A stretch of 64,000 nt of DNA from a virus, in the IMG/VR virus record IMGVR_UViG_3300020180_000013, positions 1-64,000 of that record. The stretch is one strand, 5' to 3'. The notes below the pieces were generated by a model. The model did no database searches. It saw nothing but the letters and a program-made list of their open reading frames with translations, and had not been told where the DNA came from. Below are positions 1 through 64,000 of the stretch, piece by piece; positions within the stretch are counted from its first letter, which is position 1; each line of letters opens with the position of its first letter. The position numbers were made by a program, and so were the translations under genes.

Positions 1-2
1 AT

Positions 3-368
3 AAAATTCCTTTAGATAGTAGAATAAAAGACTATTCTGATATAATTGATGAATTAAAAATTAAAGAATTAACTATAAATGACTTTGGTTTTCTACCTGA
101 AAATCAAAGAATAAAACTTTTTGCTTCACATAAAATACGAAATATAGTAGATGTAATAAATGAAGGATGGGTTCCTAATTTTAATGATTCTACTGAAAGA
201 AAATATTATCCTTACTTTATCAAAAGGAATGGTGTCTGGGGTTTCGGCTTCTCTGATTATCGTGATAGTGCTTATTCTTACGGCATGGTTGGGCTTTACC
301 AAACTGAAGAAAAGTCTAATTTTGTAGGTAAAAAATTTTTGGATATTTATAGTGATTATTTAGATTAA
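3..368 (+). CDS. DGR target protein, C-terminal part (5' end outside window)
   Basis: The frame is open from the left window edge and ends at TAA; 121 residues are visible. It is not a frame that starts inside the window, so the N-terminus lies to the left. The visible part reads LFASHKIRNIVDVINEGW, then YYPYF, then a variable stretch around GVWGFGFSDYRDSAYSYG, and ends FVGKKFLDIYSDYLD. From memory, this layout (a hydrophobic domain with the variable stretch about 20 codons before the stop) resembles variable proteins of Bacteroidota phages and prophages. The codons at 231-300 differ from a downstream near-copy almost only where that copy has A, which marks this as the variable gene of a diversity-generating retroelement. 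Such proteins usually bind a ligand through a C-type-lectin-like fold; that role is inferred here. Confidence 0.75.
   Translation, partial: KIPLDSRIKDYSDIIDELKIKELTINDFGFLPENQRIKLFASHKIRNIVDVINEGWVPNFNDSTERKYYPYFIKRNGVWGFGFSDYRDSAYSYGMVGLYQTEEKSNFVGKKFLDIYSDYLD
231..300 (+). repeat. DGR variable repeat (VR)
   Basis: This 70-bp stretch aligns without gaps to 391-460 at an offset of exactly 160 bp. I count 19 mismatches; in 17 the downstream copy has A and this copy has G, T or C. The other two are A here against C there at 445, and C against T at the last base. Changes fall mostly in codon positions 1 and 2 of AAC, AAT and AGT codons, so AAC becomes GGC, TTC or TAC. The direction of change makes this the variable copy. 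Confidence 0.85.
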
Positions 369-390
369 TAATATGGTTAAGCATTTAACT

Positions 391-460
391 AGTGTCTGGA
401 GTTTCAACAACTCTAATTATCATAATAGTGATAATTCTAACAGCCAAGTTGAGCTATACT
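391..460 (+). repeat. DGR template repeat (TR)
   Basis: Adenine-rich partner of the variable repeat in the gene just upstream. Of about 24 adenines here, 17 are replaced in the variable copy, against about 2 of 46 non-adenines. In the same frame as the target gene it reads a series of AAC, AAT, AGT and CAT codons, the usual template codon choice in DGRs. The region 369-537 between genes is otherwise unexplained and probably holds the template RNA. An ATG at 373 would give a 33-codon frame through the template, so a decayed duplicate of the target's 3' end is the alternative; the adenine bias argues against it. Confidence 0.82.
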
Positions 461-537
461 TTAATAGTAAGTAATAGATACTAACCTTAGCATCATGCTA
501 AAAAATAGATAAGTAAAAATAAGATCTTAGTAAATAA

Positions 538-960
538 TTGAAAAGTTCTTTTAATAAAAGTAAATTAACTATTGTGGCAAAATTACCGGTAACTGTGGTG
601 TATAAAATAGATGAGGATGGAAATCTTCAACCTAATACAGAAGCAGATAGAATAATGAAAGATTTATTTAAGAAAGATTGTAAACAAGGAGAACTTGTAG
701 AGATAACTTATGAAATACAAAATAATGATCACTCATACGGTCAACTAAGTAAGGTGAAACCTATGGTAAGAGAATTAGCTGCAGAGACTGGAGTAACTTT
801 TATGGAAATGGAAAAGATAATTAAGGAGAAAGTTGGCTTAGTAAATTCTGATGGATCAGTTAAGTCATTTGGAGATTGTAGTAAACAAGAAGTAAGTTCT
901 GCTATACAGGCTTGTGAAGAGTTAATGAGTTTTATACGACCAGCAATAGATGAGCAATGA
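538..960 (+). CDS. Hypothetical protein, 140 aa, TTG start
   Basis: Function not recognised. The frame opens with TTG at 538; the next in-frame ATG would remove the beta-rich N-terminal third, so TTG is preferred. The N-terminal half is strand-rich (LTIVAKLPVTVVYKI). The C-terminal half is helical, with VRELAAETGVTFMEMEKIIKE and then KSFGDCSKQEVSSAIQACEEL. That helical part faintly recalls NinB/Rap-type phage recombination helpers, in which a short helical end follows a beta domain, but no catalytic motif supports this. It is not a reverse transcriptase, nor obviously the helical DGR accessory protein Avd, although it is the first gene after the template repeat. It overlaps the next start by 11 bases, which suggests translational coupling. 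Confidence 0.6.
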   Translation: MKSSFNKSKLTIVAKLPVTVVYKIDEDGNLQPNTEADRIMKDLFKKDCKQGELVEITYEIQNNDHSYGQLSKVKPMVRELAAETGVTFMEMEKIIKEKVGLVNSDGSVKSFGDCSKQEVSSAIQACEELMSFIRPAIDEQ

Positions 961-1249
961 TACAGATTATCCAACAGAATTAGATCTTACTCTTATTGAG
1001 AAATGGGATCTAAAAGAACAAGGAGTATTAGAGTTATTAGAATTTGTAAAAAGTAAATGGTGGATGGCTGATTGGGGATTTATACTCTCTGGTGAAGAAG
1101 AATTCACTCTCTCATTATCTACTGGAGGATGGAGTGGAAATGAGGATATTATAAGAGCTCTTAAAAAGAATTTTATATTCTGGAGTATGTATTGGCAGAT
1201 GAATAGAAGAGGAGGACATTATCAATTTAAGATTACTCTTTCAAAATAG
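950..1249 (+). CDS. Hypothetical protein, 99 aa
   Basis: Function not recognised. ATG lies inside the end of the preceding gene (overlap ATGAGCAATGA). The protein is tryptophan-rich in the middle (KWWMADWGFILSG, STGGWSGNEDII, IFWSMYWQM), with an acidic start and a basic end. The composition suggests a compact single-domain soluble protein. The last 17 bases overlap the end of a convergent minus-strand gene. Confidence 0.6.
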   Translation: MSNDTDYPTELDLTLIEKWDLKEQGVLELLEFVKSKWWMADWGFILSGEEEFTLSLSTGGWSGNEDIIRALKKNFIFWSMYWQMNRRGGHYQFKITLSK

Positions 1250-1547
1250 ATTTTGAAACTGGGTCATATACCTTTTTTGTAATCTTATTTTGAGCTTTAG
1301 CTGCATCTTCATATTGATTACATAACCAGAGTATAGTATGCATGTGATATGTTAATGGGTCTTTATCAGCTTCTCCATTATTGATTTTAGCTATCAACTC
1401 AGAAAATTGCTGTACATTTTTAATAGGAAAGAAATGAAATAACATGGCTTGTAATCTTTGATATAGAACATTATCTACTGTGATTTGTATCTCAGTTCCA
1501 TTCTCTATAATATCTACTGGTATATGAGCACTAGTGTCTTCTGCCAT
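1233..1547 (-). CDS. Hypothetical protein, 104 aa, lone minus-strand gene
   Basis: Function not recognised. ATG at 1547 is chosen over an upstream TTG at 1565 because MAEDTSAHIP reads as a natural soluble start. The protein has a strand-rich opening (PVDIIENGTEIQITVDNVLYQRL) and a helical remainder with HMHTILWLCNQYEDAAKAQNK near the C-terminus. It is the only minus-strand gene inside the plus-strand replication block and sits between divergent and convergent neighbours, so it needs its own promoter. It is kept because codon use and coherent protein sequence look real and no plus-strand gene competes for 1250-1587. Confidence 0.6.
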   Translation of the reverse strand: MAEDTSAHIPVDIIENGTEIQITVDNVLYQRLQAMLFHFFPIKNVQQFSELIAKINNGEADKDPLTYHMHTILWLCNQYEDAAKAQNKITKKVYDPVSKSILKE

Positions 1548-1587
1548 GTGGTTTAGTTTTAACAAATATAATTCAAAAAAGTAAGTT

Positions 1588-2304
1588 ATGGAAAAAACTA
1601 TAGATCTAGCTGTAATAAAGCAAAAATTATATGAAAGATTAAGTCCTAGTGGATGGGGAAGTAGGCTTAAATCCTTTCTATTAAGTGAGGAAATGGATAA
1701 GATTTTAGGTAAGCTCTATGAAGAGAGTCAGGATGGAAAAAGGTTTACCCCAGTCTTAAAGCAGGTATTTAGAGCATTTGAAGAATGTCCTTATGGAGAA
1801 TTAAAGGTAGTTATGCTAGGACAAGATGCATATCCACAATTAGGAGTGGCTGATGGTATAGCATTCTCTTGTAGTAATACAGGAGTATTACAACCATCTT
1901 TAAAATATATTCTTCAGGAAGTCCATAGTACTGTATATGGAATGGATAAGTCTTATGATTATAATCCAGATTTAAAACACTGGGCCAATCAAGGAGTTTT
2001 ACTTATTAATACTGCATTTACTACTAGTACTGGTAGAGTAGGTGCTCACTATCTTATATGGAAACCTTTTTTGACATTTGTATTAGATATTATATCTTCA
2101 TATAATCCTGGGATGATCTATGTGTTCTTAGGAAAGGAATCTCAGAAGTATGCAGATTTAATTCCGGATAATACTTATAAAATAATGGTATCACATCCTG
2201 CATCAGCTGCTTATGCTAATGCTAAGACATGGGATTCAGAAGATGTATTTAATAAAATTAATAATTTATTAAGAGTCAATAATAATTTAAAAATTACATG
2301 GTAA
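1588..2304 (+). CDS. ung: Uracil-DNA glycosylase, family 1
   Basis: Removes uracil from DNA by cleaving the N-glycosidic bond. The family 1 water-activating loop is present as GQDAYPQLGVADGIAFS, with catalytic Asp at about residue 80 (usual form GQDPYH). Then come the typical WANQGVLLIN stretch and the minor-groove loop SHPASAAYA with His at about 203 (usual form HPSPLS). Length of 238 aa is normal. The changes GQDPY to GQDAY and HPSPLS to HPASAA are unusual but keep the catalytic Asp and His. Uracil repair fits the DNA-metabolism genes that follow and is common in crAss-like phages. The stop overlaps the next small frame (TAATG). Confidence 0.93.
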   Translation: MEKTIDLAVIKQKLYERLSPSGWGSRLKSFLLSEEMDKILGKLYEESQDGKRFTPVLKQVFRAFEECPYGELKVVMLGQDAYPQLGVADGIAFSCSNTGVLQPSLKYILQEVHSTVYGMDKSYDYNPDLKHWANQGVLLINTAFTTSTGRVGAHYLIWKPFLTFVLDIISSYNPGMIYVFLGKESQKYADLIPDNTYKIMVSHPASAAYANAKTWDSEDVFNKINNLLRVNNNLKITW

Positions 2305-2384
2305 TGAAAACTTTATGGAATAGATTTTCAGATTGGTTTGATAAACATTTTGCATGGTTTTTTACTAATGGTAACAAAAACTAA
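2304..2384 (+). CDS. Small protein, 26 aa
   Basis: ATG overlaps the stop of the glycosylase gene (TAATG). The product starts MKTLWNRFSDWFDKHFAW and is rich in aromatic residues spaced as in an amphipathic helix, so it could lie on a membrane or on a partner protein. It ends one base before the next gene's start. It may be a leader for coupled translation rather than a functional protein. Confidence 0.4.
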   Translation: MKTLWNRFSDWFDKHFAWFFTNGNKN

Positions 2385-2385
2385 T

Positions 2386-2607
2386 ATGACAGAAGAAGAA
2401 AAAATTAAGCTTAATAAACTTAAGCTCTTAAAAAAGACCAATGAAATGATCTTTATTCTTAGAGGAAAAAAGAGTTGGTTTTCAGATTTGGAAATTAATA
2501 ATCCAAGATTTGTGGATTTAATGGCTTCAGGAGTTAAAATGGCTTTTGATAAAACTATTGAGGCAATGAATGAGGAATTTGATAAACCTTTCAAAAGAAG
2601 AATATAA
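2386..2607 (+). CDS. Hypothetical protein, 73 aa
   Basis: Function not recognised. ATG at 2386 immediately follows the preceding small frame's stop and gives MTEEEKIKLNKLKLL. The frame can be opened 16 codons earlier, but that would overlap the 26-codon frame. The protein is almost wholly helical and charged, with a lysine-rich first half and an amphipathic second half (LMASGVKMAFDKTIEAMNEE). Its small size and basic nature suggest a binding or regulatory partner, but nothing in the sequence fixes a role. Confidence 0.55.
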   Translation: MTEEEKIKLNKLKLLKKTNEMIFILRGKKSWFSDLEINNPRFVDLMASGVKMAFDKTIEAMNEEFDKPFKRRI

Positions 2608-2612
2608 TTACT

Positions 2613-2774
2613 ATGAAAAAAATTAGTAGTAAAAAACAAAAGTGGCCAGAAGAAAAATTAACCGGATATTCCAAAGAATGTTTTGAAGCTCTAGCTTATA
2701 TTGTAGGAGATAGAGAAATAGCAATGGGCTATCTTGGAGTATTTGAGGATATTCATAAGAAATATAAAAAATAA
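2613..2774 (+). CDS. Small protein, 53 aa
   Basis: Function not recognised. A complete ATG-to-TAA frame starting MKKISSKKQKWPEEKLTGY and ending with a lysine-rich tail (HKKYKK). It occupies the gap between two clear genes with only a few bases on each side, as expected for a tightly packed operon. The middle reads as a short helical hairpin (FEALAYIVGDREIAMGYLGV). Confidence 0.5.
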   Translation: MKKISSKKQKWPEEKLTGYSKECFEALAYIVGDREIAMGYLGVFEDIHKKYKK

Positions 2775-2780
2775 TAAAAT

Positions 2781-3161
2781 ATGATTAAATATATGAAAAA
2801 TGTATCTTATGTGGCTATACCTGGTTTGACCTATACTAATGAGATCACTAAAGAAATTATGTATAGTTCTTGTCACCAAGTGGCTACTAAAATATGTAAT
2901 TTATACGGTATAACACTAGAGATACTTAGTTCTAAAAGAAGATATAGAAATGTTGTATTACCTAGACAAATCTATTGTTACATGTGTAAGAAATATGTAA
3001 TGCCCAGACCAACATTAAAACTAATTGGTAATTTTATTAATGTAAATCATGCTACTGTTATTCACTCTATTACTACAGTAGAGAATCTTATGTCCACAGA
3101 TACAGAGTTTTCATTAATTATGAAATCAATTGATAAAAAATTTAAACAAAGTAATATCTAG
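2781..3161 (+). CDS. DnaA domain IV-like DNA-binding protein
   Basis: 126 aa. The C-terminal half matches the DNA-binding domain of bacterial DnaA: a basic start (SSKRRYRNVVLPRQIYCYM), then LKLIGNFINVNHATVIHSI, the helix-turn-helix with the HATVIH signature that contacts DnaA boxes. The AAA+ part of DnaA is missing, so this is a stand-alone DNA-binding module. In cells the domain recognises origins; in a phage it could mark the phage origin, recruit the helicase or compete for host DnaA boxes (inferred). An internal ATG four codons in is an alternative start. Confidence 0.8.
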   Translation: MIKYMKNVSYVAIPGLTYTNEITKEIMYSSCHQVATKICNLYGITLEILSSKRRYRNVVLPRQIYCYMCKKYVMPRPTLKLIGNFINVNHATVIHSITTVENLMSTDTEFSLIMKSIDKKFKQSNI

Positions 3162-3164
3162 TAT

Positions 3165-3407
3165 ATGAACAATACTGATTATCCTGTAGGTTCCGATACC
3201 TCAGATGCTCCCTGGAATGAGCAAGATTATGGAGATAAAGAATGTCCTGTATGTATGGGAGATAAATATTTATATTATGCTCCTACAGATAGTGACGGAG
3301 AATATAATAAAGAGTCCTGTCATAATTGTGATGGTAGTGGAGTTATTCCTATGAATAGGCAAGATCATTTAGATAGACTAGAATCTAAAAGAGAAGATAT
3401 GAAATAG
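3165..3407 (+). CDS. Small zinc-finger protein, DnaJ-type CxxC motifs
   Basis: 80 aa. Two cysteine pairs, CPVCMGDK and CHNCDGSGVI, match half of the CxxCxGxG zinc-binding repeats of the DnaJ cysteine-rich domain. The rest is acidic at the N-terminus and has a charged C-terminal helix (LDRLESKREDMK). Likely a small zinc-ribbon adaptor; partner unknown. It is the last gene before a terminator hairpin that overlaps its end. Confidence 0.65.
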   Translation: MNNTDYPVGSDTSDAPWNEQDYGDKECPVCMGDKYLYYAPTDSDGEYNKESCHNCDGSGVIPMNRQDHLDRLESKREDMK

Positions 3408-3436
3408 AAAAACCGGAGTTTTTACTTCCGGTTTTC
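3407..3436 (+). terminator. Rho-independent terminator hairpin
   Basis: The arms GAAAAACCGGA and TCCGGTTTTC flank a short T-rich loop, starting at the stop of the zinc-finger gene. The T run lies within the right arm. The gap to the next gene (to 3519) shows no further structure I can name. Confidence 0.7.
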
Positions 3437-3519
3437 TATGAGTGTTCAGCTTGACTAACTATGAACAAAGAAATATTTTTTACCCCTATTAGTTCTTTTT
3501 TGACTTCTGAAATAAAGAT

Positions 3520-4155
3520 ATGGATTTAATTTTAAAATACTATAAAAAATATATTAACATGCTCGAGATATTTAATTTATTGGCTAAATATGAGCTTTCT
3601 CCTAATCAATATTATATGTTGATTAGCATGAAAGAAGGAATTAGTTGTCCTCAGATAAATGAGGCTCAGGAGCTTAGAGCTCTTATAAGTAAAGATTTTA
3701 TATATACTGGTGAAAAGGATCTTACTCAAAAATCTTTTGATATTATAGCTGAGGTTGAAGGAATGGTTAAACTAGCTAGTAAGAAAGTTACCAAGGCTGT
3801 ATTAGGTCCGGAAGCTAGTGATAGTATAGATAAGTATAGAGAGATGTGGAATATGGGTAAACTACCTTCTGGAGTACCGGCCCGGGTTAATAAGAAAGAA
3901 CTAGAGACTAAATTTCAGAAGTTTTTTCAGAAGTATACTTATAGTTGGGAAGAGATCTTAGCAGCCACTGCTTATTATATAGATCAGTTTGAAAGAAATA
4001 GTCCTCCTTATCTGTATATGAAGAATTCAAGTTACTTTATCTCCAAGATGACTCAGGATAAATCCCAAGAATCAACATTAGCTAATTATATAGAGCTAAT
4101 GAGAAGTGGAGATGATGAATTAAAAGCTAAAACATTTAGTGAAAAAGTAGTATGA
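3520..4155 (+). CDS. Conserved hypothetical protein, 211 aa, winged-helix-like N-terminus
   Basis: Function not recognised. The first third looks like a small winged-helix module (LAKYELSPNQYYMLISMKEG, then a helix and a short hairpin ending in KSFDIIAEVEG). The second half is helical, with a tyrosine- and tryptophan-rich segment (FFQKYTYSWEEILAATAYYIDQFE) and then YLYMKNSSYFISKM. This layout resembles phage replication or loader accessory proteins that precede the helicase, but no motif proves it. The stop overlaps the next start (ATGA). Confidence 0.65.
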   Translation: MDLILKYYKKYINMLEIFNLLAKYELSPNQYYMLISMKEGISCPQINEAQELRALISKDFIYTGEKDLTQKSFDIIAEVEGMVKLASKKVTKAVLGPEASDSIDKYREMWNMGKLPSGVPARVNKKELETKFQKFFQKYTYSWEEILAATAYYIDQFERNSPPYLYMKNSSYFISKMTQDKSQESTLANYIELMRSGDDELKAKTFSEKVV

Positions 4156-4367
4156 GTCCTTCTACTATCCTACCTACATATATTAGAGAGGACTTATATA
4201 ATATGGGATTAGATTATTACTTTGCATTTATAGGAAATAATTTTATTATTACATGCAATGATATTGATATATTCACATTTTATGTACATCCTAACTATCC
4301 TATTTGGGAAACTATGATATTAGATACTATAAAAAGGCTATTCAAAAAGAAATTGATCCATGACTAG
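4152..4367 (+). CDS. Small protein, 71 aa, first of a three-gene family
   Basis: Function not recognised. A short alpha-beta protein: a helix with LYNMGLDYYF, a hairpin ending TFYVHPNYPIW, and a C-terminal amphipathic helix with TIKRLFKKK. The two following genes have the same pattern of an initial helix plus GL, a strand pair, and a tryptophan before a final helix with IK or IQ. This suggests tandem duplication of one small gene. Starts and stops overlap, so the three are probably translated together. This is the most diverged copy. Confidence 0.55.
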   Translation: MSPSTILPTYIREDLYNMGLDYYFAFIGNNFIITCNDIDIFTFYVHPNYPIWETMILDTIKRLFKKKLIHD

Positions 4368-4617
4368 AGAAGATGTATTTCAGAAATTTAAAGATATGGG
4401 TCTTATCATAGCAGATGATGTAGAATACCCGTGTTGGATTACTCCAAATAGATCTCATATTATTAATATCGACCATTATACAGATAGTGGGATTGGAAAT
4501 AATACCGGTGGTATACTTATCCAGAAGATGGATGAAAGTGAAATGGGAAGATGGTATGATTATGAATTAGGTATAAAGATGATACAAGGTATAATAAAGA
4601 AAGCTATAGATCCATGA
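4360..4617 (+). CDS. Small protein, 85 aa, second of a three-gene family
   Basis: Function not recognised. FQKFKDMGLIIADDVEYPCW at the start lines up with FINRLKDLGLVEYADDSWYT in the next gene, and both end in a tryptophan followed by an IQ-containing helix (IKMIQGIIKKAID here, AIKRIQDSIQENL there). It overlaps the genes before and after by 8 and 4 bases. Confidence 0.6.
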   Translation: MTREDVFQKFKDMGLIIADDVEYPCWITPNRSHIINIDHYTDSGIGNNTGGILIQKMDESEMGRWYDYELGIKMIQGIIKKAIDP

Positions 4618-4865
4618 AACTTCAAAAAGAAAAGGATTTATTTATTAATAGACTTAAAGATCTTGGATTAGTAGAATATGCAGATGATTCATGGTATACT
4701 CCTGATTGTAAAATCTATGTATATGTACATTATGATTTAAGATATCAGTATCTTTTTATTAGAATATCTCCTTTGCCTATGCAATTAGATGGAGCCTGGA
4801 ATGCAGAAAATGCTATAAAAAGAATACAAGATTCTATTCAGGAAAATCTAGAATCTTGTAAATAA
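4614..4865 (+). CDS. Small protein, 83 aa, third of a three-gene family
   Basis: Function not recognised. It shares the helix, strands and helix plan of the preceding gene, with WYTPDCKIYVYVHY as the central strands and WNAENAIKRIQDS leading the last helix. No cysteine, metal or nucleotide motif is seen. It is the last gene of this cluster; a terminator follows after about 80 bases. Confidence 0.6.
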   Translation: MKLQKEKDLFINRLKDLGLVEYADDSWYTPDCKIYVYVHYDLRYQYLFIRISPLPMQLDGAWNAENAIKRIQDSIQENLESCK

Positions 4866-4942
4866 TTATTAATATTTTCTTGTTTAGTATAATAACTTTT
4901 TCTATTCTTGTAGTAGAGAATTACAATCCAAAATCTTAATAA

Positions 4943-4982
4943 AATGCCTCTTAAATCTAACAGATTAGGGGCATTCTTTCTC
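4943..4982 (+). terminator. Rho-independent terminator hairpin
   Basis: Arms beginning AATGCCTCTTAAATCT and closing with GATTAGGGGCATT, followed by a pyrimidine run. It separates the small-gene family from the helicase operon. A weak Bacteroides-type promoter (CTTG at 4879, TATTCTTG at 4903, 20-base spacer) lies just upstream, so the hairpin could act as an attenuator in a helicase leader; this is speculative. Confidence 0.6.
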
Positions 4983-4999
4983 TAATAATTAACCAAAAT

Positions 5000-5983
5000 A
5001 TGACAGAAAAACCGTGGTCTAGTCAAAGAGATGGGTTCCTAAATAGTCTCCACTACATGAAAGGTAGAATGGAAGGAACTATAAAATCTCTCAAGACTCC
5101 ATGGGCTAAATTTAATGATGCTACTACTGATGGTTTAGAATGGAATTCTGTCACTATAATAGGTGGTAGACCGGCTAGTTTTAAAACAGGATTAAAAGAT
5201 CAGATAATAAGAGAATCATTTAAACTTAATCCTGGAGAAGACTTCCGGGTACTAGAATTCTCATTTGAGATGTTAGCTAGAACAACAGCTATAAGAGAAT
5301 ATAGTAGTATCCTTCAGAAGTCTTATAAATACTTATGTAGTGCAGATGGAAAATTAACTCAGGATGATCTAGACAAATGTTATGCTCATGCTAAAGAAAG
5401 AGTTAAATACCCGATAGATATAGTAGAAGAATCTACTACTGTAGATGAATTTGAGGAGATTGTTATAGAGTACATGAACAATCACTCTGAAGTAATAGAA
5501 AATAAAAAAGTATATAAGAAAACTATTGTTACAATTGATCATACTTTATTATTCAAATTATCTCCGGCTGAAAAAGGTAAGAATGATATGCTGTTTCATT
5601 TAGGTGAAGTTCTTACTAGGCTTAAGAGAAGATATCCTATTGCTTTTATTGTACTTACTCAACTCAATAGAAATGTTGATTCTCCGGAAAGGTGTGAGGA
5701 CGGTAAATATGGTAATTATATTCTTGAGTCAGATATATTTGGAGCTGATGCTATGCTTCAACATGCTGATGTTTTGATAGGTCTCAATAGACCGGGTAAG
5801 CAGAAAATTAGATTCTATGGGCCTGATAGATTTATAATAGATGATGATAAAGTAATAGTAATGCATTTTATTAAATGTAGAAATGGAGATACTAGGTTAA
5901 GTTTCTTTAGAGCAGAATTTGATAAAATGAGATTAGTAGAAATGAATACTCCAGGTCAACAAGAACGAAGATCTAAATCATAA
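5000..5983 (+). CDS. DnaB-like replicative helicase (RecA-fold ATPase)
   Basis: 327 aa. Walker A is GGRPASFKTG at residues 55-64, the DnaB form GxRPxxxKTx with serine-phenylalanine in place of the usual glycine before lysine. The arginine-glutamate region FSFEMLARTTAIRE and Walker B TIVTIDHTLLF follow, then VLTQLNRN, the typical H3 segment of SF4 helicases. The protein is shorter than bacterial DnaB because the N-terminal domain is reduced to a short leader. It should unwind the fork 5' to 3' as a hexameric ring together with the primase and polymerase encoded downstream. It opens the operon 5000-7929 after a terminator. Confidence 0.88.
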   Translation: MTEKPWSSQRDGFLNSLHYMKGRMEGTIKSLKTPWAKFNDATTDGLEWNSVTIIGGRPASFKTGLKDQIIRESFKLNPGEDFRVLEFSFEMLARTTAIREYSSILQKSYKYLCSADGKLTQDDLDKCYAHAKERVKYPIDIVEESTTVDEFEEIVIEYMNNHSEVIENKKVYKKTIVTIDHTLLFKLSPAEKGKNDMLFHLGEVLTRLKRRYPIAFIVLTQLNRNVDSPERCEDGKYGNYILESDIFGADAMLQHADVLIGLNRPGKQKIRFYGPDRFIIDDDKVIVMHFIKCRNGDTRLSFFRAEFDKMRLVEMNTPGQQERRSKS

Positions 5984-5997
5984 TTAAAAATAATATC

Positions 5998-6549
5998 ATG
6001 AGTGAAGAAAAAATGAGTAAAGATGTAAGAGATGTTAGAACTGTAGAATTAAGAGTATGGCAGCAGCCAGTATTTGATAAATTAGGTTTACCAAATGCAT
6101 ATTATTTACCTAAGATGGCTTATCATGTTAATGGAGTATTAGTCATGGGTATGTTTGATAGTGAGATTAAACCTAATACAGATATTTATACTGAAAAAAC
6201 AAACTGGTATCATCAACCAGAATATCCGGGAGGAAAATTAATCACTGATACTAATGATAGACAGTTATTAAAATGGAATTTTAATCCTCATTGGCATGAA
6301 GAATATGGAAGGAAAGATGGCAAACCTAATGGAGCTGTTCTTATTCCTGTAGCAGAAATGATAACTATAGATAGAACTGAGGCATTACAAACAGAACTTG
6401 TAGCTGATTTTAATGATATAATGGATCCTGAAACAGATTCTCCAGTAGATCAATTAACAGGCAGAGATTGGGCAGCTATAATGTGGTCTAAACCGGTGGC
6501 TTCTAAGAAATGGCTTAATGAGCTAGTACAGAAAACATTTAAGAAGTAA
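5998..6549 (+). CDS. Conserved hypothetical protein, 183 aa
   Basis: Function not recognised. It lies between the helicase and two putative single-strand-binding-type proteins, so a replication role is likely. It is rich in aromatic residues and histidine in the middle (NWYHQPEYPGGK, KWNFNPHWHEEYGRKDGK). The C-terminal third is a helix-rich end with DWAAIMWSKPVASKKWLNELV. No nucleotide-binding or metal motif is evident. Confidence 0.65.
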   Translation: MSEEKMSKDVRDVRTVELRVWQQPVFDKLGLPNAYYLPKMAYHVNGVLVMGMFDSEIKPNTDIYTEKTNWYHQPEYPGGKLITDTNDRQLLKWNFNPHWHEEYGRKDGKPNGAVLIPVAEMITIDRTEALQTELVADFNDIMDPETDSPVDQLTGRDWAAIMWSKPVASKKWLNELVQKTFKK

Positions 6550-6574
6550 TATTAATAATTCTAAAATTAAAACT

Positions 6575-7207
6575 ATGAGCAGAAGTGAAGAAACTAAAAT
6601 TAAAAATGTAGCTGAAAAATTTTTACAATGGAAGAATGGAGGATTTCAGTGGTATGATAAAGAAACTGAGACTAAGATGGAAATCAAATTACCTGTAAAA
6701 TTTCTTGTACTAGATACACTAAGTACAGTAAAAGGATACAGTGATGCAAATCAAAGTGGTTTCTGGAGTAATGAAGTAAGAGATACTAAAAAAGAAATCC
6801 TATCAGTATATACTAAAAAGGGATTAGCTGCAAAAGGACTCTATGAAGAAGTAAAAGTTCATGCTAATTGTACTGGAGCAAAATATTCTCAATCAGTATA
6901 TATAGCACTAATAGAAGGAGATACTCTTAGTTTATGCAATATTCAACTTATGGGGGCAGCTGTTAGTGCATGGATAGATTTTAGAAAAGATAATCCAGAT
7001 ATATTTACAGGAGGTATTGAGGTAGCTACTTCTATACAAGGAAAAAAAGGAGCAACTGTATATCAGATTCCTGTATTTACTAAAATAGAAGTTTCTAATG
7101 ACTTGAATGAAAAAGCAAAAGAACTTGATGTTATTTTACAACAATATTTAACTCAATATTTTAAGAAGAGTGATCCTACTATTGAAAATGATAATACTGA
7201 AAAATAA
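6575..7207 (+). CDS. Putative single-stranded-DNA-binding-type protein, 210 aa
   Basis: Function inferred, not shown. The sequence has a beta-rich core (MEIKLPVKFLVLDTLSTVKG, then KYSQSVYIALIEGDTLSLCNI), a lysine-containing connecting loop and a long C-terminal helix before a short charged tail. This is compatible with an OB-type fold, as in phage single-strand binding proteins. Its place between helicase and primase, followed at once by a protein with an acidic C-terminal tail, supports a replication role. No paralogue is seen in the window. Confidence 0.55.
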   Translation: MSRSEETKIKNVAEKFLQWKNGGFQWYDKETETKMEIKLPVKFLVLDTLSTVKGYSDANQSGFWSNEVRDTKKEILSVYTKKGLAAKGLYEEVKVHANCTGAKYSQSVYIALIEGDTLSLCNIQLMGAAVSAWIDFRKDNPDIFTGGIEVATSIQGKKGATVYQIPVFTKIEVSNDLNEKAKELDVILQQYLTQYFKKSDPTIENDNTEK

Positions 7208-7212
7208 AAACT

Positions 7213-7929
7213 ATGGAAGAGAATAAAAAGATTAGTACAAAGAAAGCTCCTATTACAGGGAAATTAATAGAACCAGGAAATGTTATTGCTAAAATCAATA
7301 ATATAATCTTTGAAAAAGCAGTATTTAAAAAGAAAGATGAGAAGGATCCTGATTCATGGAATATAATATTTCATATAGAAGGTCCTGACCTTGGAAAAGA
7401 TTTTGAAGGATTCTTTATTGATTATGGTAATCCTGCAAAGGGGAGACACCGGGGATTAGTAGGAAAAGTAAAAGCAGATGAGTGGCCCTTTAAAGATGGA
7501 ATAACCAAAGGAGGTACTAAGATTGAAAGAGATAAATTACTATTGAGATTCCTTCATAATACTTGTGAGGCTCTTGGATTAAACTCCTGGCTTGATGAGG
7601 AAGATAATAAACATGATAGTGTAGATAGTCTTATCCAGAAATTCTGTACTGATGGTTTGTATAAAGACAAATGGCTTAGAATGTGTATTATGGGTAAAGA
7701 GTATCTTAATTCTAAAAAGTTCCTGAATTATGATATGGCATTTCCTAAGTTCTCTAAAACTAATGTTCCATTTGAACTAGAATCTGTTCCTGCTAGTCAG
7801 AGTAGAGTAATATTATTTGATCCTTCTACTCATATAAGAAAGAAGAAAGTTGAATCTGTAGAATCTTTTGGAGAAGAGGAGATTAAAGAAGAAACTCCTA
7901 AGACTGTGAATAAAGATTTTGAGTTATAA
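7213..7929 (+). CDS. Putative ssDNA-binding or recombination accessory protein with acidic tail, 238 aa
   Basis: Function inferred. The N-terminal 130 residues contain strands typical of an OB-like domain (WNIIFHIEGPDLGKDFEGFF), then a helical middle. The C-terminus becomes charged and acidic (SVESFGEEEIKEETPK) and ends in hydrophobic DFEL. An acidic tail with a hydrophobic tip is the usual partner-docking end of single-strand-binding proteins. It is the last gene of the helicase operon and is followed by a terminator. It might instead be a recombination mediator. Confidence 0.5.
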   Translation: MEENKKISTKKAPITGKLIEPGNVIAKINNIIFEKAVFKKKDEKDPDSWNIIFHIEGPDLGKDFEGFFIDYGNPAKGRHRGLVGKVKADEWPFKDGITKGGTKIERDKLLLRFLHNTCEALGLNSWLDEEDNKHDSVDSLIQKFCTDGLYKDKWLRMCIMGKEYLNSKKFLNYDMAFPKFSKTNVPFELESVPASQSRVILFDPSTHIRKKKVESVESFGEEEIKEETPKTVNKDFEL

Positions 7930-7946
7930 TCTAATCTATGATAGTG

Positions 7947-7976
7947 AAGAGCCGGAGAAATCTGGCTCTTTTTTAT
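7947..7976 (+). terminator. Rho-independent terminator
   Basis: Arms AAGAGCCGGA and TCTGGCTCTT (one G-U pair) with a GAAA loop, followed by TTTT. It closes the helicase operon and lies 20 bases before the primase gene. Confidence 0.85.
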
Positions 7977-7995
7977 CTTTAATCCCTGATGTGTT

Positions 7996-8982
7996 ATGAT
8001 AAGAACTAAGAAATTGATAGCTAGTATTAATGATGTACCTCCTACCTGGGCATTTGAGTATTATTTGAAATTACCACAAAAATTATGTGGACAAGAGGTG
8101 TGTATTAGATCTATATTTAATATCAAAGATAACACTCCATCATTTACTCTCTATTGGCATAAGAAGTTGGGCCGGTATCAGTTTAAGGATTTCTCTTCAG
8201 GATATGGAGGGAGCCAAACAGATCTAATAAGTTTAATGTTTAATATTAAACCTTCTGCTGCTATGTATAAGATCATTGAGGATTATAATGAGTTTATCCT
8301 TAATAATGGAGACTGTTATGAGATAGCTGAATTCAAAGAACATAGTAAATATAAAGTTACTGAGTTTACAAAGAGACAATGGAATATATTAGATAGAGAA
8401 TACTGGATGCAGTATAGTATTGGATCCAAGATACTTGAATATTATAATGTATTTCCTCTTGAAAAATATAAGCTTACTAAAGAAGATCAAGAGCTGGTTA
8501 TAACCGGATATAATATTTATGGATTCTTCAGAAAGGATGGGAGTTTATATAAGATTTATCAACCTCATGTCCGGGATAAGAAATTTATAAAAATCAAGGA
8601 CTATATCCAGGGAACTGATCAATTAAAATATGAAGCTCCAATACTAGTTATATGCTCTTCTATGAAGGATTTAATGTGTCTTATAAATTATAAATGGAAT
8701 ATGGAAGCTGTAGCTCCTCATAGTGAGAATACACTAATACCAGAACATATTATTGAAGCTTATAAACACAAGTATAAACTGATAGTTACTCTATTAGATA
8801 ATGATGAGGCCGGGATTAAAGCTATGAAAAAATATCAAGAGAAATATGATATTCCATATGCCCATCTTGAAGGAGAAAAAGATCTATCAGATAATATAGC
8901 TAAATATAGAAAAGAAGCTATAAAGGGTAATACTTATGATTTAATTTATAATGCACTAAATACTAAACTACAAGAAGTATGA
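7996..8982 (+). CDS. DnaG-type primase with Toprim domain
   Basis: 328 aa. The N-terminal part (IFNIKDNTPSFTLYWHKKLG, then FKDFSSGYGGSQTDLISLM) has the layout of the CHC2-like primase core without the zinc cysteines. The Toprim half contains VTLLDNDEAGIKAM with the DxD pair at about residues 268 and 270. The first Toprim strand reads ILVICSSMKDLMCLI, where the usual catalytic EG(E) is replaced by CSS before the conserved KD. It should make RNA primers at the fork with the upstream helicase. The missing glutamate is odd but may be a phage-lineage variant. The stop overlaps the next start (ATGA). Confidence 0.8.
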   Translation: MIRTKKLIASINDVPPTWAFEYYLKLPQKLCGQEVCIRSIFNIKDNTPSFTLYWHKKLGRYQFKDFSSGYGGSQTDLISLMFNIKPSAAMYKIIEDYNEFILNNGDCYEIAEFKEHSKYKVTEFTKRQWNILDREYWMQYSIGSKILEYYNVFPLEKYKLTKEDQELVITGYNIYGFFRKDGSLYKIYQPHVRDKKFIKIKDYIQGTDQLKYEAPILVICSSMKDLMCLINYKWNMEAVAPHSENTLIPEHIIEAYKHKYKLIVTLLDNDEAGIKAMKKYQEKYDIPYAHLEGEKDLSDNIAKYRKEAIKGNTYDLIYNALNTKLQEV

Positions 8983-9425
8983 ATAATTTAAAAATTCTAA
9001 GTCTCGATGTAGCAACTCATTGTGGTTGGTGCACTGAAACAGCTTCTGGAGTATGGGATTTCTCTATAAAAAGAGATGAAAGTTCTGGTATGAGGCTAAT
9101 ACGATTTAAGTCCAAGCTTAGAGAACTTGTAGATATAGAAAAAGTAAATCTAATTACTTTTGAAAGAACATCTGGCTTTCATAAGAATGCATTAATAGTC
9201 CAAGCTGAATTACATGGAGTATTAAAGATCTTTTGTGAAGAAAATAAAATTGAGTATAGAGCATTTTCTGCTAGTGAGATAAAGAAATTTGCTACAGGAA
9301 AAGGGAATGCTGGTAAACCTGCTATGGTTCAGGCAGCTCAAGAGAAATATGGATATGCTGGTTATAATGATAATGAAGCTGATGCTATTCATATATATCA
9401 ATTAACAAAATCTTTTTATACATAG
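8979..9425 (+). CDS. RuvC-like Holliday junction resolvase
   Basis: 148 aa. RNase H-fold nuclease of the RuvC type: first acidic strand LSLDVATHCGW, second acidic strand LITFERTSGF, and the C-terminal helix with the last acidic residues DNEADAIHIYQL. The segment GNAGKPAMVQAAQEKYG between them is typical of phage and bacterial RuvC relatives. It should cut four-way junctions as a dimer, resolving recombination or replication intermediates before packaging. It overlaps the primase by four bases, which places it in the same operon. Confidence 0.85.
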   Translation: MNNLKILSLDVATHCGWCTETASGVWDFSIKRDESSGMRLIRFKSKLRELVDIEKVNLITFERTSGFHKNALIVQAELHGVLKIFCEENKIEYRAFSASEIKKFATGKGNAGKPAMVQAAQEKYGYAGYNDNEADAIHIYQLTKSFYT

Positions 9426-9429
9426 TATT

Positions 9430-9852
9430 ATGACGAAAGTAAGTAATCTACGTACATTAACAAATATAGATCCTAAAGATTCAATTACAGTAGCTCCTGC
9501 TTATAATTCCTATCATACTAGTTGTATAATATGTAATACTTATACTACTTCTAGCCGATGTAACTTTTGTCCTAATTGTTTAACTAATCTTAGAGCTATG
9601 ACTGTAGTTTATATTAATAATTACTCTAAACTTGGAATAAAAGGATATAGTAAAGTCAAGAGAACTATTGTTGAAATTTCACAAAAAATAGTTATTGACC
9701 ATATTGGTAATCTTATTTATGAGGGTATTCATCATGGTATTATAACTATTCATACTTCCTCAGGAAAATATGATATTTCTGATCATGTAACTATAGTTCA
9801 TTATAAGGATGAATCATATTCTGATAATATCTTTAATAAACTAAAAGAATAA
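9430..9852 (+). CDS. Hypothetical zinc-binding protein, 140 aa
   Basis: Function not recognised. The cysteines in SCIICNTYTTSSRCNFCPNC (two CxxC-like pairs) form a zinc ribbon in the N-terminal half. The remainder is strand-rich (IVEISQKIVIDHIGNLIYEG, then IITIHTSSGKYDISDHVTIV) and looks like a small beta-barrel. The combination of zinc ribbon and beta domain is seen in nucleic-acid-binding accessory proteins, but no specific family can be named. The stop overlaps the next start. Confidence 0.55.
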   Translation: MTKVSNLRTLTNIDPKDSITVAPAYNSYHTSCIICNTYTTSSRCNFCPNCLTNLRAMTVVYINNYSKLGIKGYSKVKRTIVEISQKIVIDHIGNLIYEGIHHGIITIHTSSGKYDISDHVTIVHYKDESYSDNIFNKLKE

Positions 9853-10103
9853 TGAAGACAAACTTTAATAAACATAGTAGTACTCTAAGTTATGAATGTA
9901 TAGTATGTAAAAATACGTTTAATGTATATATACAGATTAATCAACCTTATCAAACTAGTCTATGTGATAGGTGTATAGATAACTTAAAGAATATAGATAG
10001 ACATGATATTGATAAAGCAGTTAGAGTGGGATCTGAATTAGATGGTATTACTCATGAGTTGATTGAAATAACAAGATGGTATAAAAAAATGAAAAATATG
10101 TAA
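9852..10103 (+). CDS. Small zinc-ribbon protein, 83 aa
   Basis: Function not recognised. A four-cysteine ribbon is made by CIVCK and CDRCID about 20 residues apart, followed by a single helix ending RWYKKMKNM. Together with the previous gene it forms a pair of adjacent, overlapping zinc-ribbon genes, possibly old duplicates of the ribbon part. Confidence 0.55.
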   Translation: MKTNFNKHSSTLSYECIVCKNTFNVYIQINQPYQTSLCDRCIDNLKNIDRHDIDKAVRVGSELDGITHELIEITRWYKKMKNM

Positions 10104-10104
10104 T

Positions 10105-10536
10105 ATGGAAAAAGTACAACAAGAAAAAATAACAGTAGATATAAATAATTATGAGAACTTTTGGGCTCTTCTTAATTCTCCAGATAAAGAGAATTCTGTA
10201 GTAGCTCTAACTATACTTAATAATGCAAATTTCCGGGAATCATTACCGTATATATTACTATTATTTAAATCTCAGAATGAGGCATCTAGAGCTACTTGGT
10301 TAAATAATGCCCTGGATTTAAAAAAGAAATTAGAGGGTATTGGTATTAATAGTAACTCTAATCTTAGTTACAAAGCTATTATAGATTTAGTAAAAGATAA
10401 ATGTCCAATAGAAGCTGTTCAGTTTACAATAGATAAATTTAGTTTAGTACTAAAGAAATATCTGGTAGAGTGGGGATTTGATTTTGTTAAAGATTTGGAT
10501 CTAGTTTTAAAACTTAAAGTAGAAGATGGAAAATGA
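10105..10536 (+). CDS. Helical-repeat protein, 143 aa
   Basis: Function not recognised. The N-terminal 60 residues contain a helical hairpin, LLNSPDKENSVVALTILNNA followed by ESLPYILLLF. The same pattern occurs in the two large paralogous proteins at 14.5-16.7 kb (LIDSEDKQNVVVAMEIMANC, then ESIIYLCLLF). All three therefore share a HEAT-like repeat unit, and this gene is the smallest carrier. The rest is helical with no motif. It sits just upstream of the VWA/MoxR pair, while the other two follow it, so all three may serve one complex. Confidence 0.6.
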   Translation: MEKVQQEKITVDINNYENFWALLNSPDKENSVVALTILNNANFRESLPYILLLFKSQNEASRATWLNNALDLKKKLEGIGINSNSNLSYKAIIDLVKDKCPIEAVQFTIDKFSLVLKKYLVEWGFDFVKDLDLVLKLKVEDGK

Positions 10537-10732
10537 CTCTGAAGAGATAATGGATATGACTGGATTTGAAACAGTATTTCAGATACATGTTAAAATTGAT
10601 CATGATAATAAAGATGCAGAAGTAAAAATAGAACATAAGCATGATGAAATTCCTAATGAAATATTAGTTGGTATACTTGAGTCTTTTATAAACCATCTTA
10701 AGGTAAAACAAGATAGAAGAAATATAAATTAA
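10526..10732 (+). CDS. Hypothetical acidic protein, 68 aa
   Basis: Function not recognised. The N-terminus is acidic (MENDSEEIMDM). Two strands follow, FQIHVKIDHDNKDAEVKIEH, and then a single helix. The compact beta-beta-alpha layout fits a small adaptor. It overlaps the helical-repeat gene before it by 11 bases, which implies coupled expression. Confidence 0.5.
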   Translation: MENDSEEIMDMTGFETVFQIHVKIDHDNKDAEVKIEHKHDEIPNEILVGILESFINHLKVKQDRRNIN

Positions 10733-10744
10733 AATATTATAAAT

Positions 10745-12070
10745 ATGATAAATAAACATGATTCATTAGCAAAAGCATGTAAGCAGCTCTGCCTTAAAGA
10801 GCCATTTTATGGATTGTTCTTAATGATGCTTAATAAAGAATGGAACAATACTAAAGTTCCAAGTGCCGGAGTAAGTAAGAATGGTATAAATTATCAGTTA
10901 ACAGTTAATGAAAATTTCTGGAATGGTCTTACTGAATTATGGCAGTTAATGATTATGAAGCATGAACTACTTCATATATCATTCTTTCATCTGGAGAATC
11001 AAGATAGGTTCCCGGATAAAGTAGTAGCTAATATAGCTATGGATATTGAGATCAATCAGTATATTGATCCATCTTGGCTTCCTTGTTTTGATGTAACTAC
11101 TAAAGAGTTTGAGGCTAAGTATACTCCTATTGCTAAAAAGTTAGCAGAAGATGTTAAAGATGGAGTTATTACAATGGAAGAGTATACTAAACAGATTCAT
11201 GCTATTCCTCCAAGAGGTGTGTATATCCAGGATTTTCCGGAATTGAAGTTAGAGCCTAAGAAAGGAACTAAGTATTACTATGATAAGTTAATGCAAGGTA
11301 AAGAGCAAAAAGAGAAAACCGGAAGTTCAGGATCCTCAGCTCTAGATAGTCTATTAGATCAAATGGATAGTGGACAACCTACAGTATGTGATCATGGCAC
11401 TTGGAAAGAGTTTGAAGCTATGTCAGAGACTGAAAAGAAGCTATTAAGAAGCCAGACTGATTTTCATCTTAAAGAAGTAGCTGATGCTATTACTAAAAGC
11501 CGGGGAACTATTCCAAGTGAGTTAGCTGATTACATTAGTAAGATAGATCACAAAGAGCCTCCTAAATTTGACTGGAAGGGGTATCTAAGAAGATTTACCG
11601 GTGGTTCTACTAAGATCTATACTAAGAAGCTTCATAGGAAGTATAATAAGAGATTTGAAGATAATCCGGGATTAAAGATTAAGCAAAAGAGACATGTTCT
11701 AGTAGCTGTAGATACTTCAGGATCTGTAAGTAAAAATGAACTTGAAGAATTCTTTCATGAGATCTATCATATACACAAAGGAGGCACTGAAGTAACAGTA
11801 GTCCAATGTGATGCTGCTATAGCTAAAATAGAACCTTTTAAAAAGGATACTGCAGATAAGATTAAAGTTCATGGCCGGGGAGGAACTAGTTTTGATCCTC
11901 CATGTGATTATTTTAATGAGAATCCTCATAAGTATAGCTGTATGATCTATTTTACTGATGGAGAAGCTCCAGCACCTGTAAATAAGATAAGAGGGAAGAT
12001 ACTATGGGTATTATCTAGTACATCTAATCTAAATGATAAATTACCGGGATTAAAAATAAAATTGAATTAA
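10745..12070 (+). CDS. VWA-domain protein with metallopeptidase-like domain
   Basis: 441 aa. The N-terminal domain has a zincin motif, KHELLHI with HELLH at residues 73-77, as in the DUF2201 putative metallopeptidase family. The C-terminal half is a von Willebrand factor A domain with the MIDAS sequence VAVDTSGSVS (Asp at about 323) and a later GRGGTSFDPP, which supplies the second metal-site threonine. A charged, serine-rich linker joins them. The gene next to it encodes a MoxR-type ATPase. MoxR plus VWA/metallopeptidase proteins form known bacterial pairs that remodel or mature protein complexes. In this phage the target is unknown. Confidence 0.85.
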   Translation: MINKHDSLAKACKQLCLKEPFYGLFLMMLNKEWNNTKVPSAGVSKNGINYQLTVNENFWNGLTELWQLMIMKHELLHISFFHLENQDRFPDKVVANIAMDIEINQYIDPSWLPCFDVTTKEFEAKYTPIAKKLAEDVKDGVITMEEYTKQIHAIPPRGVYIQDFPELKLEPKKGTKYYYDKLMQGKEQKEKTGSSGSSALDSLLDQMDSGQPTVCDHGTWKEFEAMSETEKKLLRSQTDFHLKEVADAITKSRGTIPSELADYISKIDHKEPPKFDWKGYLRRFTGGSTKIYTKKLHRKYNKRFEDNPGLKIKQKRHVLVAVDTSGSVSKNELEEFFHEIYHIHKGGTEVTVVQCDAAIAKIEPFKKDTADKIKVHGRGGTSFDPPCDYFNENPHKYSCMIYFTDGEAPAPVNKIRGKILWVLSSTSNLNDKLPGLKIKLN

Positions 12071-12093
12071 TAAATATTTAAACTAAAAAGGAT

Positions 12094-12324
12094 ATGAGCA
12101 AAGAAAATGCACAAGTAAATTTAAACATAGATGAACTAAAAGACTTCCTAAAGCATATAATAAAGAATAATGAATATATTCAGCTATCTAATAAAAATCC
12201 GGTGGCTGTAGAAGTAATTGGAGAATCAGGAATTGGTAAGACTTCTGCAGTAGTTCAGTTGGCTGATGAATTAAAGTTAAACTTTATAAAGTTAAACTTA
12301 AGTCAAATAGAAGAGTTAGGGGAT
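12094..12324 (+). CDS. MoxR-type AAA+ ATPase, exon 1
   Basis: The first 77 codons of a 405-residue ATPase; the reading frame meets TAA at 12325 because a group I intron begins there. Walker A GESGIGKT lies at residues 43-50. The exon ends SQIEELGD and resumes in exon 2 as LVGYP, restoring GDLVGYP, a stretch typical of MoxR proteins. The last exon base is T, as group I splicing needs. The product should be a ring ATPase working with the upstream VWA protein, which ends 23 bases before this start. Confidence 0.88.
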
Positions 12325-12329
12325 TAAAC

Positions 12330-12360
12330 ATTGCTTATCTGGAAGAGTTTTGTAACTTTG
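12330..12360 (+). promoter_or_regulatory. Bacteroides-type promoter for the intron endonuclease
   Basis: ATTG at 12330-12333, a 19-base spacer and TAACTTTG at 12353-12360 fit the Bacteroides promoter pattern TTTG, 19-20 bases, TAnnTTTG, with one mismatch in the upstream box. It lies 20 bases before the endonuclease ATG, inside the intron, so the endonuclease could be expressed apart from its host gene. Confidence 0.5.
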
Positions 12361-12379
12361 TAGACAAAACTTAACTAAG

Positions 12380-13195
12380 ATGAAAAATCTCTTCTATGAA
12401 CTAAAAGTAAATGAACTCAAATCTAAGTGTGGTGTATATATGATATCGTGTAAAGATCATAAATATATAGGTAGTAGTAAGTCTTTATATTCCCGGTTAA
12501 GGGAGCATAGAGGTGATATGCTATTGAATAACCATACTAATTCTTTCCTTCAAGCTTGTTATAATAAATATAGTGCTTCTGAAATATTTTATACTATTCT
12601 GGAACTTTGTTCTCCTGAAGAGAGAATATGTAAAGAAGCCTTATATATTAAACAGCTTGAGTCGGATATGAATATGCAGAATCCTGTTACTAAAACTTTA
12701 TCGAATATAAGTAAGAAAAAAATATCAAAATCATTGATAAAAGCTTACTTAGAAGGTAGAAAAGTTACTAAGCAGCAGAGTCCGGTAGAGATGTATGATC
12801 TGAATGGAAATTTCATCAAAGAGTATAATAGTAGTGATGAAGCAGCTAAAGAGAATGGAGTAAGTCCTCATACTATACAAATAGCAGCAAGTAAATATTA
12901 TGCTGGTAGATTATGTGGATTAAGAAGATTTAGATATAAATTTTCAAAATTTCCTCCAAAGAAATTCTCTTATGTTAGACCTCAGAGTATAACATCTAGA
13001 TTTGAGTTTGTAATAGTAGAACCTAATAATAATGTGATTAAGATAAAGTCTGGAGTAAAAAATATAAATCAGGCTATTGTTGATCAATTATTAAAAGGTA
13101 ATACTGAATTTAAGATTAAAGGATATCCCAAGGTCCCCTTTAAATCGGGTGAATTGCTGGAACAGCCTGAAAAGGCCAATCAGCAGCCAAGCTAA
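12380..13195 (+). CDS. Intron-encoded GIY-YIG homing endonuclease
   Basis: 271 aa. The GIY-YIG domain opens with CGVYMISCKDHKYIGSSKSL (GVY and YIG present), then an Arg-His pair (SRLREHRGD) and a conserved Glu near EALYIKQLE. The second half has a NUMOD-type DNA-binding unit, PVEMYDLNGNFIKEYNSSDE and PHTIQIAAS, which guides the nuclease to its target. It should cut intronless alleles of the ATPase gene and spread the intron by homing. It has more CG outside CCGG than phage genes around it, in line with independent origin. The C-terminal codons overlap the ribozyme P and Q elements. Confidence 0.9.
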   Translation: MKNLFYELKVNELKSKCGVYMISCKDHKYIGSSKSLYSRLREHRGDMLLNNHTNSFLQACYNKYSASEIFYTILELCSPEERICKEALYIKQLESDMNMQNPVTKTLSNISKKKISKSLIKAYLEGRKVTKQQSPVEMYDLNGNFIKEYNSSDEAAKENGVSPHTIQIAASKYYAGRLCGLRRFRYKFSKFPPKKFSYVRPQSITSRFEFVIVEPNNNVIKIKSGVKNINQAIVDQLLKGNTEFKIKGYPKVPFKSGELLEQPEKANQQPS

Positions 13196-13367
13196 TCAGG
13201 AATGGTTAGAAGGTTCAACGACTAGTAGCATACCACCAGAAAGGTGATGAAGCTGCCAAGAGCTCCCGACAATAGTATAGCAAAACTATTGATGATATAG
13301 TCTGAACAGTAGCTATAAATAAAACTACTGAATTACAAGATAAAGAACTTGTAAGATAACAATATTG

Positions 13368-14354
13368 TTAGTGGGATATCCTATTAGACAATTTCAGTTG
13401 TGTAAGAAAGAAACTAAAGCTGTTGGATCTTTAGGTACTGATTTAGTTAATTGTATATGGATAGATGAGCATGCTATTTCTGAGTATATAAAGCAAGGAT
13501 ATGCATTTACTGGTGACAAGAGGATGTCCTATTGTCCTCCAGAATGGATTGCAGATAAACAAGGAGGAGGTATATTATTATTGGATGACTGGAACCGGGC
13601 AGATTTGAGATTTCTTCAGGCTGTGATGGAATTGGTAGATAGACAAGAATATATATCATGGAAGCTTCCTAAGGGCTGGAATATCTTTCTAAGTGCTAAT
13701 CCGGATAATGGAGATTACTTAGTTAATACTATAGATGTGGCTCAAAAGACAAGGTTCATATCGGCTAATTTAAAGTTTGATATTACCTGCTGGGCAAGAT
13801 GGGCTGAGAAACAAGGTATAGATGGCCGGTGTATTAATTTCTTGCTCTTACATCCTGAAGTAGTAACTCAACAATGTAATTCAAGATCTATTACTAACTT
13901 CTTTAATAGTATTAGTTCATTTGAAAAGTTTGAAGACAATCTTCCTATGATTCAGCTAATTGGAGAAGGATCAGTAGGTCCTCAATTCTCAACTATGTTT
14001 ACTATTTTCATTAATAATAAACTGGATAAATTAGTTAGTCCTAAAGAGATGCTTACTAATCCAAACTGGATTCATGTTAAATCAGAACTGAAAGCTTGTG
14101 TAGGTGAAGGAAATGGTTATAGATCCGATATAGCAAGTATCTTAAGTACAAGGTTAATAAACTATAGTATAGTACATGCAGAAAAGCATACTATAACTAA
14201 AGATCTAACTGATAGATTAATTGCTATTACTACAGAGGAGATTCTTGCTAATGATCTAAAGTATTTTATAGTTAAAAGTATACTTAATGCAAATAAATCA
14301 AAATTTCAGGGAATAATGTTAAATAAAGAAGTAGTGGCAATGGCAATAAAATAA
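13368..14354 (+). CDS. MoxR-type AAA+ ATPase, exon 2
   Basis: 328 codons that complete the ATPase after intron removal. Walker B is GGILLLDDWNRADLRFLQ with the DD at about residues 150-151 of the joined protein. WNIFLSANPDNGDYLVN supplies the sensor-1 asparagine, and the C-terminal lid is helical. An apparent TTG start at 13365 belongs to the intron's last bases and is not a real start. ATP hydrolysis would drive remodelling of a target presented by the VWA partner. The stop is two bases before the next gene. Confidence 0.88.
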   Translation, partial: LVGYPIRQFQLCKKETKAVGSLGTDLVNCIWIDEHAISEYIKQGYAFTGDKRMSYCPPEWIADKQGGGILLLDDWNRADLRFLQAVMELVDRQEYISWKLPKGWNIFLSANPDNGDYLVNTIDVAQKTRFISANLKFDITCWARWAEKQGIDGRCINFLLLHPEVVTQQCNSRSITNFFNSISSFEKFEDNLPMIQLIGEGSVGPQFSTMFTIFINNKLDKLVSPKEMLTNPNWIHVKSELKACVGEGNGYRSDIASILSTRLINYSIVHAEKHTITKDLTDRLIAITTEEILANDLKYFIVKSILNANKSKFQGIMLNKEVVAMAIK

Positions 14355-14356
14355 CA

Positions 14357-14551
14357 ATGATTAATTTTTTAAGATATAGATATGAACCCGGACTCAATGA
14401 TGAAAAAAGACTACAATTATGTATTAGTTATTTTTGTCTTATTGAGTCCGGCTATATTGATTCTGGAACAGATGATGTACATAAATTTGTAAGTCTTATG
14501 GGAAGAAATGAACAATCTATTATGTATAGAATAAATAAGAAAAGAAAATGA
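14357..14551 (+). CDS. Hypothetical protein, 64 aa
   Basis: Function not recognised. A small, basic, mostly helical protein: an N-terminal FLRYRYEPG, a helix with two cysteines (LQLCISYFCLIESGYID) and an end with IMYRINKKRK. It resembles a short helix-turn-helix unit. It overlaps the following gene by four bases. Confidence 0.5.
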   Translation: MINFLRYRYEPGLNDEKRLQLCISYFCLIESGYIDSGTDDVHKFVSLMGRNEQSIMYRINKKRK

Positions 14552-15678
14552 GTTATAATCCATTTATTAAAATAGATCAGGATAAGATTGATAAACTTCC
14601 CTGGATTCAACAGGGTTGGCAATATTATTTTGCTGATAGTAATAAAAGTATTGGTGTAGGTATTGTATATGATGTCTCAAGAGAGACCTATGGTAAACTT
14701 AATGAAAGACTTAGGGGGTCTGGAAATGACACTATTAAGCCAAAAGATAAAGTATATCTCTTACCTGGTAGTAAGATTCCCTTGTTTAAGTTAAAAGATC
14801 ATCTTAGAAAAATAGGAGCTACTCATGTTGGTGATATAAATAAAGCTACATTCTTTATAGGTAATAATAATATAGCTTTTGAAGTTGAACATGCTCAAGC
14901 AAAGATGACTAATATTATATTTACTGATAGAAGTCCTGAAATAGTTACAGATAATTATTCATGTGAGAGTCATTTTACTACTAGATATTCTACAGAGGCC
15001 AGATCTTCTGTAGAAGGTTATATTAATAGTGGTGATAGATATTCTCAGATATATTTAGCTTATCCTACTTGTAGAGGAGGTATAGACTGGGTTGAAAGTA
15101 GATTTGTTCAATATTTTGTTACTCCGGTAGCAGCTATGATTATTTATAATTCTATATCTAAGAAGATTCCAATTGTTAGTGAGGATGTAATTCTTGATCA
15201 GATGTCACCATCTACTATTATAGATCAAGAAGTATATGAAAGTATAGTAAGTATGTTTCAGAGTACAGATCGAACTAATCATGAAATAGGAATAGAAATT
15301 ATGGCTAATTGTGATATAAAGAAATCTATCTTTTATTTATGGAGATTAAATAAAGGATGGTCTTACAAAATTAATAATTCAAGAATGAAAAATATAAGAT
15401 TATTTGTTGAGAGATCTGCATGGAAGGACTTATATGGTATGGATGCAGAAGACTTTATTGAGTATATGTATACTAATGATTATTTAACTAAAGAGTTTTA
15501 TCAGGAATTAATTAAGACAGTTGCTGAGAACTATAAAGATAAGTTAGAGTCTCCTGTATTTAAAATAACATTAGCTCCATCTGAGAAATATAAAGAGTAT
15601 TCAGATGAGACTGATGTGTTTGAGTTTACTCATAAGGATGAACAAACTACAACAAGAAATATTGAAAACTATGCATAA
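14548..15678 (+). CDS. Paralogous helical-repeat protein A, 376 aa
   Basis: Function not recognised. It is homologous to the next gene. Both have a strand-rich N-terminal domain with a shared core (IPLFKLKDHLRKIGATHVGD here, VPRFKLKDFCTANSISSVRD there, each followed by NKA). A middle domain follows, then a HEAT-like hairpin (TNHEIGIEIMANCDIKKSIF here). The C-terminal helices differ more. Probably tandem duplicates that form a hetero-oligomer, perhaps tied to the MoxR/VWA pair next door. The small protein at 10.1 kb carries the same hairpin. Confidence 0.65.
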   Translation: MSYNPFIKIDQDKIDKLPWIQQGWQYYFADSNKSIGVGIVYDVSRETYGKLNERLRGSGNDTIKPKDKVYLLPGSKIPLFKLKDHLRKIGATHVGDINKATFFIGNNNIAFEVEHAQAKMTNIIFTDRSPEIVTDNYSCESHFTTRYSTEARSSVEGYINSGDRYSQIYLAYPTCRGGIDWVESRFVQYFVTPVAAMIIYNSISKKIPIVSEDVILDQMSPSTIIDQEVYESIVSMFQSTDRTNHEIGIEIMANCDIKKSIFYLWRLNKGWSYKINNSRMKNIRLFVERSAWKDLYGMDAEDFIEYMYTNDYLTKEFYQELIKTVAENYKDKLESPVFKITLAPSEKYKEYSDETDVFEFTHKDEQTTTRNIENYA

Positions 15679-16747
15679 TAAATTTGAGGAAACTATTGTA
15701 ATTGATAGGTTTGATGCTAGTACTAATTGTATAAAATATTCTAAAAGGTTTGTATATATTCCTGAAATAACTTCAAGAATTGTAGACTGGGTTAATTGGA
15801 GTGAGTTATATAAAGATATCTCAAAGAAAAATCTTGATATTACTAATGTAAATACTATACATTTTTATAATAAATGTACAGTTCCTAGGTTTAAATTAAA
15901 AGACTTTTGTACTGCAAATAGTATATCTTCAGTAAGAGATAGTAATAAAGCAGATATTGTAATATTAGGTCCGGAAAGTATAGATACAACTATTTATACT
16001 TCTTACTCAACAATTATAGAACCTGAAGTACTATATACTATCTTATTTACTCATAAAGATATCCTTTTAGGAGAGTTTAGTAATCTTGATCAATTTCTTT
16101 CTGATTTGAAATCCTGTACATGTAAATATATATTTAATACTCAAGACTATGCTTACTATGCTTTTAGAAAAATATTTATTAGTAAAGGATTAATTAAAAT
16201 TAGTGAACAACTTCAAGGTTTTATAGTAGCTAGGTTCTCTATTACTAATGATCCAAGTTTTGTAGATAAACTAATTGATCCTAATAATAATTTCTATGGT
16301 CAAGATAGTATCTTGAGACTTTTAAATATAGGAGCTATAATAAATAAAGAAGTAAGTGATCAAATCAGTGCTCTAATTGATAGTGAAGATAAACAGAACG
16401 TAGTAGTAGCTATGGAGATTATGGCTAATTGCAACTATGAAGAATCTATTATATACTTATGTCTATTATTTAGAAACTATTATGGAACCAAATTTAGGTC
16501 AGTAAAAGAAAATAATGCTGTAAATTTTAAATCTCTTAAAAAGTATTTGGGTCTTAATTTATATCATATTACTTTAGATAATATTGTAAATGTATGTATT
16601 AATAAAGATCTATTGACTCAATCTAATATTGATATCCTTCAGAGTATTGCATTTGCTGAAGCTCAAGAATCTGCTAATACTAAATATTTTTGGATTACTA
16701 AAGTGGATTTTGTTAAAGAAGCTATAGAAGAGGAGGTAGAAGTATGA
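15671..16747 (+). CDS. Paralogous helical-repeat protein B, 358 aa
   Basis: Function not recognised. ATG at 15671 is chosen because it overlaps the previous stop by eight bases. Opening the frame at 15605 would add 22 residues lying over the end of the previous gene. It shares VPRFKLKDFC, SNKADIVILG and the HEAT-like hairpin DKQNVVVAMEIMANC / ESIIYLCLLF with the gene before. It has more aromatic residues and fewer basic residues than its partner. The end overlaps the nuclease gene by four bases. Confidence 0.65.
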   Translation: MHNKFEETIVIDRFDASTNCIKYSKRFVYIPEITSRIVDWVNWSELYKDISKKNLDITNVNTIHFYNKCTVPRFKLKDFCTANSISSVRDSNKADIVILGPESIDTTIYTSYSTIIEPEVLYTILFTHKDILLGEFSNLDQFLSDLKSCTCKYIFNTQDYAYYAFRKIFISKGLIKISEQLQGFIVARFSITNDPSFVDKLIDPNNNFYGQDSILRLLNIGAIINKEVSDQISALIDSEDKQNVVVAMEIMANCNYEESIIYLCLLFRNYYGTKFRSVKENNAVNFKSLKKYLGLNLYHITLDNIVNVCINKDLLTQSNIDILQSIAFAEAQESANTKYFWITKVDFVKEAIEEEVEV

Positions 16748-17751
16748 GTAGATCGGATCCAGGTTTAGATTCACAAGTAGTCAATCTTGAAGATGAATTC
16801 TTTAATAAGAAACACTACTTTTCATATTCAGGTTTGCAGAAGTTATTATATTCTCCTAAATTATGGTATAACCATTATATTATAGGAGAAAGAGAAGATA
16901 GATTAGATCAGCATTTAATTGATGGAAAAGTGATCCATTGTTTACTATTAGACAATGGTAATTTTGAGAAACAATTTATTATACTTCCGGGGAGGCTTCC
17001 CACAGGAAATAATAGAGTAGTAATAGATAAGTTATTTAACTTAACAAGGAATACAAAATCAGAAAAAGTATTAGGAGAGTTTGATAAAGAGATTTTAGAA
17101 ATACTAAAAGAGATAGATCTTCATCAATCATTGAAGACAGATGCTCAAAGGATAGAAAAGATAGTAACAGAAGAAAGTCGGAGTTACTATAATTATTTAG
17201 CAGAAAAAGGAAATAAGGATATACTGGATGAGGAGACCTTAGCAAGATGTCAGGAATCAGTAAAAATCCTAAGAAATAATAAGAAAGTAACACAATTATT
17301 ATGTCTGGAGTGTGACAACTCTATAGATATATATAATGAACTAGAAATAAAAGTTGAAGCCGGGGATTGGCCTTTTGGGTTTAAGGGGATTATAGATAAT
17401 CTGGTTATAGATAGAACCAATAAGGTTGTTTATATTAATGACTTAAAGACAAGTGGAAAAACTCTTGCTGATTTTAAAGAGACCATAGAGTATTATAAGT
17501 ACTGGCTTCAGGCTGCTATTTATATCTTTATGGTAAAGGAGTATTATAATTTAGATACAAGCTGGAAAATTAAGTTCACATTTATTGTTATTGATAAGTA
17601 TCTACAGGTTTACCCATTTGTAATTAGTGAAGTTACAATGAGTATATGGAATGACCGATTTTTAGATGCTGTATTAGTTGCAAACTATCATTATGAAAAT
17701 AAATCTTTTGATTTACCATATGAATTTTGTACTAATTCTGTAATTTTATAA
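16744..17751 (+). CDS. PD-(D/E)XK exonuclease, RecE/DUF3799-like
   Basis: 335 aa. The opening YSGLQKLLYSPKLWYNHYI and the segment HLIDGKVIHCLLL fit the N-terminal part of DUF3799-type (Cas4/RecE-like) nucleases. The catalytic core is FKGIIDNLVID (Asp at about 218), then VVYINDLKTSG with Asp 233 and Lys 235, and a downstream helix with YWLQAAIYIF, whose glutamine belongs to the family. It should resect double-stranded DNA ends 5' to 3' for recombination, in step with the RuvC-like resolvase and the putative single-strand binders. Confidence 0.85.
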   Translation: MSRSDPGLDSQVVNLEDEFFNKKHYFSYSGLQKLLYSPKLWYNHYIIGEREDRLDQHLIDGKVIHCLLLDNGNFEKQFIILPGRLPTGNNRVVIDKLFNLTRNTKSEKVLGEFDKEILEILKEIDLHQSLKTDAQRIEKIVTEESRSYYNYLAEKGNKDILDEETLARCQESVKILRNNKKVTQLLCLECDNSIDIYNELEIKVEAGDWPFGFKGIIDNLVIDRTNKVVYINDLKTSGKTLADFKETIEYYKYWLQAAIYIFMVKEYYNLDTSWKIKFTFIVIDKYLQVYPFVISEVTMSIWNDRFLDAVLVANYHYENKSFDLPYEFCTNSVIL

Positions 17752-17764
17752 TATAAACTTAATA

Positions 17765-18340
17765 ATGAGCATTAAATCACTATACCGTGAATACTTTCAG
17801 AAATCAAGGATATTCTTATATCCGGCTTTGGAGATTAAAAGAGGGAGTAGTGTTACTCCAATAGAGACATACATATCATGTAATGATATCATTTCTCCTA
17901 AAGATAGAAAGTTAATATGCCTGTATCATTTAAGAGATGATAAGGAGTATAAAACTTTTGAGGAACAAAAATTAGTTAATAATAAATTGTTTGATGATTT
18001 TAAGGAAGCAGGAGATAACCAAGGATTATATATATTTAATTTTAATGAATATAATAAAGACTGGGATAACTTTCTTAAAGGCCGATACTCTAAAATTTCT
18101 CCTGAACTAAAGAGAAAGATCAAAGAATTCTTCAGGACTAATAATTCTAATTCTATTTATGTAGATAGCTATGTTAATCCGGATAAATATTATGATCTTT
18201 ATGCAGAATTACTAGGAGTAAATAAAGAGGTTCTTAAAGAAGTCGGAGAACTCTGCTCTGGTCCAGATCTTGAGAAAGAATCTTTAACTATTAGTATCAA
18301 ACAATTAAATAATAAACTTAAAAACAAAACACTATTATGA
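17765..18340 (+). CDS. Conserved hypothetical protein, 191 aa
   Basis: Function not recognised. An alpha-beta N-terminal domain (LYPALEIKRGSSVTPIETYI, then KDRKLICLYHLRDDKEYKTF) is followed by charged helices. The segment GLYIFNFNEYNKDWDNFLKG looks like a strand-helix step of a small globular fold. It lies between the exonuclease and a second unknown gene in a row that leads to the polymerase, so a link to replication or recombination is likely but unproven. It overlaps the next gene by four bases. Confidence 0.6.
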   Translation: MSIKSLYREYFQKSRIFLYPALEIKRGSSVTPIETYISCNDIISPKDRKLICLYHLRDDKEYKTFEEQKLVNNKLFDDFKEAGDNQGLYIFNFNEYNKDWDNFLKGRYSKISPELKRKIKEFFRTNNSNSIYVDSYVNPDKYYDLYAELLGVNKEVLKEVGELCSGPDLEKESLTISIKQLNNKLKNKTLL

Positions 18341-18795
18341 AAGATGTAATTAAACCAACAATGTTACTTATTAATGGAGTATGGCAGAATAAACCTACAT
18401 TTAATCTTATTCCGATTACTTTAGATGCTCCTTATACTGAATGTATATTTGATGTTGATTCTAAAACATTAGCTGTGATCTCTAAGACTCCTAAACAGTC
18501 TTTTCATATGCTACCTAAGTATGATGATAATGGGGATGTGCAAATGATTAAAGTTGGTAAAAGACAGAATGGAAAGCAATATAAAGAAGAAAGAAAAGCT
18601 ATTGATACTTTTCAGGAATATTATGTTCTTAATCCAAAAGATATAGAGACTATTATTAATATGGTTGCTTTTAATGCTGATACTTTTGATTACAAAGTAT
18701 TCATGACTGCAGCTCCTGCTCCTAAGATCTCTAATATAGAGACTAGTGATAAGAGTATAGTAACTGCTCCAGCAATTGAGATAGTAGCTAGATAA
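18337..18795 (+). CDS. Conserved hypothetical protein, 152 aa
   Basis: Function not recognised. Beta-rich, with FNLIPITLDAPYTECIFDVD and KTLAVISKTPKQSFHMLPKY, a lysine-rich hairpin (VGKRQNGKQYKEERKA), and an Ala/Pro/Thr-rich tail after about residue 128. This plan, a compact beta domain with a basic loop and a flexible tail, is compatible with a DNA-binding accessory factor. It ends the operon; a terminator follows. Confidence 0.55.
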   Translation: MKDVIKPTMLLINGVWQNKPTFNLIPITLDAPYTECIFDVDSKTLAVISKTPKQSFHMLPKYDDNGDVQMIKVGKRQNGKQYKEERKAIDTFQEYYVLNPKDIETIINMVAFNADTFDYKVFMTAAPAPKISNIETSDKSIVTAPAIEIVAR

Positions 18796-18816
18796 TTAAT
18801 TAAATAACTGATAAGA

Positions 18817-18844
18817 ATAGCCGGGGTAATACCTGGCTATTTTT
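18817..18844 (+). terminator. Rho-independent terminator
   Basis: Arms ATAGCCGGGG and CCTGGCTAT flank a short loop and run into TTTTT. It separates the nuclease operon from the polymerase gene, which starts 18 bases later. Confidence 0.85.
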
Positions 18845-18861
18845 GTCTAATCTTTTTAGAT

Positions 18862-19317
18862 ATGCAGATAAATTGGGGTATGGATTATGAGACTTTATGC
18901 AATATGACTATGCTTTATGTAGAACATTATAAAGATCAAAATATAAATAAAACTTTTGTAATACATAAATTAAGAAATGATCACGGAAAATTAGTTGAGT
19001 TTCTTGAGCAGTGTGAGATCTATAATCAATATCATATATCCTATAATGGATTGGCTTTTGATGGTCAGATAAGTCAATATATCCTGAAGAATAAAGAACA
19101 TCATAAGTTCTTGGATGGGGAAACTATAGCCCGGGATATCTATGCTCATGCTCAAGAAGTAATCAGTGTTCAGACTATGGGAGATTGGTTTAATCCTAAT
19201 GTATTACCTGAATGGAAGCTAAGTATTAAACAAATAGATGTATTTAAACTAAATCACTTTGATAATCCTGCAAGAAGGTCTAGTTTGAAATGGTTACAGT
19301 ATTCCATGGACTGGCAT
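18862..19317 (+). CDS. Family B DNA polymerase, exon 1 (3'-5' exonuclease part)
   Basis: The first 152 codons of a 642-residue polymerase. Exo I is MDYETL (Asp 8 and Glu 10); Exo II is YNGLAFDGQ (Asn 62 and Asp 67). The exon is taken to end at T19317 in TGGCAT; the frame runs on for eight codons to TAG inside the intron. Joined to AACATGCAA it gives SMDWH-NMQEMPISHT with no break. The length is close to that of small, protein-priming-like or crAss-type B polymerases and much below that of T4-type enzymes. Confidence 0.88.
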
Positions 19318-19552
19318 AAACAATGTTGTGTCACTAGTTAGAAATAACTATTTAAAAAAACCTTGAATTGCTGGAAACTCCCTCATAATATGGGACAATC
19401 AGCAGCTAAGTCAGAAGTATACTTCTGAAAAGTTCAACGACTACCTGAGCAGTTTAATCTGCTTAATAACAGGAAGTAACTATATTGTAGTAATATAGTG
19501 AAACAGCGAGGTTTATCTTAATAATTATAGTATAGTATTATAATAGGTATTT

Positions 19553-19584
19553 CTTGCATTACGATATGTTTTAAGTATCTTTTG
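19553..19584 (+). promoter_or_regulatory. Bacteroides-type promoter for the intron endonuclease
   Basis: CTTG at 19553, a 19-base spacer and TATCTTTTG at 19576-19584, close to the TAnnTTTG box with one extra T. The start codon follows 15 bases on, in the context CTAAGATGAAAAAT that is also found at the other intron endonuclease. Confidence 0.4.
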
Positions 19585-19598
19585 TATAAACTACTAAG

Positions 19599-20411
19599 AT
19601 GAAAAATTATCAAAATAAGGAATACCTAATTCAAGAGTCAATAAAGAATAGTAAAACTAATGTTCAATTAGCAAAAGAAAATAATATTTCTACTTTTTGT
19701 TTAGAATATTGGATAAGAAAACATAAAGTATATAAAAATAAATGTAGATATACATTTAATAGTAAAAAAATGTCTTCTAAAGATAAATATTTTTGGTATT
19801 ATGTAGGCTTAATTGCAACAGATGGCTATATGTGTAGTAATCATACTAGAAATACAATATGTCTTAGTTTAGTAACCGGAGGAGCTGAAAAACTATTAAA
19901 TAATATTAAAAATTATTTTGAATATACTGGAAATATTACTAGATCATTGACACAAAAAAGAAAAAATAGATTTACATTATCTATTAGTTCATTAAATATA
20001 ATTAATGAAATGGAAAAATTAGGAATACCTAGATTAAATAAAACATTTAACTTAGACTTTCCTATTATATTCCCAAATGAAAATTGTAAAAGACTTTATT
20101 TTAGAGGTATATTTGATGGTGACGGTTCCATAGGACTAAACTTCAACTATACAAAGACAAAATATATAAGTTGTAATTTTACATTTGGGTGTGCTTCTAA
20201 AAATTTTTCCAATTCATTATATAATGAACTTATTAGTTTAGGTTATTCACCTAACTTTTGGATATCAAATAATTTTTATAATATAAAACTAAGTAGAAAA
20301 CAATCAATAAAGTTTTTTAATTGGATATATAAAAAAGATTTGTTATTACTTCTTGAAGATAAATATAATAAATATAAAATAATTAAAGATAATGATATAG
20401 TCTACTCCTAA
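19599..20411 (+). CDS. Intron-encoded LAGLIDADG homing endonuclease
   Basis: 270 aa. An N-terminal helix-turn-helix-like segment (TNVQLAKENNISTFCLEYWI) is followed by two LAGLIDADG helices, YYVGLIATDGYM and YFRGIFDGDGSI, each ending in the catalytic acidic residue. The two-motif form acts as a monomer with pseudo-twofold symmetry. It should recognise the uninterrupted polymerase gene at the exonuclease-polymerase boundary and spread the intron. The gene is poorer in G and C than its neighbours and has only one CCGG. Its 3' end contains the ribozyme S element. Confidence 0.9.
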   Translation: MKNYQNKEYLIQESIKNSKTNVQLAKENNISTFCLEYWIRKHKVYKNKCRYTFNSKKMSSKDKYFWYYVGLIATDGYMCSNHTRNTICLSLVTGGAEKLLNNIKNYFEYTGNITRSLTQKRKNRFTLSISSLNIINEMEKLGIPRLNKTFNLDFPIIFPNENCKRLYFRGIFDGDGSIGLNFNYTKTKYISCNFTFGCASKNFSNSLYNELISLGYSPNFWISNNFYNIKLSRKQSIKFFNWIYKKDLLLLLEDKYNKYKIIKDNDIVYS

Positions 20412-20438
20412 CAAATGATAAATGTTAGGTAGCATAAG

Positions 20439-21911
20439 AACATGCAAGAAATGCCGATTAGTCATACTAGTGAGATAACCACTATGGATGAGATTAATAC
20501 AGTGATTAGCTATTGTATTAATGATGTTAAGAGCACCCTGGAAGTATATAGAAGATCCAAGTCTTTATTAGAGGTGAGAATGCTTGTGAAGGAGAAATAT
20601 GCATTAAACTGTTATAGTTATTCTAATACTAAAATGGGTAGTGAGCTCTTACTTAAGCTTTATTGTGATAAGACCGGATATAATAAATATGATATTAAAA
20701 AGAGTAAAACTAGTAGAGATAATGGTATAAATGTAGGAGAGATTTTATTTCCATACATTCAGTTTAAGTCTATGGATTTTACCGGGTTTCATGAGATGTT
20801 AAAGAAGAAGGTAATAATTAATACAAAAGGAGACTTCAAGTATTCTGTTAAATTTATGGGATATAAATTTGACTATGGTACAGGAGGAATTCATCAGTGT
20901 ATTAAGTCTGGTATTTATACAGAAGATAATGATTATGTAATAAAAGATCTTGATGTAGCTGGTCTGTATCCTAGTATAGCATGTGCTAATGGAATGTATC
21001 CGGCCCATCTTGGAAAGGAGTTTTTTCAAGTATATAAAAGTGATATAGTAGATGTTAGATTAGATGAAAAAGCAAAAGGTAAAGAAGGAAATAAAGCCAT
21101 AATAGAGGGGTATAAAGAAGCAGCTAATGCAAGCTATGGTAATAGTAATAATAAATTTAGCTGGTTATTTGATCCTCAGTACACTATGCAGACTACAATT
21201 AATGGCCAGTTAATGCTTACCATGTTAGCTGAAGAATTATTACTCTCTTTAAGTGATTGTCAGCTTCTTCAGATAAACACAGATGGTATGACTTTTAGGT
21301 TAAAGAAAACCGATCTAGATAAGTATAATGAGATCTGTAAGAATTGGGAGATTATAACCAAATTAAAACTTGAGTTTGCTGATTACTCTTCTATGTTTAT
21401 CCGGGATGTGAATAATTATATTGCTGTATATACTAATGGTAAGTATAAATGTAAGGGGGCTTTTGAATTTGAGAACTTACCTTTGTATAAAAATAAGAGT
21501 TTTCTTATTATACCAAAAGCAGTCTTTAATTTCTTTGTAAATAATATTACTCCGGAAAACTACCTGGCATCTAATAGAAATATTTTCGATTATTGTGGTG
21601 GAGTAAAGGCTACCGGTGATTGGAAATTTCAGGAGACTTCTATAGTAGATAGAGAAATTAAAGTAAGAACTCTATCTAAAATAGTTAGGTATTATGTTAC
21701 TAATTCTGGAGGTAAGATTGTTAAACATAACTCAGTAGATGGTAGAGATATTCAAATAGAGGCCGGATCCTGGTTACAACAGGAGTTTAATCAGTATGTA
21801 GACAAACCTTGGGAGGAATATAATATTAATGAAGACTATTATCTTGAAAAGATTTATCAAGAGATAGCAAGTATTAGTCCACCGATAACTTCACAATTAA
21901 CTTTATTCTAA
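20439..21911 (+). CDS. Family B DNA polymerase, exon 2 (Exo III and polymerase)
   Basis: 490 codons following intron removal. Exo III is ISYCINDVKS (Tyr 177 and Asp 181 of the joined protein). Polymerase motif A is KDLDVAGLYPSIACAN (Asp at about 324), motif B is YKEAANASYGNSN, and motif C is LLQINTDGMTF (N432, T, D434). The first Asp of the usual DTDS is Asn, but the metal-binding second Asp stays. The enzyme should replicate the phage genome with proofreading. ATG at 20442, which looks like a start, is internal: the codon before it (AAC) belongs to this exon. Confidence 0.9.
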   Translation, partial: NMQEMPISHTSEITTMDEINTVISYCINDVKSTLEVYRRSKSLLEVRMLVKEKYALNCYSYSNTKMGSELLLKLYCDKTGYNKYDIKKSKTSRDNGINVGEILFPYIQFKSMDFTGFHEMLKKKVIINTKGDFKYSVKFMGYKFDYGTGGIHQCIKSGIYTEDNDYVIKDLDVAGLYPSIACANGMYPAHLGKEFFQVYKSDIVDVRLDEKAKGKEGNKAIIEGYKEAANASYGNSNNKFSWLFDPQYTMQTTINGQLMLTMLAEELLLSLSDCQLLQINTDGMTFRLKKTDLDKYNEICKNWEIITKLKLEFADYSSMFIRDVNNYIAVYTNGKYKCKGAFEFENLPLYKNKSFLIIPKAVFNFFVNNITPENYLASNRNIFDYCGGVKATGDWKFQETSIVDREIKVRTLSKIVRYYVTNSGGKIVKHNSVDGRDIQIEAGSWLQQEFNQYVDKPWEEYNINEDYYLEKIYQEIASISPPITSQLTLF

Positions 21912-22045
21912 TGAATAAATGGATTCTAACTCATGTATTTCTTACATCTAATGGAAGTAAATGGACTACTATATATAATCCTATCATGGATGGTGATATT
22001 GAATATTTTATATTTCATCCTAATTGTAGAGTATTAGATCTTTAA
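21911..22045 (+). CDS. Small protein, 44 aa
   Basis: Function not recognised. ATG overlaps the polymerase stop (TAATG), so translation is probably coupled. The product is mostly beta strands with aromatic residues (MNKWILTHVFLTSNGSKWTT) and a single cysteine near the end. It recalls the middle of the three small proteins near 4.5 kb only in size. Confidence 0.5.
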   Translation: MNKWILTHVFLTSNGSKWTTIYNPIMDGDIEYFIFHPNCRVLDL

Positions 22046-22072
22046 TAAAAACTTTTAATAACAAATAAAATT

Positions 22073-23335
22073 ATGGCAGCAAGAGCTTCAGTAACAACAA
22101 AGGAATATTTAAGTAGTGTTCCTTTACCAACTTATCAAGGTAAATATACCGTGATTAGTCATCAACATATTATTGATACTACTAAGAAATTATTAGAAGA
22201 TCAAGGATTGGTAGTAGATAAAGAATTATATAAATGTAGTAAGGATGGAGATATTGCAATAGGTAGATATCATATTGTAGATAGTCAAGATCCTGAAATG
22301 GGAATGATGTTTGCCTGGGGTAATAGTTATAATAAACAAATGAAATTTAAGTGTGCTATAGGGGCTCACTTATTTGTTTGTGATAATGGAATGATAGCAG
22401 GAGATCTAGCTAGTTATGGCCGGAAACATATGGGAGGTGCATTACAAGAGTGTACAGATACTATTCAATATCAGATAGTAAATGCTAATAACTACTATAC
22501 TCAATTGATCAGTGACAAGAAAAACATGAAAGATGTTATTGTTCCTGAAAAAGTAAGAGCTGAACTATTAGGTAGATTATTATTTGAACATAGAGCTTTA
22601 ACTCTTAATCAAGCTGGGGAAATCTATCATGAGATAGAGAAACCTAGTTTTGATTATAATGCAGATAAAGATAGTCTATGGACAATGTATAATCATATTA
22701 CACTAAGTCTTAAGAAATCTCATCCTAAATTCTGGATGGATCAACAAAGACAAATTCACTGGTTCTTATGTAGTGAGTTTGGTATAGGTACTTATGCTGT
22801 ATCTAATATGGCTAGACCAACACCTAGTCCTGTAACTCCTAGTATTATGATTAATCCAGTTCCTGTAAAGGATGCCTTTGATCCAAATCAAATAACTATT
22901 GATCAAGTAATTCGGGAAGTTGAATTAGAGGAGGTTCCTACTCATGAGGATGTAGTAGAACTACAAGATCTAAATAATGCTATAGCATCTATGGTAGTAC
23001 AAGATGAATTTTCTGAAGAAGTTAATAAAGAACTTGAAGAAATGTCTCATCACTCTATGCTCAATTCTCCAGATCTATTTAATAAAATAGAGGACACCTC
23101 TGAAGAAAATGATCTAACTCTTGAACAAATAGAGGAAATGGAAAAAGATCCGGAACCAATAGTTAGAAAATCTAGTATACTAAGTCCTGAAGAACAAGAA
23201 GCAGAAAGAATATCACAAGAAGAGAGTGGACTTAGCCAGGAACAACTTGATCAGATAGAAGCTAATATCAAAGCTGCTAGAGCAGAAAAAGATGGTAATA
23301 CCTCATTAGAATCAAAAATAGATTTTAACTTGTAA
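22073..23335 (+). CDS. DUF932-like conserved protein, 420 aa
   Basis: The first 250 residues resemble the DUF932 phage/plasmid protein family: FAWGNSYNKQMKFKCAIGAH, LFVCDNGMI and SYGRKHMGG stand out. The molecular role of DUF932 is not established; genes of this family often lie in replication or conjugation regions. From about residue 260 the protein becomes a long acidic, low-complexity tail rich in Glu, Asp, Gln and Ser (SEEVNKELEEMSHHS, LTLEQIEEMEKDPEP), probably unfolded. A protein of this size near the convergence point could be abundant early in infection. Confidence 0.65.
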   Translation: MAARASVTTKEYLSSVPLPTYQGKYTVISHQHIIDTTKKLLEDQGLVVDKELYKCSKDGDIAIGRYHIVDSQDPEMGMMFAWGNSYNKQMKFKCAIGAHLFVCDNGMIAGDLASYGRKHMGGALQECTDTIQYQIVNANNYYTQLISDKKNMKDVIVPEKVRAELLGRLLFEHRALTLNQAGEIYHEIEKPSFDYNADKDSLWTMYNHITLSLKKSHPKFWMDQQRQIHWFLCSEFGIGTYAVSNMARPTPSPVTPSIMINPVPVKDAFDPNQITIDQVIREVELEEVPTHEDVVELQDLNNAIASMVVQDEFSEEVNKELEEMSHHSMLNSPDLFNKIEDTSEENDLTLEQIEEMEKDPEPIVRKSSILSPEEQEAERISQEESGLSQEQLDQIEANIKAARAEKDGNTSLESKIDFNL

Positions 23336-23363
23336 ACTTGTCCTGCAATTAATTGGATAGAAG

Positions 23364-23570
23364 ATGACACTAATGGCAAACCAAAGATCACATACACCAC
23401 TTGTGACAAATAGAGATAAATGTATAGGCTATAAGCTTATAGTAAGATATCCTAATTGTAATTATAAAGTAGGAGATTTTGTACCATATACAACTGGAGC
23501 ATTTTCAGAATATCCTGGAGTATGGAAAGCACTTTATGAGAAAGATATAGTTGATGCAGATTCTATTTAA
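23364..23570 (+). CDS. Hypothetical protein, 68 aa
   Basis: Function not recognised. A small beta-rich protein with GYKLIVRYPNCNYKVGDFVP, an arrangement seen in small barrel-like folds. ATG at 23373 (MANQRSH) is a possible later start. It is the last plus-strand gene; the bidirectional block boundary and a terminator follow. Confidence 0.55.
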   Translation: MTLMANQRSHTPLVTNRDKCIGYKLIVRYPNCNYKVGDFVPYTTGAFSEYPGVWKALYEKDIVDADSI

Positions 23571-23573
23571 GTT

Positions 23574-23614
23574 AAAGGGCTATGGAGGATTTATTCCCCT
23601 ATAGCCCTTTTTTT
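23574..23614 (+). terminator. Rho-independent terminator at the convergence point
   Basis: Arms AAAGGGCTATGG and CCCCTATAGCCCTTT enclose a short loop and are followed by a T run on the plus strand. Only 23 bases separate it from the end of the minus-strand block. The minus strand lacks a T run here, so its own transcript end is not marked. Confidence 0.85.
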
Positions 23615-23637
23615 ACTTTCCTCGTTAAGTATATTAA

Positions 23638-26600
23638 CTATTTTCTAGTCTGTATAGATTGGAAGTTCTTGATTGCCATCACTGGATCCATGGTAGTTCC
23701 TGTTATACCTACAGTTTTGGCTAAGTGATTCCAGAACTTAGCTGATTCTTCTTTCTGCCATTGATAAGGACCTACATCTCTTTTGTAATAAGCTGCTTCA
23801 TTACCTACAGCTGCATTAGTTAAATCCTGAGCCATATTAGTATAAGCTGCTATAGTAGGACCTAGCATTACTGATTTCCAGTCTAGTGCTTGAACATAGT
23901 CTTTTAAACCCAAACCTGGTATTGGTAACCATTGTTGGTTCTCAGCTCTTATCTGCATTAATAGATTAAGTGATTGATTAGATAGAAATCCAGATACTTC
24001 AAAAGGATGATTGGGATCTTCTACTCCCGGAAAAGGGAGTGCCCCTGATTTAGCCCTGAGTTTCTCATATCTGTCTTTATCATCTGAATCCCAATCAAAG
24101 AATAGATTAGCTATTAATGTCATACCTATTAGCTGACCTACTTCTACAAACATTCTAGTTACTGCTCTCTTCTCTCTTGGTGATAACCACTGAGCTCCTT
24201 TTCCTGCAGTAGAAAGAGTCTTCCAAAAAGCAGATAAAGCATCTAAATAGAATCCCCGGGTATTTTCTCCTAGACCCACATTAACTCTCTCTGGTGCCCA
24301 TCTATTAGCTGCCATAGCAGGAAGATATCTTCTCATGAAAGCAATCATTCTATAGACTAGAAATCTAGAAGCTAATGGTGAATCAAATTTAGAAAATGCA
24401 CCATTTAGATTGTTGTTTACTGTCTGAACTAGTGTTCTGAAGTCTGTATATTGTTTACCTCCTATATTCCAAGATGGATCTATCCCGGGCTTTACAGTTA
24501 ACTGACCATCTACTAATTGCCATGCATCTATATATGATATCTCTTTAGTAGAGCCATCTGGTTGAGTTTGATTGATCTTCTGATGATACATCATTCCTCC
24601 AAAAAGACCCAGAGTTGCATTTAACTCTGTCCACTTTCTTGGAGAATATAACCAGCTCATATTAACTGTATCTTTAAATAAAGATCTAGATATAGACTGG
24701 CCATATGTTTCTTGAAACCTAGTAGATGATGGATCAAATATTTCAACTAACTGAATATCTAGACTCTTAGGAGCATGCTTATATATTTCAAATGATATCT
24801 GTGAAGATACTTTTCCAGACCATGCTATACCTTGATGATAGGTAATAGGATTAAGATATCTTCCTGCAGATGCTTCTATCATATTCTGAACCATAGCTGA
24901 GAAAGAGTTCTTCAGTGCTGATGGTATATTCATAGCAAAGAATCCAAAGGCTGCTGACTTAAATAAAGTTCCAGTAGCTGCTTCTAATCCTTTGGCATCT
25001 TTAAACCAGCCGGCATTAGTCTGGCCATGGAATTCTCTTTCTATAAGAGCAGTAGCTACTTGTTCTCTAACTGATCTGCCTTTTCTTGTAATATATGTTC
25101 TAACACCTCTTTGAAGGAGATTATCTTTATTAACTTTGGTCATGTCTTTAACTCCTTGTTCAGTAAGTATAGACTGAAGGGCCTTAGCCATGGGATTCAT
25201 TTCAATCAACTTCTTTTGTCTTTCACCGGATAACATGTACCTCATCATAGATTGGGTAACATCTAATGATACCTGATCTAGATCTAGTTTATATAAACCG
25301 GCAATTGGAATACTTGATAGTTCATTATCAAACATATCAGCTTTAACCAGAGTAAACTTATCCTGCCAGTTTTGACCTTCTTCAAAGTCATCTTCAGAGT
25401 GCTTGAAATAACTTTTAACCTTATCCCACCAACTAGTAATAGCACTTCTTGCCCCATCAGGTCTTTGAAGTATCTCTAAGTTATGTAGTCTAAATCTAGG
25501 TATATCATAATATAATCTGCTACTAGATACTTTATCTGATTGAGTGACTATATGAAATTCTTTGATCTTCTCCATAGCTTTGAACAGCTTTGGATTTTCT
25601 TTCTCAAGATCAAAATAGTCTTGATTGATATATCTATTATCCGGTGCTCCTTGAGATTTAGATTTTGGTAAGAAGTTTCCTCTCTTGCCTAAGTTATCCA
25701 CAGTTTTTCCTACTATTCTAGCTGTCTTCCATTCATCCTTTACTGCTCTTGTGAAATACTTCAAAGTGGGTACTCCCTTTATTCTTTCTATAGTATTGCC
25801 GACATCATCTTTTAGATCCGTAGTCTCAATAAATCTGGTATCATTAGGTTTAACCACATTCCATATATGAAGTCTCTCCCAGGTAGGTTCTGATTCCTGA
25901 GTCTGAGGATTGTATTTGTTCTTTCTGATGTGATTTTTTTCAAACCAGGTTTTAAAATCTTCACTTTGAGAAAGTAGAGTATTGATAATATGATCTGATA
26001 TAGTTGCATCTGCAGACTTCTTATCTATGATCCTGGAACCAGTTTCTAAAAATAGAGTATTGGTATCTAATTTAGTAAGATAATTATTAAATATATCTAC
26101 ATAATAATCTGTTGCTTCTTTGTGTTGTAACTCTGCTAATTCTGCAAAGAGGGCATTTAGTTCAGCTTTCTCAAACTTATTAAGGCCCAGTCTATCTTTC
26201 TTAGATAGTAACTCATTCATTAGTTCTCTATCTTCTGGAGATAGTTTTTCACCAGTCTTAATCTTTTCAAAGAACTGACCTAGTTCATTCATCTCTAATG
26301 TAGTGAGACCACTAAATCCTGCAAAGACTTCTCTTGCTTTATTGATTTGTTCTTGTCTTTCTTTAACCAGAGCTATTCTGCCTTCTGACATAGATGATCC
26401 TTGTGGCTGACCATCCTGATCTCTAAATCCGGAGATAGCTTCATTGATATCATTCCATGCCTGAGTTATATCTACTTGGTTTTTTATATTAGAAGGAAGT
26501 TTAGCCATGATAGGCTGTATCTTATCAAAGATCTCCTTTCTTAATAAATAAAAATCTGGTTTAATAATAGTTCTGGTATTTTTATCTATCCAGTCTTGTC

Positions 26601-29361
26601 TGGTATTCTGAAACTGTAAGCTGTCTCTTGGAGTGCCTTTGTCTACTAGTTGTTGCTCAAAGTTGGCCAGTGCATTCTGAAATACCCCGGGTCTTTCTTT
26701 CCACTCATAGAAATCCCATGAGACCTCTCTGTGTTGTTTTAATATATTAACTTTCTCAAGTTCTCTACCTGATTTCTTATTTCCATTAAGATCTATTGAA
26801 GAATATAATTGTCTGTATTCTCTCCAGAGTTGGTCTAACTGTTCTGTTGCATTATACTCATCTAATTCATCATTAACAGTCTCATTTACTTCTCTGACTT
26901 TGTTTAGTAATTCTGCTCTCTCTTGTGCTGCTTCTGCTCCAATAGGACTCTCAAACAAAATCTCTCTATCATAAAATTCTTCTTTATATTCCTGATGAAA
27001 GAATTGTCTTAGATGTTTTTTGTAAGCTATTCTTAGTTCAGATAGTTTAGAATAATCTTTAGTCTTGTTAGCACTAGCTTGTTCTTTATCTATCTCATCT
27101 ACTAGTTTAGCCAACTCATACCGGTAATCTTTAAATGGATTAAGAAAAGTATAAACTTGTTTCTGAGTAAAGTTTCCTTGATCATCCTGACCACCTATGT
27201 TATCAATAAATGTAATAGACTTTCCTAGTTCAGCAACATTACTTGGATTATATCCTGCTTCTTTTAGTAAAGGCCCTACTTCTTTAACAAAGTTATTATA
27301 CTTGATCTGGGCTTTATTCTCAACCTCAGTCATATTATTTTTAACAAATAATGAAAAGCCGGCTATAATAGGATCTTTACTATAGATAGGTCCTTCAAGG
27401 AATCCATTGAATGCTGCAGCATCTCCTAATTCTCCATTTAGTAATTGCTCTAGTTTTTCTGGAGTGATCTTTACTTCCTCATATCTTTTTTTGTGACCAT
27501 CTATTACTATTTTAGATGCTCCCTTCTTTTCAAGATGAGATATCAACTCTGTATAGTTCTCATCTATCTTAGCTGCAGTATCTTTAACAGTGGTCCATAG
27601 AATATCCCTAACCCCCTTTTTATTTACGTCTTTAACTATTTTATCTCCTACATTTAGTTGAGCTTGTATAGATGTTAGTAATTTATATAATGGATTATTA
27701 ACTTCTATTCCACTTTGATTAAGTTCATTAATACCTTCAGCTGTGTATTTTTTCCAGTAGTCTATAAATTTATTATAGTAATTGATCTTATGTAAGTTGT
27801 CTACGCTATCCAAGTTCTTAGATACATTCTCAAGTTCAGTAATCATATTCTTAGCAATAAACTCTAGTCTGAATAAACTAGATGTCATATTACTCATATG
27901 AGAGTTTACATAATTGAAATCATCTTTAAGCTTTTCTATATCCTTAATTAGGGTAGTTTTATAAGTAGATAAGTTACTCTTGATTTCAGCTAACTGATTT
28001 CTACCAAACTGATCCTTCAGGATGTCTAGCATTCCCTTGTAATCTTTATTAGATATAAGACTATCTAATTGTTGAGATACTCCGGCTGATAATTTATCAG
28101 TAAGACTTTGAAGTGTTGTATCCTCTAGTTTCTTTAGAGTATCTATAAATTCTTTTTGATCTCTGGCATAAGCTGCTACATCATTTTGGTTAATAAGCTC
28201 AGTATCTATTTGGAAACTGTCGTTTACTAACATCTTTCCTAACTGATCTAGACTAGTATTAACATCTAGATTTTCTACTTTTACTTTACCAAATACTTTT
28301 CTTAGCATTTGTTTAATAGAGTAAAGAATATTCTTAATAGTATCTATAAATCCTTTTGATTCGGGAATAGAGTTTAACTGATTTTTAGCAGATAACTGAA
28401 GTGATCTTACTATAACTTCTTCTTTATATAAATCATCAGTTTTAGCTAACTCAGGATATAGATCATTTACAGTAGCTATAATAGTAGCCCCTTCTGAAGT
28501 AGTTAATACTTTATTATATAAGTTATTAAATAGTTCTGGATTTTGTTTAGATATAGCTCTAACTAAAGGATGGCCGAATTCATGGAGTACTATATCTGTA
28601 GTTAATCTATTATCAATAAAATAAACTTTAGCTCCTATATAAAATGCCGGTTCTCCATTCCAAGGAGTTCTAGCATCTTTAGTAAGCATTTCTGCTTCTT
28701 GCTCAGATATGATATGATAGTCTACACCTAACAGTGTAGCTAATCTTTGAGCTATTTTATTAGCTATTTCTACTGCCCAGGCATTGTTAACCTCTGTAGG
28801 ATCTAGTTCAATAGGATCCTTTGGAATCATAGGATCATTTTCTTCATACTCTATGGGATCACTTGAAGTAACAGGTTCCCTATAAAACATAGAAGCTTGA
28901 GTTCCTGTATTAGGTCTTTGACTTGGTACAGGTTCGGCTACTCTTTCATTTAGAACTACCTTATAGATTCTTCTTCCACCTGCTCCTGTTTTCTGTTCTG
29001 TTATTGGTTTTATCTCAGCTATCTTATAGCCATACTCTCTATAAAGTTGGTTAACTACTTTTTGAGCAGCTGCATAACCATGTTGTTTCACAAATAATAT
29101 TCCATTCTTTTTAGATATTCCTCCAGAGTCTACTAATCTTTTCTCTAGAACATTCTCTTGTTTTTGTAATACTGGCCTTGGAATAGATATACTATTGACA
29201 ACTGTAGTTCCTGTAATAGGATCTCTTTTAGCTAATACTTCTTCTGGAGTTCTGATCTCTCCATTATACTCCATAAAGTCTCTATAGGCTTCATGTTCAC
29301 CTACAACATTTACAAGATCTTTCCACTCCTTTAAATTTTTGTTAGGGCAAATTAAACTCAT
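23638..29361 (-). CDS. Giant virion protein with zincin motif, 1907 aa
   Basis: The third and last of the giant genes in the minus block. Residues 1-30 (MSLICPNKNLKEWKDLVNVV) and a basic, proline-rich stretch form the N-terminus. A zincin metallopeptidase motif, DIVLHEFGHPLVRAI, has HEFGH at 260-264 with both histidines and the catalytic glutamate. Residues 400-1200 are mostly charged helix. The C-terminal third has hydrophobic segments (AAFGFFAMNIPSALKNS, MTLIANLFF), as in ejected membrane-active phage proteins. Known crAss-like giants are packaged and injected with the RNA polymerase. A role in maturing the set by proteolysis or in crossing the envelope is inferred. Confidence 0.8.
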   Translation of the reverse strand: MSLICPNKNLKEWKDLVNVVGEHEAYRDFMEYNGEIRTPEEVLAKRDPITGTTVVNSISIPRPVLQKQENVLEKRLVDSGGISKKNGILFVKQHGYAAAQKVVNQLYREYGYKIAEIKPITEQKTGAGGRRIYKVVLNERVAEPVPSQRPNTGTQASMFYREPVTSSDPIEYEENDPMIPKDPIELDPTEVNNAWAVEIANKIAQRLATLLGVDYHIISEQEAEMLTKDARTPWNGEPAFYIGAKVYFIDNRLTTDIVLHEFGHPLVRAISKQNPELFNNLYNKVLTTSEGATIIATVNDLYPELAKTDDLYKEEVIVRSLQLSAKNQLNSIPESKGFIDTIKNILYSIKQMLRKVFGKVKVENLDVNTSLDQLGKMLVNDSFQIDTELINQNDVAAYARDQKEFIDTLKKLEDTTLQSLTDKLSAGVSQQLDSLISNKDYKGMLDILKDQFGRNQLAEIKSNLSTYKTTLIKDIEKLKDDFNYVNSHMSNMTSSLFRLEFIAKNMITELENVSKNLDSVDNLHKINYYNKFIDYWKKYTAEGINELNQSGIEVNNPLYKLLTSIQAQLNVGDKIVKDVNKKGVRDILWTTVKDTAAKIDENYTELISHLEKKGASKIVIDGHKKRYEEVKITPEKLEQLLNGELGDAAAFNGFLEGPIYSKDPIIAGFSLFVKNNMTEVENKAQIKYNNFVKEVGPLLKEAGYNPSNVAELGKSITFIDNIGGQDDQGNFTQKQVYTFLNPFKDYRYELAKLVDEIDKEQASANKTKDYSKLSELRIAYKKHLRQFFHQEYKEEFYDREILFESPIGAEAAQERAELLNKVREVNETVNDELDEYNATEQLDQLWREYRQLYSSIDLNGNKKSGRELEKVNILKQHREVSWDFYEWKERPGVFQNALANFEQQLVDKGTPRDSLQFQNTRQDWIDKNTRTIIKPDFYLLRKEIFDKIQPIMAKLPSNIKNQVDITQAWNDINEAISGFRDQDGQPQGSSMSEGRIALVKERQEQINKAREVFAGFSGLTTLEMNELGQFFEKIKTGEKLSPEDRELMNELLSKKDRLGLNKFEKAELNALFAELAELQHKEATDYYVDIFNNYLTKLDTNTLFLETGSRIIDKKSADATISDHIINTLLSQSEDFKTWFEKNHIRKNKYNPQTQESEPTWERLHIWNVVKPNDTRFIETTDLKDDVGNTIERIKGVPTLKYFTRAVKDEWKTARIVGKTVDNLGKRGNFLPKSKSQGAPDNRYINQDYFDLEKENPKLFKAMEKIKEFHIVTQSDKVSSSRLYYDIPRFRLHNLEILQRPDGARSAITSWWDKVKSYFKHSEDDFEEGQNWQDKFTLVKADMFDNELSSIPIAGLYKLDLDQVSLDVTQSMMRYMLSGERQKKLIEMNPMAKALQSILTEQGVKDMTKVNKDNLLQRGVRTYITRKGRSVREQVATALIEREFHGQTNAGWFKDAKGLEAATGTLFKSAAFGFFAMNIPSALKNSFSAMVQNMIEASAGRYLNPITYHQGIAWSGKVSSQISFEIYKHAPKSLDIQLVEIFDPSSTRFQETYGQSISRSLFKDTVNMSWLYSPRKWTELNATLGLFGGMMYHQKINQTQPDGSTKEISYIDAWQLVDGQLTVKPGIDPSWNIGGKQYTDFRTLVQTVNNNLNGAFSKFDSPLASRFLVYRMIAFMRRYLPAMAANRWAPERVNVGLGENTRGFYLDALSAFWKTLSTAGKGAQWLSPREKRAVTRMFVEVGQLIGMTLIANLFFDWDSDDKDRYEKLRAKSGALPFPGVEDPNHPFEVSGFLSNQSLNLLMQIRAENQQWLPIPGLGLKDYVQALDWKSVMLGPTIAAYTNMAQDLTNAAVGNEAAYYKRDVGPYQWQKEESAKFWNHLAKTVGITGTTMDPVMAIKNFQSIQTRK

Positions 29362-29364
29362 AGA

Positions 29365-29505
29365 TTAGAAATTTAAACAATATGTGCAATTAGGATTTAC
29401 TATATTTTTATTAATATGCCACCTTTTATGACATGATAGTCCACCTATTCTAGAATTTTTTTTCTTTATTTCTGGTCTTAAAGCTATTATACAATAAATT
29501 ATCAT
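29365..29505 (-). CDS. Small zinc-motif protein, 46 aa
   Basis: A complete ATG-to-TAA frame between two giant genes, ending three bases before the next start. The product reads MIIYCIIALRPEIKKKNSRI, then GGLSCHKRWHINKNIVNPNC and TYC. The CxxxxWH and NPNCTYC pattern is like the last zinc-binding part of phage HNH or NUMOD-type endonucleases, so it may be a small endonuclease remnant or a genuine short zinc protein. No other frame explains this 150-base gap. Confidence 0.45.
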   Translation of the reverse strand: MIIYCIIALRPEIKKKNSRIGGLSCHKRWHINKNIVNPNCTYCLNF

Positions 29506-29515
29506 ATTATTAAAT

Positions 29516-32500
29516 TTAAAAACCAATACATCGAGACATAAACTCTGTTACTTCCTCATCAGTAACTGGTTGATCTCTTTGTACAAGTTGTCTTCCTTTC
29601 GGATTCAAAAGAAAGTTATTATTTATATATCTAAACTTCTCATATAACTGTTCTGACAAATATAAGAAAGTTTGTTGACCTGGCTTAGGTACAACCTTAC
29701 CTGGAATCTCTATTAGTGTTCCTCTTCCTGATCTTCCTATCATTCCCTGACCATATCCATTTTTATCAAATACAATATCTCTTCCTTGACTCTTAAAGTC
29801 TAATAATTGCTGAATAGCAACATCTATTAGTTTTTTATTTTCTTCAAGAGTTTGATCAGTTAATGCATTTAATACACTTGTTAAAGGAGTTTTCTCTTTA
29901 CTCTCAGCATAAGATGTTTTAGTTGGTATACCTAGAGTGAACCCTACTTGAGCCTTCTGCATAATGCCATTAGTGGTCTCAGAACTTTTCTTAGTAGCAT
30001 CAAGAGTTCTTCCATATACAAATACTGCCTCGGGATTAGAAGCTATCATATTGATCATAGATTTCTCTGAATAGTCTAATGAATGAAATTCTTTAATTCC
30101 TTCTACTCCAGTTTCTGTAATTGGTACAGTAGGAATAGTTTCCTGAGCTGATCTAACTTTAGCTTCACCTACTGTTTGACCCAGAGTTTGTTGAACAACA
30201 TAGTTCTTATGTCTAAAGCTATTTTTAGAGGTATTAAGAAGTATAAACTTTTTATAAAATAGATCTAGTAATACATTATTCATATTCTCTGAATACACCT
30301 TAACTGGTTCCTCCATTATTCTAGTAAACATATCTACCGGTACAAATGAAGTAAGAGCATATTTACCTTTAGCTGATAAGCCTGATTGCATAAAAGCATA
30401 TACTGGGAATCTCTTGAAGAAATTGCTTATCCTTTCATTCTCTACTGGATCAGTAGACTTTATAACAGATACATTAGATAGGTTTAATATATTCTCATGA
30501 AGAGTATTTAATTTATCTCCATCTAGATTTGAGTCTAAACTATAAAGATTTCTTATTCCTTGTTTAGCTATTGAAGTAGCAAGAACTCTGAAAAGTAAAT
30601 ACTCATTTTTTAAATCAGGATGTGTATCTATAATACTATTATACTCATCAGCATAGCTAGTATCACTATAGAACATCTTCCAGGAATTGAACGTATTATC
30701 TAAAGCCTGATTTCTTAAGAATTGCTCATATGATATTTTCTTTAATCTCTTCTCAAATTCTTCGTGAGTTTCATCTATAAGCTTAGTTATCTTTTTATCA
30801 GTAATATTAGTAGATAATAGTTTTATATAATCTGCATTGGTCTTTACTTTATCTGAAGTATACATACTTCTTAAGTATTCTCTTTCAAATACAAAAGACT
30901 GGTATTCTTTAGATGTAGAGAATGCATTAACATTAACTACAGCTAATCCTGTTTTAGGATCATACTCTGTTATATGATCTTTGAGATTTGAAATACCGGA
31001 CCAAGCTTTAGTAGAGAAGTCTTTTTGAAGCTGGGCTTTATCTACATAGATAACATTATTTTTAACAAAGACTCCGTTCTTAAGACTCTTTACAGATTCA
31101 ACTGGGATACTAGTATCAACATTAAATCCTTTGTATTCTTTAATATTATTAAGATTAAATGCTTTTACACTATTCTGGAATATAAAACTAACTAAGTCAT
31201 TTTTGAATTCAGATACAAATTTCTCAGGATCATCAAATGTATTCTCTACATCATCTGATATACCTTCTCTAAACTTATTAACAATAAAGTTTTCTACTAC
31301 TTTATTATTTCTAAGATTAAATAAAGGATTCCATAGATTGATCATGAACTCCTGTATATTGAAAGAACCTATTGGAGAATTAGTAAGAATATTATTTACT
31401 ATAGAAGTAGGTATCTTACCATCTGCTTTTAGTTGCTCTACTTGTAATTGTCTATTATGGGCCTCAAAAAGTGTAGTTGATCTCTTAGTATCAAAGTTCA
31501 TTCTAAGCTTAATATCTCTAATAGATCTTGACATATCTTCTAGTTCTAGATAATGTAAGAATGCTGCTTGTTCTTCTTCTGTTACAATATGATCAGCTCC
31601 TATTTTAGTCTGTGCTGAATAGGCTCCTATATTATTCTTCAGAGTGTTGAAATCAAAAGCTGAATCTTTATATTTAGATGTCATCTCCCGGGTCAAGTTA
31701 TAAATATTCTGATCCATTGCTTTTCCTCTCAACATAGATTGAGTGAGATTAAAATCAAATCTTGGATCAAGTAATACTGTCTCTTTAGCTTTTCTCCTAT
31801 AAAAATTAGGATGGAAAGGGGCCTTATCTAATGGATCTGCAAAAGTAGATTTAGCTAATCTTTGTTGAGTAACATATTCTCTAACCAATGGCTGGGATAC
31901 AAAGTATACTGCATGCTCAAAAGGAACACCGGCCTGGATTAAAAATAAAAGAACTGGTGCTACTTCTTTATTACCTTGGATATTAAATATCCATGCATCT
32001 TTAGCCACATCTACCCAGCCATTAATCAACTGAGATATAACATCTGATATTCTATATTGACCATTTGAGTCTAATATATTACCTAATGATATAGCAGGTT
32101 TTCCGGAAACATCAATAGTGTTATGAGGAAGGTATATATTAAGTGGTCTCTCTTGTAATTTACCATTAGGCATTTTCTTTTCATAGCTAGGGTTAAGATG
32201 AGCTCCTATTCTATTAAACACAACATTATAAGAGTTATCAACTGCTCCTAAACCTAATGTCTGTTTACCTACGTTATTAGACTGATGTTTATAAAGATTG
32301 TATTCTTGTTCTAGTACTCTAGTTCCAGATACCTGAGACTCATTACCTGGGTGTACTCTGGATTTAGGATTATAATCTTGTACCTGATCTTGTAATATAT
32401 CAGCAACTGGTTTTACTATATCAGTATTATTTGGCCTGACTAGATTAGTAAAGTTCTGTGGCAGTTCTAAGATCTCTCTCATATTCTGAAGAAGATCATT

Positions 32501-35500
32501 TTCTACAGCTTTAGATCCATTAAGAGTTTCATAGAAGTCTTCAAAAGTATGAAGATTATAAGGTTTTAATATTTCTTCTAGTTCTTCATGAGTATAGTCC
32601 CTACTCCATAGATCACCAAATACATCAGTAAGAAACTTATCTACTATAGCATCATTGGTCCATATAATATTTCCCTTATCATCTTTTAATTCTTCAAGAG
32701 CTATTCTTTTGGCTTTAACTTTTTCATAAATAGTTCTTGCTTGTTTTTGAGAATACTGAGTAGTTAAAGTAATTTTACCATCTTCATTTTTTCTGAAGTT
32801 AGGCATCATTACTGTTAACTTATCTATATCAAAATCAGATCCTGATTTAGCTACTATCTCATCTGGAGGAACTATAATATTTCCGGCCTCTTTTGGTAGA
32901 AACTCATATATTTCCATAAACTCCATAGAGTTAAGACCTTGTACTGGTATCCTAACTCCAATCATAGTGATCATCTGTCTGTTAGTTCCTGTATTAAGCC
33001 ATGGCTCATCTTTAAGTAATTCATTAAGAGCTTCTGTAGTAGATATAGATTTACTATAAGCTCTATCTCTTACTTCATCAAGTTGTAGAAGTTTCTCAAA
33101 CTGGCCCTGCATAGCTATCTTAACTTTCATAGCCCGGGTCTTACCATCTGGTCCTTGATGATATGTGGGAAGATCATTACTACCCCATTTTTTGAGATCA
33201 CCTTCTGTAGGATTGGTTAGATTCCTATTAGTATCAAAAGCAGATAGATTTTCAAAGCCGGCACCTGAGACCTGGATAAGAGCTTCTCCATTTACTTTTT
33301 GTCTAATTAGTCTTTTATTTACTATAGCAGTAAGTAGTCTCTCTATTTTATCTGCAGATAGAGATATAGATAAATCATGCTTAATCTGATTAGTATTGCC
33401 TTTAATATCTATAAAGTCTATTTGATGATCAGCTAGATCTTGTCTGGTAAGTTCTTTTCTAACAAACTTAAGCAGTGGCTTAAGATCTCCTTTAGGATTA
33501 CCATTCTTATCTAAAATCCATCCAGCTTCTCTTAATAGTTCTTTCTTTTTTACCTCAGTTAGTTTCCTGATATTATCTTCATAATTCTTAACTAGTTTTT
33601 CTACTTTATCATTAACCGGTTTCCCATTTTCATATAATCCATCCTCTATTAGTTTTCTTAACTGAGTTGGGAATATACTACTTTCTTTAAATGTACTAGC
33701 AGTTTCTAATTGATTTTTAAGATACTCTATAAAGATTGGGTTCTTAGTTAATTTCTCTTGAGAAATAACTTTAGCTTGTTCATTAGAATAGAAAGGATCT
33801 GTAACTCCTTGTTTGGTTATAGTAGATACTTTTGATCCTGACTTAAATAAAGCATAGTGCACATTCTCAGTGACTAACTTATCATGAAGCTTCTCAAGAT
33901 TAGTTCCTTTTATAACCGAAGGAATAAGAGGAAATACTGAAAACTTATGAAAACCTATTGTTGGCAATCCTTCAGTATGTAATGGACCAAAATATTGTAA
34001 CTTTTGAACCGGAAAAAATCTGGATACTTCAGAAGGTCTGGTGGATTCTCCTTTGATTATTTTCTGATATAACTCCTCTTGTTTTGGAGTCCAGCTATTA
34101 TCCAGGGTCTTTACAGCTCTATAACTATCAAATGTAATCCAACCTTGAGCATCACCAGTATTCATCTCAGTGTAAGGTTTTAAAGCTGACTCAATAGCTT
34201 TAGATATTTCTTTATCTAGATCTTCTTTTGAAATCTTTCCGGATATGAAATCTTTCCTTTTGGAGTATCTATCTTTTATCTCTGACTCAATAGCTTTTTT
34301 ATATTGATCGTGATATACCGATAAAGTATGAGTATCTTCTAATACTGCAGAATTTAGAATAGATTGAAAGGGATCCTGAGCTATACCTTTAGAGTTAGCA
34401 TATCCAAATCCTATTACTTCATTTAAATATCTTAGAGCAGATTCATCTGATCTATAAATAGTTCCTGTTGAAATGGCCCCGGCATTTCTCTTATGAAACT
34501 CCTCTTTACCCATATTATATAATGCAATATCTCCATATAGAAAATTCATAGTTTCTACGTTGTGGATCCATTGATTAATTACAAATGAAGTCAGAGCTCC
34601 CTGAACTATATCAGCAGAAGATGCCTTAAGAACTTGAGCTTTATAGTTAGTATTATTAGCTTCTTCTTTTATAGAAGTAATAAGATTGTTTGCAACAAAT
34701 TTAGTTTTAGTATATCTGTCATTTGTTGACTTAACTAGACTATTAAAATATTTAGTAATATCAGTCTCAAGATCTTTTCTTAGTTCTATAGCTCTTGGAG
34801 TATTATTCTTTAAATAAGTATCAAGAGGAAGATCTAATTTCTTTAATTTAGATTTAGTCTCTGAACTAAGAACATCATCAAATAATACAAACTCTTTTCC
34901 TCTATTATAGTAATCAGAAACATTTCTAATAGGATTTAATTCTGATGCATTCTCCATTGTGTTAATTCTGGATAGCTCTGATCCAACATAGTTAATAACT
35001 ATATTAGTAAGATTCTGTATAGCCTTGGTCTTATTAGCTATGATCTCTTCTGTATCAATATATAATTTACCGGATTTGTTTCCTGGAGCAAGAAGCTTAT
35101 TTAAATTAATCATTAAAGAAGTGCCTTTATCAGCAGCCCTCATTAACTCCGGAGTCCCTCTCATGATCATCATGTGAAAATCCATAAGAAACTTAGTGAA
35201 CTCATCTGCAGAAGCAGAAGCTATACCAGTACCTTCTTCATTGTCTATAGTAAGTTGAACACCTGATAAATTCTCTAGGTTTAATTTAGCATCTTTTCTT
35301 TTAGGTCTTCCTGGAGAATTCATATCAAATAAAGAAGTTATCCATATAGAAGATTTAGTATATGGATTTCTTTCAGTATCTAAATGATTCATATGAGGAA
35401 GAGCTATGAGCTCATCAAATGACTTAACTGAATTAATAGTGTTGATCATTTGAGTAAGAGTTGAATTAAGACTATGCTCAAATTGAGCATTACCTTCAGC

Positions 35501-38500
35501 ATTAGTTACTGAGAAATTAGAGTACTGGTCTGAGTATCTAGTCTCTAATTCCATTAGTCTTTTCCAATTACCGGCCTCTCCTCTAAGTTCTTGAATATTG
35601 CCCATAGCTGGCTGCTGTAGTTTAAATACATCAGATACTTTGGTTATAGTAAGTCCTCTACTTTGAATGTTAGCAAGAACTGCTCTTATAATATTAGCTT
35701 TACCTATATCATTAGCTATTCCTTGTTTAATCTCTTTCTTGTCAGATAACTGTACTCCTATTGCTTTAAAGAACTTGAATGCATTTTCTTTAATAGTATT
35801 AGCTGGGAAGTCCTTCAAGATGGTTGGAATATCCAGGTAGTTTATATTATTAGTGTCTTTCTTTATATATGGATTAGCATATGTAATTTGAAATAAATTA
35901 TCCCATGCCTGGCCGGCTTTTTTGTAATCAGTAGAGGACTGGCCTATTTTTGAAATATAAGTAGAAGTCCCATCTTCATTTGTGACTTTATCAAGAGTCA
36001 TCTGAATTAAAGGAATCCTGGTTTTGTTAAATGCATTCCAGAAGTCAGTCCACATTTTAAACTCAGGCCCAGATATAGTATCAGATGATCCTAGTTTAGA
36101 TAATAGTTGTTTGAATACAGGAAAAGTCTCAGCTTCAGATTTGAGTCTTTTCTCCATCACTTCTGGAGAAGAGCTTCCTTCTAAAACTTTAGCTAATCTA
36201 TTCCATACTACATCAAACTCAGCTAATTGATTAACTCCTAGTTTATTCTTTTTAGTATTACCAGAGTTATCTATAGCATTAAGAGATCTAATTAAATATA
36301 ATACTTGGTTAGAAGCTAGATCAGTAAGAGAAGTTTCATTACCGTTCTTGTTATAACCTTCTCGTCCCTTAGATGCATCTTCATTTTCTTCTGGAGCTAC
36401 ATCTTCAAACTTATCTTCAAGAGATAAGTATTTTGATTTAAGATTATGATAGTTTATTAATCCTTTTCCATTTTCTACTCCTATTGGTTTTTCAGGATCT
36501 CCAAAGTTTCTAATAGCATAATCTAAAAGATTAATATTCTTCTGGATTTGTTCTTTAAGGAACTGATCAGTAGTTTGATCAAGACTAGATTGAAGATCAT
36601 TTCTTATATGAGCTAGCCTGGTTCTGGAGTATTTATAAGCTGTAGATCTATTATTACTACTAGTTACAATAGTAGAAGTAAATCTATTAGTTAAGTCTTT
36701 AGTATTTTTAAGATCTATTAGTTCTGAAAAAAGAGAATCTATAGTATCTACTAGTAGTCTAGAATCTTCATATGATAAAGACTGAAGAGGCTCTTCAGAA
36801 GAAATAGCTTCTAATCCTTTATTAAGGATATTAAAATTTATATTATCTCCGGAGAAAGTGAATTTATGAAGATCTCCTATTCTTAATTTTTCATATAGAT
36901 CATTTATAGTAGAAATAGCATTTTGATTTATAGCTAACTGAGCTACTGTACTATTTCCAAAAAGTGCTTTAAGAAAGTTTAATATCTTTCTAAATAGAGT
37001 ATTTCTTACTGGAGTAGTTAATTTCTTTCCATCAGATAACATATAGTTTCTGAAGTCTTCAGCTAAGTATTCTTCTAGCTCTATATTAGAAGCTGATTTG
37101 AAAGAAATATTTTTTCCTTGATAAGTAGTAAATTTTCCGGACTTATTTCTTAGCTCATTATATACTTCTTGTTTTTGGTCTTTAGTTAAAAAGCCTTGAG
37201 TGAATGCATGCCATGCCTCATGATAAAGATCACTATAGTCTGCTCCTTTGTATAAAGTGATTCCATTTACTGTCCAGGTAGCTACTGCATTAGGATTGGC
37301 AGCATTAATCATATTAAACATTACTTCAAAAGGGAAGTGTTTAGATAATGGAGAAGAGTTATACCAAGATCTGGCCTCAGTTATTTGTTCTTCTGTGGCT
37401 TTTTTATTGATCTCTTTTTGACCGGTAGTTTTCTCAAGAGTAGCTAATAAATCATCTATATCTTTCTGTCTTTGATCTGCAACTGATGATTCTACTATTT
37501 TAGCTGGAGTAACTTCTGGTTTTACTTCTATAGTCTCTTTAGGATTAAGTTTTTCTATTTCACTATCAAGAGGAGAATAATTAAAGTATCCATTAAGAGT
37601 TACTATTTTTCCTTGTTCATTTATAGGAATATTAATTACTGTATGCTCTCCTAAAAAGTCTTTATAGTTTTTATCTGTTGGAATAAGCCGGGTATTTTCC
37701 CCTTCTATAGAAAGAGTAAAGTCCTGGAAGTCTTCCATCCTGGATAAGAATTTTCTATTAATATTTATCTGAGCCCCTACCCATTTAGTATAGATGTCTT
37801 TACCATTAGTATCTACTGTCTTTACTATAGCTCCTTGATATAATTCTTTCTCCCACTCAGGTTGAGTTCCGTCAATGATCTTTCCTGTAGGTCTGGTGAC
37901 TATTTCACTAGGAGATATTCTAGTTAAGTAATCTATTATAGTTTTATTAGCAAGATCTTTATCAGATAGATCCAATGGCACTCCTTTTATAGTTATCTCA
38001 AGATTCTGTCCATCTTCAGATACCTGAATATTCATTCCTTTGTCAGTTGTCTGAATATAGTTTTTAGCATAGTTTAATTTCTCATATGGAGAAAGTGATA
38101 CATCTTCTCCAGAAGGAGCTTTTGCTGTAATATCATTTACTAATAATGATGATACTTTAGTAGCTAGTTCTGCAGTAAACTGTCTTCTCTGTAAATGAAT
38201 AGGAGTTTCTATCCCGGGATAATAAAAGTACACAGCCGTCTTATAAAAGGGCCCTGTATTATCTTCCTGGAATATAGGTTGAAAAGGATGTTCTATTTCA
38301 AATAGTAACTTAGAGAATGCTTGAGGAGCTTTTCTATTCTCCTGAACTAGTCCTTTACTTCCTCCTGTTATAGTACTTCTGATAGTATTATTCTCAGGAT
38401 CTTTCTTTATATACTCTCTGATTTTATGTATTTGTTCTGTTTGATCATCCTGAATCTTCTTAGCTTCAGTAGCAGTTACTTCTCTATTTAGTATTTTAGA

Positions 38501-39451
38501 AAGTGATTTAGCTGCCTGCTCTGGAGTCTGAATACTTTTAGGATCAGTAAGTGTTCCTTTATCATCAGTTGCCCTCATCATATAATATGATGGTTTTGCT
38601 GATTGATCATAAGAAACTTCTCCGACCTCATTAAAACTAATAGGATTGCCTTCTATATCAGTAAGGGTTAATACTACACCTAGTTTATTATGTTTGTGAA
38701 GTCTAGTTTGTTTTTCTTCTTCGGAGATCCCTGGTTCATTTAACCAAGCTTTTGTTTCTTCATATACTTGATCTATAGGAATTTTACTAGCTGACATTGC
38801 AGTTAGATATACTCCACCTTGTCTTGTTCCTGGAATATCTAATTTAGAACTATCACCATTAACTAGTGGAGTATATAATTTATCCAGAATAGATCTTAGA
38901 GTATTATAATATAATTTCTTAGTTGGATCAGGAGTACTGGTCCATGTTTTAACACCGGTCTCAGAATCTATAGTTATGATAGCCTCTTGGCCAGTAGTAG
39001 TTAACGGCTGATTAGGTTTAGCCTTTTCTCTTTGTTGTTCTAGAGACTTATCTTTTATTTCTTTAGGAATAATAGTATCTGGAGTCTTATTTGCAATCTC
39101 TTGAATACTTTTGATTTGATCTATAATATCTTTATTTAGATCTAAGTATTCAATAGTTTTATCGAAGTTTTTAAAGGTATCTTCAAGATCAACTATCTCA
39201 GGATATGCATTCTTAATCAGAGTTCTTATTTCTTTACTTCTACTTTGAGCTTCTATTATAGAAATAGGAATCATCTGTACATAGTTAATAGCAAGACTAT
39301 GACTTTTAGTTTGGTTATATACAACAGAATAAATTCCTTTTGAATAACTTTTAATATCAAAAGGAATATTCTTATTAGCCTGGTTTAATAAATCTGAAGT
39401 TACTTTCTTATAAAGTTTTTCTATTTGCTCTTTTCTTAAAGGACATGCCAT
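29516..39451 (-). CDS. Giant virion RNA polymerase, 3311 aa
   Basis: The largest gene in the window. The catalytic motif SGSDFDIDKLTVMMPNF has Asp at 2206, 2208 and 2210. It is the single-chain polymerase form of the NADFDGD motif of bacterial RNA polymerase beta-prime, known from crAss-like phage 14:2 gp66. It is preceded by GVRIPVQGLNSMEFMEIYEF, which matches the R-P-rich strand before that motif. A zincin motif YHEAWHAFTQGF has HEAWH at 744-748 in the N-terminal third. Between lie long helical domains with polymerase-like insertions; the last 250 residues (GRDIVFDKNGYGQGMIG) form a separate C-terminal domain. Gp66-like enzymes are injected and transcribe early genes without host polymerase. 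No intein or frame break is seen. Confidence 0.92.
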   Translation of the reverse strand: MACPLRKEQIEKLYKKVTSDLLNQANKNIPFDIKSYSKGIYSVVYNQTKSHSLAINYVQMIPISIIEAQSRSKEIRTLIKNAYPEIVDLEDTFKNFDKTIEYLDLNKDIIDQIKSIQEIANKTPDTIIPKEIKDKSLEQQREKAKPNQPLTTTGQEAIITIDSETGVKTWTSTPDPTKKLYYNTLRSILDKLYTPLVNGDSSKLDIPGTRQGGVYLTAMSASKIPIDQVYEETKAWLNEPGISEEEKQTRLHKHNKLGVVLTLTDIEGNPISFNEVGEVSYDQSAKPSYYMMRATDDKGTLTDPKSIQTPEQAAKSLSKILNREVTATEAKKIQDDQTEQIHKIREYIKKDPENNTIRSTITGGSKGLVQENRKAPQAFSKLLFEIEHPFQPIFQEDNTGPFYKTAVYFYYPGIETPIHLQRRQFTAELATKVSSLLVNDITAKAPSGEDVSLSPYEKLNYAKNYIQTTDKGMNIQVSEDGQNLEITIKGVPLDLSDKDLANKTIIDYLTRISPSEIVTRPTGKIIDGTQPEWEKELYQGAIVKTVDTNGKDIYTKWVGAQININRKFLSRMEDFQDFTLSIEGENTRLIPTDKNYKDFLGEHTVINIPINEQGKIVTLNGYFNYSPLDSEIEKLNPKETIEVKPEVTPAKIVESSVADQRQKDIDDLLATLEKTTGQKEINKKATEEQITEARSWYNSSPLSKHFPFEVMFNMINAANPNAVATWTVNGITLYKGADYSDLYHEAWHAFTQGFLTKDQKQEVYNELRNKSGKFTTYQGKNISFKSASNIELEEYLAEDFRNYMLSDGKKLTTPVRNTLFRKILNFLKALFGNSTVAQLAINQNAISTINDLYEKLRIGDLHKFTFSGDNINFNILNKGLEAISSEEPLQSLSYEDSRLLVDTIDSLFSELIDLKNTKDLTNRFTSTIVTSSNNRSTAYKYSRTRLAHIRNDLQSSLDQTTDQFLKEQIQKNINLLDYAIRNFGDPEKPIGVENGKGLINYHNLKSKYLSLEDKFEDVAPEENEDASKGREGYNKNGNETSLTDLASNQVLYLIRSLNAIDNSGNTKKNKLGVNQLAEFDVVWNRLAKVLEGSSSPEVMEKRLKSEAETFPVFKQLLSKLGSSDTISGPEFKMWTDFWNAFNKTRIPLIQMTLDKVTNEDGTSTYISKIGQSSTDYKKAGQAWDNLFQITYANPYIKKDTNNINYLDIPTILKDFPANTIKENAFKFFKAIGVQLSDKKEIKQGIANDIGKANIIRAVLANIQSRGLTITKVSDVFKLQQPAMGNIQELRGEAGNWKRLMELETRYSDQYSNFSVTNAEGNAQFEHSLNSTLTQMINTINSVKSFDELIALPHMNHLDTERNPYTKSSIWITSLFDMNSPGRPKRKDAKLNLENLSGVQLTIDNEEGTGIASASADEFTKFLMDFHMMIMRGTPELMRAADKGTSLMINLNKLLAPGNKSGKLYIDTEEIIANKTKAIQNLTNIVINYVGSELSRINTMENASELNPIRNVSDYYNRGKEFVLFDDVLSSETKSKLKKLDLPLDTYLKNNTPRAIELRKDLETDITKYFNSLVKSTNDRYTKTKFVANNLITSIKEEANNTNYKAQVLKASSADIVQGALTSFVINQWIHNVETMNFLYGDIALYNMGKEEFHKRNAGAISTGTIYRSDESALRYLNEVIGFGYANSKGIAQDPFQSILNSAVLEDTHTLSVYHDQYKKAIESEIKDRYSKRKDFISGKISKEDLDKEISKAIESALKPYTEMNTGDAQGWITFDSYRAVKTLDNSWTPKQEELYQKIIKGESTRPSEVSRFFPVQKLQYFGPLHTEGLPTIGFHKFSVFPLIPSVIKGTNLEKLHDKLVTENVHYALFKSGSKVSTITKQGVTDPFYSNEQAKVISQEKLTKNPIFIEYLKNQLETASTFKESSIFPTQLRKLIEDGLYENGKPVNDKVEKLVKNYEDNIRKLTEVKKKELLREAGWILDKNGNPKGDLKPLLKFVRKELTRQDLADHQIDFIDIKGNTNQIKHDLSISLSADKIERLLTAIVNKRLIRQKVNGEALIQVSGAGFENLSAFDTNRNLTNPTEGDLKKWGSNDLPTYHQGPDGKTRAMKVKIAMQGQFEKLLQLDEVRDRAYSKSISTTEALNELLKDEPWLNTGTNRQMITMIGVRIPVQGLNSMEFMEIYEFLPKEAGNIIVPPDEIVAKSGSDFDIDKLTVMMPNFRKNEDGKITLTTQYSQKQARTIYEKVKAKRIALEELKDDKGNIIWTNDAIVDKFLTDVFGDLWSRDYTHEELEEILKPYNLHTFEDFYETLNGSKAVENDLLQNMREILELPQNFTNLVRPNNTDIVKPVADILQDQVQDYNPKSRVHPGNESQVSGTRVLEQEYNLYKHQSNNVGKQTLGLGAVDNSYNVVFNRIGAHLNPSYEKKMPNGKLQERPLNIYLPHNTIDVSGKPAISLGNILDSNGQYRISDVISQLINGWVDVAKDAWIFNIQGNKEVAPVLLFLIQAGVPFEHAVYFVSQPLVREYVTQQRLAKSTFADPLDKAPFHPNFYRRKAKETVLLDPRFDFNLTQSMLRGKAMDQNIYNLTREMTSKYKDSAFDFNTLKNNIGAYSAQTKIGADHIVTEEEQAAFLHYLELEDMSRSIRDIKLRMNFDTKRSTTLFEAHNRQLQVEQLKADGKIPTSIVNNILTNSPIGSFNIQEFMINLWNPLFNLRNNKVVENFIVNKFREGISDDVENTFDDPEKFVSEFKNDLVSFIFQNSVKAFNLNNIKEYKGFNVDTSIPVESVKSLKNGVFVKNNVIYVDKAQLQKDFSTKAWSGISNLKDHITEYDPKTGLAVVNVNAFSTSKEYQSFVFEREYLRSMYTSDKVKTNADYIKLLSTNITDKKITKLIDETHEEFEKRLKKISYEQFLRNQALDNTFNSWKMFYSDTSYADEYNSIIDTHPDLKNEYLLFRVLATSIAKQGIRNLYSLDSNLDGDKLNTLHENILNLSNVSVIKSTDPVENERISNFFKRFPVYAFMQSGLSAKGKYALTSFVPVDMFTRIMEEPVKVYSENMNNVLLDLFYKKFILLNTSKNSFRHKNYVVQQTLGQTVGEAKVRSAQETIPTVPITETGVEGIKEFHSLDYSEKSMINMIASNPEAVFVYGRTLDATKKSSETTNGIMQKAQVGFTLGIPTKTSYAESKEKTPLTSVLNALTDQTLEENKKLIDVAIQQLLDFKSQGRDIVFDKNGYGQGMIGRSGRGTLIEIPGKVVPKPGQQTFLYLSEQLYEKFRYINNNFLLNPKGRQLVQRDQPVTDEEVTEFMSRCIGF

Positions 39452-39468
39452 AGGATAATATTTATTAA

Positions 39469-42400
39469 TTATTCACCACAACCAAGATCTGATAAAAACT
39501 CTTCATCATTTTCTTCTTTAGATTTTTTAGTAGCCTCATCATGGAGTCTATCTACTTCAGATTTATCTTTAAGTAAATCTTCTTCAGCTTTTACATTACT
39601 CTTCATCTGAGTTTTATCTTCAGTAGTAAGATCCGGTGTTAAATCTGCTTCTTCCATTCCTTCATTATATTTAAACTCTATTTCTGATATGGGCTCATAA
39701 TATACTGTGGCCCCATTTTCTCCATATCTTACTACTTTAATAGTGTCTTTAGTCTTTCCTACTACTTCACCCAGACCAGTTTTTCCATATCTGGATTTGT
39801 CTTTCATGACTAGGATTTCTCCATCTTTTATATCATCAAAATTAATAGATAAAGCTAACTCTTTCTTTTTATCTTCTATCATTTGGTTAATAAGTTCCCC
39901 TGATAAATTCTGAGCTTTTCTAATAGCCGGAGTAGATAGATCTTCTATTAATTCTCCTTCTAATAATTCTAATTGCTCCATAGTAGTTACATCTTTAAAC
40001 CTAGCTTCTAGTGATCTAGTTGGTACAGGAGCAGCTACTATAACTTCTAGTTCAGGCTCTATAATTGGAATAGCTGCTTCTTTAGGTTTAAGCTCTGCTG
40101 CTATTTTATCTATTTCAGCAAACTTAGATTTATAGATTGCATTTTCTCCTTCAGAGAGTTTCTCATTATTGTTTATTTTCTGAGCTATACTATTCATCCT
40201 CTCTGGGGTGACTATTACTTTCTCCTGGAAGTCTAATATTTCTTCATCTCCAACTACTTCAGGAACTGCTTGTATAACCTGAGTAGGTTTTACCGGTTCT
40301 TCTAGAGTAACTACTTCTTCTGGAACTCTACCTGTTCTAGTATTGAACTCATCTAATATCTTATGTGCAGAAGGAAATCCTATGATCCAGTTTTTAAATC
40401 TTAAACTCTTTGCTATTTGATCATCTGATAAAGTAGCTAGATTTTCTTGTTCTTCTGGTACTAACTTACTATTCTGATCTCTATAAGTGGATATAAGAGT
40501 AGCTCTTAGATCTTCTGGTAGTTGATTAATTGGGGTGGCTATAGTAATACTTGCTGGTCCAGTAGTTATAGTCTCTCCTCCAGGAGTAACAGTAACGTTA
40601 GTAGTATCTATTTTAGTAGTAATAAGACTAATTACCTGATCTAGTAATGTACTATCTGTAGATACTTTAAATAATCTTTGAAAGAATTTTTTTACTGAAT
40701 TTAGATAATCAGTCCAGGTTGATTTCTGAGTAACTTCATGAGGAATTTCTTTTAGGAAACTCTGGAAAGTATCATTACTTATAGCTTCAGCTGCAAATTC
40801 TTTTTCACTTGAAAGACCATTTAAAGGAGCTTCTCCATATTTGGATTTAGCTTCTTCTGTAGTAGAATACTGCCTTGCTCTTTCTAGAAGAGAAGTAATA
40901 TCACTCTTAAATTGAGGATCAGTATCTATTCCTTCTGTAGTATATTTATGAATTAGTTGATGTAAGATAACATGCTCTATAGGATTGTTACCTGATTTAT
41001 AATCTACTGAACTATATCTGGCATCTATAACTATTCCTGTTTCAGGATTATAACTACCAGGAGAAACTGAGTCTTTCCTAAAGAGGATAACTTCTTCTGG
41101 TTTAGTAATAGATAATAATCTTCTAGCTAAAGCTTTCTCTCTAAGAGTTGAGTATTTACCGGTGATTATATTTCTGAGTACTCTTGTTGATATAACTTTT
41201 GATTCAGTATCTGCTGAGTTAAACCCATATTCTTTGGCATAATCTTCATAGGTTCTCTGGTCTCCTTTAAATTTTCTTCTAGCAAATGATTCATATCCTG
41301 GAGTAGTATCCTGTGTTTCCGGTATTGGTTTCTCCGTATATTGCTTTCCAGTTGCTTTTTCAAACTGTTCAATAAGATTAAGGATCTGCTTACCTTTTTC
41401 TGAATTAAGTGGAATTTCTCCATGAGGGCTTGTAACACTATAGAATTTAGTTGGAAGTTTATTTGTATCAGTTAGTGATTCTATTTCTTTAGAATCAAAG
41501 AATGCTCCTAGTTTATATAGTTCATTTAAGAACTCATTGTACTCAGATTTCTTAATAAATTCTTCAAGACCTTCTCTTAAATAGTTTATTCTATTATTGC
41601 TAGCTACTGTAGCAGCTTCAACTGCTCTTGAGTGAGCTTCTCTAAATGTCTCCGGATTAGTTAAGAAGTTTACTGCACTGGCTAATCGTACAGAATCTTC
41701 ATTGAGTTCATAGAAATCTTTAAGCTTTCTGAAAGCGTTATTTACATCTTCATCTAATATATGATCATCAGATAGATTAGCTATTGTTTTTATGTATTTA
41801 GAATAAGAGTCATAAAGTAATTTAGCATGTTCTGCAGAAGCTAGGTCTTCTTCTTGCTCTGGGGTAGCACTAGTTGATCTTGCTTTAATAGCAGCTTGGA
41901 ATCCTATTATATCAAGTTTAAGGGCTATAAGAGATTCTAGTATAGCTTCTTTCTTTTTGGCTATTGCTTTATCTCCGGCAGTAGTTGATTGTGTATAAGT
42001 GGGGATCTCAAGTTTAAGTGAATCAATCTCATCTTGAATCTGAGTAGGATCAAATAAAAGAGTAAACGCAGATGAAGAGGCTTTAGCTAAAAGCTTACTC
42101 TTTACTGCATCTTGAGTAATATCAGTCATTCTATCTAGAGTTCTATCAAAACTATATCTAGAAAACAAAGCCATTTTCTTAAGCTCATCAAAAGCTTCTC
42201 TAGCATGATACTCTTGTATCTTAGCTGTAGGATCTTTTACTTTAGATGGATCAAATGAATTAACCATTTTCTTTTCTATGACATCAAATCTATTTCTAAG
42301 ATAATCTACTTTATCAGTAAAACTATCTAGTTTTTGTGCATAAGATGTATCATTTGTCCCTGGCTTTTCTCCAAAGGCTTCTGATAACTCTGCAGGAGAC

Positions 42401-44382
42401 ATCTCTTTTAAAGACTTAATCTGATCAGTCAGAGAATTGGTTTGTCCGGATTTAAGAAGAGTGTATATATGAATAAATACACTTTCATCTATAGAGTTTT
42501 CAAAAGCTTTCTGATCATTATCTTCTATAGCCTGGTCAACATGAGCATTAGATTTCTTTTGAAGAACAAAGTTCTTATCTATTAAGCTAATAGCTTTAAC
42601 ATATTTAGCAGGATCTTTCATTGTGTCAATGATAGCCTCAGTAACAGAATTTATATATTCTTGTTTGGCCTTACTATAACTAGCATATCCTTTAGGATCA
42701 AATATCTTTTTAGTAAGTGTTGGTATTCCCTCAAACATTGCTTTCTGTGGGCCTTGGAGAATCCCTCCCATTAAAAATCCAGATAAGAAAGTATTTAGTC
42801 CTTGTCCTGATAACTGAGTATCCAGACTTGCAGAAAAAGAGCTCTTTAAACTAGCTAGGTCCGGATCTTTATAATCTTGCTCATAGTAACTTTTAAATGC
42901 TTGGGATATAACATCCTGAGATGTTTCTTGCAACCCTTCTGTTAAGTTAGCTACAGTATATCTTAGTGATCCTTTAAGTAAGTTACCTGGTCTAAATACA
43001 TTTTTTATTCCCGGTAAAGAGTACTTATCAACAAACCTGGCTGTTTTAGATAGAGGATCTTTTACTAGAATCTTACCAGCTAGGGCTCCTTCAGCTTCTT
43101 CTACAAGAAATCTTTGAACTGGTTTGAATCCTCTAAGAGCATTCTTAAATACTATCTTGTTAGAGAAATATATAAGTGGGATATTAGCTAGTGTTGTAGC
43201 AAATCCTGCAGCTTTAGATTGTTCATATATTTTGTTTGCTTCATCTCCTTCAGGAAGTCTGCCATCATTCTGCTCATAAAAATCATTTACTAATTTCTCA
43301 TTTAGATCTATCTGTGCTGATCCTCCTTCTAGTTTCGACTCTGAAGTAACTGCATTGATCTCCCGGATATCTCTATACAGAGATCCTACTCCTTTACTCA
43401 TTTTAGCAAAGTTGGATAGGTTCTTTAATTCACTGAGACTTCCAACAAATTCTGCAGTTCTGCTTAATGGATTAGCCCACTTGGCTACACCTAAAGCTGT
43501 CTGACCAGCATTAGCCCAACTAAATAATTGTCTGGCTTTATTTACTGAATCAATAGAAGATAGAGCTTTCCTAATATTATTCATTGCAGTAAAACCTTCA
43601 CTTAATCTTCTTGGAAGAGAAGTTATATTAGACACTAATCTACCTCCTGTAAGAGGAGCTGCTCCACTGTCTGTAGCTACTGTAATAGCTAGTAGACCTA
43701 ATTCTTCTAAAGCTATTTCACCAATTATACCTGCACTGTAAGCTGTAGTAGCTCCAAAATTTGTGATCCATCCTGCTGCTCCTTCTCTAGAAGATGACAT
43801 ATTAGCCATCCTCTTATTCATATCTTCGGAGTGAACCAAATCAGAGTCTAATCCATTGTCATACCACTCACTAAACGTATCTTTAACTCCTAGACCTGCC
43901 ATTCCTAACCAACCTGAAGCCATCCTACCAAAATCTGCAAATCCTGAAGTATTCTCATTGTATACTTTTTCATTATCTCTAAAGGGAGAGAAGCCTAATT
44001 TCTTGAATCCTGAGTGAGAATAGTATCTATCAAAATTCATATTTCTATAACCTGCTCCATAAGAGAAGGTCTTACCATAACCATATTTGTCATTGGCCCA
44101 TGAATCTGCTTGCTTGAGATACTGAGCTGCATTTTTAGCAAAGTCTACTGCAGGTGAGGTCTTAACAGAGGGTGCGGGTCCTGTATTGAAGTCTCCAATA
44201 ATACTGGAGTTAATATCAGTATTTATAGGATAGGCTGTCTGGTGGGCTCTATTAAAATTGGCTTGCTGATCTTTGGCTTGTCTTGCTTCTAGTTCTCTTT
44301 CTCCTGAAGTTTTACCAAAAACTTTCTGACCCTCTGTGAGTTCCTCACCAGGTTGAGTAGGGAGTGTTTGTTCTTCTGCCAT
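39469..44382 (-). CDS. Giant virion protein with degenerate zincin motif, 1637 aa
   Basis: The second giant, immediately upstream of the polymerase. Residues 1-50 are low-complexity and acidic, then FSYGAGYRNMNFDRYYSHSG. Hydrophobic segments occur near residues 170-240 and 480-560 and look membrane-seeking. Around residue 1141 the sequence EHVILHQLIHKYTTEG matches the zincin helix but has HQLIH: glutamine replaces the catalytic glutamate, so peptidase activity is probably lost. The last 150 residues are charged and include a KOW-like beta segment (ILVMKDKSRYGKTG). ATG overlaps the stop of the upstream gene (TAATG). Likely a packaged and ejected companion of the polymerase. Confidence 0.78.
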   Translation of the reverse strand: MAEEQTLPTQPGEELTEGQKVFGKTSGERELEARQAKDQQANFNRAHQTAYPINTDINSSIIGDFNTGPAPSVKTSPAVDFAKNAAQYLKQADSWANDKYGYGKTFSYGAGYRNMNFDRYYSHSGFKKLGFSPFRDNEKVYNENTSGFADFGRMASGWLGMAGLGVKDTFSEWYDNGLDSDLVHSEDMNKRMANMSSSREGAAGWITNFGATTAYSAGIIGEIALEELGLLAITVATDSGAAPLTGGRLVSNITSLPRRLSEGFTAMNNIRKALSSIDSVNKARQLFSWANAGQTALGVAKWANPLSRTAEFVGSLSELKNLSNFAKMSKGVGSLYRDIREINAVTSESKLEGGSAQIDLNEKLVNDFYEQNDGRLPEGDEANKIYEQSKAAGFATTLANIPLIYFSNKIVFKNALRGFKPVQRFLVEEAEGALAGKILVKDPLSKTARFVDKYSLPGIKNVFRPGNLLKGSLRYTVANLTEGLQETSQDVISQAFKSYYEQDYKDPDLASLKSSFSASLDTQLSGQGLNTFLSGFLMGGILQGPQKAMFEGIPTLTKKIFDPKGYASYSKAKQEYINSVTEAIIDTMKDPAKYVKAISLIDKNFVLQKKSNAHVDQAIEDNDQKAFENSIDESVFIHIYTLLKSGQTNSLTDQIKSLKEMSPAELSEAFGEKPGTNDTSYAQKLDSFTDKVDYLRNRFDVIEKKMVNSFDPSKVKDPTAKIQEYHAREAFDELKKMALFSRYSFDRTLDRMTDITQDAVKSKLLAKASSSAFTLLFDPTQIQDEIDSLKLEIPTYTQSTTAGDKAIAKKKEAILESLIALKLDIIGFQAAIKARSTSATPEQEEDLASAEHAKLLYDSYSKYIKTIANLSDDHILDEDVNNAFRKLKDFYELNEDSVRLASAVNFLTNPETFREAHSRAVEAATVASNNRINYLREGLEEFIKKSEYNEFLNELYKLGAFFDSKEIESLTDTNKLPTKFYSVTSPHGEIPLNSEKGKQILNLIEQFEKATGKQYTEKPIPETQDTTPGYESFARRKFKGDQRTYEDYAKEYGFNSADTESKVISTRVLRNIITGKYSTLREKALARRLLSITKPEEVILFRKDSVSPGSYNPETGIVIDARYSSVDYKSGNNPIEHVILHQLIHKYTTEGIDTDPQFKSDITSLLERARQYSTTEEAKSKYGEAPLNGLSSEKEFAAEAISNDTFQSFLKEIPHEVTQKSTWTDYLNSVKKFFQRLFKVSTDSTLLDQVISLITTKIDTTNVTVTPGGETITTGPASITIATPINQLPEDLRATLISTYRDQNSKLVPEEQENLATLSDDQIAKSLRFKNWIIGFPSAHKILDEFNTRTGRVPEEVVTLEEPVKPTQVIQAVPEVVGDEEILDFQEKVIVTPERMNSIAQKINNNEKLSEGENAIYKSKFAEIDKIAAELKPKEAAIPIIEPELEVIVAAPVPTRSLEARFKDVTTMEQLELLEGELIEDLSTPAIRKAQNLSGELINQMIEDKKKELALSINFDDIKDGEILVMKDKSRYGKTGLGEVVGKTKDTIKVVRYGENGATVYYEPISEIEFKYNEGMEEADLTPDLTTEDKTQMKSNVKAEEDLLKDKSEVDRLHDEATKKSKEENDEEFLSDLGCGE

Positions 44383-47297
44383 TATCTTTGTTGCTGAAGT
44401 TGATTAATATTAGTTATTGGCTTAGATGTTGTATTTAAAGATCTGGCTTCTTCATTTGCCTGATGCTGTAGCTTCTGAATATATTTAATTTGTTGAACAT
44501 ATATATCAGCACTAGTAAAGCTATTAATACCAAAATTAGGAGCATTAACTTTTATATACTTTTCTCCATCCCATGCTTGCATGTATCCTGACTGAGTAAT
44601 AGTTCCTTGAGGTGTCTTAGTTATTGTAATAGATCCGGCATCTGGATAATCATTAATAGTAATAGGTTTTGTATTGATCACTATATCATAAGGTCCTCTC
44701 TGAAACTTATTCATAAATTCAGGGGGAACTTTATCCCTGTCCATATATACAGTAATACCTTCTCTGTATTTTTTATCTCCTGTGATACCTGGAGTTTTTG
44801 GTGTTCCTTTATATTTAGTCTGCTCTGCCCAGTTACCTTCAGGTGCAATATGAAAAGCTACTTTACTAGGATCTCCTAATGCTATACCACTAAATGTAAG
44901 ATCTCCTATTGGTCTTTTAAGATCACTATCTTTATAATTACCATTAGTGATATCAGCCATAAATCTATCAAGTACTTCTACAGCTTCTGGATCATTCTCT
45001 GGTAACTCTGAAGAACCATAACCATAACTTACAGCTAGAGCTCCCTTCTTTTTATAACCTTGAAATAATCTAATACCATCCATCATACTTTCATCTTCTG
45101 AAGCACCATCCATATGAGAAGTGACTGCATTGGTTCCTTTACCTCCTGTAAATGTATTAGCTATACCACCTAACTGAACTGATGGATCCCATGTTTGGAT
45201 AACCGGTTTTCCTCCTACAGAAGGGTTTCCCCGGTAGAGCTTGGCATGTAGATCTAATAGATCATCATAATCTGAAACTGCTGCTTTATAAACATTAGTG
45301 TATTCTTTGGGATCACTAAAGAAAGTCCCTGGTCCACCTGCTGTGAGTGGTTGATCTAATGTTACTGATTTTGGTGTGGCATGTTTATTAGCCCAGTTTG
45401 TTGCAAACTGTTCTCTACTAAGAACTTCTCCTTTATCTGTAATAAGAGTTTGGAACATCTCTCTTTTGTTCTCAGGAACATCAGCTGAAGATTGAGCATA
45501 TGTTCTTAATCTCTGAAGATTGCCTTTCTTAATCTTATCATAAGTTAACCATAGATCAGTATCTAACTTAACTTTATCTTCTGTTGGTTTTAGTTCTCCA
45601 TATAAGCCAGTATATAATTGTTGAGTTACTGGGAGATTTACATAGTCTTTTGCATAAGTATAAATCTTGCCTCTATTAGCAGCATAGTTTTTTCCATCTG
45701 CAATATCTTCAGTTCTGAACTTGTTAGTATTTCTATCATAATCAGAACCAAATATTTTATATAAATCATTAGCTGCACTTTTACCTTCAGCACTATTAGG
45801 ATCATTATCTACCAATGATTGTAAGTTATTAGCTATCTTTTTTAAATAAATATCTTGTGCACTATTTACCTTTCCATATTGCTCCATAAATTTATCTTGA
45901 AGCTCAGTCTCAGTATCTATGATATCTGCAGTAGCAGATGCTCCTTGGAATTTATCCGGAGCTGGTTGCCATATATTATTATTTAGAGCTCCTGTTCTGG
46001 TCTTACCTAATTCTTTTTTAGCTGCTTCATAGGTAAGTCTTTGACTCCAGTTTAATTTCTGGAGTTCTATAGCATTAAGATGAGACTCATGCATCTCTTG
46101 TAATCTAAGAGCATGATCATAAGAACTCTTTGCATATGGATCTGCTTCTATTTTAGTTTCACTGGTTAGATCAGCATAATTTTTAGCAGCATGAAGAAGG
46201 TCATTAGTTAAGAGAGAATTAGATACTGCCTTATCTATTCTCCATCTAAGAGCTTTTTTATCAGCACCTATTAATACATTTTTATCGAGATAGTTTAAAG
46301 TCTCTTTATGAAACTCCTCTGCAGTATTTAATACATCTGATTGTGCATTAAAAGATAAATACTGAGTGATAAGAGGATCATCTTGATCTAGTCCTCCACT
46401 ATTATTTATTTTGTTAGCAATGATTTCTCTTTTTGCACTAATATCAGATTTAGAATCAGATACTCTTTTTGTATTTATATTAGCAGATCTTTCAGCTGTA
46501 CTTAATGCATTATTTAAATAGAAATTTTCTGCAGCATCTTCACTTCCATATACTCCAACATTAGACTTCATGAAATCTTTTCTAGTAAGATATGCCTGAA
46601 TATCAGACACCTCTCTTGCTACTGGATCACTTCCAAATACTCCTAGAAAATACTCAGAGAGAGGAGTATACATAGCTGCACCATTTTTTTGAGTAACTAT
46701 ATACCGGCCATCAGGAGACCATGAGATAGACTTAATATCAAATCCCATATCCTTTGCATTCTTAATAGCTTTCTCTTGTATACTTATATATGGAGTATAT
46801 CTTGGATCCTCCATAGAAGATGCATTATGATTATCAGCTGCTTTTGCAAAATCTTCAGCTTGATAATTAAGAGCTCTTACTCCACCTTCCCACCATTTTG
46901 CTCCACAATCAACACAATTTCTAAATCCTTCTGCTCTTGTTAATTGGTTCTGGTATTTTTTAGTCCAGGCCATGTTTTTCATAATGTTCTTATCATCTAT
47001 CAATGGCTGGAATACTTGGTAAGCAGCATCTGTATTTTGCTCTTGTGAAAGATCAAGTGTTGATACTTTTTGAATACTTGATTCTATATCTTTGAAAAAT
47101 TTATCCCGGGTTTCATTATCTACACTTCCTAACATAGGAGAATTAAGAAGAGATCCATAAATTCCACTGATCTTGTTATATCCTTGGTTATACTGTGCCT
47201 CTTTTCTCTCAAGCCCTGCTTGATAAAAATTTAGATCCGGCTGAAAAGGTTGGATATGTGGTATGTAATCGGTAATACCTGGTATATAACTAGCCAT
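44382..47297 (-). CDS. Putative virion cargo protein, 971 aa
   Basis: Function inferred from place and composition. The N-terminus MASYIPGITDYIPHIQPFQP leads into FYQAGLERKEAQYNQGYNKI, an opening that I recall from crAss-like phage structural genes. Most of the protein is charged helix with little hydrophobic core. Gly- and Asp-rich parts appear toward the C-terminus (KEYTNVYKAAVSDYDDL, GGKGTNAVTSHMDGA). It lies between the structural pair and the giants, where crAss-like phages encode proteins stored inside the virion. The stop overlaps the next gene's ATG. Confidence 0.65.
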   Translation of the reverse strand: MASYIPGITDYIPHIQPFQPDLNFYQAGLERKEAQYNQGYNKISGIYGSLLNSPMLGSVDNETRDKFFKDIESSIQKVSTLDLSQEQNTDAAYQVFQPLIDDKNIMKNMAWTKKYQNQLTRAEGFRNCVDCGAKWWEGGVRALNYQAEDFAKAADNHNASSMEDPRYTPYISIQEKAIKNAKDMGFDIKSISWSPDGRYIVTQKNGAAMYTPLSEYFLGVFGSDPVAREVSDIQAYLTRKDFMKSNVGVYGSEDAAENFYLNNALSTAERSANINTKRVSDSKSDISAKREIIANKINNSGGLDQDDPLITQYLSFNAQSDVLNTAEEFHKETLNYLDKNVLIGADKKALRWRIDKAVSNSLLTNDLLHAAKNYADLTSETKIEADPYAKSSYDHALRLQEMHESHLNAIELQKLNWSQRLTYEAAKKELGKTRTGALNNNIWQPAPDKFQGASATADIIDTETELQDKFMEQYGKVNSAQDIYLKKIANNLQSLVDNDPNSAEGKSAANDLYKIFGSDYDRNTNKFRTEDIADGKNYAANRGKIYTYAKDYVNLPVTQQLYTGLYGELKPTEDKVKLDTDLWLTYDKIKKGNLQRLRTYAQSSADVPENKREMFQTLITDKGEVLSREQFATNWANKHATPKSVTLDQPLTAGGPGTFFSDPKEYTNVYKAAVSDYDDLLDLHAKLYRGNPSVGGKPVIQTWDPSVQLGGIANTFTGGKGTNAVTSHMDGASEDESMMDGIRLFQGYKKKGALAVSYGYGSSELPENDPEAVEVLDRFMADITNGNYKDSDLKRPIGDLTFSGIALGDPSKVAFHIAPEGNWAEQTKYKGTPKTPGITGDKKYREGITVYMDRDKVPPEFMNKFQRGPYDIVINTKPITINDYPDAGSITITKTPQGTITQSGYMQAWDGEKYIKVNAPNFGINSFTSADIYVQQIKYIQKLQHQANEEARSLNTTSKPITNINQLQQQR

Positions 47298-47390
47298 AGA
47301 TTATGTATGTGGGATAAAAATAGTACAATTTTATTACAAGTTTAAATTAAATTTAATATAAATCTTTAAGTTTAAACCTGTGATAATAAG

Positions 47391-49625
47391 TTATTCATTA
47401 TTCATATAATTTGTAATAGGAGTTGCTTGTCTATTGGCATATCCTCTTTGTAAATTATCCTCAGGAGAAGGATCGAAATCCTGTCCTGTTTTTACATCAA
47501 GTCCCATGATCTTAGCTAACTGATTCGGAGGAACATTTGGATACTTATTAATAGCATCTGAAAGAGCTTGAGCTTGTGCATGGTATTCACTTCCTGAAGG
47601 ACCTGGTTTCATTTTAGATCCTTTATAGAACCCTTGCATACCACCAGTGTTGGGGTCATTTTGATTATGTAGATACTGAGTATTGAGTACTTGGGCATTA
47701 GCTCTATTAGTTACTGCATCTATATAAGATGATCTTAGCTCTTGCCGGGCCATGTTTTTGGCATTATCAAACTGTTGATTAGCTATAGTAGTTTTATCAT
47801 ATAGATCTCTGGCTATATTAACATTAGCTTCATTAGATTTATTCATGATATCAGCCTTCATACCGGCAAATTTATCAGCCTCTCCAACATTAAGATTATT
47901 ATACTTCCCTAGGATATCAGCTGCATTCCTTGCTCCTTGTCCTTGTATACCAGAAAAGGTTGCTGCATATTGCTGAGGATTTCCAAAAGCTGTAGCTCCT
48001 TGAGTACCTATCTGCATCTGTTCTGCATTAGATGCTAGTTCTCTTGTAGGATCATAAAATGTAGGTTCAGGTACAAAAGGAGATATAGAAGGAGACCATG
48101 GAAGATATTTCTTTACTCTTAAGAAATCTCCTGCAGCTCCTGCTGTTTTAATTTTATCCTGTAACCACCATGGAGCTTTAACTCTTTGTTGAGTAAGTTG
48201 TAAATCCTTAGGTATAATATTAGATGCCTCTCCTTGTTGCTCCTGAGCTCCTCTCATTTCAGCTGGGGCCGGTGTTTGTTTAGGTAACATAGCCTGGCCT
48301 ACTGTAGTGTTTCCAAACCATCCATCTACTGGACTAATAGGTTTAGCTCCTTTACCATAAGTTTGATCAGCTACTCCTACAGGAGATAAATTAAAATTCT
48401 CCAAGATGGGTTTAAATTCCGGAGAATCTGAAAGATCTGAGATTACTCTATAAGCACTTTGAAAGCTCTTGATCTCATCCTCACTCATAGGATCTAATCC
48501 AAGTTTCTTAGCTTCTTTAGTATATGTCTCATTCTTCTTAGTTCCTCTATCCCATGATCTGGTCTTTAAAGCTTCTTTACTAGTAGCAGAAGGGTGAGCT
48601 TTCTGAATAGTGAATATTTGTTTTTGGGCCTTTAGAAAGTTATTGATTACATCTTCTTTAGAATCTGTTTTTCCTTTATTCTCAGGTTTGTTTTTCCACT
48701 CCTCATATATCTTATCTCTTAATGGTTCATTTCCAGGACTGGTTAAAGTAGTCTGAAGAAGATTATAAGCCTGAGTATAATAATCTGCTTTCTCTACAGG
48801 TTGTACATTACCTCCTTCGTGCATTAATGCATTGCCTTTATTTGCCCAATCTTGGGGGCCAGCATGAAATGGTCCACCACTATTGTATGGTTTCTTAGAT
48901 ATCTTTACTTTAGATACCTGCATTCCATATTTTGCTGTTGGTTGTTCTGGGCCTGGAGCAGAAGCTATCTCAGCTGCCTTTTGTACTGGAGCTTTTAATG
49001 GTAAGATCTGATCTGGTTCAATACCGGTAACTGCAAGATAAGGTAAAGCTATACTAGGAATTCCCTGAGGAAATCCTTTTTTGGCTTCTTGTACAAGAGC
49101 TAGTTTACCCAACTTGATATTATAAGATGCTATCATATTTTCTGCATCCTGGATTCTTACTTTATCAGATTGATTATCTGGATCAGCTAATATCTTTCTT
49201 TGTTCATTTATATTATACTGTTTAGCTAATTCAGCTGGGGTATAACTACCTTTTGATTTTCCAAAGAACTTAAGGATATCAGGATCTTTAATCTTTAACT
49301 TTTTAGTGTCTGAGAAAATGAAAGAATCATCTGGTAAATTTAAAGGAGTTCCTCCTTCAGAATGTTTCTTTCCTCCTATTTTATAATGAGCAGCTAGGCC
49401 AGCTACATTTGGTATGTATGCTGTCTCACCTTTTTCAGCTTCTAGATTGGAGTCCTCTTCCGGAACTGGTTGTAAAGTTTGTTGAACAGATTCTTTAGGT
49501 TCAGCCCAGTCATTAGGTTTATAAATAGGATAAATTAGATTGCCCTGATCTATTGATCTGAATCCTGTAGAACCTCCTCCTTTATAAGGAGATGCTTTCT
49601 TTTTAATTTTTACTTTTCTCATCAA
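47391..49625 (-). CDS. Structural protein, 744 aa
   Basis: Function not proven. The N-terminus is basic and Gly/Ser-rich (KKKASPYKGGGSTGFRSIDQ). A domain with IGGKKHSEGGTPLNLPDDSF follows, then a helical region and a long glutamine- and alanine-rich part (EMRGAQEQQGEASNIIPKDL). The last 200 residues form a helical repeat of Asn/Ala-rich heptads. The sequence HSEGGTPLNLPDDS also occurs, as far as I recall, in virion proteins of other crAss-like phages. Its neighbours suggest an internal or tail-associated virion component. Only two bases separate it from the upstream gene. Confidence 0.6.
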   Translation of the reverse strand: MMRKVKIKKKASPYKGGGSTGFRSIDQGNLIYPIYKPNDWAEPKESVQQTLQPVPEEDSNLEAEKGETAYIPNVAGLAAHYKIGGKKHSEGGTPLNLPDDSFIFSDTKKLKIKDPDILKFFGKSKGSYTPAELAKQYNINEQRKILADPDNQSDKVRIQDAENMIASYNIKLGKLALVQEAKKGFPQGIPSIALPYLAVTGIEPDQILPLKAPVQKAAEIASAPGPEQPTAKYGMQVSKVKISKKPYNSGGPFHAGPQDWANKGNALMHEGGNVQPVEKADYYTQAYNLLQTTLTSPGNEPLRDKIYEEWKNKPENKGKTDSKEDVINNFLKAQKQIFTIQKAHPSATSKEALKTRSWDRGTKKNETYTKEAKKLGLDPMSEDEIKSFQSAYRVISDLSDSPEFKPILENFNLSPVGVADQTYGKGAKPISPVDGWFGNTTVGQAMLPKQTPAPAEMRGAQEQQGEASNIIPKDLQLTQQRVKAPWWLQDKIKTAGAAGDFLRVKKYLPWSPSISPFVPEPTFYDPTRELASNAEQMQIGTQGATAFGNPQQYAATFSGIQGQGARNAADILGKYNNLNVGEADKFAGMKADIMNKSNEANVNIARDLYDKTTIANQQFDNAKNMARQELRSSYIDAVTNRANAQVLNTQYLHNQNDPNTGGMQGFYKGSKMKPGPSGSEYHAQAQALSDAINKYPNVPPNQLAKIMGLDVKTGQDFDPSPEDNLQRGYANRQATPITNYMNNE

Positions 49626-49627
49626 TA

Positions 49628-51616
49628 TTAGTCTAAGTATTCAACATCATATCCCTGATTTTTCAGGTCTTGTATTTCAGTATCTGATAAGTAATATTCT
49701 CCTCCTTGATCATAAGATCCTCCATATTTTCTATACTGGCCGGCAGCTCCTGTAAATTGGGTTGGTATCATTTGATCAGCTCTGAAGTATCCTTGATTAA
49801 TATCATAATTTCCTCTTGATCCTGCATTACCCGGGGTACTTGTGAATACTTGATCAGCATGAGTTTTATCTCTTAATTGCTTCTCCCTAGTTTTTCTGTC
49901 TCTCGTATTAAAGATATTAGTCAATGCTTCCATGCCGAGTATACCCATATTGGCTTGATCTTCTCCTGACATTGTTCCTTGATTAAATTTAAAAGTAGAT
50001 GATGGAGGTGTTGAAGTTGTATTTGGTCCATACATATCTCCTGCTGCAGATTGTTGATTAAACTGAGCAGCTTGAACTGCTATAGCATTACTTTGTCCTT
50101 GTATGAGATCACTCTGATATCCTTGAAGTTGTTGATTGGTAGCATTAAGATCAGACTGAGTTCCCATATATGTAGTACTTGCATAAGGGTTCATTTCTGC
50201 TATAGGTGCCATATTGTTGGCATTAAGTAGTCTTGGATCATAACAAATAGAGAATGGATTATGCATATCTTCCTCACTACATACCGGTTTGTCATTCATT
50301 TCTCTACCAGTAACCTGAGTTCCGTCTTGTGCATATTGAGGAATAAATTTTCTTATATTATTTCCATCATTTTCTGGAGTAAAGAACTGATCATTTATAC
50401 CACCATCTTGTTTTTTATGAAATCCATGATGTTTTTTAAACGTCTTAGCTAAATTATATTGAGGAGATCCCGGAGGACATCCTGGTTTACCTAAAGGAGT
50501 ACATCTTCCTTTTTTAAGATTTTTAGGAATCCAATTTCCTCCCTTTTTCATATATCCCATATCTTCCATTCCACTAGTCATCTCAGCATCTGACATTATA
50601 GAACCATCTGGCATATGATGAAATGTAGCATGAGGAATCATCTCTTCATGTACAGCATCTAATGAGGTATTTTTTAACCAATCCATGAAATCATTTTTCT
50701 TTTCATCAAGCATATTACTTGAATTGAAATCTGTAGATCCTCCCTCTTGCATAGCTCCTCCACATTCTTTACAGGGAACTCCTCCCATGTTAAACATAAC
50801 AGGAGGAATGTTAAGATTATTAGTAGATCCTCCATAGTTGAATCCATATTTATTAGCTCCTGGTTTATGTATATTAATTCCAAGATTTTGTACACCTCTT
50901 CTTTGAGATTTAGGAACCGTAGGAGGATTAGTATATGGCTTTATCTGACCTATGTATGAATCAGAAGTAATATCAGAAGGATTATTATTAAGATTATTCA
51001 TTACCGGTTCTACAGGAAATGTAGCAGGAGGTTGTGTTGGAGGAGGTGTAGTTCTCTTAGCTTTAGGAGCAGACACATCAGGAGTATAATATGGATTATT
51101 AGGATTATTCCATTCTGGAGTACCTTGTGGAATTGTTTTATATGCTCTATAATCTCCTGAAGGAGTTAAGAATTGGGATGATCCAGCATCTTTGGTATAG
51201 CCTAATGCATATAACTGATCTGTTGATAAAGGTTGTTGACCAGATGGTAAATATTGACTTAATAAAGTAGGATCAAATCCTTTAGGATAACTTGTATTAG
51301 TTCCTCCTGTTTGGTAGTTTCCTTTTAATCGTTTCATATTATCTGATATTAAATTAGGACTGCCTCCTTGTTTTAGCTTTTTATACTGATTCATGATTTG
51401 TTTAGTTGCAGGAATTTCTAATACATGTGAATGATCTGGAAAATGATACTCTTCTCCTGGTTTAGCTAGTACTGGATCACCAGTACCATTCTCTCCCATT
51501 GGAATAAGAAGTAGTTTTTTATCTACTCCTTTCATAGTTATTCTATTAGAGTTTATAACATTAAATGGGTTATTAACATCCGGAGAATTTTTTTTATATC
51601 CTAAGTTAGAAAACAT
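49628..51616 (-). CDS. Structural protein, glycine- and glutamine-rich, 662 aa
   Basis: Function not proven. Many short lysine-glycine-glycine motifs (KKLKQGGSPNLI, YMKKGGNWIPK) occur, as does a Pro/Thr-rich stretch (TPPPTQPPATFPVEP). Cysteine pairs lie in GGVPCKECGG and GRCTPLGKPGCPPGSP. The low-complexity content points to an extended virion protein, perhaps an adhesin or capsid-internal scaffold. It is separated from its likely partner, the 1680-residue protein, by a homing endonuclease gene. Only the N-terminal 60 residues look like a folded domain. Confidence 0.55.
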   Translation of the reverse strand: MFSNLGYKKNSPDVNNPFNVINSNRITMKGVDKKLLLIPMGENGTGDPVLAKPGEEYHFPDHSHVLEIPATKQIMNQYKKLKQGGSPNLISDNMKRLKGNYQTGGTNTSYPKGFDPTLLSQYLPSGQQPLSTDQLYALGYTKDAGSSQFLTPSGDYRAYKTIPQGTPEWNNPNNPYYTPDVSAPKAKRTTPPPTQPPATFPVEPVMNNLNNNPSDITSDSYIGQIKPYTNPPTVPKSQRRGVQNLGINIHKPGANKYGFNYGGSTNNLNIPPVMFNMGGVPCKECGGAMQEGGSTDFNSSNMLDEKKNDFMDWLKNTSLDAVHEEMIPHATFHHMPDGSIMSDAEMTSGMEDMGYMKKGGNWIPKNLKKGRCTPLGKPGCPPGSPQYNLAKTFKKHHGFHKKQDGGINDQFFTPENDGNNIRKFIPQYAQDGTQVTGREMNDKPVCSEEDMHNPFSICYDPRLLNANNMAPIAEMNPYASTTYMGTQSDLNATNQQLQGYQSDLIQGQSNAIAVQAAQFNQQSAAGDMYGPNTTSTPPSSTFKFNQGTMSGEDQANMGILGMEALTNIFNTRDRKTREKQLRDKTHADQVFTSTPGNAGSRGNYDINQGYFRADQMIPTQFTGAAGQYRKYGGSYDQGGEYYLSDTEIQDLKNQGYDVEYLD

Positions 51617-51618
51617 TA

Positions 51619-52266
51619 TTATAAAGATATACTATTTAGTCTCAATTTTCTTCTAGTTTCTATTTGTTTTTCTATAGATTCTCTAGTTCTAGGAATTCCT
51701 TTTAACTTATAATTGGATATTCCAGTCTTAGTTTTTATAATTTTTTCTATAGTTTCCTGAGAGTGACTTCTTCCTCTAAGTTTATCTCCTATTTTTTTTC
51801 TAGATTCTATAGATCTGGGAGTAGATGGACTCTTCCTTTTTATTCCCTCTAATTTTCTTCTTTTAACAGCTTCAGCTTTTCTTTTTAAGGTTTCTTCCGA
51901 TGGTTTATATCCTTTTTTAAATCCTCCTTTATTTTTAACTACATGGTTTCCTCTCCAGATACCTGATTTAAGTTGCATATTATATTCTGGATATAAATTA
52001 TCTAAATAATATTGTTCTCTAAAATATATTTCTTCTTTTTTACATAATTCTATAATAGAAAATTCAAAATTATCAGCTCCATATTTTTCATATGAATATT
52101 GTAAATGTTTATTATGATGTTTTTTTAAATTTAGCTTAGATAGATGTTGATTATATCTAGTTCTAAATGATATAGCACTTCCAATATAAAATTTTCCATT
52201 GATAATATTAGTTATTTTATATATTCCTGTACTATTAAAATTTATATAATCTCCTTGATAAATCAT
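51619..52266 (-). CDS. Free-standing GIY-YIG homing endonuclease
   Basis: 215 aa. The GIY-YIG module starts TGIYKITNIINGKFYIGSAI, with the Arg-tyrosine stretch FRTRYNQHLSKL and a Glu in FREQYYLDNLYPEYN. The lysine-rich C-terminal half has NUMOD3-like units (RSIESRKKIGDKLRGR, RTRESIEKQIETRRKL) that bind DNA. No intron is visible around it: it sits between two structural genes and overlaps the upstream gene's stop by four bases, so it is a SegA-like free-standing gene. It should promote its own spread by cutting related phages nearby. Confidence 0.92.
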   Translation of the reverse strand: MIYQGDYINFNSTGIYKITNIINGKFYIGSAISFRTRYNQHLSKLNLKKHHNKHLQYSYEKYGADNFEFSIIELCKKEEIYFREQYYLDNLYPEYNMQLKSGIWRGNHVVKNKGGFKKGYKPSEETLKRKAEAVKRRKLEGIKRKSPSTPRSIESRKKIGDKLRGRSHSQETIEKIIKTKTGISNYKLKGIPRTRESIEKQIETRRKLRLNSISL

Positions 52267-55200
52267 CGTTTAGATTCTAGTAATTTGGTTATTGCAATTT
52301 TTACAATCATTTTTACGTCACCTGATATTTTCCTTTGTAGGGACACGTAATTCAAATAGTGACGGAATTTTTTTCTTTCAAATGAATTCTTTTGATAATT
52401 AAGATTTAAAGGATTTAAGGTTCTTGTATATCCATTAGCATCATTAAGCCAGATTACTCTTTGGGCAGCTGAAAATTCTCCTCTATCATCTGTAATATCC
52501 CAGAAAGTATTAAATCTATATTTCTGTTCTACTTTACTATATAGTATATCAATATCTGTAGGATTAATTATAGGATAAAGTAGTCCCTTTATTGGATTGT
52601 TCTTTGGAGTAAGATTTAATTTTAATACTCCAGAGGTCTGCTCTGTGTTAGATATAATAGCCTGGTCAAAGTTAAAATCTAGTAATTGATATTTATTGAT
52701 TCCCGATAGATCATATTTATAACACTCCAGATAATACTCTAATGATCTTACTGTATTTACTATAGTCCCGGTAGAAGTTACATACTCTAATTCAAAAGGA
52801 TAATCTGTACCATAATAATTGCAGAAGCTATCTGTTCTATTATTGTGTCTCCATACCTCACCTTTCTTGGTGATAGGATTAGTAATAATAGACATAAAGT
52901 TATTCTTGCTTGGAATATATAGTTCCGGGTGCCAATCATGATGAGATACCCAACCACCATCTCCATTATTTGCTTTAGGACTGTAACTTACTGTCCAGGA
53001 AGCATCTTCAAAATATTGAGTATCTGTTAACTGAATTGGTGTGAATACTATATCCTGAGTATCATTTCCACTAATTAGTACTAAAGAACTACTTACTTCA
53101 TTATAAATGATCTGTCCTTTATATTGATCTCTAACTTTATAATCCTTCTTGCAGAAGTATATAGTCTCTAGTTGATTATCATAAATAGATTGACATCCTA
53201 TACCAATAACTGGGTTATCGGTGTGTGGATAATTAGGAATATCCTGAGTTAAGAAATAAGGTAAATACTTTTTAAACCAGAACTTTAATCCTGAAAATGT
53301 TATATCTTTTAATCCCTGAGTTAACCTGAATACTTTACCTTGGTTCTCACTAATATAATATAATCCAAATGGTGTATTTAATATACTAAGTCTATTTTGA
53401 CATGATCCATACTCCAAGGAGTCATCTGCATTACTAACTGATTGTAATGGCTGGGAAAATAATCCTCCATCCCCAATTGTTATCTTGGTTCCTAATGAAG
53501 TTTGAAGAGTATCTACTCCTTGAAACTCTATAGGAGAAGCTGTGTCAAAAAGAATAAGGGCCCCAGATTTATTTATGGGTTTAATAGCTGTGATCTTGCT
53601 TTTGAAATCTTTATAATTATTAGCTAGGAATACTCTCCAGTAATCTTTCTTGTTCTCTAGATTCTGAGGTAGTGAATATATAGCCCTAAATGGAAAATAA
53701 GAAAAACACTTTTCTGCTATGATAGGATCATAATCTCTTGGTTGTTGATTACCCCATGAAATAAAGTTTATAAATAATCTGGATATAGATAGAGATATAT
53801 CATACTTGAAGAAGTTCCCGGCCTTAATAATCTTTGGAGCAAATAAAGCTGCAGTATCAGTATATCTATATGGATCATAATGTCTTTCTGAATCTTCATT
53901 ACCCCAGTCTCTGAGTTCTGTATTAATCTCTGATTCTACAAAGAAGTCTCTTACTCCTGATTGAAATAAATAAAAATATGCATCTTTTAATCCAAATCTT
54001 AATGCTCCAAAAATATTACTTAATACAGAACTTCCATTACTGATTCTATCTAGATTAGCCCTACCTGAAGGAAGACCTTCAGTTAAAGAATTTATACTTA
54101 AAAAACCTGGACCAGGAGTAATAAAATTTAAAAATCCTGTAAGAAATTCTCCTGTTTCATACTTGGTGAAATCAGCCCAGTATCTAGGAAAGTTAACCAT
54201 GTATTTTAATCTATAATTAAACTCTGTTCCATCTGGTTGACCTAATAACCAATCATAGAAATAGAAAAAGGTATTCTTCTCTGTATATCTGGTGATATAA
54301 GTATCTCCTCCAAAGATCGGAGGAGTGGCTTGATCAGTTAATAATTGTTCTTCTGTAACCGGATCTATAGAGTCAAATACACAAGTAATAGGAATCTCCT
54401 GGATAGAAGTCATCTGTCCATATTGATTCTCTATTCTTACTTTCAGAGCTGCATAATAGGTTGTAGTTACTGTGGTAAATTCTTTATCTGGATCTTTTAA
54501 AGTTATTGCACCAGTACCTAGTAGTGCTGCAGTGCTTATACTCTGTACTGTATTATCAGATCCTAGAGGATATGAGATAGCCTTTGTAGGATCAATCTCA
54601 ATAGCTACTGCTCTTCCTCTATAAAGATTATTTATTCTATAATTACTCCCAAAATCTTGAAACTGATTATCAAGATAATTAGCTGATGTAATTAATCTCC
54701 TTGTGTTTCCAGGTACTGCATTTCCTGCAGAGAAGTTGTCATAAAATCCATGAGATCTATATCTATATGCATATTGTCTATATGGAACTAATGATTCTAT
54801 TAATCTTAAAGCAGTGTCTGTACCTAATGTCCAATAGTATCCAAGAGTTACTAAACCGGTTAATGCTTTAGTAATAGGTCCTAAATAATCAGATGTGGCT
54901 AATTCCACACTCTCTGTGGTAGTTCCTGCAGTTAATCCTGGAAGAGCTCCTGCAGTATATCCGGCTGCTATTAAAGCTGTATCAGTATTAGGTAGCCCTA
55001 CTGCATCTGCAAGTACATTAAGTAATGTCATTGATGTAGGAGTAATAACTAACTGAGTAAGACTTGAATAAGCACCTAAAGCTATAGGTGCAGTTATTAA
55101 TCCTGGATCAAATCCTCCTATTACAGGAGCTATGAAACTAGTAGTAGAAGATTGAGGAGCCTGGTAAGTACGTGTTCTTTGTCCTCTGACAGCAAGTGCT

Positions 55201-57305
55201 GCAGAAGCCAAGCCTAATATAGCAGCAAGTAGAAAGGATAAGTCTCCTAAAAGTTTTTCTTTAGGATGCTCTGGTACTTCTTCAAAGTTTCCTAATACTA
55301 TTCCATTAATTTCTCCATAGAGTTTTATTTCTTTTGCTGAAAGAAATGGATTTTTAAACTGAGTGTCCGGAGAATGGAATGTATAAGCTGATCTACTTGC
55401 ATTACCAAAGTATAATAGAGGAGTTTTTAATGCTCCTAATCCTCCGTTATCAGATTGATCTTGTGGAGATAGAGTAGGATCTGGATTACTTACAGTTGCA
55501 TTTATTGGATTATAAGGATAATTAGGATATAATCCTTGTTTTGTAGAAGGAGATAAAGAGTATGTTTTCATATTATTGATCATACCCTTTGCAATAATAG
55601 TCTTATTTCCCTCTCTGGATCCTCTTAATATTTCATAACCTACTATCCCGGGAATAAGATTTCCATGATTATCTCTAGGTGCTCTGATCTTATCAAACTG
55701 TACTCCTAGAACTCTAATCTCAATATTACCAGTTGCATCTTTCTTAAAGTGTTCTGTTACATTAGGTACTGATAAATTATCAGGCATCTTGTGATGTCTA
55801 ATAGGTTTACCACAAAGATTTACCGGCATGTCTCCAGGAAGTAAACTCCATGATATTCCACTTGAATCAACATGGCTTGTATCTGGGCCTGCAGGAGGAT
55901 TACTCTGATTCCAGATATCTGGTTTATTATCCGGATATATTTCAGTTGACTCCCAATAACTCATAAGACCTTCTCCTATAATAACTCCTCCATCTGGTAG
56001 TATTATATTGGGGATTGTATTACCTGTTGCTGTATTATATATTTTCCATCTTACATCTTCATCAGGAAATAGTTTATCATTACCTGCAGTAGCTGGTAGT
56101 AAATCAGTAGCTGTAGCTTCTCTACCAGGTATATGATAAGAAGAAGACTTGTCCCCTGTATTATACACCCATCTTATGAAGAACGGATATACTTCATCTC
56201 TTAAATAAGAAGTAACATTACCACCTTTTCTATAGTAGTCTGCAGGATATTTTACAGAAATCCATTTAGTTGTAATCCTATTGGCTAGTGGCTGATAGTT
56301 AAAATCAAACTTTGTGGTGGGGGCTACCCTAAGCATATAAGTCCCTGTTTCAAATACTGCTTCTGATTTATCATAAACAGGAGATCTGAAAGGAATTAGT
56401 TCAATAGGAATGCTGGGAAGACTTTCTGCTATCTGATCTAGAAATATCTGATTTGTTCTAGTAGAATATATTCCTATTCTTTTAGCTGATGTCTGTTGAT
56501 TTATAGTTCTTACTACTACTAATTCAAACTCATCAAAATGTTCTGTATCAATTGAGTTAATAGTAATGTTAAGTGAACCTGATAAATTCTCATGTTCAAA
56601 AATAGATTGAATATTAGATGGAGTAGAATAGTCAGTTACTCTCTGATCATTGATAGTATATCCTATTACTACAAAGTAGGATCCATTAGGAAGATTTCCT
56701 CCATTATGTCCTCTTGTAATACTTATACAAGGATTCTTTACAAATCTTGCTAATCTTAATTCTTCACAATCTAGATCAGTAGTAGGAGTACAGGTAATGC
56801 AATTATTAATAGTATTACAATTTTCAAGAAATGCCGGACTATTTATGTTAATAGTTCTTGTAGGAGCATTTCCATCATCCCAATAAGTCTGATAACTACA
56901 ATCAAAGTTTTGTTTGGATACTCCTTTAATAAGATATTTTCTATTGAATCCTAAACAGTTGGATGGATTCATTACTTGTCCAAGTGAGTTCTTAATAGGT
57001 GTATAACTACACTCACTATCATCAAATATTCCTATCTCTGAGTTAGTATCATCAGTTAGATACACTGCCCAGACATCACCATATAGATGAATAGTTCCTA
57101 TACAAGGATAAGGGAAAGTAACACATAATAAATTAGAAGGTTCATTAGATCTGGTATTAAGATCTCCTGTAACTGTGTACTCAGTTGCATTCCTAGCTCT
57201 TGTGTATGCTCCCTCTGGAATAGAGGACTCATTCACATCCATTATCAACCCTCTATTGAAAGATGCTCCTTTTTGACTACTTGTATTCTGAGGATCCTGA
57301 GCCAT
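52263..57305 (-). CDS. Large tail (nozzle or muzzle-type) protein, 1680 aa
   Basis: The N-terminus, MAQDPQNTSSQKGASFNRGL then NATEYTVTGDLNTRSNEPSN, and the repeated aromatic, Asn/Asp/Gly-rich loops fit a large beta-propeller tail protein, as T7 gp12 or the crAss001 muzzle form at the end of the tail. Around residue 690 a hydrophobic stretch (LLAAILGLASAALA) may be a membrane or core helix. Cysteine-rich parts near residue 160 (NNCITCTPTTDLDC) may bind metal or form disulfides. The gene lies immediately downstream of two connector-type proteins, matching the order of nozzle genes in podoviruses. The nozzle assignment is inferred. Confidence 0.6.
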   Translation of the reverse strand: MAQDPQNTSSQKGASFNRGLIMDVNESSIPEGAYTRARNATEYTVTGDLNTRSNEPSNLLCVTFPYPCIGTIHLYGDVWAVYLTDDTNSEIGIFDDSECSYTPIKNSLGQVMNPSNCLGFNRKYLIKGVSKQNFDCSYQTYWDDGNAPTRTININSPAFLENCNTINNCITCTPTTDLDCEELRLARFVKNPCISITRGHNGGNLPNGSYFVVIGYTINDQRVTDYSTPSNIQSIFEHENLSGSLNITINSIDTEHFDEFELVVVRTINQQTSAKRIGIYSTRTNQIFLDQIAESLPSIPIELIPFRSPVYDKSEAVFETGTYMLRVAPTTKFDFNYQPLANRITTKWISVKYPADYYRKGGNVTSYLRDEVYPFFIRWVYNTGDKSSSYHIPGREATATDLLPATAGNDKLFPDEDVRWKIYNTATGNTIPNIILPDGGVIIGEGLMSYWESTEIYPDNKPDIWNQSNPPAGPDTSHVDSSGISWSLLPGDMPVNLCGKPIRHHKMPDNLSVPNVTEHFKKDATGNIEIRVLGVQFDKIRAPRDNHGNLIPGIVGYEILRGSREGNKTIIAKGMINNMKTYSLSPSTKQGLYPNYPYNPINATVSNPDPTLSPQDQSDNGGLGALKTPLLYFGNASRSAYTFHSPDTQFKNPFLSAKEIKLYGEINGIVLGNFEEVPEHPKEKLLGDLSFLLAAILGLASAALAVRGQRTRTYQAPQSSTTSFIAPVIGGFDPGLITAPIALGAYSSLTQLVITPTSMTLLNVLADAVGLPNTDTALIAAGYTAGALPGLTAGTTTESVELATSDYLGPITKALTGLVTLGYYWTLGTDTALRLIESLVPYRQYAYRYRSHGFYDNFSAGNAVPGNTRRLITSANYLDNQFQDFGSNYRINNLYRGRAVAIEIDPTKAISYPLGSDNTVQSISTAALLGTGAITLKDPDKEFTTVTTTYYAALKVRIENQYGQMTSIQEIPITCVFDSIDPVTEEQLLTDQATPPIFGGDTYITRYTEKNTFFYFYDWLLGQPDGTEFNYRLKYMVNFPRYWADFTKYETGEFLTGFLNFITPGPGFLSINSLTEGLPSGRANLDRISNGSSVLSNIFGALRFGLKDAYFYLFQSGVRDFFVESEINTELRDWGNEDSERHYDPYRYTDTAALFAPKIIKAGNFFKYDISLSISRLFINFISWGNQQPRDYDPIIAEKCFSYFPFRAIYSLPQNLENKKDYWRVFLANNYKDFKSKITAIKPINKSGALILFDTASPIEFQGVDTLQTSLGTKITIGDGGLFSQPLQSVSNADDSLEYGSCQNRLSILNTPFGLYYISENQGKVFRLTQGLKDITFSGLKFWFKKYLPYFLTQDIPNYPHTDNPVIGIGCQSIYDNQLETIYFCKKDYKVRDQYKGQIIYNEVSSSLVLISGNDTQDIVFTPIQLTDTQYFEDASWTVSYSPKANNGDGGWVSHHDWHPELYIPSKNNFMSIITNPITKKGEVWRHNNRTDSFCNYYGTDYPFELEYVTSTGTIVNTVRSLEYYLECYKYDLSGINKYQLLDFNFDQAIISNTEQTSGVLKLNLTPKNNPIKGLLYPIINPTDIDILYSKVEQKYRFNTFWDITDDRGEFSAAQRVIWLNDANGYTRTLNPLNLNYQKNSFERKKFRHYLNYVSLQRKISGDVKMIVKIAITKLLESKR

Positions 57306-57307
57306 AC

Positions 57308-58333
57308 TTATACTGCATTATTATGTAAAAATCTTGGACTTGAACCTGGTGAATAACTAGAAAACATATCATAGTATTTAGAGTACATAGCTTTTCTATT
57401 GGTTTCCCACATCTTAGCCATTTCAGAGAAGTTAGGAGTATTGACAACTGTGAGAGCATTATTTCTTGCTCCTCTAAGTTTTTGTTGAACTAGTCCTAAT
57501 GCCTTTTCTACAGACTCATCTTCCATTAATAGATTTTCTAGTATCCTTTCTTTCAGAGCATATTCATAATATTCATTCATATATGGATGATCCGGAACTA
57601 ATATATTACCTGATTCATCTTCTAGTGCTCCTTCATAGTTGATATATACTTTTCCACACATCTCATTTCTAGTAGAGTGACTATTAGAATGATTTAGATT
57701 ATGATTTAGGCCATCATTAAACCATATGAATCCATTTTTTATAAATGCTTCATCTCTACACATCCAGTTAAGATTAGGACACTCACAATTTATATCATGT
57801 GAATTCTTAAATCTTATTGGATACATCATATTATAGCTCCTTGAAATAGTATTTATTACTTGAACTAATTGAAAGCCGGTAGTATTTTTACCACAGCTAT
57901 CTGTACATCTTGTAAGACAAATAGGAATGGTGGTATTAGGAGTTAATGTTGGTGTACATGCATCAATAACTACATCAGTACATGGATTAGGTTCTATTGG
58001 ATCTTGGTAAGTGGGAATAATATTTTTAATAGGAACTTCTTGTATGTTAGTTCCCTGGCCTGGTATAAAAGTCTCTGTAAAACTACCACATAATAGAGCA
58101 AAGTTCATGACCCTGAAATCCTCTGGAAGTCTTGCTTTTCCATTTACTATATCAAGAACTGTGTTCTTAACCATGTTAATCCTAAGACCAAGATCATAGT
58201 TACATCTAAGAGCAACTTTAATCAACTGCTGAGGTTCTATTTTTCCTTCTAGAGAATATGTTTTCATATCAACTCTAACACTCTCAAAGAGAGAATCAAA
58301 TGTCTGATACTTTAATGTGTAGTTGAAGTTCAT
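57308..58333 (-). CDS. Virion connector or ring protein, 341 aa
   Basis: Function inferred. The N-terminal half (FNYTLKYQTFDSLFESVRVD, LIKVALRCNYDLGLRINMVK) has the helix-strand plan of podovirus connector proteins. The centre is cysteine-rich (CTDVVIDACTPTL, CLTRCTDSCGKN, INCECPNLNWMC). The C-terminal part is helical with a charged tail. It ends two bases before the start of the large tail protein and follows the smaller connector-type gene, so a place in the neck or tail hub is plausible. Confidence 0.55.
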   Translation of the reverse strand: MNFNYTLKYQTFDSLFESVRVDMKTYSLEGKIEPQQLIKVALRCNYDLGLRINMVKNTVLDIVNGKARLPEDFRVMNFALLCGSFTETFIPGQGTNIQEVPIKNIIPTYQDPIEPNPCTDVVIDACTPTLTPNTTIPICLTRCTDSCGKNTTGFQLVQVINTISRSYNMMYPIRFKNSHDINCECPNLNWMCRDEAFIKNGFIWFNDGLNHNLNHSNSHSTRNEMCGKVYINYEGALEDESGNILVPDHPYMNEYYEYALKERILENLLMEDESVEKALGLVQQKLRGARNNALTVVNTPNFSEMAKMWETNRKAMYSKYYDMFSSYSPGSSPRFLHNNAV

Positions 58334-58337
58334 AGTC

Positions 58338-59027
58338 TTATGTTCTTATAGTACCTTGTTTATCATCTGTATTAGGTTCAGAAGGTATTTGCATTACTCC
58401 AAATAGATCTTTTATTACAGCCTGCTCTATTTCTGCAAAGAGGAAATCCGGAATTGGAGTGACCTGATCTTGTCTTTGAGTACATGCTGAATCTCCTGAT
58501 CCATCAGCACATGTGAAAGTTACTAGATCATTTTCAAATATACCATCTACCATTACCGACTCCCAGTCTAAATTTGGAAAATATAAATACTCATTTATAT
58601 ACCAATAGTATTGTCTCTTGTTATACTTAAAGGTCGATGTCTTAGTCATTGAAGTATAAGTAGAAGGAGCTGTAGGAAATACTTCTTCCGATCCATCTAT
58701 AGAACTGATTGTTCTAAATAGTGGCCCAAATCTAGCTTCCATTATTCCTGGAACTTTCTCTTTACTTCTCTTAAATAAACAATCAGATGTCACTCCTCCA
58801 CAACAAGCTTCTATTCTATCTATTTCTATTAATTCCATACATGGAATAGTCCTGAATAGAGTACTGAATTTTATGAGTTGGTTCCTGCCTTCTTCTCTTT
58901 TAATATATAATTTAGCCCATTTAATTATAAGACTATATATAAATCTATCTGTAAGAAAGGAATCTTCTTTTACAGCCTTAACTGAGTTTCTTACCCGGGA
59001 TGTAGTAGCTCCTATTGTTGTTGCCAT
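58338..59027 (-). CDS. Tail or neck structural protein, 229 aa
   Basis: Function inferred. The first 60 residues are helical, with DSFLTDRFIYSLIIKWAKLY. A beta-rich central part with aromatic strands (KYNKRQYYWYINEYLYFPNL) and a short helical C-terminal part follow. A helical bundle with a beta insertion is typical of T7 gp11-like tail-tube or gatekeeper proteins. It directly precedes the connector-like gene and follows a 196-residue protein of unknown role by one base. Confidence 0.5.
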   Translation of the reverse strand: MATTIGATTSRVRNSVKAVKEDSFLTDRFIYSLIIKWAKLYIKREEGRNQLIKFSTLFRTIPCMELIEIDRIEACCGGVTSDCLFKRSKEKVPGIMEARFGPLFRTISSIDGSEEVFPTAPSTYTSMTKTSTFKYNKRQYYWYINEYLYFPNLDWESVMVDGIFENDLVTFTCADGSGDSACTQRQDQVTPIPDFLFAEIEQAVIKDLFGVMQIPSEPNTDDKQGTIRT

Positions 59028-59618
59028 TTAATCAAAATTAAATTCATCATAATTAGTAAGATCAATTTCCTTAACTGGAATTACAAAATCTATATAAGGC
59101 TTGTTAGAAAAAAGTCTGGATGCTTTAACTCCACTTGCAAGATGAACAAATTTCTTGTAGTCTTTTCTAAACTCTTTTGAGCCTGCTCTCTTGAACTGTC
59201 TTACTGCAAAGAAGGACCAGAGTTCTCTATTTCTAAATTTGTATTTGGTTCCATAATTAGTATATATAATTTTTGCTAAATGATTATCACACTCCCAGTT
59301 CTTATGAAGAACTTTATGGCCGGCTTCTTCTGATCTTTTATAATCAATAACTTCTCTCTTGCTTGGATTACATCCTACTATAATAATATTTCCTAATCCT
59401 TCTCTTAATTTTACTCCATCTCTTAGTTCAACTATACTTTTCCAAATATTTTCATTATCCTTTTTTATAACTTTATTAAATATTTTATAATCTACATCTA
59501 TATACTGAGGATACTTTTCAGTAAATTGTTTAAATAACTCTTTAGATAATGAGTAGATATGTTTGTCTCTGAATCTGGGACCTTTAATATTTGGTTTTTT
59601 AACTACTGTAGAAGTCAT
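59028..59618 (-). CDS. Conserved hypothetical protein, 196 aa
   Basis: Function not recognised. Strongly basic, with a helical first half (KELFKQFTEKYPQYIDVDYK) and then a strand-turn unit (NIIIVGCNPSKREVIDYKRS), a tryptophan-rich middle (LWSFFAVRQFKRAGSKEF) and an acidic end (LTNYDEFNFD). A high lysine and arginine content suggests DNA or RNA binding. It lies between a terminator on one side and the structural genes on the other, at the start of a transcription unit. Confidence 0.6.
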   Translation of the reverse strand: MTSTVVKKPNIKGPRFRDKHIYSLSKELFKQFTEKYPQYIDVDYKIFNKVIKKDNENIWKSIVELRDGVKLREGLGNIIIVGCNPSKREVIDYKRSEEAGHKVLHKNWECDNHLAKIIYTNYGTKYKFRNRELWSFFAVRQFKRAGSKEFRKDYKKFVHLASGVKASRLFSNKPYIDFVIPVKEIDLTNYDEFNFD

Positions 59619-59683
59619 GGATAGTTATAATTTACGAAAATTATCTGATATTAAAAAGTTTTACTAAGTTAATAAATAATATG

Positions 59684-59720
59684 AAAGAGAAAACCCCGAT
59701 TTTCACCGGGGTCTCTCTTT
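59684..59720 (-). terminator. Rho-independent terminator, minus strand
   Basis: On the minus strand ACCCCGG and TCGGGGT form a stem extended by GAGA/TCTC, followed by a T-rich stretch. It lies 38 bases after the end of the FN3-like tail gene and 66 bases before the start of the 196-residue gene, splitting the tail-appendage genes from the neck genes. Confidence 0.8.
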
Positions 59721-59757
59721 GAAAAAGCTACTGACTAAACCAACAAGTAGCAACTTT

Positions 59758-60282
59758 TTAAGCCAATGTCTCAACTAATAATGTCACTGAATAACAATTA
59801 CCTACAGTACATGTAGCATTAACTCTTATATGATATTCTTCATTTGGTATAAGTCCGGTAATAGTATCTGTGGTAGCTGTTGGACCAAGTAAAGGTCTTA
59901 ATATCCATACACCACTAGATGCTAGTTTGTACTCAACTTGATAGGTTAATACATCTGTTACTAAAGCCCACCCTGGAGTAATGCTAGTATTTGTGATAGA
60001 TATAATAGAAAGGGTATTCACAGAAGCACATGTTCCACCTGTAACACATCCCGGGTTAGTAGCCAATAGTATAAGTTTTTGAATAATAGAATTGAGTCTG
60101 TCTCCGGTATTAATAGGAACATCTACAATACTAGGGCCTGAGTATATGACACAATTAGCATCAAAGAATTCAGAACAAGGTTCAGGATTAGGACAGCTTG
60201 CATCTCCTGGACAAGGAAATGTAGGAACTGTAGTAAAAGCCTGATCTTTACAGCCACATGGGGCTTTATGTCCACAATTCAT
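59758..60282 (-). CDS. Tail-appendage protein with FN3-like domain, 174 aa
   Basis: The N-terminus is cysteine-rich (MNCGHKAPCGCKDQ, then CPGDASCPNPEPC). The C-terminal half reads as a fibronectin type III-like beta sandwich (PGWALVTDVLTYQVEYKLAS, DTITGLIPNEEYHIRVNATC). Such sandwiches decorate phage tails and fibres and help bind surface carbohydrates. It sits at the downstream end of the tail-appendage cluster. A similar cysteine-rich head is present in the partial protein at the right end of the window. Confidence 0.65.
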   Translation of the reverse strand: MNCGHKAPCGCKDQAFTTVPTFPCPGDASCPNPEPCSEFFDANCVIYSGPSIVDVPINTGDRLNSIIQKLILLATNPGCVTGGTCASVNTLSIISITNTSITPGWALVTDVLTYQVEYKLASSGVWILRPLLGPTATTDTITGLIPNEEYHIRVNATCTVGNCYSVTLLVETLA

Positions 60283-60309
60283 AGTTATATATTTTAATAT
60301 TAATTTTTA

Positions 60310-60510
60310 TTATATAGATATGTCTTTTGTATACAAAGTTTCTATATCTACATTGACAATTATTCCAGTTAATACATCTAATAAAGCTAATTCATTTTCT
60401 ACTCCCTCAATTGATGTTGCAAAATATGGAGTATCATAGTCTACTAATTCCTCGTTTTGTTTCTTCCATATTTTATCAAGAATATCCTGATTTTGTTTAG
60501 TATAAGTCAT
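60310..60510 (-). CDS. Hypothetical protein, 66 aa
   Basis: Function not recognised. A helical start (NQDILDKIWKKQNEELVDYD) and a second helix with NELALLDVLTGIIVNV make a small alpha protein. It lies between the tail-module protein and the FN3-like tail protein, so it may help assembly of the appendages. It lacks cysteine or glycine repeats. Confidence 0.5.
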   Translation of the reverse strand: MTYTKQNQDILDKIWKKQNEELVDYDTPYFATSIEGVENELALLDVLTGIIVNVDIETLYTKDISI

Positions 60511-60524
60511 TACTCCTTTATCTG

Positions 60525-60713
60525 TTAATTTAAAGAAACTCTTGCTACTGCATCAGTAAAAACTTTATTACCTGGAGTTGATACAAAATTTGCTATATCC
60601 TGTAAAGTAGATCGTTTAGCTGTAGTTGTCCCAAAAGGGACTATAGGAAAAATATCTCCTCCTGAAAGAGGAGGAGCTGGATCAAATTGATCTACTCTTT
60701 TATTTATTGCCAT
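60525..60713 (-). CDS. Stand-alone KRVDQF tail-attachment module, 62 aa
   Basis: MAINKRVDQFDPAPPLSGGD then IFPIVPFG and STLQDIANFV match the start of the two genes upstream, both in the KRVDQF motif and in the later P-V and TLQDI positions. The gene consists of little more than that module. It could be a truncated fibre gene or a free adaptor that occupies the attachment point. It begins three bases after the end of the 180-residue gene. Confidence 0.65.
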   Translation of the reverse strand: MAINKRVDQFDPAPPLSGGDIFPIVPFGTTTAKRSTLQDIANFVSTPGNKVFTDAVARVSLN

Positions 60714-60715
60714 GA

Positions 60716-61258
60716 TTATACAGGAATTATTTTATATTTTAAATAAATTAATATATCACTATTTCCTGCTGTAGGATTTCCAGTAAAGACATATGCTTGA
60801 ACTTTTTTATTTTCTTCAAGCTGTGCTGGATTAGAATGAGCTGCAGCCATACTAACACCAAAAGATGGTATCCAGATACAAGTTCCTGCATTTGCTAATC
60901 TCTCAGTAAATCCATTTATTACAGTTAAACTAGTATCATATACTAATCCTAAAGTTGTATTTGTTGCGTATGGAGTTCCTCCATAAGTTCTTATCTTAAA
61001 GATAGCTACTGTAACTAAATTAGCAAAACCAATTCCAGGACTTGGAATTAAGTCTATAGGAGTTGAATTTAAAGTAAGAACATCTGCAGAAAGGATAGTA
61101 GTCTCTACTGTAAACTCATCATTTACTGCATCTTTGATGTCTTGTAAAGTAGTTTGTAAAGCAGCAGTTCCAGCTCCTTGAACTATAGGAAGAATATCTG
61201 TTAGAGCAAGTGGTGTGGTTGCTAATCCAAATTGGTCTACTCTTTTGTCTACTGCCAT
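60716..61258 (-). CDS. Tail-appendage protein with KRVDQF module, 180 aa
   Basis: The N-terminal 45 residues (MAVDKRVDQFGLATTPLALT, TTLQDIKDAV) are the shared attachment module. The rest is a beta-sandwich-like domain (FAKLIN-type strands such as LVTVAIFKIRTYG and DILIYLKYKIIPV). The module probably docks to a common tail site while the other domain carries variable function. Three tandem copies of a 23-bp repeat lie just upstream in its leader. Confidence 0.7.
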   Translation of the reverse strand: MAVDKRVDQFGLATTPLALTDILPIVQGAGTAALQTTLQDIKDAVNDEFTVETTILSADVLTLNSTPIDLIPSPGIGFANLVTVAIFKIRTYGGTPYATNTTLGLVYDTSLTVINGFTERLANAGTCIWIPSFGVSMAAAHSNPAQLEENKKVQAYVFTGNPTAGNSDILIYLKYKIIPV

Positions 61259-61328
61259 GATTGATTTAGTTTTATAATTATGATTGATTTAGTTTTATAA
61301 TTATGATTGATTTAGTTTTATAATTATA
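61258..61328 (-). repeat. Tandem 23-bp repeat in the leader of the 180-residue gene
   Basis: Three copies of the unit TTGATTTAGTTTTATAATTATGA occur in a row, the last one short by two bases. On the minus strand they precede the ATG at 61258, so each copy carries a similar A-rich start context. A similar but single element lies before the 454-residue gene (ATTTAGTTTTTAAATTAT near 62694). Confidence 0.85.
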
Positions 61329-62688
61329 CTACTGCTGCATCTACTACAAGAGTTCCTACTAATATAGTAGTATTTCCATTGATAGCCAAGTTAGCTACAG
61401 ATGTTCCATATACATGGACATTTTCAGCTGTAACACTATTTATAGAATTAGCTCCTGCTCCTGCAATAAGAGTGGTAGAGTTTAATATTAAAGTTGAAGC
61501 AAAATCTTTTCTAATTGCTTCTGTTGCTGCAGCTGGTGTTATAACTCTACAAGAGTTTAGTATTAGTACTCCACTACCAAAATTAATAACTGGTACAAAT
61601 AGTGTACTTGTTATAGTTCCTCCATTGACAATTATTTGTCCTCCTACAGCTGCTCCACTATTATTTACAGCAACTGCTCCTGCAGCACTACTACTTATAT
61701 CTCCATTAAATACACATCTTCCTGTAGATCCTAATTGATAACCATGTGCTGAAGCATTTGATCCTGATGTAGTATTTCCATTAACTGTAAGATTTCCGTA
61801 ACCTGTTGTAGTACCACATATACCAAGTGTATTTGTACTATTTCCATTAAGAATGGTTGATCCTGCAGAGATCACTATATTGGCAGCATTACTAGATGCA
61901 TTGATATTACCATTCATAGTTATAGTTCCTCCGGTATTGGTAATTGCTTGACCTGCTGAATTTGTGATATTTCCATTTAAAGTAGCAGTTCCTGCAGATA
62001 TTAAAATACCTCCACTAGTACTAACTATATTTCCATTGGAAACTAGTATACCTGCTTGTACTTGTATAGGTGTTCCATTAGTAGTATTTACAGTACCGTA
62101 AGTTGTTAGTGTACCGTTAGTAAGAAGAATAGTATTAAGAAGGTTGGAATTAAAATTATTAGCATATACTGTAACTACACTTCCTGCATTCTGAAGTCTA
62201 ATAGCATGGCCATTTGTTCCTGCTGTAGTTCTTTGTATAGTGTGGGCATTATATATAACACTATTACAAGCTATATTATTATCATCAATAGCAGCTAGTA
62301 CTCCTGCTGCCAGATCTATAGATCCTCCATTGAGGTCCCAATCAATAAAATTACCTAGAACTATGCCTTCTGCAGAATTAAAGTTTTTTACACTAATACT
62401 TATCCTTTTGGTAGCACTAGGAGTTAATGCTGCTGCTGCAATTGAAGCTGCTGCTTTGGTTAAAAAAGGCAAATCTGCCCTTTCAGCCAGACCAGTACTA
62501 TCTGATCCAAAACTTTCATCTACAAATACAGTATTTGAAACAGGTAATTGTAATGCTCCATCTCTTATATCTGCAAGAGTACATTGTAAAGCAGCAGTAC
62601 CTGGTCCTTGAACTACAGGGAAAATATCTGTTAAAGCTAGTGGTACTACAGCTAAGTTAAATTGATCGACTCTTTTATCTACTGCCAT
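61324..62688 (-). CDS. Beta-helix tail-fibre protein with KRVDQF module, 454 aa
   Basis: N-terminal module MAVDKRVDQFNLAVVPLALT and TLADIRDGAL, then a short linker. From about residue 100 a long region of repeated N-G-N turns (LNGNITNS, MNGNINAS, LNGNSTNT, VNGNTTSG) is typical of a right-handed parallel beta-helix with coils of about 20-25 residues. No catalytic acidic cluster of a depolymerase stands out by eye, so binding rather than cutting may be its role. The C-terminus reads LAINGNTTILVGTL. The antisense open frame over the 3' part is a by-product of the repeats. Confidence 0.8.
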   Translation of the reverse strand: MAVDKRVDQFNLAVVPLALTDIFPVVQGPGTAALQCTLADIRDGALQLPVSNTVFVDESFGSDSTGLAERADLPFLTKAAASIAAAALTPSATKRISISVKNFNSAEGIVLGNFIDWDLNGGSIDLAAGVLAAIDDNNIACNSVIYNAHTIQRTTAGTNGHAIRLQNAGSVVTVYANNFNSNLLNTILLTNGTLTTYGTVNTTNGTPIQVQAGILVSNGNIVSTSGGILISAGTATLNGNITNSAGQAITNTGGTITMNGNINASSNAANIVISAGSTILNGNSTNTLGICGTTTGYGNLTVNGNTTSGSNASAHGYQLGSTGRCVFNGDISSSAAGAVAVNNSGAAVGGQIIVNGGTITSTLFVPVINFGSGVLILNSCRVITPAAATEAIRKDFASTLILNSTTLIAGAGANSINSVTAENVHVYGTSVANLAINGNTTILVGTLVVDAAVV

Positions 62689-62708
62689 TTTATTTAGTTT
62701 TTAAATTA

Positions 62709-64000
62709 TTATCCTAAAAGCCATTTTGATCCATCAAGTTGTAAGAAGTATCCTCTGGCCGGGTCTCCTGCTGTACCTGTCCATAACCAGAATGATCCCG
62801 GTAATGTAGATACTGTTCCAAAAGGACAGAAGATATCAACTCCATCTACAGTCACTACTGCTCTTATTTTATATGTAGTTCCTGAAGTCACACCTGCACC
62901 ACTAAATGTTCCACCTACTGGGCCTATTGCAGGATTAATGAAGTTCATAGAAGTTACCAAAGTAACTCCTGCTGCATCATACAACTGAATAGTATATGTT
63001 ATAGGTGTTCCTACTATATTATTAAATGTGAATGGAATGGTTGTCTCAGTAGGAGTAGTAGTTATAGTAGGACAAGCTGTAGTATTAACTATAGTATAAT
63101 TAATCTCTCTCTCACAGGTTGTATTAGTTGAAGGATTAGTCCAGCATCCAAATAGCTCAAGATTGAAATTACAAGCAAGGCTTAAAGGTGTTGCAGAAAT
63201 ATCTATTGAGTATCCTGGTATGTTATTAACATATGTTAATACCGGTATATTAGTAATTAACTGTGTTCCAAAACAATCTGTAATTATTAACTCATTTCCT
63301 GCAGAGAAGCAATCTATAAATCCTGCAGGTACTGAGCCGGTAAAGAATAGTGTAATTATTGTACCTGAGAAAGTAGCTGTCATATTAATTACTAAAGCCT
63401 CACATCCTGTAGGACAACATGTTTCTTGAATATTTTTAACTGCAGCTCTTAAATCACATATAGTGATCCACATGTTATTGATTGAGTCTGCTAGATCATT
63501 ATAATTTACTTGAGTGATCCATCCTGAGAGACTACCCATATTTACTCCAGGAAGTCCTAGTGACTGCTCTAGATCTAGACCGGCACATTGTTTCTGTATA
63601 GATAGAAATATATCATTAGGTGTTCCTGTTGCCGATCTGAGCTCGCAGAACTGTTGTTCTAAAGCTGCAACTATTGTAGATATTGGTACTGGATCAGAAG
63701 GTGGTGGAGTGATTACACAAACCGGAAACATTGTTACTTCTGGTTGTGGAACATCACTGCAGCAGTTTAATTCGATATAAGTTAACCTTGCTTCATGATT
63801 AGCAAGAGTCTGTTGTATAGTAGTAATAGTCTGTAGTATAGTGCAGATCTTATTTCCAATTGCAGTAACATAGTCTGTTAACTGCATTGTAGTGATCTGG
63901 TCTCCTAATTGATTTATAAAATAGAAACAAGGAGCAATATTAACTACACAATCAGGACATCCTGTAGGTGTAGGAGGAGCTTCTCCATTACAGCACTGTT
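62709..64000 (-). CDS. Tail protein, coiled coil and FN3-like, partial (5' end outside window)
   Basis: The frame stays open past the ATG at 63887 to the right window edge, adding CCNGEAPPTPTGCPDC then FYFINQLGDQITTM. These residues look genuine, so 63887 is not the true start. The protein has a cysteine-rich head, a helical stretch around IGNKICTILQTITTIQQTLA (probable trimeric coiled coil), a second cysteine-rich stretch and two beta-sandwich-like domains near the C-terminus, ending GSKWLLG. It belongs to the tail-appendage cluster and lies 20 bases upstream of the beta-helix fibre gene. Host-receptor contact is an inference. Confidence 0.7.
   Translation of the reverse strand, partial: QCCNGEAPPTPTGCPDCVVNIAPCFYFINQLGDQITTMQLTDYVTAIGNKICTILQTITTIQQTLANHEARLTYIELNCCSDVPQPEVTMFPVCVITPPPSDPVPISTIVAALEQQFCELRSATGTPNDIFLSIQKQCAGLDLEQSLGLPGVNMGSLSGWITQVNYNDLADSINNMWITICDLRAAVKNIQETCCPTGCEALVINMTATFSGTIITLFFTGSVPAGFIDCFSAGNELIITDCFGTQLITNIPVLTYVNNIPGYSIDISATPLSLACNFNLELFGCWTNPSTNTTCEREINYTIVNTTACPTITTTPTETTIPFTFNNIVGTPITYTIQLYDAAGVTLVTSMNFINPAIGPVGGTFSGAGVTSGTTYKIRAVVTVDGVDIFCPFGTVSTLPGSFWLWTGTAGDPARGYFLQLDGSKWLLG

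Follow-up and report, generated by a model that had tools for sequence, protein, structure and literature searches.

A pair of imperfect repeats lies at the left end of a phage contig, and the original prediction, made from the sequence alone, had read it as the variable repeat (VR) and template repeat (TR) of a diversity-generating retroelement (DGR) in a crAss-like phage, with the reverse transcriptase (RT) encoded outside the window or supplied in trans and fast receptor-binding change as its candidate use. Is this locus a DGR, where would its RT be, and what kind of protein would it diversify? The window, i.e. the whole stretch of DNA analysed, comprises the first 64,000 bases of the linear 96,195-bp virus record IMGVR_UViG_3300020180_000013. 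A Crassvirus major capsid protein (PF23898, E 4.5e-30) is present, which bears out the assignment to crAss-like phages. Features of the locus are listed in Table 1.

Table 1. Features at the left end of the window and the basis of each assignment
Feature	Position	Strand	Basis
DGR target gene, 5' end missing	3..368	+	phrog_11581 E 1e-14; family profile A4 E 1e-41; relatives
Variable repeat (VR)	231-300	+	codons GVWGFGFSDYRDSAYSYGMVGLY; inside target ORF 3-368
Template repeat (TR)	391-460	+	reads SVWSFNNSNYHNSDNSNSQVELY in VR frame; 3' CTA/CTT difference as in relatives' IMH*/IMH ends
Structured 3' domain of TR RNA	462..566	+	covariance model R1; place normally between TR and RT start codon
Conserved small crAss-like gene	574..960	+	homologues in G016, G022 and G024 by synteny
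Early gene phrog_12143, marker of early block	1588..2304	+	phrog_12143 match, synteny

The two repeats form a 70-bp gapless alignment at an offset of 160 with 19 mismatches, 17 of which face an adenine in the TR, the downstream repeat (10 A>G, 6 A>T and 1 A>C). Changes thus affect 17 of the 24 adenines of the TR and 2 of its 46 other bases (Fisher P = 6e-9). They fall mainly at codon positions 1 and 2 (11 and 6, with 2 at position 3), 22-45 codons ahead of the target stop at 366-368, and the VR sits at the 3' end of the protein-coding target, the same place as in its homologues. When scored with an ungapped scheme that tolerates changes at A, the pair reached 46.6; the runner-up in the first 12 kb reached 20.2, and the best scores in twelve first-order resamples ranged from 17.4 to 26.0. 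The pair therefore holds as originally described and stands far above shuffled sequence. No third copy was found in the 96,195-bp record, where the best other site matched 27 of the 46 non-A positions against 44 of 46 for the pair, and a search of viral contigs for the exact VR/TR pattern found no other contig carrying it. The CTT/CTA difference at the 3' ends is retained, and the SRLC codons that most relatives carry are absent here, as has been reported of crAssphage LMMB (PMC7290462).

The contig begins inside the target gene, so that its open reading frame has no start codon; 121 codons are visible and, judged from relatives, ~40 N-terminal residues are missing. Single-sequence searches found no close relatives of this protein. 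A profile-guided scan revealed 226 relatives in viral contigs, and 78 loci of the family were found in bacterial genomes, mostly of Bacteroidota such as Dyadobacter, Pedobacter, Flavobacterium, Chryseobacterium and Elizabethkingia. Members are ~120-190 residues long; the core (DAC...ALNEGWxPxW...KYYPWF) and a C-terminal helix are conserved, and one stretch is variable. We retrieved 80 of the 226 viral relatives for locus analysis; a DGR RT was present downstream of the TR in 74 of these 80 loci, many of which are near-duplicates of one another, and an RT was found in 48 of the 50 records that were searched. Many loci contain tandem paralogues, and the TR next to the RT shows differences to the VRs solely, or almost solely, at A. 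Judged from these sequence comparisons, the target is a member of a small-protein family of Bacteroidota phages and prophages that is DGR-diversified in many phages, including crAss-like ones. The early targets of LoVEphage (L009) and BI-TP1 (L008) differ chiefly in the stretch that precedes VGSRLAVKSSE, which is the variable repeat.

In the target relatives, ~105 nt are common to the spacers between the TR and the RT start codon. A covariance model (R1) was built from 36 spacers of RT-bearing cassettes, with this phage left out. It matched positions 462-566 on the plus strand, two bases past the TR, over its full length and with 32.7 bits (E = 7e-4 in 508 kb), a score that carries an 18.9-bit composition-bias correction for the AT-rich stretch and lies below the 46-96 bits observed ahead of known RTs. 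The runner-up in the 508 kb had 19.1 bits, 13.6 bits less, and a search of 3 kb with the filters disabled gave the match an E-value of 4e-6 and the runner-up 11.9 bits. In the alignment, which is fitted to the model, standard pairing is kept at all 9 pairs of the model and at 12 of the 13 of the refined structure, several of which have base pairs other than the consensus. Among relatives the element has two strongly covarying stems: 89.9% of cells are paired versus 67.0% in shuffles, double-sided changes number 165 versus 48, and slid controls are 32-44% paired. Folding 462-566 alone gave a result no better than shuffles (z 0.74), single-sequence folding being uninformative here. The best Rfam match in the region was RT-14 RNA (RF02921), aligned over its full length to 435-552 below the gathering score; RT-17 RNA (RF03020) was above threshold in the TR-RT spacers of four relatives and did not reach the gathering score here. 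According to a review, the RNA trailing the Bordetella TR is the part predicted to interact with the RT (PMC8867640).

Because of the RT-bearing relatives and the conserved RNA after the TR, the identification as a DGR goes far beyond the repeat pair, and the original reading was upheld as far as template, target and RNA are concerned. It is very likely that the locus represents the target, the TR and the TR-RNA part of a DGR of the type found in Bacteroidota phages, in which the target is normally followed by the TR, the structured RNA and the RT. In such an element, a DGR RT would have copied the TR transcript into adenine-mutated cDNA, with the 462-566 domain presumably acting as the recognition part for the RT; this cDNA would then have replaced the VR, giving an early protein with a variable loop. 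A plain duplication of the 3' end of the gene followed by drift, in which the excess of A arose by chance or by AT mutation bias, might be suggested by the AT-rich genome and by a short open frame in the downstream copy. However, the P-value of the asymmetry, the resample scores, the same asymmetry in dozens of RT-bearing relatives and the conserved RNA element refute this explanation for practical purposes, and we consider it hardly credible.

No RT was detected in the 96,195-bp record by PF00078, by tblastn with a phage DGR RT, or by a DGR-RT profile (19 sequences; positive control 2e-175). The expectation that the RT lies outside the window was thus correct and could be extended: it is absent from its usual place after the TR RNA as well as from the entire record, so that the proposed search of the remaining genome for an RT gave a negative result. 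The site of the RT start codon in canonical cassettes is occupied here by gene 574-960, for which no Pfam or PHROG name was found and which is likewise located ahead of the phrog_12143 gene in relatives by capsid protein. Neither an RT nor the target was found in 40 capsid-protein relatives, which implies either acquisition of the module by this lineage or its loss from the others.

Relatives of 108-122 kb are collinear with the record over 0.6-88 kb. Their variable region spans 24-35 kb, compared with ~8.5 kb in this record; by this comparison, an arm of ~16-26 kb past the left end is absent from the contig, and the genome as sequenced is incomplete. A chimeric assembly at the left end was considered and judged unlikely, since this end is AT-rich with the composition of the rest of the phage genome, and the targets of relatives average 40% GC.

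There is an even chance that the RT is encoded in this missing arm, in which case the DGR would be split but complete. Besides the size difference of the variable region, DGRs acting at a distance are known in crAss-like genomes, BT-TP2 and Quimbyvirus (PMC8008677). On the other hand, in those distant cases the TR and its RNA stay with the RT, whereas here they stay with the target, and no RT was found in the arms of relatives. Less probable, though a serious possibility, is that the RT has been lost and the locus is a dead remnant, with a VR frozen from earlier rounds and a decaying TR and RNA. In addition to the absence of an RT from the record, this would be in line with the frequent occurrence of incomplete DGRs in crAss-like phages (PMC7290462, PMC11054128) and with cr109_1 and cr4_1, which keep the early target homologue without an RT. 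Two further records without RT (L097 and L113) contain target genes with TRs shortened to 48-49 nt (L097 5412-5459, L113 5705-5753); these loci are remnants of deleted DGRs. Their mismatches are still at A only, and clean A-only mismatches are thus no proof of current activity. Unlike in L097 and L113, both TR and RNA are of full length in the present phage, which favours, but does not prove, retained function. The low number of differences at non-A bases, the substituted base pairs within the largely kept RNA structure and the 16-26 kb missing from the contig also speak against decay.

Provision of the RT in trans is unlikely. A particular form of it, to which we give still less weight, would be a mobile template cassette that keeps target, TR and RT-recognition RNA and relies on the RT of a prophage in the same cell or of a coinfecting phage. 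If this were true, diversification of an anti-host early protein would be confined to cells in which a compatible DGR is already present. The RNA covariance model offers a handle for DGR templates without RT, which RT-centred surveys miss by design.

With regard to the diversified protein, the target of this phage belongs to the early block, the virion genes being on the other strand, and its relatives adjoin genes for RecT, exonuclease, primase, transposition and DNA methyltransferase. Thus, it is not encoded among virion or tail genes. The marker of the early block, the phrog_12143 gene, is one that we take to be uracil-DNA-glycosylase-like by motif. A DnaA C-terminal DNA-binding domain (PF08299, E 3e-16) was recognised in the small product of an early gene at 2781-3161.

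Structure prediction had been proposed as a check for the C-terminal domain. The AlphaFold models (pLDDT of 86 and 85) combine a helical core with a short strand region, and their variable loop, the VR segment, is of low confidence; no PDB structure matched them, and they speak neither for nor against a C-type lectin fold around the VR. A PDB profile search was empty, and the viral predicted structures resembling the models were only uncharacterised crAss-like and gut-phage proteins.

A tail or receptor-binding role was rejected as the default reading, given that gene neighbourhood and homologues speak otherwise, and the proposal of fast receptor-binding change was not supported for this small early-block protein. 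It is probably an early intracellular protein whose DGR-diversified loop would be aimed at a variable host partner, in line with a published suggestion for Quimbyvirus. Its use in conflict with host functions is more plausible than a use in adsorption.

Gut Crassvirales also bear on the receptor-binding proposal. In four RT-bearing crAss-like phages of the Loutivirinae (cr56_1, cr60_1, cr52_1 and cr53_1), one TR is accompanied by two VRs, one in a tail protein and the other in a distant early homologue of our target, which is a second target apart from the tail target. In cr56_1 (NC_055890.1), the single TR lies between the tail protein and the RT, and 21 of the 22 mismatches of the tail-protein VR are at A. 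Its second VR (5297-5361) is located on the other strand within early gene gp09, the target homologue, and has all 16 of its mismatches at A; TR, RNA and RT are ~55 kb away from this early target. The early VRs of cr60_1, cr52_1 and cr53_1 have 14/16, 12/12 and 12/12 mismatches at TR adenines, respectively, and the R1 element follows the TR in all four phages with 45.8-53.9 bits. They therefore resemble the present locus in the homologous early target and in the RNA element after the TR, and differ from it in that TR, RNA and RT are found at the tail locus with a second VR in the tail protein. The early VR genes of these four Loutivirinae (NC_055890.1; loci L313, L314 and L315) are all annotated as 'hypothetical protein'. 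In their RT genes (L317, L318, L319 and L311), TAG occurs in frame 4-6 times, which would fit a recoding of this codon.

DGR targets reported for crAss-like phages are tail or receptor-binding proteins (PMC7290462, PMC11054128, PMC12386605), and no paper on an early DGR target in crAss-like phages was found in the part of the literature covered. The DGRs of crAssphage LMMB (PMC7290462), Epsilon (PMC11054128) and Zeta (PMC12386605) share with the present one the Crassvirales host genome, the target-TR-RT order and the common occurrence of incomplete cassettes; however, their targets are tail-fibre or receptor-binding proteins of the structural block and not a small early-block protein. Non-structural second targets have been described in Quimbyvirus (PMC8008677) and in four gut prophages (PMC12629997). 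The Quimbyvirus/LoVEphage systems (PMC8008677, PMC12629997) are similar: a second VR lies in a small member of this protein family, next to methyltransferase genes and at a distance from the structural genes. In contrast, their RT is present (split or frameshifted) and their TR is at the tail/RT locus, whereas here TR and RNA adjoin the early target and no RT was detected. Crass-like DGRs have so far been read as changers of adsorption proteins; the present locus and the Loutivirinae suggest that a widespread small early protein is diversified as well. This points to a hypervariable intracellular phage protein, whose role in phage-host conflict becomes testable.

Several observations were made in the records of relatives. 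In BT-TP2 (L007 1671-1790, L010), one TR serves both a large RT-adjacent gene and a distal early target. The BT-TP2 record PQ571279.1 (L007, L010) was deposited as 'complete', and both of its ends lie inside an unannotated DGR target gene; when they are joined, a stretch appears twice, which means that the record was opened at the variable repeat. In L002, positions 1370-4606 (~81370-84606 of the record) encode a terminase large subunit with an intein-like insert containing Hint and LAGLIDADG domains, and GIY-YIG- and HNH-like genes are located near this terminase gene.
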